From Phaeodactylum tricornutum CCAP 1055/1 (Eukaryota > Bacillariophyta > Bacillariophyceae > Surirellales > Neidiaceae), in contig NC_011687.1 of NCBI RefSeq assembly GCF_000150955.2, positions 496,001-560,000 on the forward strand: a stretch of 64,000 bases of DNA, in the 5' to 3' direction. Made by a program: the position numbers and the translations under genes. Positions within the stretch are counted from its first letter, which is position 1, and every line of letters starts with the position of its first letter. Under the pieces are notes generated by a model that was given only the letters and a program-made list of their open reading frames with translations, ran no database searches and had not been told where the DNA came from. Below are positions 1 through 64,000 of this stretch, one piece after another.

Positions 1-1764
1 CAAGCTAGTCTCGACAGTGTTGTCGCCGGTGGAGATGCCGACGCAACGCCGTCATTTGTGGTGCAAGCTCGTTTGGGGCAAGGACACAAGGAGAAATCGT
101 CGGCGCCTCAACCTTTGCACTCGCGTAAACGTCGATATTCGGAAGAGGACACCGAAACGAATCGGAGCAATACAGTTCCTGCGTCCCACGTGCTTCATCT
201 TCACACCAATCCGGAACAAAAGTACCTCACCATATCCGAAGTGCCACCGCATGTCAATGAAGACCAGATTTTAGCCGCACTCATGGATCATTGTCATATG
301 AAGGATGTCAAAATTAGCGACGTTCGACTCTTCTCGTCAACGCCGACGTTTTACACGAATTCAGTTCATTTACAGCGACAAATATTTTGCGTCGCCGCTT
401 CAGCTGTGGTTGACGACATTGTCACACACTTGGCGCAGCAAGGCAACGAAATGTCCCGTCCTCATCGTCACGTACCTCGGAAGGATCACGAAGAAGCAGC
501 CAAAATGTGGGAGCTAGATGTGGATTGTCGAGATCCGTATGGTCGACTTGATTACGATCATGATGGCAAGGGCGGGGCTCCGGAGGACGGTTTGGCCGTG
601 CCACCCCGCAAATCGACCGTACTCGTGTCGAATCGCATTTTACCAAGGGGTACCCAAACTTTGTCCGCAGCTGTATCTTCGAAAGATCGGATTCCCCGGG
701 ACCAGGAAGCTGCGAAAACAATAGCTCGTGCATTGGATGTGGCTTGTCAGATACCGGAAGGGTTACGATTGGACGACGTGTTGGATCGATTAGCGCTGGA
801 ACAACCGGAAGACGTTTTGGATGTTTCGGTGGCGTACTTACGACGGGTGCATTTGTTTTCTTTCTACAATGGCTGTACGCAGGCTGAGTGCGTTGGTGAT
901 GTCTTAGCGGGGAAGCATGCCGCAAGTACGATTCATCTGCGCCTCGAGAACGCGGATAGTTTGCTGAAAGACGACGAAGTACCGGCCCCTGCAATGTCCA
1001 CCACAGACGAAACTAGTAACGGTGAGAGCATCCCGGCGGCCTCGAAGGATCTCTTGGTCCAGCGACTCGATGACAGTATTGCCAAGGCTCTGGAAGACTG
1101 CAGCACTTGGATCAATGCTCACGGTTCGGCAGTCGATGAAGTTACGGAAGAAGCTGCCGCCGCAATTGTCGAGGAGGAGCAAAAGACCCGTATCGATTGG
1201 TTACAAAACCATTCACTCGACGATGATGGTCGCGCCCGGTGCTCGTTCCACTTTTGTCACAAACTTTTTAAGGATGATTCCTTCCTGCACAAGCACTTGT
1301 TGAAGAAGCACCGCGAGTATTTGGTTGCTGAGCAAGCGAAGACCCACGACAAATACATGATGCGGGCGTGGGACGAGGAGCCAAATCGAGCCGTGCCGGA
1401 CGTGCAGGTGGATTGTGGACTGAAGTTTGGTTTGCAACCTTCGCCCGTGTTGGGACGAGAGCCCACGTGCGAAGATCCGGAACCGCTGCTGTGGCAACAG
1501 GAAGAAGCGCGTCGTAATCGAGAAGTAGCTTTGCGGCAGCAACGCCAACAACATGCCCCGCACCGACCCTTGCCATCGATGGATCGGAATTCACTCGATG
1601 GTGACGGAAGTGCGTTTGGTGGTACGGGTAAACCCAGACCGTCCAGTGGGTTTGTGGACGTGGATGACATGAAGGAGACCAAGGTAGAAATGGTGTTTGA
1701 GAATGTGGATGTGGTCGCGTCGGTAGCTTCCAAAAAGAAAAAGAAGAAACGTAAATTGCTATAA
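1..1764 (+). CDS. ARS2: ARS2/SERRATE-family RNA-processing protein, 3' part (5' end outside window)
   Basis: The frame is open from base 1, so this is the C-terminal part of a gene that begins upstream; the first in-frame GTG at 58 is not a start. ARS2/SERRATE proteins link the nuclear cap-binding complex to microRNA and other RNA processing. Three things support the family: an RRM-like stretch near the start (YLTISEVPPHVNED), the central segment LRRVHLFSFYNGC, and a C2H2-type finger of the form C-x4-C...H-x5-H in the block around RCSFHFCHKLFKDDSF (about bases 1237-1310), preceded by DWLQNHSLDDD. These follow the order seen in animal and plant ARS2. The end is rich in charged residues and finishes in a basic KKKKKKRK run that could be a nuclear signal. 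The stop is TAA at 1762. Its convergent neighbour is the SFT2 gene, 155 bp away. Family call is strong; the N-terminal portion cannot be judged. Confidence 0.85.
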   Translation, partial: QASLDSVVAGGDADATPSFVVQARLGQGHKEKSSAPQPLHSRKRRYSEEDTETNRSNTVPASHVLHLHTNPEQKYLTISEVPPHVNEDQILAALMDHCHMKDVKISDVRLFSSTPTFYTNSVHLQRQIFCVAASAVVDDIVTHLAQQGNEMSRPHRHVPRKDHEEAAKMWELDVDCRDPYGRLDYDHDGKGGAPEDGLAVPPRKSTVLVSNRILPRGTQTLSAAVSSKDRIPRDQEAAKTIARALDVACQIPEGLRLDDVLDRLALEQPEDVLDVSVAYLRRVHLFSFYNGCTQAECVGDVLAGKHAASTIHLRLENADSLLKDDEVPAPAMSTTDETSNGESIPAASKDLLVQRLDDSIAKALEDCSTWINAHGSAVDEVTEEAAAAIVEEEQKTRIDWLQNHSLDDDGRARCSFHFCHKLFKDDSFLHKHLLKKHREYLVAEQAKTHDKYMMRAWDEEPNRAVPDVQVDCGLKFGLQPSPVLGREPTCEDPEPLLWQQEEARRNREVALRQQRQQHAPHRPLPSMDRNSLDGDGSAFGGTGKPRPSSGFVDVDDMKETKVEMVFENVDVVASVASKKKKKKRKLL

Positions 1765-1919
1765 AACATATGGTTGCATTATGGGAATGATATACGGTAA
1801 AGCCTAAAAGGGTTTGGTGCTGTACTTGGCAACCCGTGCACTCTATCAAGATGTCCATTCTCTTTTCCACCAGCCTCACGGCCTCGAAAGCGCGGTGGCA
1901 TTGCTGTCATTGCTCATCT

Positions 1920-2501
1920 TCAGTACTCGGCACTTCCGGAGAACCAACGGCGGGCGTACGATCGCACGGCATCCCTAGCAAAAGGAATGTAGCTCAAGCA
2001 GTACCACGTAATGGTCACGTATTGGCACGCCATGAGTACCAGCAGATAAAAAGCGTTAGGCCCCGGCGGTTTGCCAAAGGCAATCAGCAGGGTGAGTATC
2101 AGTGACGCCAGGTAGACGGCCGTGGCAACGCGACGCGTTTCGTGCCACATTTTTTGCAACTGCGCGTGCGGTCCCGACAAAAAGAAAGACCCCGACAAAC
2201 TGATAATGTTGCCGATCGTAGCGTTGATAACAAAGGGATAGGGATCGCCACGGACGAGATCTTTGAGTCGCCAAAAGCTACCCATGCTGAGGAGATATCC
2301 CGCCACCATACAGGTCCCGCACCCTATCAAACGCTCGCGCCAAGACAAGTCGGGAAGGAACCCGAAACAGACTTCGTTGTCGTCAACCGAAGTGGTTGTC
2401 GATTCGTAGGATGGTCCCCCGTTGTCGGCACTGGCACTGCTGCGGGTGGGAAGTAAACTACGGTAGTCGAAGGTGCTGTCGGCAAAGCTGGACGCGCTCA
2501 T
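1920..2501 (-). CDS. SFT2: SFT2-family vesicle transport membrane protein
   Basis: A 193-residue protein with about four membrane segments in its C-terminal two thirds. The family (SFT2/GOT1-like) acts in Golgi traffic and retrograde fusion of endosome-derived vesicles. Diagnostic stretches are FFLSGPHAQLQKMW, the TM block VYLASLILTLLIAFGK, and the near-invariant end LSYIPFARDAVRSYARRW. The N-terminal ~60 residues are polar and Ser-rich, as usual for a cytosolic tail. The start is placed at the ATG at 2501 (MSASSFADSTFD); the frame is open further upstream but has no other ATG close to the conserved region. It is convergent with the ARS2 gene and divergent from the C2-like gene at 3241, so the 2502-3240 stretch probably holds both promoters. 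Confidence 0.88.
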   Translation of the reverse strand: MSASSFADSTFDYRSLLPTRSSASADNGGPSYESTTTSVDDNEVCFGFLPDLSWRERLIGCGTCMVAGYLLSMGSFWRLKDLVRGDPYPFVINATIGNIISLSGSFFLSGPHAQLQKMWHETRRVATAVYLASLILTLLIAFGKPPGPNAFYLLVLMACQYVTITWYCLSYIPFARDAVRSYARRWFSGSAEY

Positions 2502-3240
2502 GATGAACAAAATAGATCGGAACGATGTGTGGTGCCTGTAGAGGTACGGTACTACTGGTAGCACCTTCGGATCACTCTCCGCGCGAGTCTTTGGCAGCAC
2601 AGGATTGAGAGGCGTTTCGGTAGTTACGGGAAGAGTTTACAGTTGGAAGGAAACGTATTTTTCTTGGCGAGCGGATATGGGTAACAGTGACTGTAAATTC
2701 TGTGGGGGACGGACTGGGTCACTCCAGTCCCATTGTGCGAACTCTGAACTTGGCTAGAGCAGCGTTTTCCCCGAAAACCCCGTCGTTCCGAACGACCGAA
2801 AACGTGTCGAGGAATATCCATTTCGATAATTGGACTCGCCCTTCTGGCGCATGAATAACTGTAAGTACCCACTGTCATATAAAGCAGCTAGAGAATTGGA
2901 TTGCGTACTGCGACATCCGTGTCACGACCCACCAGGCGCGGAAACAAGACCGTTGGGTTTGACGTCAACTCAGGAATGATTTTCAATCGTGACTCAGTTT
3001 CTCCGGGTCTATCATCGTGTCGTCGCGTCTGTCCACGACGTCGACGCGAAATGTACGAAGCAAGGCAAGGTAAATAATGTTAGGCAATTCACTGTCAGTG
3101 TCACAATCGCATTCGTTCCATTTTTCGTGTTCGATTCCGTTCCGTTTGGAGTGCTGAAGAGGACATATAAACAATCCCAATCAAACACTAAAGATCGCAA
3201 AGAAACACGGGTGTCAAATATACATCGGAGCTTCTTCTCA
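2502..3240. promoter_or_regulatory. Divergent intergenic region with ACTGTNAGT-type motifs
   Basis: This 739-bp stretch lies between two divergent genes. It contains two copies of a motif that recurs across the window: taactgtaagta (2856-2867) and tcactgtcagtg (3089-3100), plus a third looser copy, cagtgactgtaaat, near 2688. Short open frames here have no recognisable product and look spurious. The frame of the downstream C2-like gene is open back to about 2989, so its start could lie further upstream than annotated. The promoter role is inferred from position only. Confidence 0.3.
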
Positions 3241-4611
3241 ATGCCTTCTTCGAGCAATCCGAACGGGATAAAGGCGTCGTCGTCCATGACGACACCGTTG
3301 TTGTCGTCCGGTTCATCGCGCACGGCACGTCGCGGAGAGCAAAAGGGGCAATTGACGGCTGTCGTACTCTCCGCGTACGACTTACCCAGTCGCGAGCCGC
3401 CGCTGTACGTTAAGATCAGTATCCCGGAGAAGTATGCCGCGCAAACGGGTCCTCCTTGCCAACGTCATAAGGATCGGAACAGTTTCAAATTCGGGAGCAA
3501 CGGTGCCAGCAGCAGCACCGCAGACAATCAAATTAGCCTCCGTGCGCCGCTTCCCGAACTGTACACATCCACGCTGCGAGTCGATGTCGTCAGCGACGGC
3601 CCCGAGTCCGCCACTTTGACGGCAACGTACCGACTTGAGCAACTCCAGGTCGGGGTAGCCACGTGGCTCATTTTGAATCTCGAAGAATCGACTCCTTCGT
3701 CCGCTGTAGTGCCAGACACGTCCGACGTGGTGCCGCCGACGCTGCGACTCCAAATGACCCTGGACGGACCCTATCGTACCGAAATCGGGGCTCTCGTCAA
3801 TTGGGGGCAGGCCTGGTTTCGTTTCGTTGATCAGTTGGAAGCCTCGGGTGCCAACTTCTTTTCGAAACTGCCCTTGTCGATCTTTGCCATTTTCAATTCA
3901 CAATGGATGCTCGTCTTGGTGGTACCGATTGTCGCCGTCTTGGTTGTTTCCGCACCCATCTGGGTTGGATTTTTAGCCGTCACTTTGCCCATGCTCCTGC
4001 CTTTGCTGGTGGCTGGAGCCGCTGTTTTGTTCACCGTGGCTACAGTCCTACTCATATTGTACGCGAGCACGAACGCGGGTCGTGAACAGGTTAGTGGCAT
4101 ATGTATGCCAGTCGTCCACACATTGCTTGCGAGTCGTTCCGGACAGCGTCTGGTGTACCAAACTGGTCCGCGCCCAACACCGGTTGGAGTAGCCAAAGCT
4201 ATATTGCCCGTTAGTCTTTGGCAAAAACTGTTCGTTTCGTTGTGGATTGATTTCATGGGCAGCGCTTCTTATTTGTTGCCAATCGTTGGGGAAGGTCTCG
4301 ACATTGCTTGGGCGCCGTTACAGACCATCCTCATCATGGCCATGTACGACACGACCAGTCCCAATCTCAAGTACATTTCCTTCCTAGAAGAAATCTTGCC
4401 CTTTACCGATATTGTCCCATCGGCCACCGCGGGATGGCTCAAAGAGTTTGGCGTTCCCTTGTTGTTCGGTCCTGGCCACGGCGAACCTATGGAGGTCAAG
4501 GATCTAATGAAGGTTCTTTTGTCGCCTCCACGAACGGGGTCTCCTACGCAATCTTCCAAACCGCCACCGGCCGCATCGTCGGCCACGCCCATGCTTGTTC
4601 CTGCAAGCTAA
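3241..4611 (+). CDS. C2-like domain membrane protein with conserved C-terminal membrane block
   Basis: A 456-residue protein of unknown function. The start is the ATG at 3241 (MPSSSNPNG), which precedes a Ser/Thr-rich leader. Residues ~37-180 resemble a C2 domain: QLTAVVLSAYDLPS, PLYVKISIPEKYA, later LRVDVVSDGPESATL and LRLQMTLDGPY. Then comes a strongly hydrophobic region with two or three TM segments (LVVPIVAVLVVSAPIWVGF onward). The C-terminal block has WIDFMGSASYLLPIVGEG, WAPLQTILIMAMYD and FLEEILPFTDIVPSATAGW. From memory, a similar block (SY-L-PG-GE-D--WAP then EE-LP-TD-IP) occurs in uncharacterised plastid and bacterial membrane proteins; I cannot confirm this here. The tail is Pro/Ser-rich. 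No catalytic motif is visible. Confidence 0.8.
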   Translation: MPSSSNPNGIKASSSMTTPLLSSGSSRTARRGEQKGQLTAVVLSAYDLPSREPPLYVKISIPEKYAAQTGPPCQRHKDRNSFKFGSNGASSSTADNQISLRAPLPELYTSTLRVDVVSDGPESATLTATYRLEQLQVGVATWLILNLEESTPSSAVVPDTSDVVPPTLRLQMTLDGPYRTEIGALVNWGQAWFRFVDQLEASGANFFSKLPLSIFAIFNSQWMLVLVVPIVAVLVVSAPIWVGFLAVTLPMLLPLLVAGAAVLFTVATVLLILYASTNAGREQVSGICMPVVHTLLASRSGQRLVYQTGPRPTPVGVAKAILPVSLWQKLFVSLWIDFMGSASYLLPIVGEGLDIAWAPLQTILIMAMYDTTSPNLKYISFLEEILPFTDIVPSATAGWLKEFGVPLLFGPGHGEPMEVKDLMKVLLSPPRTGSPTQSSKPPPAASSATPMLVPAS

Positions 4612-4716
4612 CGCGTTCGGGGACCGCTTTGAAAGAAGAATGCAACATTCGATAGATTACATAGTTATTTTACATACATTTTCAATTATTAATGGCGGTC
4701 CCTGTCTACGGAAGGA

Positions 4717-5772
4717 TTAACTTTGCGAGACAAGAATACGTTCCGTATCGTCCTTGTAGCGTTGCAAAATTGGTAGAAAGAGGGGGTAGTCGGACAGCTC
4801 GTCCATAGCCTCCTGCAGGATTCGGATCAAAGCTGTCTTTTGCCGCAGATGGTACGATGGCTGATACCCTCGAGTGCGTCGCTTCTTTGCTGCCCGTTCT
4901 TGCACTATCTTTTTCCATAGACACGTCCATTGTGTAACGGCGTTGTCGTTGAAGGCATTTTCTGGGTCGTCAAATCCATATATGGGTCGGGAAACGGTGG
5001 CTTGGAGATGTTCAGTGATGGTTTGAAACAAACGAGGACCTTTCCTTTCATCCACCAAATCTTCGTAAGCAATCACGTGCGCCACGTTGTAGGGTGTCAT
5101 TTGCGTCGCCCACACCCTTAAAAGTCGCTTCCAATTTTCTAAATCTTGATCGAAACGTCGATCCCTCCAAGCATTCCATTCCTCTTCGGTCCCTTGTTGC
5201 GAATGATCTTGAACGTGATGCTGCATTTCCCACTTGTAATTGAAAAAGGATGGCAAAGCTTCGGCCGGATGGCGGACCAACACGAATACATCACTGGCAA
5301 AACGAGGAGCCCGGGCCACCGGTGGAGCACCCCATTTCCGGGCATCACCACCGATGCGCAAGGGCCAATGCGTTTTGCACATGATCACGGAGGAGTCCTG
5401 ACAGTCCGTGTCGCGGTTGTAAACTTCGTCCGTGGCGAATCCAGTGGAGGCTTGTACGAGTTCGCGGAGCAATTCGGAGCCCGAACCGGGAAAGGAAGCC
5501 AGCCAAGTTGGCTGTGAAACTGAAAGCGATAGATTTCGGACAAAGGATATGTCTGATAGTGTGCAACTGGTCTCGCTCAAACGGGCACCAAGCGACTGTT
5601 CCGTGCTGACGAGTCTACTACTGTAAAGATCAGCCAGATTCGATTCGATAGCCACAACTTCTTCTACCGTACGGTGCGACGCGAGTAGGACCATGCGTGA
5701 TTCCATAAAGGTAGTCAGTGACACGACGAACGAGGCTCCTGCCAACAAGAGCAATGTAACGTTGGATCCCAT
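4717..5772 (-). CDS. Sulfotransferase-like type II membrane protein
   Basis: A 351-residue protein that starts at the ATG at 5772 (MGSNVTLLLLAGASFVV), giving an N-terminal signal anchor typical of Golgi sulfotransferases. Sulfotransferases move sulfate from PAPS to hydroxyls on sugars or proteins. A 5'-phosphosulfate loop-like motif lies at residues ~89-106 (TWLASFPGSGSELLRELV), followed by KTHWP. The 3'-phosphate site is likely DVFVLVRHPAEALPSFFNY, with the expected Arg and Ser. A later YEDLV also fits. This pattern (WLASFPGSG) is that of the WSC-domain-type/unclassified eukaryotic sulfotransferases, here without a WSC domain. The substrate cannot be named. It is convergent with the C2-like gene, about 105 bp away. 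Confidence 0.8.
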   Translation of the reverse strand: MGSNVTLLLLAGASFVVSLTTFMESRMVLLASHRTVEEVVAIESNLADLYSSRLVSTEQSLGARLSETSCTLSDISFVRNLSLSVSQPTWLASFPGSGSELLRELVQASTGFATDEVYNRDTDCQDSSVIMCKTHWPLRIGGDARKWGAPPVARAPRFASDVFVLVRHPAEALPSFFNYKWEMQHHVQDHSQQGTEEEWNAWRDRRFDQDLENWKRLLRVWATQMTPYNVAHVIAYEDLVDERKGPRLFQTITEHLQATVSRPIYGFDDPENAFNDNAVTQWTCLWKKIVQERAAKKRRTRGYQPSYHLRQKTALIRILQEAMDELSDYPLFLPILQRYKDDTERILVSQS

Positions 5773-6755
5773 TTCTACTGTATCGCTTACAAGTCGCCAC
5801 TCCAACAAAAATATTGATTGTTCGCGAGCAGAAAATTCTCTTCGGCCCAGATTCTACCTGCATAGGAGGGAATGTTTTCCTGTTCTTTTCCCGTACCTAC
5901 TTTGTGAGCATCTTTTGACCATAGCAGAGATACGAAGTAAAACCACAAAGTCGTGACGGTCGAATAATTGTACGCGTGCGCAGTATGATGACAAATTTAT
6001 CAGTAGTCTTTCTGACGTTCAACGAAGGCCAATTGTTCGATATGTACTTTACCAGACCTTAGAGAGAACTCGGAAATGCACGACTTGTGATATAATTTAT
6101 TATTGAATGTGTTTATCATTTGGCATTCAAAGTAGTGGTCATCAATCGTACCAAGCTTGGTTTCTCAGTAGCTCACATTCAGATTAATGTGCGGGGTCGA
6201 CCAAGCGCTTTTAAGTCTTGCTCTTATGCAGTATCTACCAAACCTAATGGAAAGGCTTCATGATCCAAAAGAAAGTGGCCTTTGGTTGAATCTCTCAGCA
6301 TTGTTGAAAAAGAGATATTGCGTTGGGCCAACTTCTTTTGAATTTCGCTGCAACATCTTATGGTCTCCGTTTTGAAAATGTCCTCCTTCCAATCGACAGT
6401 CAGGATGATTTATTGTAAATTCACTGTTAAATAGCGGTTTGACTGCATTTTGTTTAACACTTTCCTACGCAAATTTATCTCAATGTGACTTCCAAATGTC
6501 GTCGACCGAGGCTTGGGAGATTCCTGCGACTTGCTCCCAGCCTCTCAATCCTCTCGACACGAGCTCCTCTGTTTTCGAGCTCCTTTACCGCATCGTTCGA
6601 AAAGGTACTATGGTAGTTGTTCATGTGTCCATATTCGGGACAGTGCGCCGCGTCGCGTCGCGTCAATCCAGTCGACGAAAACGATATCGATCGGCGTTCC
6701 CATAAAACACTTCAGCAGTGGAAAATTCCTTGAAAGGTCTTGACTTTGAGTATCG
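5773..6755. other. Intergenic stretch without a supported gene
   Basis: About 980 bp between the sulfotransferase start and the next gene. It is AT-richer than the coding DNA, and the open frames inside (62 to 88 codons) have no recognisable domain, signal peptide or membrane pattern. A cgtcgcgtcgcgtc direct repeat lies near 6650. It probably holds the divergent promoters of both neighbours. Confidence 0.4.
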
Positions 6756-7402
6756 ATGATGAACGTGGTGTCCCGAACGATGTGGATGAGTAGAACACGT
6801 GGGGTGATCCCGCGGCTGCTGGCGCCCAGGCGCAGCAACCTGACACGAAACTTGGGCGCCGCCAGTACCAGCAGGAATACTCTGCACGAAGAACAGAACC
6901 TCGTGCGGACGACGATTTGTCGGATGCTGGAGGAAGCTCAACATCATAACCCTGAGGACCAATTATTGACGGGAAAGCCCTCGGATGAAGCCTTGCTGAA
7001 AGCGGTGGAATACTTTGAGGTACGTGTCAAGTCATTGCCCATCTGGATGTCAAATTTCTGCAATCCAGTCGTGGGGAAATTTATTGTATGTTGGAGGTGT
7101 GCTTATCAACATCCTTTTTCTTCCTTTTCTCTACACGATTACAGAGCCAGTTGGAGGAAGCCAGACAATGCATTGCCGATTGCAGTCAGCAGGAAGAAGG
7201 CAGCAATCAGTTGGAAGAGTGGGAAACTGCCGATGACGCTTTGGAACGCGCCACCGCAGCCTTGATTGATCTTATCGAGGAACTGCAAGCTGCCGATGAA
7301 TCACAACATCACACCCACAAAGCCATGCGACAAAGTAGTGCAGCAACCATAAAGGCGTTGCGACAAGAACTTGGCGCTATCAAAGCAAAAATTTCCGCTT
7401 GA
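6756..7402 (+). CDS. Small coiled-coil protein with mitochondrial-type presequence, two exons
   Basis: Two exons, 6756-7019 and 7145-7402, joined across a 125-bp intron (GTACGT donor after GAG at 7019, acceptor TTACAG at 7144) in phase 0, give 173 residues. The junction reads VEYFE/SQLEEARQC. The first ~40 residues are Arg-rich with no acidic residues (SRTMWMSRTRGVIPRLLAPRR), as in mitochondrial presequences. The rest is acidic and helical with heptad-like Leu/Ala spacing (ADDALERATAALIDLIEEL), suggesting a coiled coil. I do not recognise the family. Two adjacent ATGs (6756 and 6759) are equally possible. The matched splice sites, shared frame and continuous helix across the junction support a real gene. 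Confidence 0.65.
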
Positions 7403-7669
7403 CATAGTACAGTGATGTCTCACATCATAGCCTTTTCTAGGCGGTATAATGAAAACTGCGCTTACTGCAACAATATCTTTCGAAGCACTGTTATAATTAG
7501 TAACCAACCATGTACCTGAGTTCACACGTAGCATCAGTAGATAGGGACAAGAATCCTACATCATTGGAAAGCAAAAAGAGTCTCGCTGATGCAAGTGGTG
7601 GATTTATGTCTGTTATACAATAGAAAATGGTCTTCTACTCGAATCAATTCTCCTCACGCTCTCAAGATC

Positions 7670-10600
7670 TCATTCATTCCAGGCGGCTGCGGCGCCGTAT
7701 TTACCTTTCTTGCTGAATGGATCGCTCGTTTTCCGAAAGTTGCCCGGGACCGTCGCACCCCGGATCTGCCCATCTTGACTCAGCTCCGGTAGTTCTGGCA
7801 AAGAAGACTGTCTACCACCTGGCAAATCTACGGCCTCTTCGTCGGTTTTCGTTTCGTCCAAAGCTGCATCTGCAGCTGCTTTGGCCGCAATCGCCTTCAA
7901 CTCGTCCTGACCCATGGATGACATCATTCCTGACATGTCGGAAATAGTCTTTTTCCGAGATCGACGTCCGCGTCCCCCACGGCGGTTTGCTTTTTCAACC
8001 AAAGCAAGCTGCTGAGCTTCATTCTCCGCCATCACTGCATGGATCGCTTCCGACGAGACTTGCTTCGTATTGCCGTGACGCATGACGAGACCAGCTTGAA
8101 TCATTCCTGTTTCGTCTTCGGTTTCCACAGTTGTCCGTGCGGCAAGAATCTCACGGGTATGAGTTGCCTGCTGCTCTTCGAATCGTTTGGATGCTTCCAA
8201 CACAGCCAAACGCATATGGCGATGAGCGCGGTAAAGCTTTCGATTGACCTGCAACACTGACTTGGACTCGTTTTTGCTGGTCTCGTCCGATTGTTCTTTA
8301 CTATGATCATGATCCGTCTCGGGTAAGAGCATATCCCGCACAGCATCCGCAATTTCGTTGAAACCTTGGTTTTCTTCTTCCGTTTTGTCGTCTCCAACGG
8401 AACGAGAACGACGTCTTGTGTAAGGGGCGGGCTTCGAAGAAAGACCAGGAAGAGTCAGACTATCCGACTTGTCAGCTCCAAGAAACTCAACAGTTGCGCG
8501 ACCATTCGACGGTGTCACATAATCCTGTGCTCCGCGTCTTGGAGAGGTTGGCGGCGTCAAGGAGGCGGCCGATCCCGGTACACCGGGTCCAGAAGAGATT
8601 ATATCATGGTCGTCGTCCATGGAAAGTGGCGAGTCAACAAACTCTATATCCGTAACGCGTCTGTGATCTGCGGGAGTCGTAGGGGCCGATTTGGCTCCCA
8701 AAACAACGGCTGGAGATTGAGTACGCTTCGGTGTATGGTTCGAGTCGCTTAAATTTTCACCTTCGGGTTCAGTAATAATACCACCTGGTCCGATCGTCTC
8801 ACCACTTGGTAACATTACAACCTTATGCTCAAGAATCGGAGTATCTACTTCTTCCAAGACAGCACTTGCTTCGGCTTCTGGAACAGGCTCCAACTTTCTG
8901 GTCAGGATAGTCCCTTCCAAAAGTACAGGCGGGTTAATAATGGGTGGACCTTCTTTCGTCTGCCCTTTCATCAGCAGCAGAAAATCTCCGTACATAATTC
9001 GGGCGTTTTGGCATTTGACCGCTTTTATGCTGTCTCCCCACATACGATGCATGTCGTCTTCGCTCTGCAGGGCATCACTTCCCATCAAGTCCATAATGTC
9101 ATCCAGCGTGATATACTAGAATCGTCGAGCAAAAGGGATGGTAAGGCAAACGGAAAACGATCGGCACACAACCCTTCTCGATACTCAGAGACACATACCC
9201 CTTTATGGTCCGAATCGAGACGATCAAACGCCAAACGTAGGTTTCGGTCGTCGACTTGGCACTGGGACAATCCCGCAGCGATAAACTCGTGCCAATGAAT
9301 ACGCGTTTCGGTCTTGCGTACCCGCATTGCGTTGAAAATGTCCGTTACTTCGTCTTCAGTCAAGGCACCCAACGATCCCGCGCCCGCATTTGTCATGAGC
9401 ACCTGTTTCAACGCTGCCAGAGAAATTTCTCCGGAACCATCCGTGTCCATTTTTTCAAATTCCCGTCGCAGTTCCTTAATCTGGTAGGGCAACAGCGTGA
9501 AGCTCAAAACTTCGCAAAGCAGTTTGCGCATGTCGGAAAACTCTTTGAAATTGACTAATGCCTTGACCACGTTTGGATTCAGGTTGTTGTCGTTTCCCTT
9601 GCGGGAGCGCGAGGCCCATTCTTGCAGCCATCGATGCTTTTGGGCTTCCCGAGCGGTCGGACGTTGTTGCGGATTGGTCACGAGTACGGCTTTAATAAAG
9701 TCTTGCGCCAGCGTAGATACGTTTGCCCAAATATCTTCAGGTTCGAACGCATAGTGACCACGCAGAATATTCGATCGGACAGTCATGAGGGGTTCCGGTC
9801 CACCGCAGCCTCCAAAGGGAGGGTCACCAGAAAGGAGTAGAAAGGAAATGACACCAATCGCCCAGATATCGCACCGCTCGTCGTACGATCCGTGAATAAC
9901 TTCGGGAGCGACAGTGTACGGGGTTCCAACGGCCTCGTGCTGGATTTCCCCGTATCGGAAATGTTTGGATAGTCCAAAGTCGATCATTTTAAGTTCCGAG
10001 TCGGAGGACTTGCTCGAGAAGAGAAAGTTCTCCAGCTTGAGATCGCGGTGAATGATTCCTTTGGAGTGCAAGTAGCGCACGGCACTGAGCATTTGTTTTA
10101 CCAAACGCGCGCACTCGGCCTCCGTGTAGTGATAGTCTGGCTGCTCGTCCAAACGGTCAAACAGTTCACCACCTAAGCACAATTCTTGTACGAGATAAAT
10201 CTCCGAGTGACTCTCGTAGACTTCTTCCAAGCGAACAATGTTAGGGTGATCAAGCTGACACATGATGAAGATTTCCTCGCGCAACTGGCGTAGTCCTTCA
10301 GCGGTATCTACCAATCCCAAATCGAGGACCTTTACAGCATACTTAATGTCGGTTGCCTTATGGGTGACTAGTCGCACCAGTCCCGAAATTCCGGAACCTA
10401 GCACAGGCCCATTGTGCACTCCTTCGTAGACTTCTTCGATCGGTTTGCCAAAGGGCACTTCAATGTGGACCACATTCTGGCGCAGATCACCAATTTCCCG
10501 TCGGTCTTCGATCATTTCGTCGAGACCAATTGCGGAAGTACTGTGTGACAGCATTTTGGGATTTGACACCTTGCGCTCAAAGCGGGAACCAGAATGATGC

Positions 10601-11136
10601 GACCCTCCCGAGTTGTTTGAACCGTCGTCGGAAAGATCATCCGGAGTGGAGGCGCCAGAAGCATACGAAGCAAAGCGGGGGCGCTCCTCGGTGCTCAAGT
10701 TGTCCGTGTGGTTGTCCGGAAGATTCGGCACGTGCTTGGCGTAATTGTTCTTGCTTTTCCGGGATTCTTCGTGCTGATGCATATCTTTCGTCTCGTTGGC
10801 ACTGGGTAGTTTTGCGGGTTGGGATGATGGCTTAGTCGCTACTGACGGAACAGAGAGAAAGAGAGAGAGAGAGGGACTGAGGTAAGCAAGGCAAGGAACA
10901 CTCAAAGCAGGTTCGGACACCGGAGCGCAATGTGCATGCTACACAAGCCACAATTAAATGAAAGAGACGATATCTTTCGAGAGCGCGGGGGGACGACGAA
11001 TGTCAACCCAGGCCAACCGTCAGACTTCAGGAACTATCCACGAACACCGACACTTACGGGGCTTGGGGGCGGCCTTGTTAGAGGATGCAGGCCTCGCATC
11101 GACTACATTCGCTGGCGTACTCTGAGAACACCCCAT
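7670..11136 (-). CDS. Calcium-dependent protein kinase (CDPK) with myristoylated N-terminus and long C-terminal tail, three exons
   Basis: Exons 11058-11136, 9199-10841 and 7670-9115 join in frame (introns of 216 and 83 bp, all GT-AG) to give 1,055 residues. The small first exon supplies MGCSQSTP, a textbook N-myristoylation/palmitoylation start, so the kinase is probably membrane-bound. The kinase domain (~170-432) has VLGSGISG, the ATP-binding Lys in YAVKV (K197), HRDLKLEN (291-), DFG (314-316) and APE (338-340). A CDPK-type junction and four EF-hand positions follow (~480-640). EF1 (DTDGSGEISLAA) lacks the usual Glu at loop position 12, EF2 and EF4 are degenerate, and EF3 (DSDHKGYITLDD) spans the second intron. 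About 400 further residues are Ser/Glu/Pro-rich and disordered, unlike standard CDPKs of ~500 residues. The polypyrimidine tract of intron 1 is the GA-rich run at 10851-10876 on the plus strand. Kinase call is very secure. Confidence 0.9.
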
Positions 11137-12667
11137 GGTGATTGTTATCTGGTGCCTCGATTTGAAACGCGCTTGTTCATGCAAGGCCAATCTCACAAGT
11201 ATGTCTGCAAAGGGCCAGCGAAAGACGTCCGAACGTTGCGAGCAAAGAGCTTCCACAGTCAAAGGAATGTCGAACTCGGGATACAGTAGAGTACGGTACA
11301 CGCCGAAACTGCTTGCGCCTTACCGTGTATCGCGCACAACAGATGTGGTCGACTCGAGTCGACGAACTCCGATCAACTCTCCTTTCCGGGTTTTCAAAAT
11401 GCGAACCGGTGAAAAGTCTGACGTATTCTATCCAATCCAAGACCTACTACAACTTTGGTACACACGCCCAAGTTTTGGGATGAAGTTTGTTCACTTGACT
11501 GCTGTAAAAAGTCCCTGTCACTCGTTACTGTCAGTAAATCATGATTCGCCAAGGATTGAGGGGGATTTGGTGCCTTGGGTGCCTTGGGGGTCCGACGACC
11601 AATTCCACTCTAAAAAGTCGGTAGTTTTCTTTGGCGTGCGCAAATCACACTCACTGTCACATGGTTTTGTACCTCACTGGTGGCAATGGCTATTCTTGTG
11701 TATTGTTCTAAGAAAATGAATTCCTTCATCTAATCCTCAAATCTTTTTTATCCTGTTCCATTTTTGGCGTATAAGTTCTACAGACATCGAGGAGGGCCTT
11801 GCTCACAAGTTGGAATATTTGGTCATTTACATTCCGCACCACATTCCTATTGGTTGTGTGGTGTCGACGGTTTGAATGTTTCGGAACGATATTTTGTCAC
11901 ATCTCTAGCCCTTCGGAGACGACGTTCACGGTTCTTGTGAGGATTCCTAGCTAGCACGCAAAGCAAATCTCTGGGCGCTGCCAGTCTACCTTCCCATCGA
12001 TAGCCGTCCATCAAAGACGGAAAACGTATGCCTAGAACGCAGCACGCAATTTGAGAGACTCAGGATCAGCTATCAAGACCGTCGCCAGCGTTTTTGATCC
12101 GAAACCCAACGATAATTAAATGGAACTCGTTGTGATACATAGACAATATAGAGTATTTCGCGTGCGTGTCCGACTTAGTAGTATTTGGATTTACATTTAA
12201 TGAAAAGTAAAATTTCGACACAAAAGTCGCTGTCAAGTTGGGTTCTTGATGGACCTACTGGTTCATCCATGCATTTTTACAAAGAAATGGTCTCTTTGTC
12301 AACCAGCTACGATGTTCCTGTGTCACCACATTTTTTTGTCTACGGTAATAGGTCAGAACCATCGGATAATCTTTGCCCTTCCCTTTTACAAGGTAAGATT
12401 GATTGATTCGTAGCTTTACGTCTAACTAGATGAAAAACATGGGCACAGGTACAGGTATCTTCCCAGCGGCAGAGAAAATGAAAGATTCAATTTCCACAGT
12501 CCATTATCTACGCAAAAAAGATTCATCCAAGATCAGATCAAGATTCAGGGCCTGACGATACCGATAAGGTGAATCATTTTTTCGGCATCACAAATCCGAT
12601 TGACAGTGAATTACGCTGATTTTGCCGAATTCACCAAAGGATTGCCTATAACACTTGAGGCCACACT
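11137..12667. other. Long intergenic region between divergent CDPK and PhoD genes
   Basis: About 1.5 kb without a supported gene. A 194-codon plus-strand frame from 11135 starts opposite the CDPK start codon and has no recognisable domain, signal or membrane pattern, so I treat it as chance. The stretch contains the recurrent motif ttactgtcagta at 11525-11536 and another cactcactgtcac near 11648. It presumably carries the promoters of both genes. Confidence 0.4.
11525..11536. promoter_or_regulatory. TTACTGTNAGTA-type motif upstream of the CDPK gene
   Basis: The 12-mer ttactgtcagta lies about 390 bp upstream of the CDPK start. The same near-palindromic core, ACTGT then any base then AGT, appears in several other intergenic regions of the window. 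A role in transcription is inferred from recurrence only. Confidence 0.25.
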
Positions 12668-15196
12668 ATGAAGATTCCTACTGTCTTAAGTTTTCTCTAC
12701 GTTGGCAATCTCCTCCGTGATGCCCACTGCAGTCCCTTACCCGAGCTCTTCGCTGCCAAGTCCATGGAAGAAGTCGAAGCCCTCATGTCCAAGACAAAGC
12801 AACGCCCCGCTCACGAAGTTCTCCGTGGACGACGTCGTCTTCAAGACGGAACTCTTGAAACTTCCAACCACATTCTTGCTGACAGGTTTGGCGGAGAAGC
12901 TGGCTTTTTCCATTCTGTTGCTTCCGGTGATCCGTTGGCAGATGCAGTCATCATCTGGACGCGTTATACTCCCGTCAACGTCGACGATGAAATTACGTTG
13001 GAGTTTCGTATGGCTGCTATTGATCCTAATCTGGAGGTCAACGCGCACCTGGATCCTACACTCAATGAAAACATTAAGCGTGGCAAGGTCACGGTCACTG
13101 CTGCGTCTGACTTCACTGCCAAGATTGATGTGACGGGATTGCCTTCCAACACGCAGTTTGTGTACGTCTTTTCCGACGGACAGCAGGTTTCCGATATCGG
13201 TTTGACGAAAACCGCCCCGGCCCCGGGGGACGAAGATCCTGATCTCATATACGCTTTTTTCTCGTGCTCCCACTTTACTAACGGTTTCTTCCACGCCTAT
13301 GACGTTGCTTCGACAATCCAAGATTTGGATCTGTGGATTCACGTTGGCGACTATTACTACGAGTATGGCCTCTTCGACACGTATGCACGCGAAGCAGCTG
13401 AGCAACGCGATCAGTTTGTTTTGCCTATTTGGGAAACAATTGACTTACAAGATTACCGCAATCGTCATTCGACACATGTGGCGCACGATGAAGGTCTTCG
13501 CAATTTGCGGCGGCGTGCTCCCATGATTGCCACGTGGGACGATCACGAGACCACCAACGACAGTTATGGAAACGTCAATCAAGGAACTGGAGCGGAGAAC
13601 CACCAGGAAACTTGCCTCGCTAACGCTACATCACCTGATGCCGACAAAGCAGCTGCCCAATGCGACCGACCGGAAGGTGATGCGGTGGAACGCTTTACAG
13701 CTGCCGCCCAGGCGTATTGGGAATGGATGCCTATTCGATACGTCGAAGGTACCATGGGCGAGATTCAGACAGGAACGTTGACCCAAATTATTGAATGGGG
13801 CGACTTGGCCACCATAGCTTCCTTTGATACGCGCATGAGCTTTCGTACGGAAGAGTCCACGGGAGCGTCTGGTAAGAAAGGACATCCAAGGACCATGAAA
13901 ACTTTCCAAAATATTGGATATTGCTCTCACATAAGCGCTCGACTCATTTCTACTCTACAGCCTTTGCAACGTACGCCGCTGTAGGTGCGGTGAACACAAA
14001 TGTGAGCTCGTACTCCGATCCGAGCTCCGATGCCTACGCTGCTATCCAGCAAATCCGAGAAAGCGATCGGGGAAGCCGACTGAACGAGAGCTTCTCCATG
14101 CTTGGTGATTATTTCGACACCTTGGAAGACGTCTTTGAAGCTTCCAAGGCGGCAGGAAAACCTTGGCAAATCTGGGCTGCAAACACAATGATGGGTCACT
14201 ATGTCTTACCTGACGCGGCACAGTTTTATTTGGACGCACCCGAGGAGGTTCAGGCCATCATTCAGACATACTTCGATGCCTTCATGCTTTCCGAAGCCGC
14301 CTTAACTGCCCGACTGATTTCGGCTCTACGCGTTGCCGACATTGAATGGAACCTCGACGACTACGGTGGTTTTTACGCTGAACGCGCCAAGATTACAGAA
14401 ATGGCAAAGGCCTCGACCAATAACATGGTAGTACTGGGAGGAGATCTACACGACGCATTTGCATGGGTGCTTGTTGAGGGAGGGGAAGTTGAGGGTGCCC
14501 CGGTGGCTATCAATCTCGGCTGTCCAAGTGTGACTTCCCCAGGGTTCAAAAACGCTTTCTTACCAGTGTTCAGTCCAATCTTGGAAGCCATTGGGGGCGA
14601 AGACGTAGCCATTGATATCATGAACAGGGGTTACGCACGTGCTAATCCAAACCTCAAATTTTCTGATATTGGGAAGAAGGGCTTTGTTGCCATTAAAGCA
14701 ACCATGGTACGTTGATCTTGCTTGGATTTGACCATTGATTCATCAACATCTCACAATAGACTTTCTCCAGGACACACACACTGCCGAATACATTGGCTTC
14801 TCACCCGAAACACTGCTGACCGACTTTGCAACTGCTCGCACCGATGGAGCAATCACGGCACCATTTGAGTGTCAAATATCACTAACCACGCAATCTGACG
14901 TTCCCGGGTCTCTTGAGCCTAGTGAGACTTGTTCAGCCATTGCGTTTGACAATGAGCGACCTGCCGTTTATGATCTTCCTGTTCCATCGCTTGACAATAT
15001 GCCTGAAGGCGACGCACTCACTGTTTGTGGTATGATTGGTTGCGCGTTTGATGCCTCCACTGAGCCGACCGATAGCGCTTCAACGGTTACGCCTACTGCA
15101 CCAGCTCCTGCTCCTGCATCGAGCTCAACCTTAAGTATTGGTCGCTCAATGGGCCTTGTTACCGGTGTCCTATTGCTTATTGTTACTTTATTGTAA
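12668..15196 (+). CDS. phoD: Secreted PhoD-type alkaline phosphatase/phosphodiesterase, three exons
   Basis: Exons 12668-13871, 13961-14706 and 14771-15196 (introns of 89 and 64 bp, GTAAGA/ACAG and GTACGT/CCAG) give 791 residues in one frame. PhoD enzymes use Ca and Fe to release phosphate from mono- and diesters outside the cell. The N-terminus is signal-peptide-like (MKIPTVLSFLYVGNLL). Next come the PhoD-family N-terminal block GFFHSVASGDPLADAVIIW and the metal-site motifs: FFSCSHF with its Cys, HVGDYYYEY (D228), TWDDHETTND (D291, D292, H293), and GGDLHDAF (D563). The C-terminus is a Thr/Pro/Ala-rich linker followed by a final hydrophobic segment (MGLVTGVLLLIVTLL), which suggests a GPI anchor or membrane tether. 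It is likely induced by phosphate starvation, as known for diatom phosphatases; no control site is identified. Confidence 0.9.
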
Positions 15197-15287
15197 ATGG
15201 AATGAGCCGCACATTTTGACAAATCGTAGGCGTGAAGTGATAATCATCTTCAAGTATGTGCAAATTATTGCAGACACTGTTTTGAGG

Positions 15288-17240
15288 CTAGCTACAAACC
15301 GCAAGGCCCATTAGTTTAAATGTAGTTCCGTTGGTGAGAGTCAGTCTTACCCGAAAGTCGGCTCTGACTGCAACCTCGGTTGGCATTTTGACGGGAATAG
15401 TGTACATTTCGCTGGTGTTTTTGAAGTGGAAACCTTGTACAACCAACGATGTCAGATAGGCCCAATCCAAATGGCTGTCTGGCTTTGCAAAGAACTCAAC
15501 GACAGCAGTCGATTCCCGCCATTTCTCACTGTAGCTTTTCATTGGAAACAAAGTAACAGTTTGGACTGTTTGATTCAATCCTGTGAATTCAAAAAGAAGC
15601 TGTGACCCTCTCAACGATGTATTCCAACCATATTTTTTTCGACCCGTGTCGTCACCAACGTCCCAGGCTCCGGGGATCTTAACAATTGACGAAAACACAC
15701 TTTGTATACTATTTACAGTTTCCTTTCGATCGACCCCGCTGATCCAGGAGAAGATGCACCTTGTGCCTTCATTATCAGTAGGACATATGGTTTTTTTCAC
15801 TTGTGCAGCTTTGTTCCATTCATCTGTCACGTTTGTTAAGCTCAAATGGTCTGTTAGATATGGGGGTAGGCTGTTCGGTTTTGGTTGGTAGCGCATCGAG
15901 TCAAACAATTTTTCCTGACCAGGAGTCCGAACAGGCTGAGGAAAGTCAGTAGATGGATTAGCTGTTGCTGAGTCGTTCCACAGCTCCGTAGTGCAGTATG
16001 CCGTTGCCAACTCTAGTAAATTGTACGCCATGATCCAGGAGGTTGCTAAATGCATAACTTGCCCGGGATGGATCTGACGAACAAATCTTCCGTTGGTATA
16101 CCAAGATGGTGAAAAAAGCGACCCATGAGTGTCTCCATAAATCCAATCCCGAACAACATTGGCATACGATATGAACGAAAAGCCGTAATAGTTCGAGAGC
16201 ACTTGGATTTCTTGCGAAAGCTGTGTGATGCCTTTTATTTCGCGCTGCTCGTTGCCGACATAGTCATCCAACCAAAGAAGGAGTGGACGGCGTCCGCAGG
16301 ACGTTGGATCCATAACGAGTCTCGCAAATGATTGGGCCATACGAAATACTGTGTCACGCAAACTAGTCTCTTCACCCGCTGCGGACCTCATGGTCGAAAT
16401 ATGCATGTCATTGGTCGAATAAGCGTTGATGAGTATATCTGGGTGTTTGGTCAACTCGGGAAGGAGGTCATACTTCAAAATGGCCTGTCCGGTCAACGTG
16501 TTGGTCCCACCGTTCGCCAAATTATGAACTTTGACGAGCTTGCCCCCTGCCAGGCGATTTATGAGGAGTTCCAGTCGCCCTGGCCAAGCGCAACGGACCA
16601 AGTTATTCCCCTTTATTGCGTAGCAATTCACCCCTTCCGTTACCGATCCTCCCAAGACCACAATGTTCACAATGTCCGGCTCCTTAAACATACTGTTGTG
16701 GCTATGATTCTTGCGTAATTGTTCGTCCTGCAAAAACTGGTACCGTCTCCATCCTTTGCGAAGGACAGACCCCACGAGATCCCATTCTCGTGGAGTGGAT
16801 TGTGTCGACATGGGAAGCCGAGGAGAAATCATTTTCAGGATTTCCAGCATCATGTTGTGCTGAACAAAGAATCGGTCTTTGCGCAGCCTGCTTGCTTTCA
16901 ATATGTGATCAAAATGCTGTCCCCACAAGCCGAGTGCTGACCGAGACGCGACGGCTCCACACATTGCCCCGTCTTCTTGTGCAGCTGTCGTTCTTGTCCC
17001 ATCAAGAGTTCCTGTTAGGGATATGTTCGCACGACGGAACGACCCAATTTTGGAAAAATCGGAACATGATTCCCCGGTCTTGACTTGCTCAGGTCTTTTG
17101 GAGTTACCTGCATTGACTGTGAGTGAAATCTCGTCGGTGACGGACGACGCCGACAGGATCTGCAATCTTGTCCAGTGACTCCATAAACATGCTGTAACCA
17201 ACAAGAGGAGAATCGTCCTTGCTTGTCGAACAAGATCCAT
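15288..17240 (-). CDS. SGNH/GDSL-hydrolase-like type II membrane protein
   Basis: A 650-residue protein starting at the ATG at 17240 (MDLVRQARTILLLLVTACLW), an N-terminal signal anchor. SGNH hydrolases are esterases or deacetylases with four conserved blocks. Matches here are VVLGGSVTEGVNC (block I, G-G-S in place of G-D-S), NLANGGTNTLTG (block II Gly), DILINAYSTND (block III Asn) and RQIHPGQVMH (block V His). The remaining ~250 residues form a beta-rich C-terminal region with QTVTLFPMKSYSEK and DFRVRLTLTNGTTFKL. Diatoms carry several such membrane-anchored SGNH-like proteins of unknown substrate; polysaccharide or glycoprotein modification is only a guess. It is convergent with the PhoD gene, 91 bp apart. 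Confidence 0.75.
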   Translation of the reverse strand: MDLVRQARTILLLLVTACLWSHWTRLQILSASSVTDEISLTVNAGNSKRPEQVKTGESCSDFSKIGSFRRANISLTGTLDGTRTTAAQEDGAMCGAVASRSALGLWGQHFDHILKASRLRKDRFFVQHNMMLEILKMISPRLPMSTQSTPREWDLVGSVLRKGWRRYQFLQDEQLRKNHSHNSMFKEPDIVNIVVLGGSVTEGVNCYAIKGNNLVRCAWPGRLELLINRLAGGKLVKVHNLANGGTNTLTGQAILKYDLLPELTKHPDILINAYSTNDMHISTMRSAAGEETSLRDTVFRMAQSFARLVMDPTSCGRRPLLLWLDDYVGNEQREIKGITQLSQEIQVLSNYYGFSFISYANVVRDWIYGDTHGSLFSPSWYTNGRFVRQIHPGQVMHLATSWIMAYNLLELATAYCTTELWNDSATANPSTDFPQPVRTPGQEKLFDSMRYQPKPNSLPPYLTDHLSLTNVTDEWNKAAQVKKTICPTDNEGTRCIFSWISGVDRKETVNSIQSVFSSIVKIPGAWDVGDDTGRKKYGWNTSLRGSQLLFEFTGLNQTVQTVTLFPMKSYSEKWRESTAVVEFFAKPDSHLDWAYLTSLVVQGFHFKNTSEMYTIPVKMPTEVAVRADFRVRLTLTNGTTFKLMGLAVCS

Positions 17241-17661
17241 TCCAGATAAAGCTGTCCTGGTGCTCACCAAAATAAACTAAGTCCACTCTCTACTTTAGTG
17301 CTTGGTCATGGTCAATTTCTTTACGCCTTCCAGTGAGACTCATCTTGATCACATCACGCAAGCGAGGAAAAATATGGTCTAAAATCCCTTGCAATTGTGT
17401 TGGGTCCGATTTATGACCGCATCCCGTTGTTCCACAAAATGACGTCATACTCATCTTTGACTTCAAGACAGGCATTCTTGACTGTGAAACCCCAAACACG
17501 ACTGAATGTGAAACGCTTCTGACGTTCGGGACATGGAGAACTGATAGAACAGAATCACGGCAAAGATCCAACAGGTATCCGATATTTTTTCATCTTACTC
17601 CATTAATTTGCATTAGATACAATCAGCTCATTCAAGCCCGATCATTCGTTGCAATTCTTCC
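17241..17661. other. Intergenic stretch between divergent genes
   Basis: About 420 bp. A 93-codon minus-strand frame (17290-17571) lies upstream of the SGNH-like gene but has no recognisable content and no clear splice link to it. Nothing else is supported. Confidence 0.35.
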
Positions 17662-18727
17662 ATGTCGATTTTCCAATTCATTTCTCGCTGGCGAGCGCTG
17701 GCGCTGCTTGTCCCCGCTATCGGTCTGGGGAGTTTTCTGGAGGCTGATGCACTCTCCGTGCGCCCGGCTGCAAATCATCCCGAAGCGCTGTGTGGATTAC
17801 CAAGTGTTACTCTTGATCGGAGACAGGCGCTGGTGCGAGGCACCATCGCAGCCACGACTGGATTGATCGCGTCGGGAGTGATTCCGCCTTTCGTCGCCTC
17901 GGCTGACGCAATTCCTCCAACGATCGCACCGATTGCGACGCTGTCCGATGGCGGCGCCTTTCCGCTAGCTTCGTTCGGACTACAAATCTACGACGACGAT
18001 ACCGCCTACAAACTAACTCTTACAGCCCTAGAGGTTTGCCAGTGTTTTGGCCCGGAATCAAAAGGGCTTTGCCCGGGCCGTGCGCGACAGCGGTATCTCC
18101 CGAGATCAACTGTATATTTGTGGATCGGTAGTCTCGAACCGAGCGAGCGGCTACGAAGCCGCGCGTCAGGCGACCAGCAAAGGGTGGCAACAGAACATGG
18201 AAAAGTTCAGTTACGGTAACATTGAGTATTTGGATCAGATCATGTTGGACTATCCCGGGCCGGACTGTGAATCAATACAGGGACAATGGGCATCCTTTGA
18301 AAGTATGCACGCACAAAAATTGACAAAGAGCCTTTCCGTTTCCAATTTTTCCCCAGCTGAACTCGACTGCGTGTTGCAAAAGGCCAAGGTCAAGCCCGTC
18401 GTAAACCAGCTGCCCTACAGTGTAGCCTACCACCCGGACAGAAATGTGATTGTCGAAAACAAAAAGCGCGGAGTATTAGTCCAGGCCTGGGCGCCCCTTG
18501 GAGGTAGTTTAGGTGGACGCTTTTCGTCGTCGATGAAAGGCACATGCGCGCAAATCGGCAAACGCTACGGTAAAAGCTTCGCCCAGGTCGCCCTGCGATG
18601 GATCGTGCAAACTGGTGGAGCCTTTACGACCCAATCGAAGAACAAGGCCCACTTTACAGAGGACTTGGATATTTTTGATTTCGAACTAACCGAAGACGAA
18701 ATGGCGCGACTGACAGCCCTGGCGTAA
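17662..18727 (+). CDS. Aldo/keto-reductase-like plastid protein with an interrupted reading frame
   Basis: Two overlapping frames together spell one AKR-like protein. The first (from 17662) carries an ER signal (ALALLVPAIGLGSFL), then a twin-arginine stretch with a hydrophobic run ending in an A-x-A site (DRRQALVRGTIAATTGL ... FVASADA), which looks like a thylakoid-lumen signal. It then starts the barrel (LSDGGAFPLASFGLQIYDDD ... LTALEV). The second, one base off in frame (about 18047-18727), continues with NQKGFARAVRDSGISRDQLY, MLDYPGPDCES, SLSVSNFSPAELD, VVNQLPYSVAYHP, GVLVQAWAPLGG and FAQVALRWIVQ. The switch lies near 18034-18047. The residues expected around the AKR Asp/Tyr pair are missing there, and no normal intron fits (only 9- or 31-nt GT-AG pairs). 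The AKR Lys and His positions are also changed (ICGSV, LDYPGP). It could be a decayed or non-catalytic paralogue, or a sequence error. Confidence 0.6.
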
Positions 18728-18906
18728 ATGTTCAAGACAGAACTACAATACCCTCAATTAATGCGCATTACTACAGAAATATAGAAACCAAAGCGCTAAA
18801 AGCAAGACCTAATCGGGATATCAATCGCAGCAACTAGTAAAATGCGATTTCAAGGCGACAAAGCCGGTATTATTTTTTTAAAGGACAAAGTGCTACTAGC
18901 ATTGCG

Positions 18907-19983
18907 TCATACCTCGCTCGCTAGTACAATGCGATATCCGTTGGGGTCTTTCACTCCCATAACGGTTGCCCCAAACATTTGCGTTGGCTTTAAATACAGC
19001 TTGCTGTCTATCTCGCCCTTCACAAAGGCTTGCTGAAGCCTCCGGTATTCGTCTTCCACGTTGGCTCGTGTTCGAATAGCAACGTGATCCAGACAATTCC
19101 CATGATTAAGTGGCTCTTTAGTGTATTCTAGCACCAATGTTGTGGGTACACCCCCTTGCCGGCTCAACCCGTCGGCGTTGGACGGTTCGTATCGTAGACA
19201 GAGCATTGTCTCGTCGGCTGCCTTGACCTGCATACCTAGCAAGTTAGTATAAAAGTCGCGGCTAGCTTCCAAATCGTTCGATTTAAGCGCTAACCGACAA
19301 AAGTAGTCCCCTGGTGCTGACGCAGCACTTTGAATCGCTATGCCGTTCGGTTCGTCGTCCCAGGAAAGTGTTTTGCTCATACCGGCGTTGGAAGGCTTCT
19401 CGCCCTTGACGGCACCCAGCAGATTGTCACGGAATTGAAGCAGCAGGCTAACGCCCAGATAAGAGACAACGTTACCAACATGAAAACCAGGGGCTTCGTA
19501 TGGGACGAGCTCCAGCGCAAACGTGTCTTTGGTAGATGTGCCGTTGCCAAGAGCGACGAATGCCGATTTGTAGGCATGCCTGTCATCCAAGGAAGATTTT
19601 AGTACTGTACCCCCTTGAGCTTGCCAAAATCGGACTGTTTCGTCGACCCGGGGTACTTTGAGCATGGCGTGGGACAGCCGGGATGTCTGACTCATGGAAT
19701 GCGTTGGTTCTCCGTCTTTCAAACCGTTGGTGGAGAGATGTGGTGTGTATTTTTGATTGTCGATGTTACTGGAATTGCCTTCCTTGATAACCATTCCGAG
19801 TCCACCATGGTTTAGTTGGGGTCTCGTGAGTGTCCCTTTTATGTTTCGGTTCTGGTTCTGACGAAAAGGTGCGGGTGATCGCCGATGACCGAACCACTGG
19901 AAAGCCGATATCGAACAGAGTGACAGTGACAGCAAAGAGAGAACGACGCCAACCGACATATTTCCTCGGAATAGAAGCTCCAT
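18907..19983 (-). CDS. Plastid-targeted two-domain glyoxalase/VOC superfamily protein
   Basis: A 358-residue protein starting at the ATG at 19983 (MELLFRGNMSVG). Residues ~10-28 are a signal peptide (VVLSLLSLSLCSISAF) whose end, SISAF-Q, resembles the ASAF motif of diatom complex-plastid presequences, so plastid import is likely. Two VOC modules follow: one begins RLSHAMLKVPRVDETVRFW and includes FALELVPYEAP; the second begins FCRLALKSNDLEASRDFYTN and includes LVLEYTKEP, HVAIRT and VKDPNGYRIVLA. The arrangement resembles lactoylglutathione lyase (glyoxalase I) duplicated forms in plant plastids, with which methylglyoxal detoxification would fit. Metal ligands (His/Glu) appear in part; the substrate is not proven. 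It is divergent from the 3-beta-HSD-type gene. Confidence 0.8.
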   Translation of the reverse strand: MELLFRGNMSVGVVLSLLSLSLCSISAFQWFGHRRSPAPFRQNQNRNIKGTLTRPQLNHGGLGMVIKEGNSSNIDNQKYTPHLSTNGLKDGEPTHSMSQTSRLSHAMLKVPRVDETVRFWQAQGGTVLKSSLDDRHAYKSAFVALGNGTSTKDTFALELVPYEAPGFHVGNVVSYLGVSLLLQFRDNLLGAVKGEKPSNAGMSKTLSWDDEPNGIAIQSAASAPGDYFCRLALKSNDLEASRDFYTNLLGMQVKAADETMLCLRYEPSNADGLSRQGGVPTTLVLEYTKEPLNHGNCLDHVAIRTRANVEDEYRRLQQAFVKGEIDSKLYLKPTQMFGATVMGVKDPNGYRIVLASEV

Positions 19984-20479
19984 GGTTGCGTAGCAAGCGA
20001 AAGGATGGGATCTCAAGGCTGGATGTTTTGATTGCAACCAAGATTGTGAGAGAGTCGGTTGACTGCGAGCTCGTTCACAGTCAGCAACGTCCTTTGTGGC
20101 CGGCGACCGAGATGGAAGTGGGAGCACTTCCCACCATGGTCGAATACGTTCTCTCGAACCGACACGGGACGAAGCTTCTTGCTGTACTTACACTAGGTTC
20201 CTGTACTATTTTGGGTCGCCAGATAATAACAACCCGGACATAACTGGAAAAGTTCTTTCTCTCTCCGGGTATTCGATCTTTGCAGTTCAGCCTTCCCACA
20301 GGCAATGAGAATTTTTTGCCAACTGTAAGGGGTTCACTGTCAGAACGCTTCCTGTAGCGGGTCCCCTATCTTGCCGTCTCTCTATTGTTCTGCGTTTGCT
20401 TTCGACCGAGTGCTTTCTTTATCATCGTTGCTGTTGCTTCCGGTAGCTCACAGTCAATAAGTGCAGTGCCGAGCTCGTC

Positions 20480-21667
20480 ATGTTTGGTTGGAAATCTCCC
20501 GGCAAGAAAAAGGCGGAGCCTGGCTTTGCCACGGCGCAGGGCTGTGTGGCACTCGTGACGGGTTCCTCAGGCTTGTGCGGTGCTCGTCTCGTGGAAATGC
20601 TGCTGGATCGCGGTGCCCGAACCGTCATTTGTTTCGATCGGGCAAAGCCGAGTGAAGCTCTCGAACAGCGCTTCCAAGAAGCCCAGAAAAAGACGGGAGG
20701 CAAATTGATTGTTCTGGCGGGTCCCGACGGCGACCTGTGTTCCGACGAGGCCGTACAAGCAGCATTCGACGCCGAGCCCAAGATTGATGTGGTCTTTCAC
20801 ATTGCCGCCTTGGTGGGACCCTTTCACGAATACGAAATGTACAACGAAGTCAACTACAAGGGCACGCTCCGGATCCTAGAAAACTGCAAACGCTGCAAGG
20901 TCCCGAAACTGGTCTATTCGTCGAGTCCCAGTACGCGATTTACGGGAAAAGACGTTACGGGGCAGACGGAAGACGAGCTCCCCATGCCCGATACCTGGCT
21001 TGCTATGTATGCCGAAACCAAGGCCTACGGTGAAATGGCCGTCAGCAAGGCCTGCAGCGACACCCTTCGTACCATTTCGGTAGCCCCGCACCAAATATAT
21101 GGCCCGCACGATACTCTTTTTCTTTCCAAACTATTGGAAACAGCCGGAACAGGCCGTTTGCGTATTTTTGGACAGGGTAAAAACAAAATCAGCGTTTGTT
21201 ACGTCGACAATTACTGCCACGGCCTCATGTGTGGTTCGGACGTCCTGGACACGCCCAATCATGCAGCCCTGGGAAAGTTCTACATTATTACCGATGGCGA
21301 ACCCCAGCTATTCTGGGCCATGCTGAATCAAGCAGTTCTAGCCATGGGATTTACCGACCTGTACAGCAAATTCCATTTGCCCGTATGGTTTCTTTACATA
21401 GCGGCCTACGTCGCCAACGTGATTGGATTCGTAATCAAGAAAAAGCTCAAACTCAACCCGTTCAACGTCAAAATGTTGACAATTCATCGGTACTTTTCTA
21501 TTGCCAACGCTCGACGCGATTTACTGTACGAGCCCGTCTTGCCGTTTAACAAGGCCTGGCCTCTTACGATTGAATGGTTCAAGGAACACTGGCTGCCGCA
21601 GTGGGAAAAAGAAACGGGAAGAGCAGACTCTAGTGTTGTCGCTGGAAGAGATACTAAACAAGATTGA
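20480..21667 (+). CDS. 3-beta-hydroxysteroid dehydrogenase/sterol C4-decarboxylase-type SDR
   Basis: A 395-residue extended short-chain dehydrogenase. The N-terminal Rossmann motif is VALVTGSSGLCGARLVEML, the substrate/active-site motif is YAETKAYGE (Y-x3-K), and the upstream Ser lies in KLVYSSSPST. The C-terminal part, HLPVWFLYIAAYVANVIGF followed by a basic patch and LTIHRYFSIANARRDL, is characteristic of the 3-beta-HSD family, including NSDHL/ERG26, which oxidises and decarboxylates sterol C4-carboxylates in the ER. One membrane segment is visible near residue 285. A sterol role is inferred from family; other 3-beta-HSD-like reductases cannot be excluded. The upstream 20.0-20.5 kb stretch is shared with the divergent VOC gene and contains cactgtcag and cacagtcaa elements. 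Confidence 0.85.
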   Translation: MFGWKSPGKKKAEPGFATAQGCVALVTGSSGLCGARLVEMLLDRGARTVICFDRAKPSEALEQRFQEAQKKTGGKLIVLAGPDGDLCSDEAVQAAFDAEPKIDVVFHIAALVGPFHEYEMYNEVNYKGTLRILENCKRCKVPKLVYSSSPSTRFTGKDVTGQTEDELPMPDTWLAMYAETKAYGEMAVSKACSDTLRTISVAPHQIYGPHDTLFLSKLLETAGTGRLRIFGQGKNKISVCYVDNYCHGLMCGSDVLDTPNHAALGKFYIITDGEPQLFWAMLNQAVLAMGFTDLYSKFHLPVWFLYIAAYVANVIGFVIKKKLKLNPFNVKMLTIHRYFSIANARRDLLYEPVLPFNKAWPLTIEWFKEHWLPQWEKETGRADSSVVAGRDTKQD

Positions 21668-21888
21668 TCTTGAGTAACGCAATGCTCGGACTACATGTTT
21701 CATTTTCAAAGTCGTTTGCCAAGTTCGTTCAGACCAGAGCCTCGTATTGAACGAACGTAGTAGGACTAAATTTCGCTCAAGTTCAAACGGAATAATACAT
21801 ATAAGTATCATCGCCTGTGAGCCAATCCATATTTCTAGTAGATTTCGGATCATTTCCCATGCCACACAAAATCGAGCAAATTCGAGTA

Positions 21889-22554
21889 CTAGGAGAGGTA
21901 CCCGTGCGAATACATAACATCTGCAATCAACTTACTGTAGGCCGTCGTTCGACGGCAATACGGGGACATTTCAGCCTTCCCAAGCAGCATTGTTTTCGAA
22001 CTGCCAATGGCGTCTGCGACTGATCGTGGTACATTACGGAAACGAAGCTTACATGGCGAGTCACTGTCTCTCACAATCGCTAATTCGTTGATTGCAACAC
22101 CAAAGTTGCTTCCCTGTTTCGGTGCTAATTGCGTTAGTGGAAAATTTTTGTCGTTTGCTTCGCTGTAGTCCATGATTCGTTCCCTTGGTTTCCTATCTGC
22201 TGGTATCCTTGATCCGACAACATTGTTTTGCTTGATTGATCCTAACCCTAACGAGTCTTGGTCTTTAGATACATCAATTTTTCGATGCCCTTCGACCGTA
22301 TGGTAGCCGCTCGCTGGTTCTTTTACCAATTTTGGTAATCCAAGAAGAAATTCTTCTTTGAGACAAGGGTCCGTCCTATCAGCGCAATCTAAAGTTAAGT
22401 GAAGCAACGGAGTAGGAGGGGAAACTTGTATATAAATCAAGACGAAATAGGCAGCAAGCCCAACGCAGAGCCACAATATCAGGGCAACGAAACGCAACAT
22501 TTTCGTAGGTTTCCGGCTCACATTTGTAGCAGCCTTTTCACGCAGAGCCATCAT
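21889..22554 (-). CDS. Single-pass membrane protein of unknown function
   Basis: A 221-residue frame from tandem ATGs at 22554 and 22551. A basic N-terminus (REKAATNVSRKPTK) precedes one strong TM segment (MLRFVALILWLCVGLAAYFVL), then a polar ~175-residue domain with five Cys (LDCADRTDPCLK, DSPCKLRF and a final PYCRRTT). This resembles a small type II membrane protein with an extracytosolic domain. I do not recognise the family. The open frame extends upstream to 22698 but without an ATG. It is convergent with the 3-beta-HSD-type gene. Confidence 0.5.
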   Translation of the reverse strand: MMALREKAATNVSRKPTKMLRFVALILWLCVGLAAYFVLIYIQVSPPTPLLHLTLDCADRTDPCLKEEFLLGLPKLVKEPASGYHTVEGHRKIDVSKDQDSLGLGSIKQNNVVGSRIPADRKPRERIMDYSEANDKNFPLTQLAPKQGSNFGVAINELAIVRDSDSPCKLRFRNVPRSVADAIGSSKTMLLGKAEMSPYCRRTTAYSKLIADVMYSHGYLS

Positions 22555-23221
22555 CTTGCTCAAGTCAGCTGACCGACACCAGTGCGCAACGCTTCGACTC
22601 GTCTGTGCGAAAGGTGTTGCTAGGCCCCACGCTTCGATACGTTTTTGGCGTTGGATCAATGCGGCCTTTCCCCCCGTTCTTTGAAACTTGTCCTTCAAGC
22701 CTTCGTGATTCCTTCACGCAACAACTTTTCCAAAACCTTTAGGACAACGATGCCACGCGATGTTTCCGCTCCGTTTGTTCACTATTTTTTCTGTCCAATG
22801 TTTTTTCTGTCCAAAATTCTCGTTCACGCGGAACGTGTTGTGGATGGTTAGGTGACATTGACTGTAAGTCGATTCACGGACAGCGCGCGTGCACGCATTT
22901 CAAATGAAGGAATTTTCTCAACCTGTCGTCCACGCCCTCTTTCGTGTCTCGCATCCGACAAGACTGACTGTGACACTGACTGTGAAACAAAATCAGAGTT
23001 TACTGCCAGGGTTCTGGATTCGATAGGGTTTATTATAGTGGGTGTCGAGATCTTACATTGGATTTTTTGCCGTGTTTTTGACAGGGAGCGATGCTCTGCT
23101 TTCTGCAACATGTTGTCTTTGACCAATAGTGCGTGGAGTATTGACCGTAACTCGAGGGCTGTAAGGTTCTTTTTCGTGCTGCATTTCTGTGCCTGACTAT
23201 TCCAGTGCAATCATCCCCACG
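22555..23221. promoter_or_regulatory. Divergent intergenic region with ACTGTNAG-type motifs
   Basis: About 670 bp between a minus-strand membrane protein and the fucosidase gene. It includes ttgactgtaagtc (22858-22870) and a cluster gactgactgtgacactgactgtgaaa split around 22964-22988, both related to the recurrent motif of this window. A direct repeat of ttttttctgtccaa occurs at about 22786 and 22801. No gene is supported inside. Confidence 0.3.
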
Positions 23222-24724
23222 ATGACGATGTCTCCTGTACGAAAGTATGTTGTCCCGCTTTCTCTATTGTTTGCTTTCATGCGGCATTTGGTGACGGGTG
23301 CTTACGTCCAACAAGGGCAGCAAGCGGAAGACGCGGTTCCATCCTGGGACGATCTCGATCAACGTCCGCTTCCCGTGTGGTACGATCAAGCTAAATTTGG
23401 AGTCTTCATCCACTGGGGAGTCTTTTCGGTCCCAGCATATGGTTCCGAATGGTTCGGTTCGTATTGGCGGGACAAATGGGGCAATCCGGCCTACCAGGAC
23501 TTTGTTGAGAAAACGGAGCGGGCCAATTTTGCGTACCCTGATTACGCCCACCGCTTTACGGCCGAGTTCTACCAGCCCGATACCTGGGCTGATCTGTTCG
23601 CCAAGGCGGGAGCTCAGTATGTCGTATTGACGAGTAAGCACCACGAAGGCTACTGCAACTGGAACTCGACTGCTATACCAACGACTTGGAATTGGAACGC
23701 TCTGGATATCGGACCTCGCCGTGATTTGCTAGGGGATCTCGCCGTGGCCGTCAAGAACGTTACTTCTCCACACACATCCAAAGTGCTGAAATTTGGGCTC
23801 TATCACAGTCTTTACGAGTGGTTCAATCCATTGTACCATGTGGACAAGGCGAACAATTTCACAACTCAGCACTTTGTCGATCTAAAAACGGGAGCCGAAC
23901 TCTACGATTTGGTCAACCGCTACGAGCCGGAATTGATCTGGAGCGACGGTGAGTGGGAGGCGCCTTCGTCGTACTGGAAAGCTCGTGAATTCTTGCATTG
24001 GTACGCCACGTCGAGTCCGGTCGCCGACACGGCAATCTGGAACGATCGCTGGGGACAAGATACGTTATGCCGGCACGGAGGCTTCTTGACCTGCACAGAT
24101 CGCTACAACCCCGATTCGTTACAACCGAAAAAGTGGGAGAACGCCCTGACGATAGATAAGTCTTCGTGGGGCTACAACCGCAACGCTACGTGGGAAGACT
24201 ACATGACGGTACCAGAACTAGTACACTCCTTAGTGCAAGTTGTGGCGTACAATGGCAACATGTTGTTGAATATTGGACCGGCCGCGGACGGCACAATTCA
24301 TCCGATTTTCGAGGACAGACTTTTAGGTATTGGTGCGTGGCTAAAGGTGAATGGGGAGGCTATTTACGAAACGACACCGTGGAGACACTGTCAAAATGAA
24401 ACGGCATCTTCTGTATTCTACACTCGCCGCCCGGATCGTTTGTATGTGCACTTTACTAAGTGGCCGTCGGCTAGTCTGTTGTCATTGGAACGTCCCGCAC
24501 CGACGCAGGACACAACAGTAGAGTTCCTCGGGCTATCATCGGCGTCATCTTCGTGGCAGCCAACGTTACCGTGGACGGGCTTGCGAGGAACCAGTGGGAG
24601 CTCGGGCATGACAATTCAACTACCGTCATTGACGCCTGACATTTTACCGTGCGAACATTCGTGGGTACTGGTCATTCGAAACTTGGCGAACTTGGATGAC
24701 CCGCCAAAGTCTGCGGTGTCGTAG
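23222..24724 (+). CDS. Secreted alpha-L-fucosidase, glycoside hydrolase family 29
   Basis: A 500-residue protein starting at the ATG at 23222 (or two codons later) with a signal-peptide-like N-terminus (KYVVPLSLLFAFMRHLVTGA). GH29 enzymes remove alpha-linked fucose from glycans. Family motifs in order are PVWYDQAKFGVFIHWGVFSVP, FNPDxW-like FYQPDTWADLFAKAGA, YVVLTSKHHEGYCNW, KFGLYHSLYEWFNP, and ELIWSDGEWE, whose Asp (D242) matches the catalytic nucleophile. Then come MLLNIGPAADGTI and LGIGAWLKVNGEAIY, which close the catalytic barrel. A C-terminal beta domain follows. Length is normal for the family. It would act in the secretory path, lysosome or cell surface. Confidence 0.92.
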   Translation: MTMSPVRKYVVPLSLLFAFMRHLVTGAYVQQGQQAEDAVPSWDDLDQRPLPVWYDQAKFGVFIHWGVFSVPAYGSEWFGSYWRDKWGNPAYQDFVEKTERANFAYPDYAHRFTAEFYQPDTWADLFAKAGAQYVVLTSKHHEGYCNWNSTAIPTTWNWNALDIGPRRDLLGDLAVAVKNVTSPHTSKVLKFGLYHSLYEWFNPLYHVDKANNFTTQHFVDLKTGAELYDLVNRYEPELIWSDGEWEAPSSYWKAREFLHWYATSSPVADTAIWNDRWGQDTLCRHGGFLTCTDRYNPDSLQPKKWENALTIDKSSWGYNRNATWEDYMTVPELVHSLVQVVAYNGNMLLNIGPAADGTIHPIFEDRLLGIGAWLKVNGEAIYETTPWRHCQNETASSVFYTRRPDRLYVHFTKWPSASLLSLERPAPTQDTTVEFLGLSSASSSWQPTLPWTGLRGTSGSSGMTIQLPSLTPDILPCEHSWVLVIRNLANLDDPPKSAVS

Positions 24725-24863
24725 AATCAGCAGCGGAATGTAGCACTTTTTCTAAACTTGCATTATTCTGTACATTCGTGATTAGCTAGGACGAACGGAC
24801 TGTATGTGTTCAATCTAGTCTCATGTTACCACAGAGAGACAAAAGAACGCCTCATTGGCTTTC

Positions 24864-25745
24864 TCACTTCAAGCTGTCTCGGGTGGGAAGTAGCAGAAGC
24901 CCCAAAACTCCTACACATAAGAAGCCTATCCAATGAACCACATTGGGCGAAGACAAGGTACTCGCCAATACACCATCGTGTGCTATCGACTGGTCGAGCA
25001 ACATAACTGCTTGGCGTTTTCGCTGAAAATGAACGTTTTCTGGCGGCGATGTCGTGGTCACTCTCCGTGTGGATACGGTTGCTGTATGAGCAGTAACCTT
25101 GGCTTGTCGTGAAGTGACACCGCCTAGCTTATGTCTCTGTTTCTTGCGGTCGTAGCGAAGAGACCACCAATACGTCGCGTCGGATCCTTGGTCAGTGGCA
25201 AAGCAATGACCACCCTCCCACATCTTGCAATTGGTCGCCAAGTCATCGCAGATGTAGCAATAACAAAATTTGCAGAATTGTTCGGGATCTATGGAGAGCG
25301 GATACATTGAACAGTGTGGACGCATGTGCGGCAACGTATCTGTAACACGGATGGTTCCCATTAGTACGATTTCATCGCTATCGAAGTCGTTCATTTCAGC
25401 GCGAGTGCGTCGGGAGGAAAGTCCATTACCGCTCGGTGTGAGCGCGACTGGACGTCGAAACAAGCTTGGACTAAGCACTTGTACTTCAGAATCCGCCGGA
25501 CTTGACGGTAGCAATGGTGTAGGGGTTGAGACTCTCAATGGAGATTGCGTTCCATCCGAAGGGCGGGTGCGTGTCGTAGGCAAAATTCGAAATGCGGTTT
25601 GAGAAAATTCGGGCAATGAATCCTCCTCCTCAGTATCGAGCTCGTCGCAGCTGCTGTGGACGGTAGAAGGAGGAGAGCTTTTCGCTTTCTTTTGAGCAAT
25701 GGAATCCACCGTCGAGGTTGGCAAAGAACGTTTGCTTGTGGACAT
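24864..25745 (-). CDS. Cys/His-motif protein (RIN13-like conserved block) with C-terminal membrane anchor
   Basis: A 293-residue protein. The first ~110 residues are Ser/Thr/Pro-rich with a basic patch (KRSLPTS, QKKAKSS). The centre holds DEIVLMGTIRVTDTLPHMRPHC then EQFCKFCYCYICDDLATNCKMW and GGHCFATD. This C-x2-C-x-C-x2-C ... C-x2-W ... H-C layout resembles an uncharacterised zinc-like block found in plant RPM1-interacting-protein-13-type proteins and other eukaryotes; that match is from memory. The last 25 residues form a hydrophobic segment (WIGFLCVGVLGLLLLP) with a short polar end, suggesting a tail anchor. Function is unknown. It is convergent with the fucosidase gene. Confidence 0.6.
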   Translation of the reverse strand: MSTSKRSLPTSTVDSIAQKKAKSSPPSTVHSSCDELDTEEEDSLPEFSQTAFRILPTTRTRPSDGTQSPLRVSTPTPLLPSSPADSEVQVLSPSLFRRPVALTPSGNGLSSRRTRAEMNDFDSDEIVLMGTIRVTDTLPHMRPHCSMYPLSIDPEQFCKFCYCYICDDLATNCKMWEGGHCFATDQGSDATYWWSLRYDRKKQRHKLGGVTSRQAKVTAHTATVSTRRVTTTSPPENVHFQRKRQAVMLLDQSIAHDGVLASTLSSPNVVHWIGFLCVGVLGLLLLPTRDSLK

Positions 25746-26469
25746 GTGAGAGGGTTTGGCTGTTTGACGGGTGGAATTCTAATGAGCCAAAGGAGAAAGA
25801 TGCCGGCGGATTCACGATGGGTGGTGCGAGGTTCAAGGAGTCGACTGCGCAGCCATGAAAATGTAGAGTGACTGTCACTAGAACCTTTCGGAATCAATGC
25901 CACTGCTCAAGTACAGTGAGCCGGGTTCTTCGATTGGCATTGCGAGGGAGAGTTCCCGATATATCGTAGGTACGTTTTTTCGACCGTTATGTACAAACAC
26001 TATGTACAGGGCTGGCGCGGTTTGATGGGAAAAACCAGCTACTTGAGAGACATTGCGACCAAATCTTGACTCTGAGAAGCCGATGTCAGCACAAGGACCC
26101 ATAGAGCGGAGCACGTCATCGGTTTGATTCTTGACCATTATGACGGGCAAATGGTTCACGTACCTGTTAACAGAACATACGGCACCGTCCCTAATAGCAA
26201 TGTGGACACCAATAGCTTTAAAATAGTCATTAAAGTAGATGGTCATGGTCGGATACCTTGGATTTCTGGTGGATTATGTTAGCGTCCGCCAAGGACTTCG
26301 CAGCCCCCTTCCATTGCCAGTGACAGTTCGTGCACTGCCATTGCGCTGCTATCCGTGGTATTGATACAGGCGTCGCGTTGATCCATTACACTATCAAGAC
26401 AGGGAACGACAAAGGCATTTCCCAACAATGCAAGGTAGACGCCATACTTGCAGTTTCTAGCGGAAGAGC
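25746..26469. other. Stretch with two unexplained minus-strand frames
   Basis: About 720 bp downstream of the IMPACT gene. Minus-strand frames at 25878-26246 (122 residues) and 26279-26491 (70 residues) are open but match nothing I know. Both end with a similar ELSLAM hexapeptide in comparable nucleotide context. The second overlaps the last IMPACT exon in another frame. They may be 3' UTR, a decayed gene or unrecognised exons. Confidence 0.25.
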
Positions 26470-27456
26470 TCACCGGTAAGACACTTTCCATTCGGTTTTG
26501 TGACAGGTTTCAAGCAGATCACGAGCTGCATTCGAAATGTGCGCAAAGCGTTTTGGTCCTGAAAGCAAGGTCGTGTATGTATAGTTGAGAGTCTTCAGAG
26601 CTATGGTAACAAAAATAACAACCAGCACGTACCCAGATGAACACCTCCAAACCACCTAGCAACCAAAACCACCACGTCTTTTTCGTCACGCACTTGTAGC
26701 AGATGCGCTAGCTTGGAGCCGGCTCCATATTCGCCGTCATCATCGTTGTCGTGCTTGGAGACTCTTGTTCCGTCTGAAATAGTTTCGGTAAGACGATACG
26801 CAAACTGATCGACACCGTTGAGACGATCTTCTACGCAGAATCAATTGGTGCTATCCATTATCGTCACACACAACAACGTCACTTACCATATTGTGAGACG
26901 ACCGCTGGAGCTTGGAATTTCCATCCAACAACTGGTGCAAGGCTTGCCGCACATCAGCTTCAGATGTGACTCGACAAGCATGAGCGAGAAAGGTCGACTT
27001 GCGATCTATCAGAGGTTCTCCGATGATCCATCGAAAAAGCGTCCTCGCTTCGGCTGTTTGATTTCTAGCTATGTTCAAACTGCTGACGCCCTCCAAGACT
27101 CTATGACCTTCTTTGGTGTGCTTCCAAGCCTCTAACCCAGCCGCACAGCAAGCAAATGCGCCTTCAACTTGGTTTTCGAGGCACTCTTCGGATGTCCCTC
27201 GTATTGCTGACAAGACGGCCTCCATGCGACCTTTTTCCTCCGGATTAGATCGATAAGAAGTGACTTGTAAATTGGATTCAACGGGATATCCCTCTGAGAT
27301 TTGAAGGTCACAATGTGCTGTAGGAGATAGCTGCAGCGCAATGCGCAGCGGAAACGCGGCAGTATTATCTTGGGTGAAACTACGAATTTCATCGGGATAA
27401 GCGGCTATTAGCATTTCAAAATCCGCCAACGCTCGTTCTAAAGAATCGTGGCTCAT
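26470..27456 (-). CDS. IMPACT: IMPACT/YIH1 homologue (RWD + IMPACT domains), three exons
   Basis: Exons 26887-27456, 26633-26804 and 26470-26558, joined by GT-AG introns (82 and 74 bp) in compatible phases, give 276 residues. IMPACT/YIH1 competes with GCN2 for GCN1 and so restrains the amino-acid starvation response. The N-terminal RWD domain begins right after the start (LERALADFEMLIAAYPDEI). The IMPACT domain has EPLIDRKSTFLAHACRV, SSHNM/FAYRL across the first junction, DDDGEYGAGSKLAHLL, and VVVLVARWFGGVHLG/PKRF across the second, then HISNAARDLLE. Each junction restores the conserved sequence, which makes the splice sites convincing. The ATG at 27456 is the first in frame. A possible donor just before the stop leaves a minor alternative 3' form open. 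Confidence 0.9.
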
Positions 27457-28263
27457 GTGGTCGATTCTGCTATGGATGAACGAAAATGAACGCTGCCATT
27501 TTCGGCTAGTAAAGTGGTGAGGCAACCGTGGAAAGAAGGAAAAAGGTTCAGGCTGCGCTGTTTATTACAGTTAAAAAGCTGTTATTTTATGAGAAAATTC
27601 ACCATTTGGGATGACCAGGGGTGAAAATTACGCTATGTGAGAAAAAATACATCCTGGCTCTTTATCGGGCGTTGCATAAATGTGAAAATAGCATTTACTG
27701 ACTCGGCACCCCCGCACTTTGTTGCAGGTGCCGAAAAGCAGTTTGCTCCAACTGTAACAGCAAAGCACTTTTGGCTTTGTTTTCTAAAACCCTGTATTTC
27801 TTGTCGAGTGCGTGGTTGTGACAAAACTATGCAGCATGAAAAGCATCGACAATAAATGATGGAAAAAATCCCTTTAATTGCTAGTTTCATTGTAAGGTGT
27901 GTTTCTCACTGTCGTAGGTTGGAAAATTAGTATTCCACTTCCTGGAATCCAATCTCCATGCCTGACAGATATTTTGAATGGCTAACTTACAGTCTGAGTT
28001 TGCCTTTAGAGGAGATCTTTACGTGCGTTGCAGCACAATGAGGCCACAGAATTGTTAGCGAGTGTTCTGTACAGCCGTGTACTTACTGTAAGTACATATC
28101 CGCTTGAGAGTTGTCAATGAGAATGTCTAGCTAGAGTCTAACTGTAAATTCGGGACAACAAGCAAAGACATTTTGATATATTATTAGAACGGAAGAATTG
28201 CTCTGTGTACGATTCGAAATGATAGACAAACTAGGAAGGGCACAATAGCTATACACGATTGTA
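27457..28263. other. Intergenic stretch with recurrent motif
   Basis: About 800 bp without a supported gene; the open frames (72 to 85 codons) show no recognisable content. It is AT-rich and contains the clearest copy of the window's recurrent motif, ttactgtaagta (28083-28094), and weaker forms near 27990 (cttacagtctgagt) and 28139 (taactgtaaat). Confidence 0.35.
28083..28094. promoter_or_regulatory. TTACTGTAAGTA motif
   Basis: A near-palindromic 12-mer, one of several copies of the ACTGTNAGT core in intergenic DNA of this window. It lies downstream of the tandem-repeat protein gene and about 630 bp upstream of the IMPACT start. Function is inferred from recurrence only. Confidence 0.25.
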
Positions 28264-29145
28264 CTACATGAAGACGGCGGCAGCCATGTTGACGTCTTTC
28301 AGTGAATCCTTGGTCTGCTTGGCGGTTGCTTTCGCCCCCTGCTCACGCATATGCTGATCCTTGCGAACACTAGTGATGACGTCCTCGGCAGTATCATCAT
28401 AGTGGCGCAAGTTGTCTCGGGTATCACGCTGTGTAGCCTTATATCCTTGATCACGTGTATGCTGCTCCTTACGGACATCGGTCTCAAATGAAGGAACAGC
28501 CATGTTGACATCCTTGAGGTTGGAACGCGTAGTACGGCCTGTTTCCTTCCACTGGTTATCTCGATCAAAGTGCTCCTTGCGAGACGCAGACTCCGCGGTC
28601 TCCGTGATGAGAACATCTTTGAGACCCTCTCGCGTTTCCCGGGCAGTGGCCTTATATCCTTGATCACGCTGATGCTGCTCCTTCCTAATTTCGGTTTCGA
28701 AAGCAGCACCACTCATATTAACGTCTTTGAGGTTGGAACGTGTAGTACGGCCTGTTTCCTTCCACTGGTTGTCTCGATCAAAATGCTCTTTGCGAGACGC
28801 AGACTCCGCGGTCTCCGTGATGAGAACATCTTTTAAGTTCGACTTTGTCTCACGGGCCGTTTCTTTTGCCATCTTCTCACGGTCATGCTGTTCCTTACGC
28901 CTTAAGGTAATTGCATCGTCACTTGGTTTTCCCTGATAACGGTACATAGCTGCTTTGGCCTGGGCCTCCTTTTCCTTACGCTCCTTGTCTCGGAGACGTT
29001 GTTGCATCGCGAAATCCATAGGAGATACGCCCTGGAATGCTTTGTTGCGCCATTCTTTCTGTTCAAATTTTTGACGATTCTCCTCTGGCGATTTGAATCC
29101 ATATTTGGCATCCTGCTTGGCTCTTTCCTCGTTGGCCTCTGTCAT
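28264..29145 (-). CDS. Charged tandem-repeat protein (about 35-residue units, paired into 71-residue super-repeats)
   Basis: A 293-residue protein starting at the ATG at 29145 (MTEANEERAKQDAKYGF); the frame is open upstream, where further Met codons exist. The first ~95 residues are charged and helical. Then six units of about 35 residues follow, each opening with RKEQH or RKEHF, then a D/E-R pair, KxT-R-T/E-T, and S-N-L-K-D-V. They alternate between a form ending LITETAESAS and one ending NM-A-FETE. The composition (Lys, Glu, Arg, Thr, Gln; almost no aromatic residues or Cys) and 11-like spacing recall LEA-type or other hydrophilic stress proteins, but I cannot assign a family. No signal peptide is seen. 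Confidence 0.7.
   Translation of the reverse strand: MTEANEERAKQDAKYGFKSPEENRQKFEQKEWRNKAFQGVSPMDFAMQQRLRDKERKEKEAQAKAAMYRYQGKPSDDAITLRRKEQHDREKMAKETARETKSNLKDVLITETAESASRKEHFDRDNQWKETGRTTRSNLKDVNMSGAAFETEIRKEQHQRDQGYKATARETREGLKDVLITETAESASRKEHFDRDNQWKETGRTTRSNLKDVNMAVPSFETDVRKEQHTRDQGYKATQRDTRDNLRHYDDTAEDVITSVRKDQHMREQGAKATAKQTKDSLKDVNMAAAVFM
28410..28840 (-). repeat. 213-bp direct tandem repeat inside the repeat-protein gene
   Basis: Two consecutive 213-bp units (71 codons each). The segment at about 28514-28625 recurs almost letter for letter at 28727-28838, differing at only a few third-position-type sites, while the other half-units are more diverged. This points to a recent duplication of a two-repeat block. 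Confidence 0.8.
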
Positions 29146-29747
29146 TGTATAGTATGCTTTTACGTCGTATCTCTGTCGAATAGTGAGACTAGATGTCTTT
29201 GATCGGGTTCGAGCGTCAAGATAGCGTGCAAGACCGAGACGAAGGGTCATTTGGTGGTACAAGTCATAATGACTTCTGCTCCCCGATCTTGTTGACCAAG
29301 GAATATAAGATCGCTCCCAACAAGATTTTCAAATCTCACGCTAGTGGCAACATATGGGACGAGCCTTTTCATCTTTTGCTGTCGAAGTCTTCATGGCTCA
29401 TAGCATTTGAGCTAAAACATTTGCCTGACATTTTTCACACACTTTTTCTCCGAAATGGATGCAAAGCGAAAAGAATCTATTTATAGTAACGTAAGCGCAT
29501 TTTTTTCTACATAATTTTGCAACTCGTCGCGATGACAAAATTGACTAAATTTAGAAGGACCAATTCTTTGCATTAATGAAATTTGTCTGGGAATATTGGC
29601 TCAGTCTGATTGAGAACCTCAAGTGTGGACTGTAAACTCCGCACCATCAGTAATCAGCCTGGCCTCCAGACTTCATCTTGTTTTTTGGTTTGTTTTGCAG
29701 CCACTTTTTCCACTCGGGTAAGCCTCCGGAAATCTAGCCCTTCACCG
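29146..29747. other. Intergenic stretch without a supported gene
   Basis: About 600 bp between two minus-strand genes. It should hold the promoter of the tandem-repeat protein gene. A plus-strand 97-codon frame (29193-29486) has no recognisable features. A tggactgtaaact element lies near 29625. Confidence 0.35.
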
Positions 29748-31067
29748 TTATAATTCTCTAACCTTGGTAATTGGTGCTGCCAAATTTCCCTCGCTTTTGA
29801 GTTGTTCGCCTTTTCTGGTGGCTCGTAGTGTTGATTTTGTCCAAGAAGGCTTTTCCCACGATATCTCAGCATTTCCACTGGCATTGCGCTTGACATGGTT
29901 GGTCGCAGTCTGCGGAGGAATGTTCTTTGCCTGATGAACCTTATTTTCTCTAATATAGGCATCGGAGGCTTGCACTGGCTCTAATTGTTCAGCTACCATT
30001 TGACCTTCGTCGCGATTGCAGTTCTCGGCCACCTCACTGCCAGCAATGTCTTGTGTAGTTTGTCTCAATGCCGGGCGGGTACCGCGACGTGGGTTCGTTG
30101 GAGAAATTTCCTTGTTGCTATCATCAAAAGAGTGTCCGCGTTCCGTAGCAGGGCGAATAGAGGTGGTAAATTGTCGTTTCCCACTGTCGTGGCCCTCTAC
30201 GGCGCAGGTTGGTGTTGGTCGGTACCCTCTCCTAGGTGAATTCGTCCTGGGCGGATCAGGGCCCTCGAAAGACCGGCCGCGTAAAGTTGTCAGTCGAAGT
30301 GAAGTTTCAATAGAGGCTGGAGTTGTGACGCTTGCCTCATTTTGGGACATTTTATGTTTTTGCTTCGATTCGTTTTTTTCCAAGGCATCAGAATGCTTGA
30401 GATATAGCTCGGAGCTGCGAGCTGGCGGTTGTTCTCCTCCCACTGAAGGACGAAGTGTAGATGCATGCGTCTCGTGCTTAGATTCGTCCAAGTCGCTCTC
30501 TTCTTCGCTGGTCTCTTCGTCCGACGACTGCAACGAATCCGCGAGGAAAGTCTTGTTCGTCACTTCAGGTGTTCGCAGGTGCACGGGCCGGAGTGCGTTC
30601 GGAATTTCAATTGGTGGAGGCAAAGCTTCAAAACAATCATCGTCGCTATCAAAACTTTTCCCACGGTGCACCGAAGGCTTGATTGCACTCGCCAGGAGTT
30701 CGATTTCCTCTTCGAGATCGTCGTTGCTATCTTCAGAGGCTTCACTTTCTGAGTACTCGATTACACGTTCACTGATGTCCTCTTCCAACTCCTCCACTAC
30801 GACTTCCTCTTCTTCCTCACCACCATCGTCAACAGCGATAGTTTCCTCATCCTCTTTGTCTGTCTCTATCGCTTTATTCTCCGCAACACCGCTAGTCGAT
30901 GACTTCTCGAAATTGGGAATCGCGTTAAGTGATTCCTTACCCAAAGTCCAGCTACTCATCAGCTTTTTCTTTGGACTGGTTGGTCCCGTACCCCCATGAT
31001 GTTTCTCTATGAGAGGAGAATTGCTAGGGCCATAGCCGCCAAGCCAGTCACCTGGACGATCGCTCAT
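29748..31067 (-). CDS. Disordered acidic protein with C-terminal WEKPxW motif (cluster member 1)
   Basis: A 439-residue protein starting at the ATG at 31067 (MSDRPGDWLGG). The N-terminal third is very acidic (runs of Glu/Asp), the centre Ser/Pro-rich. Two kinds of repeat occur. One is RGxSF[DE], seen three times (HRGKSFDSDD, LRGRSFEGPD, ERGHSFDDSN), the last two followed by PRRGxRP. The other is a single C-terminal copy of the motif shared with its neighbours: ISWEKPSWTKSTLRATRKG then LKSEGNLAAPIT. No domain, signal or TM is visible and no function can be given. The presence of the same motif in the three following genes suggests a local gene family. A long Ser-rich frame on the opposite strand is a shadow of this gene's Glu-rich coding. 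Confidence 0.7.
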   Translation of the reverse strand: MSDRPGDWLGGYGPSNSPLIEKHHGGTGPTSPKKKLMSSWTLGKESLNAIPNFEKSSTSGVAENKAIETDKEDEETIAVDDGGEEEEEVVVEELEEDISERVIEYSESEASEDSNDDLEEEIELLASAIKPSVHRGKSFDSDDDCFEALPPPIEIPNALRPVHLRTPEVTNKTFLADSLQSSDEETSEEESDLDESKHETHASTLRPSVGGEQPPARSSELYLKHSDALEKNESKQKHKMSQNEASVTTPASIETSLRLTTLRGRSFEGPDPPRTNSPRRGYRPTPTCAVEGHDSGKRQFTTSIRPATERGHSFDDSNKEISPTNPRRGTRPALRQTTQDIAGSEVAENCNRDEGQMVAEQLEPVQASDAYIRENKVHQAKNIPPQTATNHVKRNASGNAEISWEKPSWTKSTLRATRKGEQLKSEGNLAAPITKVREL

Positions 31068-31810
31068 AGTGGCTTGAAAAGGTTTGTTCTTCAAAGGAGC
31101 CGCAAATAAAGGAAGGCTGAAGTGCAAATGAAGACCTGAGGAAGTGGTGAGAAATGCCGGAAGAATGTGATGCCACAGCCTCGAATCAAATTTAGTCATC
31201 AATGACTAATTTTGACCAAAACGATAATTAAAATTCAAACAAAACACCCAGAGGATCTTTTGGCGCTCTATACTAGTACCCTAAATTTAGCAAAAGGTGT
31301 CAAAAGCGTTTCTATAAGTTAAATTCTCTCAAACCCGTTACATTAGGTCCACATGACTATCAGACCTGATTCGCACAGTCAAGGTATATAGAACGCAAGC
31401 CTCTACATTTCATGTAAATAAATCTAGTCACCACATGCAACATCATCCTTTTCAAAACCAACAACTAACACATTTCCCATACGATTACAAGATCCGACAA
31501 AGAATTCATATTTACAGTTAGTAAGGTTTACTTTGTAGGCGACAACGAGACTTGCACAGCCCCGTTTTCCTCACCAAATTTGAAGACTCCATCTTCTTCA
31601 TTTTGGGTCAGTTCTATTTTCCGAGAAAGGGAGACTTGCTTTTCGCCCGTGCAAGAATTAGGACTTTGTCAACCTATGCTACTGATTGGGCCTGTTGGTC
31701 TCCTTACAAAACAAATGAATGTAACTTATAACTCTCGTCGATGGGTAGAGTACATAGTGAATGGCAAACGCACGAGCTTGGATAGGAAAAAATCGAAATG
31801 GCACAATTCT
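31068..31810. other. Intergenic stretch with recurrent motif
   Basis: About 740 bp between cluster members 1 and 2, AT-rich, no supported gene. It contains ttacagttagta at 31512-31523, a variant of the window's recurrent motif with A for T at the fifth base. It includes the 5' flank of member 1. Confidence 0.35.
31512..31523. promoter_or_regulatory. TTACAGTTAGTA variant of the recurrent motif
   Basis: A 12-mer in the intergenic region between cluster members 1 and 2. A near-identical copy, ttacagttagt, occurs at 46780-46790 upstream of other genes. Function is inferred from recurrence. Confidence 0.2.
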
Positions 31811-33832
31811 TCATGTGTGCTTACACTTTGCGAGGTCAGGTAAAACAGTAATGGGCCGTTCAAGCTTTTCGCCATGCCTCGCATGTATTCCCTTCTTGCT
31901 TGGCCTCAGCACAAGTTCTGGCCGAACTTCTTGGTTGATTCCATCCCCTTTGCCTTCTGGAAACGTAATTGGTTTCACAATATCGCCGCCATCCTGTATT
32001 TTTCTTATTTTCCCCGTCGTTCCTAGAACCTTTTCTTTTGCCCACCTTGGCTTCTCCCAAGTGTATATCTTCTTTTCTATTTCCGACGCCGCTTCTTCGC
32101 CATCCGAACTTCCTAGACTACGAAGACTGCGCTGCTTTGTCCAGCTTGGCTTTTCCCAACTGTACTTTTTCTGTGTCGTAGCCATTGTTACTGGCTGTTG
32201 CATGTCAGCCCCTGATTTCACTTTCTTTCCAATTTCCGTTTCATTCAGCTTCTTTTGAGTCCATTCAGGCTTCTGGAACTCATAGGATTTTTTAGTCGTC
32301 GTTGCCATGGTGACTGGCTTGACAAGATCTCCTCCGTCGCGAATCCTTGCACCGTGAACGCTAATTTTCAGTTTGCTCTGTCCTCGTAGGTATCGAGGCA
32401 GCTTGACTCCAGGGGCGCTATGACCATCTTTGATGCGTCGAATAAGCTCTTCTTTGTTGACTTGTTCATACTCTTCCTCAACCAGATCAGCATTTGCTGG
32501 TTTCTTCTTTGGAAAGGTAATGGGATTAGCCAAATTGCCACCGTTGCGAATACGGTCGCCAAGGCCAGTCGACTTCAGCTTCGTTTCTTGCGTCCAGTCC
32601 GGCTTTGCCCAGCTGTAAACACGGTGTTCGCCGTCGAACGTCTCAGCGCGGACGTATGTCTTCGTAAAGGTTTTTTCCCTCTTTGTTGATACCTCTCTTG
32701 CCTTGGGCTTCTTCTTCGGTGCTTTCCGAGGGCTCTCAGGACAAGCGCGAAGGATGGATTTGACTGGGCTTGCGGGAGGGATTCCCTTGACAGGTGAGTC
32801 GGGAGCATCAGCACCTATAGAGCGTTTTGGGGTATGGTTGGGAGTGGCGAGAACAGGGCATCTGATACTGGAAAGTGGTGATGCGGTAGCCCCTGGTGCA
32901 ACGCCAGCTTGAGGTGAAATCGGCGTATCGTTATTCTCGTTTGCTTTTTCATGATCAGATCCTGAAATTGACTGCCCAGCTTCCTCTAGCTGCGCAGCGG
33001 CTATTGGTCCTTTCTTTCCTATGAAAATTTCAATTGCGTCAGTATTGTTCATGAGGTCTTCATCTTGAACTCTTGCTTCTAAAGTGTCGGTTTTCAGGTT
33101 AATATCTGGTGTTGCTGCAGTCGGAATGCGAATTGAACTATCCAGCGAAGACAGTGGTTCTTCCTTCGTGTGAATACTGAGAGAAACGATCTTACTAGCA
33201 ACCTTCTCTTCGTATTCTCCGTTATTTTCTTCCAACTCGATTACTTCGTCTGTATCTTTTATATTGATTTCTTCAATAGTCGGGTGCTGACTCTCTCCTA
33301 AACTGTCTTCCGAGTATCCATTGTCGTCTTCTCCAACTTTTTCAATTTCGACATTGTCCGCCATAACACACACATCTCCATCGAAGTCTGGAATCTGCAT
33401 ATTAGCAATAGCTAGCTGAAGCGACTGGATTGGACCGTCATTCGACTCGGCGTCATCTTCATCCTCTGTTTCGTAGCTGTCATCCTCAACGCTAATATCA
33501 TCCTCGGTTTCGAAAACATAGTACACCTCGCCGTCAACAATTTCCAAATAAAAATCAGCTTCGTCGTCGTTCTCATCCACAATTTCGATCTCGTAGCTTC
33601 CTTCCTCGTCATCTGCAGGGTAGTCTCCGTATGCAAAACGATTCTCGATCTCGCAAATGTGGACTGTTTCGTCGAATCTGATTTTGCGGTTCGCCTTTTC
33701 GGACGGCAATATTTCCACTATTTCACCATCAAAAGACGGTACAAGGAAGGGGCGAGGAGGTGCTAACTTGTCATCAAAACGCGGAAATGTCGAGATGTCC
33801 GCCCGCCCGCTTTCTTCGTCGTCATCGCTCAT
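31811..33832 (-). CDS. Disordered acidic protein with multiple WEKPxW repeats (cluster member 2)
   Basis: A 673-residue protein starting at the ATG at 33832 (MSDDDEESGRADIS). The first ~250 residues are strongly acidic; near residue 50 the sequence RKIRFDE fits the K-[VI]-x-F core of PP1-docking motifs, which is only suggestive. A Pro/Lys-rich middle follows. Residues ~402-673 carry five to six degenerate copies of the shared motif: YSWAKPDWTQETKLKSTG with GGNLANPIT; a copy lacking the first Trp but with GGDLVKPVT; YEFQKPEWTQKKLNETE with ADMQQPVT; YSWEKPSWTKQRSLRSLG; YTWEKPRWAKEKVLGTTG with GGDIVKPIT; and a final LERPIT. No known domain, signal or TM. It is divergent from member 3. Confidence 0.72.
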   Translation of the reverse strand: MSDDDEESGRADISTFPRFDDKLAPPRPFLVPSFDGEIVEILPSEKANRKIRFDETVHICEIENRFAYGDYPADDEEGSYEIEIVDENDDEADFYLEIVDGEVYYVFETEDDISVEDDSYETEDEDDAESNDGPIQSLQLAIANMQIPDFDGDVCVMADNVEIEKVGEDDNGYSEDSLGESQHPTIEEINIKDTDEVIELEENNGEYEEKVASKIVSLSIHTKEEPLSSLDSSIRIPTAATPDINLKTDTLEARVQDEDLMNNTDAIEIFIGKKGPIAAAQLEEAGQSISGSDHEKANENNDTPISPQAGVAPGATASPLSSIRCPVLATPNHTPKRSIGADAPDSPVKGIPPASPVKSILRACPESPRKAPKKKPKAREVSTKREKTFTKTYVRAETFDGEHRVYSWAKPDWTQETKLKSTGLGDRIRNGGNLANPITFPKKKPANADLVEEEYEQVNKEELIRRIKDGHSAPGVKLPRYLRGQSKLKISVHGARIRDGGDLVKPVTMATTTKKSYEFQKPEWTQKKLNETEIGKKVKSGADMQQPVTMATTQKKYSWEKPSWTKQRSLRSLGSSDGEEAASEIEKKIYTWEKPRWAKEKVLGTTGKIRKIQDGGDIVKPITFPEGKGDGINQEVRPELVLRPSKKGIHARHGEKLERPITVLPDLAKCKHT
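31814..32629 (-). repeat. Array of degenerate WEKPxW ... GGDLxxPIT repeats
   Basis: The last 272 codons of the gene hold the motif copies, about 40-50 codons apart. They are diverged at the DNA level, so the array is not a recent duplication. Confidence 0.6.
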
Positions 33833-34307
33833 GGTGAACTCCAAGTCTCGTTTTCGCTATGGTGAGAAATAGCTATCGAGCCGAAACGGCACTTTTTTGC
33901 GTACCGTGGTACTACTATTTAAGCCATTCGGTCATTATCACTTTTGGTCCCTCTTTTTCCATATTAACTTTTCTGTATGACAAGACAGGGCCCTGTCAGA
34001 TTCTAACGTGCTGGTATCTAAGCTTAAACTATTATCAGTTTTGTGAACGAGAATAAATAACATCCTTTGGCGTTATCGTCGTTATTCAATATGTAGTGAA
34101 TAGGGCGCACGCCCATGCTCACTTTGTTATCCAATGACCTGTCGTGTCTCGGTCATTCACCTTTCGTAGCAGGTTCTACTAGTCTTCTACATTCAATCCT
34201 GGGAGGGAAAGGATCTCGTCCACCAGCACTGTTTTCCAACGATTTCACATCTTAGCTGAGAGCGTCTTTACCCACAAAATCTCATTTCAAGCTCATTTCA
34301 AGCAACC
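33833..34307. promoter_or_regulatory. Divergent promoter region between cluster members 2 and 3
   Basis: A 475-bp stretch between two start codons of genes sharing the same protein motif, so a common bidirectional promoter is plausible. A direct repeat ctcatttcaagctcatttcaagc lies at about 34282-34304, just before the start of member 3. No gene is supported inside. Confidence 0.3.
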
Positions 34308-34700
34308 ATGCCGAACTATGATGAAGAAGAACGCGATCTAAGCTGGGAAAAGCCCAGCTGGGCCAAGAATGGGCCGGCCCTACGTGCTACAGGACGAGCC
34401 GACCAGATGAAAGGCGGTGACTTGGCATCTCCAATCACCAATCTTCCCCACCAGAAGGAAGACGGACCCTTTGAGAAGCCAGAATGGACTGGAACCGTAA
34501 GCCAAAAGGTGCATCCATCGCAGGACTTGGCCAAACCCATCACCTCACTCCCCCATGGAGGTGCAGGCTCAAGTTTGGCTTTTGAAAAGCCGAGCTGGAC
34601 AAAGGAATCGAATGTCAAGATTACAAAAAAAGGAGAAGCAATGAAGTCCGGAAAGGAGATTGCGCGGCCCATCGGCGGCATCAAACCTGTGGAAAGTTAA
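34308..34700 (+). CDS. Small protein made of three WEKPxW repeats (cluster member 3)
   Basis: A 130-residue protein that is almost nothing but the shared motif, which makes it the clearest definition of it. Copy 1 (residues 12-45): SWEKPSWAKNGPALRATG then KGGDLASPIT. Copy 2 (55-80): FEKPEWTGTVSQKV then QDLAKPIT. Copy 3 (92-122): FEKPSWTKESNVKITKKG then GKEIARPI. The consensus is [WF]-E-K-P-x-W-[TA] followed after ~8 residues by a basic L/V-[RK]-x-T-x-x-G, then ~8 residues and G-x-[DE]-[LI]-A-x-P-I-T. The short MPNYDEEERD leader is acidic. No signal or TM; probably cytosolic or nuclear. Function unknown. Confidence 0.75.
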   Translation: MPNYDEEERDLSWEKPSWAKNGPALRATGRADQMKGGDLASPITNLPHQKEDGPFEKPEWTGTVSQKVHPSQDLAKPITSLPHGGAGSSLAFEKPSWTKESNVKITKKGEAMKSGKEIARPIGGIKPVES

Positions 34701-35551
34701 AAAGGAGATCTTCGGCAGAGTCACAAAGCAATTGCTATACGTTTGAATCGTGTGGTAAAAAGATGTTTTTAGTTAAGTTACTTTAAAAATATACTGACAG
34801 TTAAGCGACTGCCCGATACGTAACAAGTATTTTGAAGTCTTTCAATAGTCCGTTCGCAAAACGAACACGTAAATTAACGATGCTTCTCTCCTAAGGGCTT
34901 CCCCGCTCTTTTCATTTTATTATTTTGGTTGATGCGCCGCGCCGCCAGCCATATTGTGCGAGCGAAGTTGATTCTGTGGGCAAATAGTGGCCGCTGGGCT
35001 TTCGACTAGTCGCATAGGTTTTATCTTGCTCAATATATGACCATGGCGTCTTACACAAAGCACATAGAAGAAAGATTGCTCTTGCTGCTTAAATTCATCC
35101 ATCGGAGATGGAGCCAATCGGCTCTCGATCCCTGGCAAAAGGCAAGTCCTCCTGATGCTTGGGCACATTGAGCACATTCAATGACAGGTCTTTAAAGAAC
35201 AACGACTCAATGCTTGCAAGCCTTTAGTGATCGTCTTCAGTTTCAACAGCTCGATTTTGTAAATTGTATGCAAACGCTTCATTGCATATGTGTTTCGGAA
35301 TGACTTCCGGATTTGATTCGCGTCGTGAACTGTCGGTGCCTTGGGGATTCCTATCTAGTCATTGATACATTAAAGTCTCGGCTACAAGATTTCATTCATC
35401 TTACGTCTAAGCGTCTACTCCGCATCCGGAATTGCTTTCTGTTCGCAGCAAATCGTTTTCTCAAGTACATGAAGTACGAAACGCAATCTGTTGTAGAAAG
35501 AAGAAGTACGTGCATATATGCTCTGGCTGCCAGATTTAAACAAAAAGGATT
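34701..35551. other. Intergenic stretch without a supported gene
   Basis: About 850 bp between convergent cluster members 3 and 4. Frames at 34920-35177 (minus) and 35313-35567 (plus) show no recognisable content. A ctgacagttaag element lies near 34795. Confidence 0.35.
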
Positions 35552-36529
35552 TTACAGTAGACCCTGAAGGCGACGCAACTCTGCCTGTTTCTCAGCGAGA
35601 ATGGCTTGTAGATCAGTAAGATTACCTAGCCCGGAGGAGCCTTGATCAGGCTTGTCGTATCCTTCGTCATTGCAGTCGTCTTCCTCATCTGATACCTCTT
35701 CATAAATTTCTTCGAAGTCTTTGTCAGGAATCTCCTCCGATGCGGGAGCTACAATACCAGCATTATTTGGTTTGGCGTTGTAGTAGTCACCGTGACTGTA
35801 TTGTTGGGTGGATGATTTGCTCGACTCGGGGGTCGATTCTTGGATAGACTCTGTATTTTCTTGAACCAAGGTCCGAATGTCACTAGTCATGGTCGACTGT
35901 TGCTCAAAGCAAACTTCCGGAGCAATAGTTTGCGACTGTGACAAGTTTGGAGAATCCGGTTGTACCGACACCAAAGTAGAATCCTCTCGTAGAGGCGGTT
36001 CAGCAACGTCAGCGGCTTCCACCGAACGAAGTCGGTTCACGACCTTGGATGGGGAATCGTCGTACTGGCCCTTGCGAATCATCGATCCTTGATTGGTGGA
36101 ACGTAGTTTCATGCATGCCCAGGCTGGTTTAAACTCGGGAGTTTCGGCCTGGCGACCGTAGTTTCCAAAATTGGTCTGTTTCAAATTGTTGGCGAAATCA
36201 CTGTTCAATTCCCCCTTTTTGTACTTTTCCAACATTTCCAAGTATCCTGGGGGCAGTTTGGCACCAGTCAAGTACGCCTGGTAATCCGGATGACTCTCTG
36301 GAATGCCAAACAATTTGGGATCAAGAAAGGCACCGCCGGATTTAAAGTTTCGGCCTCCGCCGCTGCCCGACTGGCCGCCGGTGCCGACGTCCGTGCCACC
36401 CTGGCGTCCCGCCCAACCATTGTTTCCCCACCCGAGAGGCTTTCCGTCCGGTCCCAACTTGGGCCTACCGTTTTCATCCAAGTATCCCGCGTCTTCCATG
36501 GCGGCAAGATGCTCGAACAAGACGGACAT
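35552..36529 (-). CDS. Gly-rich/disordered protein with one divergent copy of the cluster motif (cluster member 4)
   Basis: A 325-residue protein with a good start context (caaATG at 36529). The N-terminus (EHLAAMEDAGYLDENG, GPDGKPLGWGNNGWAG) is followed by a Gly/Ser-rich stretch. A structured-looking segment comes next (LFGIPESHPDYQAYLTGAKL, PPGYLEMLEKYKKGE). At residues ~131-157, PEFKPAWACMKLRSTNQG then IRKGQYDD resembles the shared motif: F-K-P-x-W, L-R-S-T-x-x-G, then R-x-G. The C-terminal half is acidic with Gln/Ser runs and ends in a Leu-rich helix (LTDLQAILAEKQAELRRLQ) that could be a coiled coil. Upstream, a pyrimidine-rich stretch ending in CACAG just before the start could be an acceptor for an unseen 5' exon. 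Function unknown. Confidence 0.65.
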   Translation of the reverse strand: MSVLFEHLAAMEDAGYLDENGRPKLGPDGKPLGWGNNGWAGRQGGTDVGTGGQSGSGGGRNFKSGGAFLDPKLFGIPESHPDYQAYLTGAKLPPGYLEMLEKYKKGELNSDFANNLKQTNFGNYGRQAETPEFKPAWACMKLRSTNQGSMIRKGQYDDSPSKVVNRLRSVEAADVAEPPLREDSTLVSVQPDSPNLSQSQTIAPEVCFEQQSTMTSDIRTLVQENTESIQESTPESSKSSTQQYSHGDYYNAKPNNAGIVAPASEEIPDKDFEEIYEEVSDEEDDCNDEGYDKPDQGSSGLGNLTDLQAILAEKQAELRRLQGLL

Positions 36530-37699
36530 TTGCGCTTCTGTTTCCTGTGCGATAGATTGGGAAAAAGAGAGTGTGAGTAAGGCTGTGTGGGAATGAGAGC
36601 CAGAGCATTGGTGACGTTCGCGGCAGTAGCTTTGGTTTCAAAAGCAATGAAGCAGTATTGCCCCTCTCTTTGCGGTATCCAAAAAGTGCAAGCCCATTAG
36701 CAGTGACTTTGTACGTTGCTTGCCTTGCGAGCCAAATCTTCGGCGCGATCGAGAACATAATGGGGCGTGATTTCCATCCACCAGAGTGGCACCCGGCCAA
36801 CTCCGGGAGGAAGAACCTCTGTTTTGGTTCCGTTCAACATGTTACTGGATCAACCGGCCGGTTGTGTATTGTTATTCCTTGTGTGATGACTGTCGTTGCC
36901 GAGTGCGAAACAGTCTTCTTTGTTGGAGTAGACGCAATTGACGAGACTCGTCCGCCAAGAAAGGGAACCGAGAAACGTGAGGCACTTGTGCGCATCACAC
37001 CGTAGAGCACGGCACGAATAAGTCATTTTTAGAACGACAATGACTGTGAAGGCTTGGACGAACCTAGACAACTATGGGGAAATCGGGCCCATTGGAAATG
37101 TACTGCAAGTAATAAATGGAAGTTTTCGATATTGATTCCCCATAATTCAGATGGGAATATCTCGTTTGCGGACATCGGACAATGTAGTTGTAGTATCTCC
37201 AGAAAATGTCGTTATGGGTTCTGCGCATCGCCGTGGCCATGACGAAAACCGTCGAACGAGGCCGGATCTGAGCTGAGCTGATCCCCTGCGACTCAACAAG
37301 TGATCCTACAAAAGCCTATAAAAAGTGTTCACGGAAAAGGAAAATTCGAATACTGGTACGGAATAGAGTTACCGTTATGTAGGCTACTGCGCGCCAGGGA
37401 TTGGAACCGTGTGAACGTTCTCGCAAATCGAGCTTTGGTGTGTGCAACGCACGGCAGAGTCTCCAATCCAAAAAGAAACGTATAATAGTGGAATGACGAG
37501 ACACCGTTGTAAACAGAATACTGATGCGACGGAACCCGCAGTCTGGTGTAAAATACGAACGATGGACTATGGAGAATCCAATCAGGTCAAATTCGTCAAT
37601 CGTACAAAAAAAGACGGGACTGTCAAAATCCGTCCACGGATTTCGAGACGACCTTGGACATAAAAGCTGCTGTAGATCGAACTCGAAGCCTTTTGAATT
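36530..37699. other. Long intergenic region without a supported gene
   Basis: About 1.2 kb between divergent genes. Open frames up to 131 codons exist on both strands but lack recognisable content. A gattggaacc stretch near 37399 read on the minus strand resembles a tRNA B box, but no A box or acceptor stem goes with it. An aatgactgtgaagg element occurs near 37037. Confidence 0.35.
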
Positions 37700-38638
37700 A
37701 TGAATGCACAAAGAGAGACGTACACTATCACCACTGATAGTTCTACCTCGATGCAGCGCCGACCAGTGGTAGCCCTTGTCACGGCAGCAGCTCTGGCACT
37801 GGCGCTCGCTCTGGCATTGGTCCAGCAGAACGCTTCATCGACGACCGCATCGACACTGCGTATTCGCAATAGGCAAGACCTCGGGACATTGGAACCGTCT
37901 GCTTCTTCTCGTCGCCGTCAATTGGGCAAGCGGTTAAGATACCAAAATGTTGCTCGGAGCGCTCTGCCGAACAATACGGAAGAGGAGCAACCGTCGGATT
38001 CTATCAAGAGTATCAAGACTCTCGAACACTCTACAGAGGAACCTTTTCAGCAAAATATCTCAACAATCGACGGCGTACGAGGTTTTCTGTCGAGCAGTAT
38101 TCCGCTCCCTCTGGGAGAGAATCCGGGTATTCGGGATGATGTAAAGCTCCCCACCGTGGAAAAGCTAGTCGACTTGGGCTACGATATCGAGCTGCCCAAC
38201 GGTCAAGATTTGCAGGATTTGGTCTCCGGCAGCAATTTCACCATCCAGGACGGTTTGGAAGCATGGTTTGGAGCAATCGATCCGCCAACTAATGAAGAAT
38301 TGCAGGACTTGATCGAAAGCATCGAGCTCCCGACGAAAGAGGAACTGCAGGACCTGGTCAGCAGTATCGACCTTCCAAGTACGAAGGATTTGCAGGGTTT
38401 CGTCGCCGATTTCGATCATTCATCCAGCGGAGATCTGGAGGAAGTCCTGAACTCAAGCGATCTTCCCTCCGCTAAAGATGTGAACGACTTTATCGCCGGT
38501 ATCGATCTCCCCAGCGACAAGGAAATTATCGATTTTGCGGAAAACCTTGACCTGCCTGCCAAACAAAAGTTGCAAGACTTTCTTGCGGCGTTGGTCGACC
38601 TCCCTCGTGATGTATCCATCGAGACAGTAGTACCTTGA
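37700..38638 (+). CDS. Membrane-anchored protein with about nine 15-residue LQD-LP repeats
   Basis: A 312-residue protein. Residues ~20-42 form an unusual Ala/Leu-only hydrophobic segment (VVALVTAAALALALALALV) preceded by RR, a signal anchor or signal peptide. A basic linker (SSRRRQLGKRLR) and a polar region follow. From about residue 150 to the end the sequence is built of 15-residue units with the pattern [ST]-x-[ED]-[LI]-Q-D-[LF]-[VI]-x-x-I-[DE]-L-P, for example TKEELQDLVSSIDLP, STKDLQGFVADFDHS and SAKDVNDFIAGIDLP. The units are acidic and probably form short helices separated by LP turns. Function is unknown; secretory or membrane location is inferred from the N-terminus. Confidence 0.68.
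   Translation: MNAQRETYTITTDSSTSMQRRPVVALVTAAALALALALALVQQNASSTTASTLRIRNRQDLGTLEPSASSRRRQLGKRLRYQNVARSALPNNTEEEQPSDSIKSIKTLEHSTEEPFQQNISTIDGVRGFLSSSIPLPLGENPGIRDDVKLPTVEKLVDLGYDIELPNGQDLQDLVSGSNFTIQDGLEAWFGAIDPPTNEELQDLIESIELPTKEELQDLVSSIDLPSTKDLQGFVADFDHSSSGDLEEVLNSSDLPSAKDVNDFIAGIDLPSDKEIIDFAENLDLPAKQKLQDFLAALVDLPRDVSIETVVP
38150..38620 (+). repeat. 45-bp-period coding repeats (15-residue units)
   Basis: Roughly nine to ten units of 45 bp in tandem, well diverged from each other at the DNA level but keeping the LQD and LP positions. The spacing is regular through 38200-38600. Confidence 0.65.
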
Positions 38639-39075
38639 CTTGACACTATTATTGTATTTGTTCGATAAATTTATAGAAATATATTGACCGGAAGTACTCC
38701 CACAATAAAAGGATTCCGTTGCCCTTTGGTGTACGAACAAAATTGCTAATGGAAAGTACGGACGATCCAATTATCAAAAACAAAAATCCCTCGACAAACT
38801 GGCGTAACGCAGTTTATTTTAGTGGGCCTCACTCAGCCCGACTTAGTGTTGTGATCCATTCACCCTTCGCGTTACTGAGACGCAGCGAACGCTTCCTTTA
38901 GACAATTTTTGGAACACAAACTTTTGCTCTGGAGTCCCAATTTGCCCATTCAAAGCGGCGCAACGTCTGTAGAGCGCCAAGGAACACGTTCCGAACTGCT
39001 GTGCCGAATACGGCAGGGACCTGGAGGAACCAAAAAGACACTTAGTGCTCGATGCATCGTTTTGAACTCGTCGCT

Positions 39076-42000
39076 TTAGAAGCGCCCACGAGTATTCAAG
39101 CTCTCGTTGTCGCCCTGGTCACTGTTGAAATAATTCCCACTATTCCCTCCAACAAAAAAGCCCAGCTTTGGTCCTCGACGATCTTCCTTCTGCTGCGAAT
39201 AGAACGTCGCGCGACTGCCGCCGTATTGTGAATCGTAAGCACTGTCACCACCAACACTGCTGAGGTCGTCGGCACCGTAGTTTGGCAAAGGCGCAAACGT
39301 GGGAATGGGCAACCCCCCAGCAGGATCGCTGCCTTCACGATCATTCGGCAAACCGCCAGTCTCGTAGCGCGGATCGAAGCGAGAATCCGACTGGCGATCT
39401 TTGCCTCGGCCATGACCTGACGAGCGAAAGCCCGGGGCGTTGTGTGGACGATCATTGCGGCGGTCTTCCCAACGACCGTCCCAACCTCCTCGTGCTAGAG
39501 CCGTGAAGGCGTATCGGGAATCGCTAGCCAAACTGCGTTTGGGACGGGCAAACGTCATGTAGCTGGATTGCAAATTGTTGAGAGGACCTTCCACCAAACA
39601 TTCGTACTCCTTAAAGTGCAATAAAAGTGCCGCCCATAGAGGGTTCTTGCTCAAAACACGAGGATTTCCGAAAAGAATGACACCAAGTCGGGCACGAGTT
39701 AGGGCGACATTCAAACGACGCGGATCGGAGAGGAATCCGATACCTTGTGTCTCGCTCGAACGAACACACGAAACCAAAATGTAGTCTTTCTCACGTCCTT
39801 GAAAAGCATCCACCGAAGCCACTTCGATTGCTTCGTACAGAGCACTGGCTAAAAGCCCGGCGCGACGCATGTATTCGAAAACGTACTTCTTTTGGCCATC
39901 ATAGGGCGTGATGACACCAATCTGTGCCGGGGTCACCCCCATGCGCAGTAAATGGGTCACTACCTTTTCCACGTACGACGCCTCGGTACGATTCAAGTAC
40001 GATGTACCCGAGGCCGAGATTTCTTCCATGCCCGTAATGGAATAAAAGAACATGGGACGATCGGGAACTGGCCAAGGAAAGTCTTCCTTGCCGGTGAAAC
40101 CGGGTAGGCTCAAAAGTTGACGGTCCGCTTCCGTCACACCGTTCTGTAGACTGCCTTCGTAGAACATGTTGGAAGGAAACTCCGACAAAGCCGGGTGCAT
40201 ACGATACTGTACCTGCAAGCGGATTGGGCGGTTACCGATCAGCACGAGACGTTCAAAGAGACTCTGCGTCAAGCCGGCCTTGGCGGCAACCTTGTTCATG
40301 ACGACTGGTCCCAGCTGACAGTGATCTCCAACAAAGACCACTTGCTTGGCACCCATGGCGATCGGAATCAAAGCTTCCGCCTCGATAGCTTGCGTGGCCT
40401 CGTCAATGAGTACTTGGCGGAATCGGAAATTTTTGAGACGTGGATCACCGGCACCGACACAGGTGCAGCAAATGACATCAGCGGCTTGCAAAATTTCGCG
40501 TTCCGTGCGAGACCGCAAGGATCGGTATTTTTTCTGATCGCGCTCGGTCAATTCGCCGATTTCGTCCTTGAGTCGCTGAAGTTTCTGAAATTCGTCGCCC
40601 GCCGCCAAGGGTGTCATGACGTGCAAGCACAAGTGATCGACGGAACTGGACGTGGCTTCGCGAGTTTTGGAGGCGAGTCGGACGACGCGCAATCCCGTGG
40701 CAGCAATCTTCTCCGTCAATTGATCGACGGCCACGTTGGATGGTGCCGTGACCAGTACCTGTCCCATGTTCTGTTTGGTGAGGTGGTACACGAGTGTGGC
40801 ACTGGTCACGGTTTTGCCCGTCCCGGGTGGTCCCTGAATGAGACTGAGTGGACGCTGCAGGACGGCTTGGACGGCGTCCTTTTGTGATTCGTTCAAGGCA
40901 GGTAATCCGGGGACACTGAACTCTTCGTCCTTATGGGGTACTTTGGCCGACGCAATTTTCTGCTCTTCCACTTGGTGGCCCAGTATCTTGTGGTAGATGT
41001 AACCCGTAACGGAGGTATCGTCCACGGCAAAGGTTTTAAGTGCGTTTTGCATGCGATCGTAACTAGTACTTTTCCAAATATACTCAACGACGAAGTCATC
41101 CGTGAGATTCTCTGGCACGGCTCCACTCGAGCGTAACTCCAGCTCCACTTCACTGTCAATGATATCCTTGACGTATCCTACCCCGGCCCATGATTTCCCG
41201 TAAAGGAAGGACGCCCCAGATCCGAGTTTGAGACGCAATTCATCCCCGACTACGATGCGGGATTGTTCGGCCTGCAAGCGATGGAACGAAAACGTGATTA
41301 CGTGTTTGCCGGCCAATGACTTGTCCCATCGAATCGAAATGGATTCTTCTGTCAAGGATTCCTTCATACTGCGGTCGTAGTCGGCTTCTACCTTGACGAG
41401 CGGGGCGAGGACGTTTTGGTAATGGTAGCCGTCATCGTATCGTTCCGAGGTTGGTGTCATTTCTTCCTCCGGCGCCGCGTCGTCCCGGTGCAAATCGATA
41501 TATTTAGCGTCGTCGCGTCCCGTCTTCCAGAGTTCTTCTAAACGCGTCATTTGTGCGGTGGAAATATCGCGTGCGCGGAGGAGGAGCTTATCCGAAGGCA
41601 CTTGCAGGAGCCACGGCAGGAATTTACGATCCTGAATGAGGGGATGCCAAGAGGCCAATTCCCAATCCATATCTTTCAGTGCCGGAACGGTTTCGACACA
41701 CACGCGACAGAGTAGAACAACGACGGTACTGGACGACGCGGGGACGAAGCCTAGGACAAAGACGTTTTTGGAAGCGCAGTTGTAGCACTCGAGCACGGTA
41801 TCTCCGAGAGGCGACTGCGGGTGCAATTGGACTTGATTCGATCGGGACCGGACCAGATGGTGTACGAGATGACTCCCACCACTGCCCACAGCGGCGTTGC
41901 AGAGCCATTTGTTGGTTTCGACGCAACGCGCCACGCAGGCGGGATTGTGAATGCCGCAGTAGCGACAGGCGTACGCCGGTAAGCTGTCTTCGTCGTAGTG

Positions 42001-42183
42001 ATCGTGTGCGTACAAGTGATCCGTCCCGGTGGGATCGTCTTCGTCGTCGTCTTCACTGAGGCTATCGACATCCACGTCGTCGGGGATTGCGGAGATCTCT
42101 TCGTCGTCATCGTCTTCGTCGACACTGGTGTCCTCGTTGAGCTGATGGACGGGATCGTCCTCATGGCTACTAGCGTCGCTCAT
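39076..42183 (-). CDS. UPF1: UPF1/RENT1 RNA helicase (nonsense-mediated decay)
   Basis: A 1,035-residue intronless protein. UPF1 is the ATP-driven SF1 helicase at the core of nonsense-mediated mRNA decay. After an acidic N-terminus comes the Cys/His-rich domain that binds UPF2 (CRYCGIHNPACVARC, then CNAAVGSGGSHLVHHLV, CYNCASKNVFVLG and LLCRVC; residues ~70-170). The helicase core has the Q motif LNESQKDAVQAVL, Walker A GPPGTGKT (451-458), APSNVAVDQL, the DEAT box in VLIDEATQA, VFVGDHCQLGPVV, LQVQYRMHP, VASVDAFQGREKDYI and LNVALTRARLG. The C-terminal ~150 residues are Gly/Arg/Asp-rich with some SQ sites, as usual for the phosphorylated tail. The start lies 531 bp from the divergent EEP nuclease gene, another RNA enzyme. 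Confidence 0.96.
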   Translation of the reverse strand: MSDASSHEDDPVHQLNEDTSVDEDDDDEEISAIPDDVDVDSLSEDDDEDDPTGTDHLYAHDHYDEDSLPAYACRYCGIHNPACVARCVETNKWLCNAAVGSGGSHLVHHLVRSRSNQVQLHPQSPLGDTVLECYNCASKNVFVLGFVPASSSTVVVLLCRVCVETVPALKDMDWELASWHPLIQDRKFLPWLLQVPSDKLLLRARDISTAQMTRLEELWKTGRDDAKYIDLHRDDAAPEEEMTPTSERYDDGYHYQNVLAPLVKVEADYDRSMKESLTEESISIRWDKSLAGKHVITFSFHRLQAEQSRIVVGDELRLKLGSGASFLYGKSWAGVGYVKDIIDSEVELELRSSGAVPENLTDDFVVEYIWKSTSYDRMQNALKTFAVDDTSVTGYIYHKILGHQVEEQKIASAKVPHKDEEFSVPGLPALNESQKDAVQAVLQRPLSLIQGPPGTGKTVTSATLVYHLTKQNMGQVLVTAPSNVAVDQLTEKIAATGLRVVRLASKTREATSSSVDHLCLHVMTPLAAGDEFQKLQRLKDEIGELTERDQKKYRSLRSRTEREILQAADVICCTCVGAGDPRLKNFRFRQVLIDEATQAIEAEALIPIAMGAKQVVFVGDHCQLGPVVMNKVAAKAGLTQSLFERLVLIGNRPIRLQVQYRMHPALSEFPSNMFYEGSLQNGVTEADRQLLSLPGFTGKEDFPWPVPDRPMFFYSITGMEEISASGTSYLNRTEASYVEKVVTHLLRMGVTPAQIGVITPYDGQKKYVFEYMRRAGLLASALYEAIEVASVDAFQGREKDYILVSCVRSSETQGIGFLSDPRRLNVALTRARLGVILFGNPRVLSKNPLWAALLLHFKEYECLVEGPLNNLQSSYMTFARPKRSLASDSRYAFTALARGGWDGRWEDRRNDRPHNAPGFRSSGHGRGKDRQSDSRFDPRYETGGLPNDREGSDPAGGLPIPTFAPLPNYGADDLSSVGGDSAYDSQYGGSRATFYSQQKEDRRGPKLGFFVGGNSGNYFNSDQGDNESLNTRGRF

Positions 42184-42714
42184 ACCAAAAGTAACAACTC
42201 CGTGAATCGGCTGTCAGTGTCTGTTCGTAATACTGAAGATCTGTGGGATTGGAATGGGAGATTGTGTGGGTTTGGTCAGGGGGTTGGGACGGAACCCGAC
42301 GGGGGGCACTCGTCGTTGTGCTTTTTCTTCCTGTTGAGTGTGATAGCTGAAATTTGTTTGGATTTTGTTGTCGTTGCCGGTGCCAGTGTGGGCAGTGACT
42401 GACGGACAAGGACGGACAGTGTTACGGTCACACGGCACGAGGAGGTTGGGGGACAACGGCACTTGTGTGCATACCGGTTGTTGCCAGACGTCCCGAATCC
42501 GAGCTGGGCGTTTCAAATAGGGGTAGGGATGAATCGTCACGAGTGCCAAAAGGGTCGGACTCTGAAATCCCCTCTCACATACACACATTCCATTGCATCT
42601 CCTGACTGTCACCGTCCCTTTTATATCAATTCATCTCGAGAGTTAGTCGGTGGGTACGTAGGTAGGTCGGTAACACCGACAACGAGCCATCCCCGGAGGT
42701 TCAACGCACACAAC
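42184..42714. promoter_or_regulatory. Divergent promoter region between UPF1 and the EEP/Mut7-C nuclease
   Basis: A 531-bp stretch between two start codons. It contains an acggacaaggacggacagtg near-repeat (about 42402-42421) and a gtgggtacgtaggtaggtcggtaac stretch in two parts near 42650-42675. The frame of the nuclease gene is open back to 42463 but lacks a convincing start there. A shared promoter is an inference. Confidence 0.3.
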
Positions 42715-45278
42715 ATGAGAAAAGCGAAAAAGAAAAAGTCGGCAGCGTCCAGAAGAAACCACGGCAAAGGCCCGCCACAGAACGCCACACAATCGTCCGT
42801 CTCCTGGATCGACGATCTAGTCTTTGCCCCAGTTCTTCCACAGAACATGGGAGACGAAGCTAAGAATACATTACACCGTACAAATGTTGGTCCCCGCACC
42901 GGTATCCACGCCATTAGCGACGACAACGCCAACAACAACAACCATACCATTTCCGTCGTGTCTTGGAACATGCTGGCGGAGGCCTACTGCAGCCCCCGTT
43001 CCCACGTCAACTTGCCCGCATCCTACCGAAAGGTTGTCTTTGATCGAACCGCACGAAGGGATCGTATATTTGCAATCCTCAAGCGCTTGGCCCAACAGCA
43101 ACAGCCCGTCATCGATGTCTTGTGTCTGCAAGAAGTCGACGTCCATCTGGACGACGCCTTGCAAAGGTGGGGGTACGCCGCTGGACGGCAAACGCCACGT
43201 ACCCGAGCTGGTGGCGGATCCGGAGGCCGTGTAGACGCTTGCGCCGTTTACGTACGCGACCATCGCTGGCAGATAGTCGCACACGAACTTGTGCGCTTGG
43301 ATGATCTCGCCACGCTCCGCTCCGCGCCGCATTCGGTCCCTGACGACCGCCGTATCGGTAACGCCAGTAATAGTGCCAGTGCTACCAGTCATCTGCAAGG
43401 TCTCCAACAGGGGTTTCTGCGTCGCAACGCCGCTCTCTTGGTACGTCTGCGGGACACTTCGGGAAGGACAGTGGTAGTAGCCAACGCGCATTTGTATTGG
43501 AATCCTGGATTTGAATACGTCAAGGTAAGGTATCGGGTGCGGGTAGTTCCTCCCGTAGACCAGTACAACAACAATATCAACATTGTCTTACCACGGATCC
43601 CTTGCTGCTTCTGCGTTCGTGGCACAATCCTTAGATGTGTCAGGCACACTACATTTTGCAGCGCGCCCGAGCCTTTCTCCAACACGCCGAGGAACCCCTC
43701 ATTTTTTGCGGGGATTTGAATTCACGACCACACGGAGCCGCTCATACCTACCTGACACAAGGATTCATCAACGCCAAACGCATAGCACCATGGTACAGCT
43801 ACGGTAAGGCAGACGAAAGCATGACAAACGATTGCGAAACAACTGATGACGGAGCATTGTACAACGAGGCAAAGGATGACGACGAACCGGTCACACACAG
43901 CGTTCTTGAGCAGACGTTTTCGGCTCTGGATCTCAACGACACGAACAACACCTCAGAACTAGCCAGTCCTCGGATTCGCTACGTACTCGACGCGACGTTG
44001 AATAAACTCTGTCGATGGCTCCGAATTCTGGGTCAAGACGCCGCGCTGGAAACAGACAAGGAGGAAAAATCTCGGACCCAATACAACGGTACAATACCCC
44101 TTTTCGATCGCGCCCGTGAGGAAAGACGTACGCTTGTGACGACTTCGACGCGACTCATGCAACGCCGGGATTGTCCCACCGGGGCTTACTGCTTGAATCC
44201 CTCTGTTTTGCCGCATTTGGAAGTCGCCTTGGTGCATCTGTTGCTGACCCATGGAGTCGTGTTGGAACCGGCTACGTTCTTGAGCCGGTGTGTGGTCTGT
44301 AACGGGAAGATCGTTAAAGTCCAGGAGAAATCTCGACAACGTCAAATTTTGGAAGGCTACGATGCTCCCGTGTTGGCGGAAGAGATGGTAGTGTACGAAT
44401 GTGACGGCTGTCAGCAAGGCTACTGGTGGTGTGATCTGCCAACGAGTTCAGCATCGAGGGTGAAAACGCAAGCCACCCGACTATTTCAAGTCTGCTTACA
44501 GGCGGGTGTTCCCATAGACGGGCGCGTTCCGGATTTGTTTGCCCACGTGAATGTGCCACAAGAACAGGAACAGGGCTGGGACTATACCCAGCCAGGCAGT
44601 GATCTGCTACGGCAAAGGCTGGACGTAATCGATTGGCTCAAGGACGAATCTCTATCTTGTCCCTTTCATTTAGAGAGTGCATACGCGATGCGAGACGAAT
44701 CTAACAATCTGGTGGGCGAAGAAATACCTTTCACCAACGTGACGGATTCATTTGTCAATACATTGGATTATATTTTCTTTGAACCCAAGCGAATGGAATT
44801 GTTGTCCCGGCTGTACGTTCCGAAAAGCTTTCGAGAATTGAACACCAAAAATATTCCGCGGGGACATTTGTTGCCGAGCGATATATGGCCAAGCGACCAC
44901 CTTGCGATTGGCGCGACGTTTGCGTTGCTTCCTAGGACCGCTTCAACGGACCCATCCGTGTCGTTAGCGGAGAGGACTGATTCTGCGGCTACACTGCAAA
45001 AGGATCATCGAGGCGTGGCACCCTTGGAGCCAGCCTCAGCGAGAGTCACCAGCGGGTCGGACATAGACAGCGAGTACTGTTTGCCGACGGGTGCTGGAGT
45101 AGGTGCGCTACCGATTCGACCCACGGCTCCAGTTTTTCCAAGGCGGCACAAGAAGCGATGCGACTGTGGGTGCGTACCGTCTATTCTATCAATGTTCGAA
45201 ATGGCGGAACTACGCAAGCAGGCACGACTGGCCAAAGCGCAGCGCACGGAATCGGGACTGAATTCTGTAGTCTCATAA
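42715..45278 (+). CDS. CCR4-type EEP nuclease with an inserted Mut7-C RNase/zinc-ribbon domain, two exons
   Basis: Exons 42715-43524 and 43635-45278 (110-bp intron, GTAAGG donor, CTTAG acceptor, phase 0) give 817 residues; the junction reads EYVK/MCQAHYIL, as in CCR4-like proteins. EEP motifs are VVSWNMLAEAYC (N85), VLCLQEVD (E140), NAHLYWNP, FCGDLNSRP (D297, N299), then only far downstream TLDYIFFEP (D648) and WPSDHLAIGATF (D691, H692). Between them, residues ~383-536 match Mut7-C: RIRYVLDATLNKLCRWLRIL, TLVTTSTRLMQRRD, and a zinc ribbon (CVVC at 489-492, CDGC at 526-529, then YWW). CCR4/Angel/nocturnin-type EEP enzymes remove poly(A) or trim RNA 3' ends; Mut7-C has a PIN-like RNase fold. The Asp usual after LLT-R in Mut7-C appears to be Ser. 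Start at MRKAKKKKSAA (basic, possibly nuclear). Confidence 0.85.
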
Positions 45279-45383
45279 CACTTACTACTGAACGGAGACA
45301 ACTTCGAACCACAAACATCGAGGTGTAAATCACGAATGACAACCGTGAAGTCGTACGCTGAATCCTTATTGTTATTCCTTACT

Positions 45384-46184
45384 TTAGAATGTCGCTTCAC
45401 CGCCATCTTCTCCGCCACCACCATCACCACCCGATTCGTTGTCGCTTTCGTAATAGTTCATGGTATAATCTTCAATTTCTTCCTCTTCTGGTTCTTCTAG
45501 TACGAGATCCTCGTCCTCTTCGTCGTCCTCCTTGACTCCGGCGTTGGCTGCGGTTGCGTTGGCGGGTGTAGTACCGCTCGCCGCCGCGTCCTGGACGACG
45601 TTATCCGTGTCGTCGTTGGTATCCACAGGCAAATCATCCCCCGATATCTCGACCCGCGTATTGGTATCGGTGTATGTTGGTGGGTGTTTGCCGGCCATGT
45701 GACGGGAGTCGCGAAAGAGTTCGGGTGGCATGTAGCGACTGTCGGTTGCGAGTTTGTAGGGATGGTGTTGTTGTCCCATGGACTCGAGGACCGCCACATC
45801 CACCGCCACGTGTCGGTTCTTTTGTCCGTACCGGACAACGTCGACCGTTGGTAATGGTTGTACGTAGTGTGCGGATTTGTGGAAGCGTTCCCGGCATTCG
45901 CGTTGCTTGTTCATGAGATAAACCTGCGATGCGGTTCGTTTGGGATGAACGAGTGTCGGTGGATCGACGATCTCGGAGTCTTCGTACGTGGCCTTTTCGG
46001 TATGCCACCGGTAGGTCGGAAAGAGAAGGGGACGCGTAATGTCCTGCAATTGATTAAGATTCCGATCGTCCAAGCCGGCTTCCTGAGCGGAGCGCTTCAG
46101 AAACAGTTTGGCACCCGTCAAAGGGGCCCCGCCGCGTCCCCCACGTCCACCGCGACCGCCCCGTCCGCCACCTCGACCCGACAT
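45384..46184 (-). CDS. RPC7: RNA polymerase III subunit RPC7 (RPC31/POLR3G-like)
   Basis: A 266-residue protein starting at the ATG at 46184 with a Gly/Arg stretch (MSGRGGGRGGRGGRGG). RPC7 belongs to the three-subunit initiation subcomplex of RNA polymerase III, which makes tRNA and 5S rRNA. Diagnostic features are the small RGG start, the LFPTYRWH block, the acidic C-terminal third (EEDEDLVLEEPEEEEIED) and the ending DYTMNYYESDNESGG ... EATF, which mirrors the DYxxxYFE ... D-E-A-T-Y end of human RPC7. The upstream open frame to 46670 lacks a conserved part. It is convergent with the EEP nuclease gene, 105 bp apart. Confidence 0.8.
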   Translation of the reverse strand: MSGRGGGRGGRGGRGGRGGAPLTGAKLFLKRSAQEAGLDDRNLNQLQDITRPLLFPTYRWHTEKATYEDSEIVDPPTLVHPKRTASQVYLMNKQRECRERFHKSAHYVQPLPTVDVVRYGQKNRHVAVDVAVLESMGQQHHPYKLATDSRYMPPELFRDSRHMAGKHPPTYTDTNTRVEISGDDLPVDTNDDTDNVVQDAAASGTTPANATAANAGVKEDDEEDEDLVLEEPEEEEIEDYTMNYYESDNESGGDGGGGEDGGEATF

Positions 46185-47567
46185 GACCGACAGCAGTAGG
46201 ACGTTACGCAACCGGTGTAGCTCGAAACGACTCCTGCCCTTCCCAGAGAAGAAAAGATGGGAACGATTGGAATGGTCCAGAGGTAAGCCAAGCGTGACGG
46301 TATCTGACGAGACTTGTAAGACTACATGAGGGGACTGTGAGTTGGTTACCCGTATCCCGTATGGATCGGTGTGTGAGGGGTTCCGGTCGAGGGTTGGAGG
46401 AAGGACGGTTCGGCGTTTCACAGTCCGGACTGGCCGCCTTTCATCTTTGGTGTTGGAAATTGTCTCTACTACGCTATACACGTGACCTATATTTTTTGAC
46501 ACGACTCGAGCGGGGACGAATCCGTGTGAACAGTCAACGTCACATCCTGGTCGTAGTTGCTGTCGTATGCATAGGTCGGTGGGCAGGCGTGTGCGTGTGC
46601 TGCCGGCACGAGGAAAGGGTGGGAAGGAAGACAGACAGACAGACAGACAGACACCCGTCTCGGAACACACGCATGCTGTGTAAGTTGAAGAAGGAAGAGC
46701 CGCTCGGTTTGGGCACCTTTTGGTCTCTTCAGGGTTGCTTCTCGACGAAGATCCTTTTGGGGACTCGTGTACCGTCGCCTTACAGTTAGTCCACTAACAG
46801 TAAACTGTAACACCACCACCACAACCACCACACAAGCACACTCACACATCTCTCCTGTCCCTTCCACCAAGGTAAGCATCGAGCAACAATGTTGTCGTTG
46901 TGTGTCACGAGAAATCATTCCGGTTTGGGCGAATCCTTACGATAAACAGAACGGATCGGGGAGCGTGGCAACGGTCTGCCGACACGGCAGGGCCACCAAA
47001 GGTGTCACGATTTCCCGTGACGAAGTATCTTCTCGGATTTCTCGGAATGTCCAATGATCGACGTTTATCCCAGGTGACGCTCCGGCATCCACCATCTCCA
47101 CAAAATCATTATCGACGTCGACGACAAATAACAGATCCTACCGTCTGGCCTCGCGTTCATATTTGCGACAGAGAGTCGCCAAGAGTGTCGGGATCGAAGG
47201 CTCCTCATTGTGGTTGCTTGTTTGGACCTACGGCACGTTCGTGCTTACGGATCACGCACCGCATGGAGATCTTCGTCCCGACGCTTGCATGGGTGACAAC
47301 TCTTACTCTTGAACGCTATAACAATTCCTTTTTGCGTTCTATTTGAGTATGTTCCAATCCTTTTTATCTGATGGGTGACATAATTCGAACGCAAACAAGA
47401 AGAAATATTCCATGCACGCCGACGAGGCTGTTTATGGGTCGACTCGTTTACCGCACGAACGTGTCCCCTATGCCGTCTCTCACACCTACTCCTCCTTTCT
47501 CTACTGCTTCGGAATCCGCCACAGTGTCGTCCCCGTCCCACTGCAACATTTCGGCTCCGTCTGTACC
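46185..47567. other. Long divergent intergenic region with simple repeats
   Basis: About 1.4 kb without a supported gene. It contains a short ACAG microsatellite (46629-46652), a CAC/ACC-rich stretch (46809-46845), a pair of motif variants ttacagttagt (46780-46790) and taacagtaaactgtaac (46795-46811), and gggactgtgagttgg near 46329. Open frames here change composition with the simple repeats and look spurious. The frame of the Mpv17 gene is open back to 47412. Confidence 0.4.
46629..46652. repeat. (ACAG)n microsatellite
   Basis: Five perfect ACAG units with partial units at both ends, in non-coding DNA upstream of the RPC7 gene. Confidence 0.9.
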
Positions 47568-48125
47568 ATGTCTGGACTTTGGGCTCGTTACAACTCCATG
47601 CTGGACGCTCAGCCCCTCTTGACCAAGGCCTTGACGTCCATGACCGGCTTCTCGCTCGGGGACATTCTCGCCCAGTGCTTTATTGAAGAAGGCGACAAAG
47701 GCTACGATCCGATGCGTACCTTCCGCATGGGTTCCTTTGGTTTCCTCCTGCACGGAACCACCGGACACTACTTTTACGGATTTTTGGATTCCAAGCTTCC
47801 CGGCACCGCCCCCATGACGGTCGCTTCCAAAGTTGCCATCGATCAGACCATCTGGAATCCCATCTTTGGCTGCATGTTCTTTGGCTATCTCAATCTCATG
47901 GAGGGAAAGTCCCTGGACGATTACACCACCAAGATCAAGACGGATCTGAAAACAGCTGTCATGGGGAGTTGGGCCGTCTGGGTGCCTGCCCACACCATCA
48001 ACTTTGCCTTTGTCCCACCGGCTCAGCGCTTGTTGTACATTAATACGATTCAGATTGGATACAACGTCTTTCTCTCCTTCTTGGGGAACAAGAGCGTGGA
48101 AGAAGAACCCAAGAAGGAACTCTAA
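47568..48125 (+). CDS. Mpv17/PMP22-family membrane protein
   Basis: A 185-residue protein, normal length for the family, starting at the ATG at 47568 (MSGLWARYNSMLDAQPLLTK). Mpv17/PMP22 proteins are four-TM proteins of the inner mitochondrial or peroxisomal membrane, thought to form channels. Family signatures are the opening W-x-x-Y-x-x-x-L-x-x-x-P-L-x-T-K, TGFSLGDILAQ, RTFRMGSFGFLLHGTTGHYF, KVAIDQTIWNPI and WAVWVPAHTINFAFVPPAQR. The C-terminal signature W-x-x-W-x-x-N-F-x-x-V-P-x-x-x-R is clear, although the usual second Trp-Pro is Val-Pro. The C-terminus is charged (EEEPKKEL). Confidence 0.9.
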   Translation: MSGLWARYNSMLDAQPLLTKALTSMTGFSLGDILAQCFIEEGDKGYDPMRTFRMGSFGFLLHGTTGHYFYGFLDSKLPGTAPMTVASKVAIDQTIWNPIFGCMFFGYLNLMEGKSLDDYTTKIKTDLKTAVMGSWAVWVPAHTINFAFVPPAQRLLYINTIQIGYNVFLSFLGNKSVEEEPKKEL

Positions 48126-48833
48126 ACATGCGTCGTGGCCAAAGCAACTGGAACACGCGCATTAAAATTTCCAACATATGTGCGTTGTCGGTGGCGTGCT
48201 TTTGCGCGGGTAGATAAAGCCGTGTACCAATAGATCTTGGGTTTACTAGTCGTGCGCGGCCACTCTTTCATTTAGTACGTTTTGCTGTAGGGGTGTTCGT
48301 TGACTATGAGTCGGCACTGATGGAACGAACGACCTTGTCGGAAAAGGGTTTTGGAGAGCGAAACAGGAACGGAGCAGCAGGTGTATGGTTGTAAGTTTGC
48401 ACGCAGTGGCGCAAAGCTGTGCCATTTCTCTGGCGCAACTTTGGAAAATAGGCTTTTGTCCTCGCACTTAACTCTAGATAACTATTTGTCGTGCAGGTTT
48501 TTCTCTGGTAATAGCGTATCGTTTCCATTTTAGTAATATTAGTCGCATTAGGTTGCTGCATGATAGAGTGTAAGGGCTTGTCAACATCATAGTAGCTCTT
48601 CGTTTTGCTAAGTGTAAACAGGTGGTAATCAAGATGTGAAGCTGTGAGTTTTGTGGTTGTTGCGTACGTACTGCGGCAAAAGTGGCCGCTCCCTACGAGA
48701 AGCAAAGTGATTTGTCCAATGCACAAGGGCGTGTGGGGGTAGACACTCGTTAAAGACGACACAGTGAATGCGTCTCGTCGAGAGCAGGCTTGTTCGCCCA
48801 ATAGTGCGCCACAACGCAACCCAAGCATTGTCC
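48126..48833. other. Intergenic stretch between convergent genes
   Basis: About 700 bp. A 196-codon minus-strand frame (48304-48894) overlaps the end of the La-motif gene in another frame and is Thr/Arg/Tyr-rich without recognisable content; it is more likely 3' UTR than a gene. Confidence 0.35.
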
Positions 48834-50663
48834 TTATGATTGCTGCGCTTCCTCCTGGCGTAAGACATCGGCAAATGACCGAATTCCGCCCCACTTTGGA
48901 GTAGAAACAGTCACAACGGGAGCTGGAGCCGTAGCCTTGTGGGACAGAGCAGAAAAATGCCCCGCTTTCGATTCCGTACTGACAGGAAGAATAGCAACTT
49001 TTGTCTCACTAACTGGTGGTGGTACAACGGCCTGCTTCATGAGGGCCGCGGCGTAGCCTCCCACAGTCCCCCAGAGTTTCTTGCCGTGGGGGGTCGACTC
49101 CGTACTAGACGAAGTCGTCGTCGCTGTTGACGCAACATCCGACAAGGCCTTGACCGATTTAGGGTCCTCTTTGTCTTCCTCGTCGTCAGCATCATCGTCT
49201 TCGTGCTTGTCGTACTTTTCATCGTCTTCGAGTCCTGCCGTCGGTGGAGTCTCCCATTCAACCTTTTTGTCTTGAAGCGTTGGAAAGTTGTCTTCCCCCA
49301 AGGTTGGCGGGCTGACCAACGGAATGCTACTCTTGATTGCGAATGCGCTGTGAAATGATGAGGCAGTTTCTGTGCCTTTTCCCGGCATATTCTGGTTTTG
49401 ATTTCTGGTCGCCGCAGCTGCGTTGATATTGTTGTGTGTACCGTCGCTGTTGGAATTTGCACTGCCGGAGGTACTGGAATTCTTTTTCTTCTTTTTGGAT
49501 CGCTTCTTTTTCTTCTTTCGTTTAAGCGGAATTGGGGGTAACCAAAACGGAATAGGGTCGATGGAAAGGTTGGAGGCTACACTCGCCTTTCGTCGAGCCT
49601 TGACGGGTTCTCCACCCAAAAGTTGGGCCTGTAAGTGCATCATGACCTTCATCGTAACATCGTCGCCGTCGGCACCCGGGGATTCGATATCCAGGGTCAC
49701 GAACCTGTAGTTGAGGAAAGTAAGTGGTGAGCCTAAGCACCGTTTGCAAAGATACAATATTCAAGCGACCGGTGGATTCAACAAGGATGCGTACCAGCAA
49801 TGAGCAACGTCCTGGCGTACCGAAACAATGGACGGGCCATCCGGAAGTGCAAAGATTAATCGGACATCTTCTTCGGATACATGCTCCGGAACATCACGCA
49901 CAATGATCGTAGCGTGGGATGCGCTCACTGAGGCAACATTCGCAGTAGATACTACGGAAACAGCTGGCAAAGGCTGTTGATCCCAGGTACCCACTGCGAC
50001 TATAAATGTCGTAGCACTTGTCGTCAATTCATCGACCGAATCCTCCTGGTCCGTAACAATTTTGCTGTTGACCGAGTCGATGACAAACAGACGCAAGGCG
50101 TTGGGGCTGAAACATTCTACTGCTTGACGAATGGCGTGAATTCGTCCGAGTTCCGTTCGTCCCGGTAGCAAGGCTTGAACCTTGGTAAAATTGGCGAGAA
50201 TTGTGACGGGCACGCATCCGTCGTTGAGGGACCGGAGGGTTTGCAGGTAGGTATCCTTGGCCAGATTCGTTTGGGAAAAGTAGTATTCCAGCTGCTTGGC
50301 GAGAATCCCCAAAACCAGGCCTTCTTGTTCAAGAAGCATGCGCTCCCGTTCGCTCGCCATTGCGTCTGCTTGCAAGGCAAGGAGGCGACTGGCAGTTTCA
50401 TCGTGTACAGCAGCATGGCTGGCCGTTCCCGTTGGGTCCGTGTCAACCTCGCCTTCCGTCGATCCTTGTCTTATTTTGGTTTGATTCAACATCGCTGGGA
50501 TTGTTGTCCTAGTCAACGATTCGGACGCGGATGACAGGGACGACGATGACGAAGATGTGGAAGAGTTGAGTTGTGTTTCTTTGGTATTTTCTCGACTAAT
50601 GCACTCCAGTGCAGTCGTTTCTCGAGCCGCCTCTAAAAGATTCGACATGGTAGCTTCTGTCAT
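48834..50663 (-). CDS. La-related protein (LARP4-like: La motif plus RRM-like domain), two exons
   Basis: Exons 49795-50663 and 48834-49704 (90-bp intron, GTACGC donor, CTACAG acceptor, phase 2) give 579 residues. The junction rebuilds HCW/FVTLDIES, matching the RRM3-type strand WFITFES. LARPs bind RNA 3' ends or poly(A) and control mRNA stability and translation. The La motif (~118-200) includes LAKQLEYYFSQTNLAKDTYL and GCVPVTILANFTKVQAL. The RRM-like region (~245-320) includes ATIIVRDVPEHVSEEDVRLI and later LGGEPVKARRK. After that come a Lys-rich run (KRKKKKKRSKKKKK), a low-complexity acidic region, NFPTLQD, and the C-terminal KWGGIRSFADVLRQEE. The layout (La motif, RRM, no DM15) fits LARP4 or LARP6 rather than LARP1. 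The start is the first ATG in frame; MSNLLEAA at 50648 is an alternative. Confidence 0.85.
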
Positions 50664-51656
50664 GTTGATATTACTGGGCGAATGACTGATGAAACAAGGA
50701 CAAGAGGTGGCTTTCTGTAAAAAGACTGACACTAAAGGAGTGTTCCCAAGAATATATTCGTAGATGGAAGAACCGGATCTTTCCGACACCCTGTAAGAGT
50801 ATCGAAGAAGACGTGAAGATTTACGTGTACGTGCACGTCTACGTCTACGTGTGAATGTATCCTAGATTCGATTGCCGTACGACCGAGAAACAAGGACTGT
50901 GTGGCTCGTTGTTGGATTGACAGTGAGCGGCAATCTACGCCACACGATCTCGTTTGGCGGGATGTGCAGGTCAACGTTGCGGATGTGTCTATTCTTGATT
51001 TGTTGCTTTTTGGTTGAACCCAAACCCATCCTTTTTCGGGTTCAACGTACTTTTTTACCGTGTGTGTGTTTGTCACGCAGGCGTAGGCAGGTACGTGCCC
51101 GTAGAGAGCGAACTGCTCCGGGGTGCCGGACGAAGACGCATCACAGGTTGAACTTAGAAACCTTTCTCGATCGCGAAACCGGACCGCGAACAGACTCGAG
51201 AAAAGTCGGATGCGACAGTGAGTACCGTTCGGGGGAGATTCCTCCCGTCCAGTCCCGCGGAAAGGGAGCTCTTCCGTCGACCGTCGAAGTACCCCTCAAC
51301 GGCGAAATCGAGGGTTTCGCCGTCGTCGCACTGATTCTTCCACGCGGCAAAAAACCCATAAGAGACGAATGTGGGAAGGGTTCCAACAAACGGTTCTATC
51401 ATGTTACTTACTGTTAGTACCTTTACCTACCTCTTTCTCGTTCGTTGTTGATTTTGCCTTGACCCCATTGGGAACTTCTCCCCCCTCTGGAGAGCATTGA
51501 AAACAAAAAAAATCGGAACGGGCTGTAGACCTGCTTGAAATTCAATTCGTTCGTTGGTGACCATTTGGCAGCAACATAAATGCTCTCGCGTCGTCCTATC
51601 GGGACAAGGCAAAAGCGATCGAATTGTCCTTTCCATTACATTCGTTGACGGGGAAT
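50664..51656. promoter_or_regulatory. Divergent intergenic region with TTACTGTTAGT motif
   Basis: About 990 bp between the LARP and ABC genes. It contains ttactgttagt (51408-51418), about 240 bp before the ABC start, gattgacagtgagc near 50916, and a tacgtg/tacgtc-rich stretch (50823-50852). Open frames, the longest 181 codons, show no recognisable content. Confidence 0.3.
51408..51418. promoter_or_regulatory. TTACTGTTAGT motif upstream of the ABC gene
   Basis: A copy of the window's recurrent near-palindromic motif, flanked as acTTACTGTTAGTacc, roughly 240 bp upstream of the ABC-protein start. Function inferred. Confidence 0.25.
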
Positions 51657-54600
51657 ATGAGGTATCCCGTGCGACAATGCGTTGCCGTTTCACTCATTCT
51701 ATCCCTGGTACAGGGCAGCAGTAGCAGTAGTGCTAGTAGTACTTCTACCACTGCGGCATCTACGTCTACAAGTCCGGCAGGAACACCCAAGACTTCCACC
51801 GCGACTCCTCCCCTCGAGGATTCGCGTTCGTTACCGAGGCTGCTGCCCCTGCCCCCCTCGCGACTTCCACCACCGCCTCCACCCCGGGATGCACAACACG
51901 GTAAGGCTTTTACTTCTCTCGAGAAGGAGGAGCCACGGCAACAATTCATTATTGCACCTCCTTGTCCACCAAAGGCGAAAGTGGAGGCTGCAGTCTCCGC
52001 CTTGGCGCAATCCACAGACAATGGGAGCGGTGATGCGGGATCCAAACACCAAGAAAATCGTGAATCGGAGACCAGCAATGGCACTGCTAAGGATAAAGCA
52101 TCGGGGCAAGAATACTCTGCCCGTTCGGAACACTTTGCTAATTCCACTAGCGACGACAGCGTGGGGAATGGCCAAGAGACAGTCAGTATGCGGCTAGAAG
52201 TCGATGAGCCACCTAGTGAGGAACGGATCGAAAGCGAGCCCACAGTTCGACGCGACCCAACACACTCCTCGAGCTACTTACCACCGCCGCGTCAGACCGA
52301 GGCTACTTCGAAACCTGTCATTAAGCCTTTAGTTCCTCCGCCACCAGTGCCACCTCGCGCGGGCAGACATACTGGATTCGCCAACCCCCTAAATAACCAG
52401 GATTCCTCGCTACGGAGAATAACAAAAGACGCACGGCCGCCTCCGCCTCGAGTTGCAAATAAGACTGGGAACAGGAAAAATGCAGAGCTTCCACAGCCGG
52501 AGAATCCACTCCAACATGCGACTCGAACTGCGAGTTCGCCACCGTCCGAACTGGTGGATCGATCGCAACCGCTCTGGCTGCACCAGAGACGGATCACGAT
52601 TCCGACCGAAGCAAACCCGCTATCGCAACAAAGGAGGCCTCCGTCCCCGCACAGATCACTGCCGAATCCGCAATATCGGCAGGCAGGCGGACGATACGAT
52701 TCTTCTGAACGCGGGAGTCCGCCACAGCTGTACCAGACACAAGCTGGCTCTGGTACAATGCAACTTATTCAACGTCGACCCAGTCCACAAGAACTGCATG
52801 CGCGGTATTTGCAACAACGCTCTCACGCTCGTCCGCTACCGGCTTGGAAACGCGTTTGGAGGGGAATTGAACGGGGTCTGGATACCTTGGCCGATTTGGA
52901 AGATTCAGTCTCGGATCGGGCCTCACAACTCGTGAACGACGTAGTCAAAATTACGCCAGTAAAGCTACCCACAGCTAGTTGGATACCACCTGTTCGTAAA
53001 TTGTGGAACAGCAATACTAAATCTTCATTGGCACCATTGCATGATTCATTGCAACGAAACAATAATAAGGACTACGAAGAAGAAAACGATCCAGAGTCAC
53101 GAATGCAGTTTTCGGTTGCTTCCGGAAGAAGTTTGGCTAGTGCCGATGGGGCCCCCATACCTGGTGGACTGGAATCACTGGCAAATCGAAAAATGGCCGC
53201 ATCGCGATTCGAATCGACAGCTCCGATCAACGGCCAAACGCCTACTAGTGCGAATGACATGGATGACAAAACTGAACCTTCTGTTACTATGAATCCGTAC
53301 GTGATCCAGTATCCGCAGACATCTACGGATACCGATCTGACAGGGAGGAATACAAAACGCTTAATACGAGCAAATGGCGGGGCGTTGGATCCAGCTCAGA
53401 CGAGTAGTCTTCCATTTGCCGCCAAACCTGAAAACAACAAGTCCTTTGCTGCTCCTCAAAAAGGAGCGGAGAAATCGACCACATCATCTGGAACGCCTCT
53501 GCCTGTGCCTTCCGCGGCGTCCGGAATCCGCCAGGATTCGAGGGCCTTCTTAAACTCACAGGCTAACTCGCCACATTTGTCTTCCAGCTCCAAGCGACCA
53601 ACGACGACGACCTTTCTCAACGATAGCGATGACGACAATGACGGATCGCAATCTCTGGTCGGGAAGCTTGGACGAATATTGCCGTCTCTGTCACGTATAC
53701 CACGTTTTCGTTTTCATTTACCAGGTCGAGGTAGTAGCTTCTCACAAGACTATTCTTCTGCCGCCATGGATATTTGGGCCGATGAAGACGACGAAGAGAG
53801 CTCGCGAGGTTTCTTAGGCATATTTAGTCGCAGCAAAGCGACAAGGCCTGATACCGTCCATGTTGCAGCGCATATGCGCCCCCGTCCAAAGAAGGGCACC
53901 TCGCTACCACCTCCATTAGATGATCTAATGGATAGGTGCGGCCGTGGAAAATCTTCATCTCTTTTGAACGCCGACGACGAGAGACAAAGCATCGCAGTCG
54001 GTCGTGCTCGTGCCGTGCTGGACATAGCCCAACTCATGTTTTTCATATTCGGAGCTAGGCTGGTGCCGGATATCGGCAGCGTACCGCTTCCCAAAACACC
54101 ATTGGATTTTCTTTCAACAACAATACCGTTCTTCTTGTCTGCATTGATGGATGCGACGGATACCTGGGCCCCGTTTGCCTTCGCTACCGCATTTCTCGTG
54201 GCCAGAACTAGGGATGTTTTATTAGACAAAAGAGTCCAAACACTGGAGAAGTCCATCGGCGCTTCGGTGCACGATGAAACGCAGTATGGCTCAATGTTCT
54301 TGCGACTCTTCTCATCGCAACCAACAAGCAGGATGCTTCCAGTCCGATCGGAAAAAGCTGCTCGGGCGCAGCTTCTAGCAAAAATTGAGACGGCTCGATT
54401 GAAGACTTTCGTGTCGTGCATCTTGATTAGCCTCGCTATAATGACCGTTTCTATTCTCAGGACGCTTTTCGTGACGATTATTCAGTCCCTCGGAAATTTG
54501 GCCGGGCTGCAGGAATGGAGGTCGTGGCCTCCACATTGGGGCGAGCTGGGTGGTGGTATGAAAGGCGTCGTTCTGGATTTGGGAAAATCAATTTCTCAGA

Positions 54601-56162
54601 TGATAACCATAGAGCTTGCAGATGTGCTCGACTATCCCTTGCGGGTTGCCTACCACGTTTCGGTATTTGCCGCTCTCTCCACGGTAGCTCTGCTTCCGGT
54701 GCTTGAGACGAAGCGCAAAGTTCAGCCTGTTGCGGAGCAAGATGCCGAGGAAGAAGGCGAAGTTCATCTCAAATTGACGGAACAAATGACCGACTTGGGC
54801 TCTTCGGGGGCAATTAGACTCGCGTTGTTGGCGGACGACAACACGATCGAGTCACTGCTTGAACGATGGCGCTTGGCCATTCCGTTGGCGGCCGAAACTA
54901 AGTCGGGTTTATCCATAGCATCGCTAAGTCGACTGGTGCTTTATGGTGGCTTGGCCGGCGCAATTCTGGTGTTTCCTCTTGTTGTGTACGGTCTCGTGGG
55001 AATCACAACGTTCAATGCTCGTAACAACGCATTACTACGGTGGGATTCGTTATGCGATGTTGCAATTGTCCTTTTCTTTACCCACCGTATTGCGTGGGAC
55101 ACACTGTCGCATGTAGTACGTGCTACCGATTCGAAACAGCATATTGTTGGCTTTCTGAGATCGCTCAAGATGGCTGTTGACGAGCGGACCACATCATTGT
55201 CTTCGCAAACAGTGGATTTACAGCTCCAGGCTTCGATATCCGCGATTACTGGCCTGACTGTGAAGGATCTTTGGGCCGCGCACGCCACACGACGAGCGTG
55301 GGCGGTTCGAGGAGCCAATCTAACTTGTCGTAACGGCGAAGTTCTGGTGATTCTGGGTGAAGCGGGATCTGGCAAAACGCGGCTGCTGACAACATTGGCG
55401 GAATCTATGATTGTTCCACCGAGAAGGGCTCGCTCGGCAACTCGAGTGCGAGGCAACATCTCTTTCGGGAGCTTGGATGTCACGAAATGGGATCCAAATC
55501 AGCTGAAGAAGCGGTTGGGTCTATTTTTGACCGATGTTCGCACGGTTTCCGACACGGCACAAGTTGTGTCTGGTTTGACTTTGGAAGAGATACTGGAACC
55601 TTCCGACGGCTTACGTGAGGTTGATGCTTCCCATTCGCCTGGCGTCAGTGAGCGTTCGTGTATGATGTTGGCATTAAAACTGACTGGTCTGTATACGACC
55701 TTGTTGCCGCGTTTGCCGTCAAAAATGTCGAGTGTGGTGACGGCAACAGAAGACGATTTGAGGCCCTCTCCGCTGCGACCTCGATACAACGTGTTGTCAC
55801 CAACGGAATGGACGAAGCTACTCCTTTCGAAAGTACTCGCACAAGCTGTCTACGATAACGAAAACTCGGCGGGTTCCAACGACAAGATGGAAAATAGTTT
55901 GGTGGGTTCAATCTTGATTCTGGATGACGTCGTTTGTCAACTTTCTGAAGTGGATGAGGCGCGATTCGTCCGCGATTTGCGTTCGACTGGCGCTGCTACG
56001 CTCTTGACGTCGCCTCGTTGGGTCACGGGACGATTCGCCGATCGGATCGCAGTAGTGCGGGACGGTGCCGTCGTAGAATGCGGCACGCACGCGGAGTTGC
56101 TCAATCGCGGTCCCCAACAAAGTTTGTACGCGGCTAAATGGCACGCCATGACGGCACAGTAG
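51657..56162 (+). CDS. Very long, divergent ABC protein (single TMD-NBD half-transporter) with disordered N-terminal half
   Basis: A 1,501-residue intronless protein starting at the ATG at 51657 (MRYPVRQCVAVSLILSLVQG), a signal-peptide-like start. About 700 residues of Ser/Pro/Gln-rich disordered sequence follow (poly-Pro runs such as LPPPPPPRD). A membrane region (~785-1180) has about six hydrophobic segments, including LDIAQLMFFIFGARL, FVSCILISLAIMTVSIL and LYGGLAGAILVFPLVVYGL. A C-terminal nucleotide-binding domain shows VRGANLTCRNGEVLVILG and Walker A GEAGSGKT (1234-1241), Walker B ILILDDVVCQL, a D-loop-like SEVDEA, and IAVVRDGAVVECGTHAELL, the usual end of exporter NBDs. The LSGGQ signature is replaced by LSPTEWTKLLLSKVL and the H-loop His by Pro-Arg in TSPRW. 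It could be a non-transporting or heterodimeric partner. Substrate unknown. Confidence 0.8.
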   Translation: MRYPVRQCVAVSLILSLVQGSSSSSASSTSTTAASTSTSPAGTPKTSTATPPLEDSRSLPRLLPLPPSRLPPPPPPRDAQHGKAFTSLEKEEPRQQFIIAPPCPPKAKVEAAVSALAQSTDNGSGDAGSKHQENRESETSNGTAKDKASGQEYSARSEHFANSTSDDSVGNGQETVSMRLEVDEPPSEERIESEPTVRRDPTHSSSYLPPPRQTEATSKPVIKPLVPPPPVPPRAGRHTGFANPLNNQDSSLRRITKDARPPPPRVANKTGNRKNAELPQPENPLQHATRTASSPPSELVDRSQPLWLHQRRITIPTEANPLSQQRRPPSPHRSLPNPQYRQAGGRYDSSERGSPPQLYQTQAGSGTMQLIQRRPSPQELHARYLQQRSHARPLPAWKRVWRGIERGLDTLADLEDSVSDRASQLVNDVVKITPVKLPTASWIPPVRKLWNSNTKSSLAPLHDSLQRNNNKDYEEENDPESRMQFSVASGRSLASADGAPIPGGLESLANRKMAASRFESTAPINGQTPTSANDMDDKTEPSVTMNPYVIQYPQTSTDTDLTGRNTKRLIRANGGALDPAQTSSLPFAAKPENNKSFAAPQKGAEKSTTSSGTPLPVPSAASGIRQDSRAFLNSQANSPHLSSSSKRPTTTTFLNDSDDDNDGSQSLVGKLGRILPSLSRIPRFRFHLPGRGSSFSQDYSSAAMDIWADEDDEESSRGFLGIFSRSKATRPDTVHVAAHMRPRPKKGTSLPPPLDDLMDRCGRGKSSSLLNADDERQSIAVGRARAVLDIAQLMFFIFGARLVPDIGSVPLPKTPLDFLSTTIPFFLSALMDATDTWAPFAFATAFLVARTRDVLLDKRVQTLEKSIGASVHDETQYGSMFLRLFSSQPTSRMLPVRSEKAARAQLLAKIETARLKTFVSCILISLAIMTVSILRTLFVTIIQSLGNLAGLQEWRSWPPHWGELGGGMKGVVLDLGKSISQMITIELADVLDYPLRVAYHVSVFAALSTVALLPVLETKRKVQPVAEQDAEEEGEVHLKLTEQMTDLGSSGAIRLALLADDNTIESLLERWRLAIPLAAETKSGLSIASLSRLVLYGGLAGAILVFPLVVYGLVGITTFNARNNALLRWDSLCDVAIVLFFTHRIAWDTLSHVVRATDSKQHIVGFLRSLKMAVDERTTSLSSQTVDLQLQASISAITGLTVKDLWAAHATRRAWAVRGANLTCRNGEVLVILGEAGSGKTRLLTTLAESMIVPPRRARSATRVRGNISFGSLDVTKWDPNQLKKRLGLFLTDVRTVSDTAQVVSGLTLEEILEPSDGLREVDASHSPGVSERSCMMLALKLTGLYTTLLPRLPSKMSSVVTATEDDLRPSPLRPRYNVLSPTEWTKLLLSKVLAQAVYDNENSAGSNDKMENSLVGSILILDDVVCQLSEVDEARFVRDLRSTGAATLLTSPRWVTGRFADRIAVVRDGAVVECGTHAELLNRGPQQSLYAAKWHAMTAQ

Positions 56163-57186
56163 AAAGTACAGCGCTGATTAGTTATCTTATGGCATCTTAT
56201 GGCAATTGTCCACCATCCAAGGACAATGTTCGAGGCGAACAAGGATCATCTTGTTTGCGCCCTCTCCAGAGCTAGGAAACCGACATGTCGGTCCTACTAT
56301 GGTAAGCGTGTGATAAAACCGATGTTCGGCTGTGACATAAGTAACTTACTTATCCCACGACGTCTCGGCTTTTCCAATAAATCAGTGCGCCACCCGTAGA
56401 GCTTGAGAGATGTTTTCATTTAAAATCAAATTGGTTCGTGAGTCGCAGACGAGAACTCGACGTTATATAGGGAGACTGGAAAGTAATTTGCGCGGTTGAC
56501 GAAAAATCCCCCGTGGGATGATGTTGGCGAGAACCTTTTATCTAAGTAAATGTAACGTCGGGAATGTTACAACATGTAAATGCATAGGGCCGATCCGCTT
56601 TTTCATTTTTGAAAAGCGTTGAATTGGCGAAAAGATTTAGAATGTCGGCATCGGTGCGCTAATTACCAGCCGTTGACCGTATCATGATAATCCGCCCGCC
56701 CAACTCGGATCCACATGTTACGCCCCTTCCGAGTGGTTTAGGCAAGGGGCACGCTTCGATCGATTTTAATATCGTATTCGCACGCTCACCGAGGCCGCAC
56801 GGGCAATGTTCAAACGGCCGTCGGTTCAAAGCCGACTCCATTCACTACGACGGGCTGGTTCTTGAAAAAAGAAGAGTTGTGGCGCAAATTCGTATCGAAG
56901 TTTTCATCGAGAGGTAGCGTTACTGTTATAGAATTCAACCTCTCGATCTATATTTCCACAATCAGGCGTCTGGAACGAGGGAGATAGCTCCTATTAGTTG
57001 ATCCCTTGTAGTTGGTTTCACGGAGTTTGTTAGCCATTTAATCGGTTCGGTGTTGCTTTCGAACGAGCGCTCGCGGACTGTTTTTGTCGAGCCCTCTTAG
57101 CTGCTTGTTGTAACTGGAAGCTCGTTGGTCCATCCTAGGTTTCGCGCACGAAAGAGCAGCATTTCTAACGCGCAAAGAGACCTGTT
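56163..57186. other. Intergenic region with a tRNA-like A-box/B-box pair
   Basis: About 1 kb without a supported gene. At 56729-56845 there is a D-arm-like ccgagtggtttaggc stretch enclosed by cccctt/aagggg, and ~85 bp later a good T-arm (gtcgg, ttcaaag, ccgac). No matching acceptor stem, clear anticodon arm or poly-T terminator is visible, so I do not call a tRNA. A direct repeat atggcatcttatggca occurs near 56190. Confidence 0.3.
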
Positions 57187-58953
57187 ATGGAGAATTCCGG
57201 ACGCACCTCGGAACGTCGCTATTTGGTGCGAGGCGGCAGTGCCTCCTGTTCGGAACCGTTGGACACGGCCTCCATCGGTAGTTTGGTGCCAGACGAGCAT
57301 TACGTACCGGGAAAGCGCCACGAAACGGCACACTGGCCCAAGGGACTGCGGAACGTGGGCAATACTTGCTACGCAAACGCTGCCTTGCAGTGCTTACTTA
57401 GTACCGCACTCGCACACGCCCTACTGGATCAGAAAGCAGCCGCTATTTTTCGAAGGTACAGTTCCAACCCAAATATTTTGGCACGAGGTTCCGGGAGTGT
57501 CGATTCTTCGGACGAGGAAAACGATAGACCGCTGGACAAGGAGCGAAGAAGGAAAGAACGCGAAGACCGACGGTTGTCGGAGAACTCCCGCTGGCTCACC
57601 CGTACACTCCGTACCATCACGGTTGACTACCATGCCCAATCTACTGTAGACGCTTCGGACCCGCTCACCACCACCATTTCCCAGTGGCTCTACATTGCTG
57701 CTTCCCCAACACCAGTTGTCGATCCCGGTGCTATTACCCGGCAACCAAACAAACTAAGCCCCTGTTTGCGTCCCTTCCAACAAGAAGATGCGCACGAGTT
57801 CTTGCGCGCGCTACTGGGTACTCTTACCATGAGTGGACAGAATAAATCCCTCAGCAGTCTTTTTGACGGGCTTCTCGAGTCGGCTGTCACCTGTCAAACC
57901 TGCCGGAGACCATCGCTCACGCGCGATCGATACATGGACTTATCGCTCGATATACAAGCGGAACAAATAGAAACCCTAACGGACGCTTTGCACGAGTTTA
58001 CGAAAACTGAACTGTTGAATGGAGAAAACAAGGTAAATTGTGGAAGATGCGGAACAAAGCGAATTGCTACGAAAGGATTAAGGCTCGCGACAGCCCCTTC
58101 CATCCTGGTTTGCCATTTTAAGCGCTTCGCCTTTGACCGCTTCGGCAATGTGGCGCGGCTATCCAGGAAGGTGCAGTTTCCTTTGAGACTCGAGATTGGA
58201 GCGTACATGTCCCGGGTCAATAAGGCTCGGCCACCGCCCTACGATTTAGTGGCCGTTTTGGTACATCAAGGTCAGAGCTGTGAACGCGGGCACTACGTCG
58301 CCTTTGTCAAAAAGCATGGTGAATGGTTCGAGTGCAACGATGAGCGGGTCACTAAGGTCGATGTCGCGCTTGTCCTCTCACAACAGGCCTATATTTTGAT
58401 GTACGAAGTGGCAGAAATGCGCGAGAATCACGGATTTCCGTCGCCGCATCGACTCGCCAAGCGTGTGAACAAGGAGGACATACGAGCGGCGAGTTCTAGC
58501 CGTCAGGCATCCTGCGATTTTTCCTTGGCATCTCTGTTGTGTGGTATGGATCAAGGTATTTTGGGAGATGCTATTTGTTGTGACATGTCAACTTATTTGA
58601 AAAAAACCAAGCGAAGGAAAGCAAGATCTTCTCAAGATGATCTTAGCACGCTGGGTGAGTCCACGGTCGACTCGTCTGCTCCCCCCTTTAGAAGAAGCGC
58701 TTCTTCTGGAAACATCTTGCGCCCCCGGCAAGGTCAGTCAGGAACTCATAGTACCCCTCGAGCGTGCCAGAGGTTTGCCGCAGTCGATCACAGAAACATG
58801 GTGGGAATGGAACGCCGAGCGGAAGCAAGCAGTGATATGGGCACAGTTGTGGAAATACCACGTTTTTCGCGAGTAGCATCCAAATCCGAGCGATTGATGA
58901 GAGCCGAACCAGGAAGCTTACCTCCCAGGTACGGGCGTCTACGAGAAGACTAA
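57187..58953 (+). CDS. Ubiquitin-specific protease (USP/UBP, peptidase C19)
   Basis: A 588-residue intronless protein. USPs are Cys proteases that remove ubiquitin from proteins. The Cys box is GLRNVGNTCYANAALQCL with C61; a charged insert (DKERRRKEREDRR) and RPFQQEDAHEFLRALL follow. The finger region has two C-x2-C pairs (CQTC, CGRC). The His box is GQSCERGHYVAFVKKHG (H369) with the third residue in WFECNDERV (N384/D385), then QQAYILMYE. The order and spacing fit plant UBP15/UBP23- or USP36/42-like enzymes. The C-terminal ~180 residues are Ser/Arg-rich and disordered (MDQGILGDAICCD, KKTKRRKARSS). No transit or signal sequence. Cytosolic or nuclear location is inferred. Confidence 0.93.
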   Translation: MENSGRTSERRYLVRGGSASCSEPLDTASIGSLVPDEHYVPGKRHETAHWPKGLRNVGNTCYANAALQCLLSTALAHALLDQKAAAIFRRYSSNPNILARGSGSVDSSDEENDRPLDKERRRKEREDRRLSENSRWLTRTLRTITVDYHAQSTVDASDPLTTTISQWLYIAASPTPVVDPGAITRQPNKLSPCLRPFQQEDAHEFLRALLGTLTMSGQNKSLSSLFDGLLESAVTCQTCRRPSLTRDRYMDLSLDIQAEQIETLTDALHEFTKTELLNGENKVNCGRCGTKRIATKGLRLATAPSILVCHFKRFAFDRFGNVARLSRKVQFPLRLEIGAYMSRVNKARPPPYDLVAVLVHQGQSCERGHYVAFVKKHGEWFECNDERVTKVDVALVLSQQAYILMYEVAEMRENHGFPSPHRLAKRVNKEDIRAASSSRQASCDFSLASLLCGMDQGILGDAICCDMSTYLKKTKRRKARSSQDDLSTLGESTVDSSAPPFRRSASSGNILRPRQGQSGTHSTPRACQRFAAVDHRNMVGMERRAEASSDMGTVVEIPRFSRVASKSERLMRAEPGSLPPRYGRLRED

Positions 58954-59339
58954 CTAACTGTAAAAGTGTTCGTAAAGCTTTGCCGAAAGGACGAAATTGA
59001 GATTTACTACATATTGCGTAGGGCTATAGAGTTGCACGTAGCGTCTTACGTTCCAACTCCCTACCTCCGAAAGTGCTACTCAAACGCAAACTGTGCTCAG
59101 ACGCCGCCTTCATCTACCAATACCTACGATTGAGTAGTATTTGTGACCTAGCTCACAAGTTCAAATCACTCAAACTTTAAATAAGTATGCATTTCAAACA
59201 CGTGACAGCAGGTAGGGAATACAAATCGCTGTGCTTCCCTACTTGTCATCGGTTGGGATATCAATGAGGAGCTTGGAATAGTGATCATCAATCTTATTTT
59301 TGTGAATGAGATACAGGAGTACATTGACATTTAATGAGT
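58954..59339. other. Short intergenic stretch between convergent genes
   Basis: About 390 bp of probable 3' UTR of both neighbours. It starts with gactaactaactgtaaaag just after the protease stop. No gene is supported. Confidence 0.35.
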
Positions 59340-62300
59340 TTACATTGATTTTGTTTTTGCCTGAGAACTTCTGCCTGTTTCAAATAGGTTTGTCACAGCG
59401 TACAGCATTTCCTCTCCGAAAGTAAGAGTACGAACCGACTCTCCATCCTGTCCGGAATAGATTGTCGGGAAGGATGTGTCTTCACTTTTCACTGCGAGTA
59501 GCAAATCATTTTCGCTGACGCCGAGACGCTTCGCGTGCTTCTTGAGAGTCTTTATGGCAGTTTCCACATCACCCAAAGAGGAGTCTAAGGACAATGCCGA
59601 AAGCGCAGCATCTAGCTGCTGATCCAAATCATCAAGCCAGTCCATTTCGCCTTCTTTGGACGTGGTCCTAGACTTTTTGGTAGTAATTTGTTTCTTCGGG
59701 CTGTCAACTACCAGCGTTGAAGCAGAAATCATGTTCTTTGGATTCCCCATCCGTGATTCACTATTGTTGTGAGAGCCGACCTTTCCAGATTGCCGGGATA
59801 TACTACTCTTCCGGGATAGCTTCGATAGATTTCGTCGAAGAACATTACTAGGTTCAGAATGCACACCTTTCGTGGCTTCGCCCAGGTTTAGAGGAATGGA
59901 GCTTCGGTCGTTTGGCGATTGCGGCTGGGTCGACTTTCTGCCGGTCATCGGACTCTTGTCCTTGTGACTCCTATTCCAGCGTTTCCTTTCCTTCAAAGTG
60001 TGAGGGGTGATCGGAGGTCTTTCTTTGGAGACCGCCGTTTTATCGGTCTCAGGGGAGTAGGATTCCTGAATAGCTGGCAGGCGCTGTGCGTTGCTAATTG
60101 TAGCGCGGTTATCGTCACAATATTCAATCGGGTAACGCGATAAATGCTCTGAGGTTTCCATTCCACTGATAGAACCGCCTAAGCTTGTTGGAGGCACTGA
60201 AGGAAGAAGTTCGGAATCTTTCGGACCATTCCCCAATGGGCGTGGCTCAGAATCTTCGCATTCCCTCCTTTTGGAAGCGATGCAGTTTGCTGATTTTAAA
60301 TGGACCAATTGCTCCAGGGCGCAATCTTCAGCATGATCAGAGGCATCTCCTTTCGCAGAATTGGCCACATTGGACGAAGAAATTTCAAAACCGCAACCAC
60401 CCCTTTTCCGTTCCCCAACTACTTTGCTGAGAGAAGTCGTCGGCTTTGGAGAAGGCAGAACAACCTTTTCGCCATTTTCAATCTTCAGATACGCCTCGAT
60501 TACCTCGCCAATGCATTCAGTGACATGCGGAAAGCCGCTATTGTCCGACGAAAATCCGAGCTGATCATGTTTGGACGGGCATTTGTTGTCGTAGACTCGC
60601 TGAGTAAGCCCACCGCTCACACTTCCGGTTGAAGGGATTGGCTCACCTTGCAATTTCTGGTGTTCTTCTGACATCAGGAGATCGGGCGCTTTCGGAATTG
60701 ACACGCTTTCTGATGCAGGAAAAATTTCATGCCCGGCAATTTCTGTGCATTTCGCAAGACAAATAGATTCATCTGAGGTAGTAAGACGCTTTTTGAAGAA
60801 TCCGAGGATGTGCTTCGCTTTTGCTACGCTTGTAAGTCTTTTCTTTAGTTTTTCCCCCATCAACCGCCGAGGAGGTTGTACTTCTTGCTCAAGCTCGACA
60901 GGTTTATGGACTGATAATACACCCTTTCGCCCATCGATTAGACGTTTTATGATCCGGAATTTCTTAGAAGGATTGCATTGTTCAGCAGGTGATTGTAGAT
61001 CCAATCTTGCCACTTCATAGAGCGTATCGTCCAAACTTAAAAGCTCATGCATATCAAAAGAGCGAGAATCAGGGTGCGGCATCTGGAGAATTTCTTTAGG
61101 ACCAGCGAGTCCCGATAGAAGCGGCAAAGTTGACATGGATGGCGAGGCAGCATACAAAGATTCGGGGTCCTTTTCAGGCGAGAGATGCGTAGTTGGGACA
61201 GGAGGCTCTTCGCTCGATTTTACGAGACAATGCTTCGGTTCCATTTTCGCCGACTGTGAACAATTTCCAGAGCATCTTTTTTTTAAAGGTAAGACCTTCT
61301 CGGTGGGTGGAATAGTGACGGATGAGTACACCGTCGTTTTCGGGACACAACTGCAATCCGTTGTGTTCGCCTTCTGCGACCGAGGCATCAAACTACACTT
61401 CCTCAGCGGGAATTTTCCGATGGAAATTGATTTTTTCACTTTCGCCTTTTTGCTCGAGGGCTCTCGCAGTTTAGACGATGTGTTCGTTTCGATCGAATTC
61501 GAAAACACCGTGCCGTGCTGTGAGCCGTGCGAAGAGAGATCAGAAGTTGCCTCAGACCCTGCTTTGCTAAGTCGATTCTTTAGGCGTTGGAAGGTACTGC
61601 GACAAGGCGTCATGTCAACAGCCAACTGATGGGTTCCAGCATCTGTTTTTTTTAGCTCACAGGACAATTTGGGACTTGCAAAAGACGCCTCAGTTTGGAG
61701 AAGAGCCTCAGAGAGGTCAAGGTTTTGGGAGGGTGCGGCTTCTTGTCCTCTGGTGATCGGTGACGGCACGTTCCAATCAGGCTCTTTTTTCGTCAAGAAT
61801 TGACTGTGATTTGTTTTCTTTGCCGTCAGGTCCAGACCCGAAAGATTTTTTGACAGTACCGAAGCAGTGAAAGGAGATGCCGTATTCGAGTTGCTGGGCT
61901 GTTCCTTGATCAGTTTCTGTTCAGTACTCTGATGGGGGATTCTACCGTCGAGAGATTCATTCCCTTCGTCCGCCGAAAATGTAATATCCATCCTCTTCCT
62001 TCTTCGCGCGTTGGATAGAGAAGCATTGTATCGCTCTGCGGAGTCCTTAGTATCCGCTGTGGTTAAGAAGGAGCGACAGTCCAGGTCATAACCCATGGCT
62101 TGCAAATCGCGGGCCACTGCATCGGCTTCGTCCGCTCCCGTGGAATTTGGCAGCGGCACCGAGACGTCAATAGAATCTTTTGAGACGACGGTAGCCATTA
62201 AAGCTCGTATCTTTTCTTTACGTAGCCGTGTGGCTGACTGGCGCCTGGGTGGTGCCGACAGCGGTTTTGTAGATTCACCAGGCTTTTTCGAGCGGATCAT

Positions 62301-62867
62301 CTCGGAAGCTGGCACCCTTTTGGTATTTACAAAACGGCTGTTCGATCTCGTGCTATGTTTTTGATTCCTTTTCGACAGCGGGGTCCACTTTTCTTTGTTG
62401 ATCTCAATTTTCTTTTTCTCCCGTCCATGAGAACGGCGTTCCTTGGCTGATGCCGGTGGTGTGTTGTACCCCAATGATGTTGCGCGCCGACCCAATCTTA
62501 AAGGAGTGGCAAACGCTCGTGGACTAAGAGGCAGACGGTTTTTGACAGATCCGCGTTGGTGAGCTTGTTCTTCCGTAGTCCAGTCGGAATCTTCCCCGCT
62601 GGAGGTACAATCACGACCTTCGTTTTCGTTGTTGTCGTCGTCCCCCCAAGAGGCACGATCCTCGTCGTCCGTTGCGGCTGACTGTGAATACAAGGATCCA
62701 CCTTGCGAACTTGGTGTGTTCTGAGTATCGGAGGAATAACAGGCGGATCCGTCTTCCTCGCTTTCATCATCGCTGGAGGATAACTGCGGCGTCACGAGTT
62801 TGCGCGACGTCGTGAAGTGCTTGCTCTTGACCCGGACGATCGTCGTTTCCACCCGACGGGACGTCAT
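59340..62867 (-). CDS. Large Ser-rich disordered protein of unknown function
   Basis: A 1,175-residue intronless frame with a start at 62867 (MTSRRVETTIVRVKSKHF). The sequence is rich in Ser, Lys, Glu and Thr with many basic patches (NARRRKRMD, KERKRWNRSHKDK) and SP/TP sites, and has no TM or signal. Structured-looking pieces are few: DEADAVARDLQAMGYDLDCR (~250), LSLDDTLYEVARLDLQSP (~610) and a helical C-terminal ~100 residues with DWLDDLDQQLDAALSAL, VETAIKTLKKHAKRLGVSE and LTFGEEMLYAVTNLFE. I do not recognise a domain. The uninterrupted 3.5-kb frame and normal start support a real gene, perhaps a nuclear or cytoskeletal scaffold, but that is only a guess from composition. Confidence 0.7.
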   Translation of the reverse strand: MTSRRVETTIVRVKSKHFTTSRKLVTPQLSSSDDESEEDGSACYSSDTQNTPSSQGGSLYSQSAATDDEDRASWGDDDNNENEGRDCTSSGEDSDWTTEEQAHQRGSVKNRLPLSPRAFATPLRLGRRATSLGYNTPPASAKERRSHGREKKKIEINKEKWTPLSKRNQKHSTRSNSRFVNTKRVPASEMIRSKKPGESTKPLSAPPRRQSATRLRKEKIRALMATVVSKDSIDVSVPLPNSTGADEADAVARDLQAMGYDLDCRSFLTTADTKDSAERYNASLSNARRRKRMDITFSADEGNESLDGRIPHQSTEQKLIKEQPSNSNTASPFTASVLSKNLSGLDLTAKKTNHSQFLTKKEPDWNVPSPITRGQEAAPSQNLDLSEALLQTEASFASPKLSCELKKTDAGTHQLAVDMTPCRSTFQRLKNRLSKAGSEATSDLSSHGSQHGTVFSNSIETNTSSKLREPSSKKAKVKKSISIGKFPLRKCSLMPRSQKANTTDCSCVPKTTVYSSVTIPPTEKVLPLKKRCSGNCSQSAKMEPKHCLVKSSEEPPVPTTHLSPEKDPESLYAASPSMSTLPLLSGLAGPKEILQMPHPDSRSFDMHELLSLDDTLYEVARLDLQSPAEQCNPSKKFRIIKRLIDGRKGVLSVHKPVELEQEVQPPRRLMGEKLKKRLTSVAKAKHILGFFKKRLTTSDESICLAKCTEIAGHEIFPASESVSIPKAPDLLMSEEHQKLQGEPIPSTGSVSGGLTQRVYDNKCPSKHDQLGFSSDNSGFPHVTECIGEVIEAYLKIENGEKVVLPSPKPTTSLSKVVGERKRGGCGFEISSSNVANSAKGDASDHAEDCALEQLVHLKSANCIASKRRECEDSEPRPLGNGPKDSELLPSVPPTSLGGSISGMETSEHLSRYPIEYCDDNRATISNAQRLPAIQESYSPETDKTAVSKERPPITPHTLKERKRWNRSHKDKSPMTGRKSTQPQSPNDRSSIPLNLGEATKGVHSEPSNVLRRNLSKLSRKSSISRQSGKVGSHNNSESRMGNPKNMISASTLVVDSPKKQITTKKSRTTSKEGEMDWLDDLDQQLDAALSALSLDSSLGDVETAIKTLKKHAKRLGVSENDLLLAVKSEDTSFPTIYSGQDGESVRTLTFGEEMLYAVTNLFETGRSSQAKTKSM

Positions 62868-62957
62868 GATGATGCAGTTGTGATAGTGCGTTTGGGATGG
62901 GAGGGATGGATTCTCGAGTCAATGTCTTAACCGTAAAGGGCCAAGTAGGCAACTGCG

Positions 62958-63176
62958 ATGAATGCGCTCTGTGGAAGACTACAAAAGCAGTTGTTGACGA
63001 AGGAATATGGGTCACAGACAGCGCCAAAATCGTTGGATGCAAAAAGTGAGTCCTTTGCCGTCGCTGACAAGTTCGCCAAAGCTCGCCAATGTCTACGCAA
63101 CATCCTTCCGGATAGAAAATTGAGAAGGGATAGTAGACGAGAACTTCTGCACCTATTACAAAACTACTTTGGATGA
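62958..63176 (+). CDS. Possible small basic helical protein (72 residues)
   Basis: ATG at 62958. The product is basic and helix-prone (SFAVADKFAKARQCLRNIL, RRDSRRELLHLLQNYFG), and composition is protein-like. It starts only 91 bp from the divergent 1,175-residue gene. No homologue is recognised and a chance frame cannot be excluded. Confidence 0.25.
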   Translation: MNALCGRLQKQLLTKEYGSQTAPKSLDAKSESFAVADKFAKARQCLRNILPDRKLRRDSRRELLHLLQNYFG

Positions 63177-63355
63177 TGTCATTTACATGTTAAATAGTTT
63201 TGTCCTTGCAAGCTTGGTAATTAACTGATCGGGGTCACAGTGTCGTGGTTACGTTTGTCCTCGATAAAGTCATTTTCAATTCCCAACCCCATATCACAGG
63301 CCAAGGTATCTTCGGTGCCCTTTTCGTCCGTCCGGTTTCCGCTCTTGGGAGCGTC

Positions 63356-63378
63356 GGTTGGTCGGTCGGTCGGTCGGT
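63356..63378. repeat. (GGTC)n microsatellite
   Basis: Five GGTC-type units in tandem (ggttggtcggtcggtcggt and following), in non-coding DNA. Confidence 0.85.
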
Positions 63379-63640
63379 ATCGCCGGAGGTTTGTTCCGTC
63401 TGTCCTGGTCTCAGTCGTTTTTGGTGCGCCACCTGGAAGCCGTGTCTATCAACGTGACATTCAAAGGCAGTGAGAGAGCCGATCCAATATCGTCTTCTGT
63501 CCGACTCTTGAAACCACGACGCGAGCGACACACGTACTGCGCGCACAGTGGCAGTATAGTCCGTATAGATACATACATATATTTCCAGTAAAATATACAC
63601 TAGCACATTGCTATCCACACAGACCTTCCATTGGAAGACC

Positions 63641-64000
63641 ATGATAAGGATGAATGTGTCGAAAGCCATCATCATGTATGGGCAACTGTTTGCCGTAGCG
63701 CTCCTTGTGACGTCGGGAGTCTCGGCCGGATCGACATACCGATCGACCCTCGGCGCCTGGTGCATCCCCCGCGGGGGATCGGACTACGACACTAACGACA
63801 CGATAGAAGCGTACGAGCAGGCGCTGGAGTCGGTCAAAGCCAAGGTACTACAAACGGCAGCGTCGTCAATTGAGGATTTGCGTTCCGAAATCGTCGACGG
63901 TGGGAAAGTCGTGGAAGCCTTTGGCACCGCGACGGAGACCATTTGCAACCAAGCGTTGGAGGGTTTTGCGTCCGCCGCGCCGGAAGCCGGTGACGACGCC
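63641..64000 (+). CDS. Secreted protein of unknown function, 5' part (cut by right edge)
   Basis: An ATG at 63641 (or in frame at 63650) opens a frame that runs without a stop to the last base, 120 codons. The N-terminus is a good signal peptide (IIMYGQLFAVALLVTSGVSA) with likely cleavage after VSA. The mature part begins GSTYRSTLGAWCIPRGGSDY, contains two Cys so far, and continues as an amphipathic helical region (TIEAYEQALESVKAKVLQ, SIEDLRSEIVDGGK). I cannot assign a family. High-GC coding composition and the signal sequence support a real gene. Confidence 0.6.
   Translation, partial: MIRMNVSKAIIMYGQLFAVALLVTSGVSAGSTYRSTLGAWCIPRGGSDYDTNDTIEAYEQALESVKAKVLQTAASSIEDLRSEIVDGGKVVEAFGTATETICNQALEGFASAAPEAGDDA

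What the first reader, a model, noticed from the sequence alone, without database searches (positions are those of the whole stretch)
42715..45278. Mut7-C RNase module nested inside a CCR4-type EEP nuclease
The EEP catalytic set is split: N85, E140 and D297/N299 lie before, and D648 and D691/H692 after, a ~155-residue Mut7-C domain with its zinc ribbon. The insertion sits after the GDLNS strand, so both folds could form. One protein would then combine a metal-dependent EEP exonuclease/deadenylase and a PIN-like RNase, next to UPF1 and head to head with it. The Mut7-C acidic site seems partly changed (Ser for Asp in the TTSTR segment), so the insert may bind RNA rather than cut it. I know Mut7-C mostly with DEDD exonucleases, not inside EEP.
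Basis: partly seen in the sequence, partly recalled or inferred. Interest (0 to 1): 0.75.

Follow-up and report, generated by a model that had tools for sequence, protein, structure and literature searches.

The report
Deadenylase-like nuclease with nested RNA-binding domain
A diatom-type gene encodes an RNA-trimming enzyme of the CCR4 type whose sequence is interrupted by a second, probably RNA-gripping domain (MUT7-C), an old and conserved arrangement for which no published description was found.

The parts
42715..43524 (+). Exon 1: residues 1-270, basic N-terminus and most of the N-terminal EEP segment (N85, E140, H259)
43525..43634 (+). Intron, 110 nt, GT...AG, frameshifting if retained; splicing inferred from the frame and from relatives that read through the junction (EYVK/MCQAHY)
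43635..45278 (+). Exon 2: residues 271-817 and stop; one open frame holding GDLNS, the Mut7-C insert and the C-terminal EEP segment
43977..44426 (+). Mut7-C domain, residues 385-534 (Pfam), with zinc ribbon C489/C492/C526/C529
44145..44147 (+). Ser441 codon at the position that is Asp in 28 of 28 prokaryotic Mut7-C domains
44445..44504 (+). SSASR motif and helix (residues 541-560), in place of the GSHW tail of prokaryotic Mut7-C
44658..44936 (+). C-terminal EEP segment, about residues 612-704: FTNVT, LDYIF (D648), PSDH (S690, D691, H692)
45159..45227 (+). Conserved C-terminal motif CxCGCVPxIxS(L/M)FEMAELRKQAR (residues 779-801), modelled mostly as a helix; function unknown
39076..42183 (-). 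Divergent neighbour UPF1; context only

Best explanation
The gene makes one protein: an active, metal-dependent EEP phosphodiesterase of the CCR4/PDE12/ANGEL/Nocturnin group, most likely acting on RNA 3' ends, into which a MUT7-C domain has been inserted, in the loop between the helix after GDLNS and the (L)xSAY segment. Shown by sequence and models: the nesting, the intact EEP residue set, the MUT7-C family membership, the loss of a carboxylate that prokaryotic homologues keep, and the depth of conservation. Inferred: the MUT7-C no longer cuts (if it ever did) and acts as an RNA clamp in cis that holds substrate for the EEP site, as MUT7-C does for the DEDD nuclease of MUT-7/EXD3. Inferred: a single insertion, older than the split of the diatoms sampled.
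Confidence: 0.6

Rival explanations
1. Dual nuclease: the nested Mut7-C still cuts RNA internally and the EEP trims the new 3' end.
For: D389 (156 of 156 aligned), E414 and E433 are nearly invariant in the family; an older study reports a pattern of catalytic residues shared with PIN RNases (PMC1779556, passages).
Against: The Asp at 441 is lost in 115 of 115 family domains; 414 is not acidic in P0155-P0157; the isolated MUT-7 and EXD3 CTDs served only as negative controls in the published assays and the fold was not found PIN-like (PMC11347159).
Confidence: 0.12
2. The EEP is not an exonuclease but an end-processing or small-molecule enzyme (ANGEL2-like 2',3'-cyclic phosphatase, PDE12-like 2',5'-phosphodiesterase or Nocturnin-like), with MUT7-C guiding it to an RNA.
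Against: CNOT6L scores best by profile (E 2e-41; PDE12 2.6e-33; ANGEL2 5.7e-33; Nocturnin 6.6e-25) and by structure.
Confidence: 0.2
3. MUT7-C is here mainly a protein-docking module, as its insertion is in C. elegans MUT-7 (binding MUT-8).
For: C. elegans MUT-7 uses a MUT7-C insertion to bind MUT-8 (PMC11347159); the helix and tail after the zinc ribbon here are unlike prokaryotic Mut7-C and highly conserved.
Against: That docking function is described as specific to Caenorhabditis, with RNA binding as the likely ancestral role (PMC11347159).
Confidence: 0.12
4. Artefact: two genes or a mis-assembled model joined by mistake.
For: An intron that would shift the frame lies between the N-terminal half and the rest.
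Against: Mut7-C and the C-terminal EEP half share one 547-aa open frame, and 137 of 158 relatives have the same order.
Confidence: 0.01

Closest known systems
CNOT6L / CCR4 nuclease domain (EEP deadenylases)
   Different: A Mut7-C insert where CNOT6L has about 30 residues; no LRR domain found; a separate CCR4-like EEP without Mut7-C exists in the same genome
C. elegans MUT-7 and human EXD3 (DEDD exonuclease with C-terminal MUT7-C)
   Different: Nuclease is EEP, not DEDD; MUT7-C is nested, not C-terminal
Stand-alone prokaryotic Mut7-C proteins
   Same: Mut7-C core, zinc-ribbon cysteines, D389 equivalent
   Different: D to S/A at 441, G to N at 393, PTSSASR in place of the GSHW tail
PDE12, ANGEL2, Nocturnin (EEP enzymes close to CCR4)
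   Different: Lower profile scores than CNOT6L; no Mut7-C insert in those solved chains, whose matches are to the EEP only

Membership tests
EEP nuclease, CCR4 type | EEP domain with its catalytic residues | tested here: met
EEP nuclease, CCR4 type | Deadenylase activity | not testable with these tools
   needs an enzyme assay
CCR4 proper (CNOT6/6L, subunit of CCR4-NOT) | N-terminal LRR domain that binds CAF1 | tested here: not met
   No LRR match up to E 1 in Pfam; role of the LRR from PMC8216464 (passages)
MUT7-C (Pfam PF01927) | Profile match over the curated cut-off | tested here: met
   69.9 bits against 23.3
MUT7-C (Pfam PF01927) | Zinc-ribbon cysteines | tested here: met
   four Cys, 89 of 89 aligned relatives
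MUT7-C (Pfam PF01927) | Fold of the MUT-7 CTD | tested here: met
MUT-7/EXD3 family | DEDD 3'-5' exonuclease domain | tested here: not met
   Only Mut7-C and Exo_endo_phos found up to E 1
Active PIN-type RNase | Full acidic site as in prokaryotic Mut7-C (D389, D414, D441 equivalents) | tested here: not met
   D441 is S or A in 115 of 115; 414 is E in 115 of 115
Active PIN-type RNase | PIN fold | tested here: inconclusive
   No PIN chain among the 50 rows shown, which does not exclude one

The most novel reading that the evidence does not exclude
An old family of 3' nucleases, predating the diatoms, in which a MUT7-C domain was captured once inside the EEP fold, lost its acidic site and became a cis RNA clamp. 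Two unrelated 3' nuclease folds (DEDD in animals, EEP here) would then have recruited the same RNA-binding module independently, pointing to RNA binding rather than cleavage as the general role of MUT7-C in eukaryotes.
Probability: 0.45. Interest if true: 0.7.

Novelty: new variant of a known kind. Interest (0 to 1): 0.55.

Why it matters
MUT7-C is a widespread domain whose original function is unresolved. A second pairing with a 3' nuclease of a different fold, with a conserved loss of part of its putative active site, is a natural test of the RNA-binding hypothesis: the protein can be assayed with and without its insert. It also adds a conserved, uncharacterised RNA-decay candidate to diatom biology, in a genetically tractable model if the genome is, as I guess from its size by recall, Phaeodactylum tricornutum.

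Tried and rejected
Gene-model artefact: rejected. Viral relative of the Mut7-C: a scan of viral contigs confirmed none. Close prokaryotic donor: a scan with the family's domain alignment confirmed none; a second scan with a typed consensus gave 28 prokaryotic Mut7-C loci, none of which falls among the nested rows in the tree. No animal or plant MUT7-C was in that tree, so the donor is open. PDB sequence search with the domain alone: 0 hits up to E 10. Foldseek with the domain: 0 matches at E 0.001; 8q66_A was 19th by E-value (0.29), with the highest probability among the 50 rows shown (0.75); VIA-align then ranked it first. EEP tree: the first build, with Pt_L004 and Pt_L008, did not unite the nested rows and put P0155 beside a long branch; I dropped those two rows. 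P0142 failed the cutting script and was left out of the trees. Species of P0155-P0157: not found with the tools, so presence outside diatoms is not shown by name. Synteny with UPF1 elsewhere: not tested. The C-terminal motif had no other match in the genome.

Limits: one search lists 120 of 187 hits, 120 of 160; one search lists all 107 of its range; each scored only about 8000 candidates. Many rows are unnamed metagenome proteins or close relatives, so counts are not independent events. The 28 prokaryotic loci come from one consensus query whose patterns cover positions 389 and 414 but not 441. For one search, 23 of the 139 proteins then held did not match the cutting pattern and one more was dropped for length.

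Full report
What is there. The gene runs from 42715 to 45278 on the + strand with one 110-nt intron, 43525-43634. Spliced, it encodes 817 aa; unspliced, the frame shifts and meets stops. The same spliced protein from Met45 on is in the protein database as P0001 (773 aa, 100% identical), held for 13 contigs of at most 4157 bases. If those proteins were called without splicing, the contigs are cDNA; that is an inference. Relatives carry a W(I/V)D motif upstream of the EEP that matches W31-I-D in the part between 42715 and Met45, which favours the start at 42715. The genome has 27,450,724 bases in 88 contigs, which fits my recollection of Phaeodactylum tricornutum; no call names it.

Conservation. 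One search found 187 relatives (120 listed), 160 (120 listed), in a range of longer proteins, 107 (all listed). By my count of that list 99 of 107 carry both Pfam labels, 5 only Mut7-C, and 3 no Mut7-C label: P0153 and P0154, which break off at the start of a Mut7-C, and P0158, a strawberry EEP protein. With profiles for the three parts, 137 of 158 retrieved proteins have EEP-N, Mut7-C and EEP-C in that order; 15 lack EEP-N, 4 lack EEP-C, 1 has EEP-N only and 1 (P0158) has both EEP parts without Mut7-C. The species names visible in the lists, apart from strawberry, are diatoms as far as I recall, pennate and centric (among them Fistulifera, Nitzschia, Seminavis, Mayamaea, Cylindrotheca, Cyclotella, Skeletonema, Thalassiosira, Attheya). 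Three unnamed proteins at 25-32% identity to the query carry the arrangement: P0155 and P0156 by all three profiles; P0157 by two, its C-terminal EEP motifs (LDYIF, PSDH) being visible but split by extra sequence. P0155 also has the C-terminal motif, so it may be a near relative of diatoms; that is a guess.

Active sites. The residues that PMC8216464 lists as generally conserved in EEP proteins (passage) correspond to N85, E140, H259, D297, N299, T637, D648, S690, D691 and H692; all are kept in P0155-P0157, and across 158 proteins at most 2 aligned rows differ at each, except T637 (144 T, 12 S) (many N-terminal fragments read as gaps). In Mut7-C, D389 is D in 115 of 115 family and 28 of 28 prokaryotic domains; 414 is E in 115 and D in 28; 441 is S in 111 and A in 4 of 115, and D in 28 of 28. 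Over all 158 rows 441 reads S 150, A 4, I 1, gap 3 and never D or E. P0155-P0157 have S at 441 and no acidic residue aligned at 414. The change is therefore old, and the site is more degraded in the divergent members.

Origin. In a Mut7-C tree the 15 nested rows form one side of a branch (100/100) against 28 prokaryotic rows; in an EEP tree without the insert they form one group (91/89, 90% of 200 bootstrap trees) against three EEP proteins without Mut7-C. An earlier EEP tree with two very long branches did not unite them. The genome has eight other EEP matches; by my reading L002 is CCR4-like and L005 PDE12-like. None can hold Mut7-C, as the genome has a single Mut7-C match.

Mechanism. The study of MUT-7 (PMC11347159; abstract, sections 28-30 and passages read) reports that removing MUT7-C weakens RNA binding about 8-fold in MUT-7 and 6-fold in EXD3 and slows degradation; it calls the prokaryotic form TOPRIM-like with a zinc finger, and finds no significant PIN similarity. 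An older study linked Mut7-C to PIN RNases by sequence (PMC1779556, passages). The conserved loss of an acidic residue here fits the newer view. I propose an active EEP phosphodiesterase with MUT7-C as an RNA clamp. Against this, the insert is only weakly basic, and three acidic positions remain nearly invariant in the main group. The exact substrate is open. No LRR was found, the part by which CCR4 contacts CAF1 (passages of PMC8216464), so it need not belong to CCR4-NOT.

Known or new. Databases label such proteins automatically, for example 'mRNA deadenylase 3'-5' endonuclease subunit Ccr4/uncharacterized protein with PIN domain'. Library searches: Mut7-C with diatom, 0 papers; Mut7-C, CCR4, exonuclease, 827 papers with two of three, 25 listed, none of these with Mut7-C; Mut7-C, 6 papers; Phaeodactylum with deadenylase, 2; deadenylase with diatom, 7; Pfam/InterPro numbers, 1; Mut7 with PIN domain, 3. 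In what I saw of them (listings; passages of PMC7408324, PMC5862402, PMC8216464 and PMC1779556; the parts of PMC11347159 named above, whose main text holds neither 'CCR4' nor 'endonuclease') the nesting is not described. Most subscription papers are not held. I rate it a new variant of a known kind.

Noticed in passing
window 45159-45227: A C-terminal motif CxCGCVPxIxS(L/M)FEMAELRKQAR is conserved: 100 of 153 relatives that reach PSDH match a simple pattern, and most of 9 long-tailed misses show variants. It has no other match in the genome. Its role is unknown; it may be a docking motif.
   Followed up: partly
P0007 and P0009 (Mayamaea pseudoterrestris): One species is listed with two different nested proteins on different contigs, 53% and 52% identical to the query.
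   Followed up: no
P0154, linker between EEP-N and Mut7-C: The linker of several hundred residues is unusually rich in Cys, with many CC repeats.
   Followed up: no
window 42184-42714: UPF1 and this gene are divergent with 531 bp between them, so could share a promoter region; conservation of the pair elsewhere was not tested.
   Followed up: no
P0150 (Thalassiosira pseudonana): The listed gene model lacks the middle of Mut7-C (from about residue 522 it jumps to CVVCNG), probably a model error.
   Followed up: no
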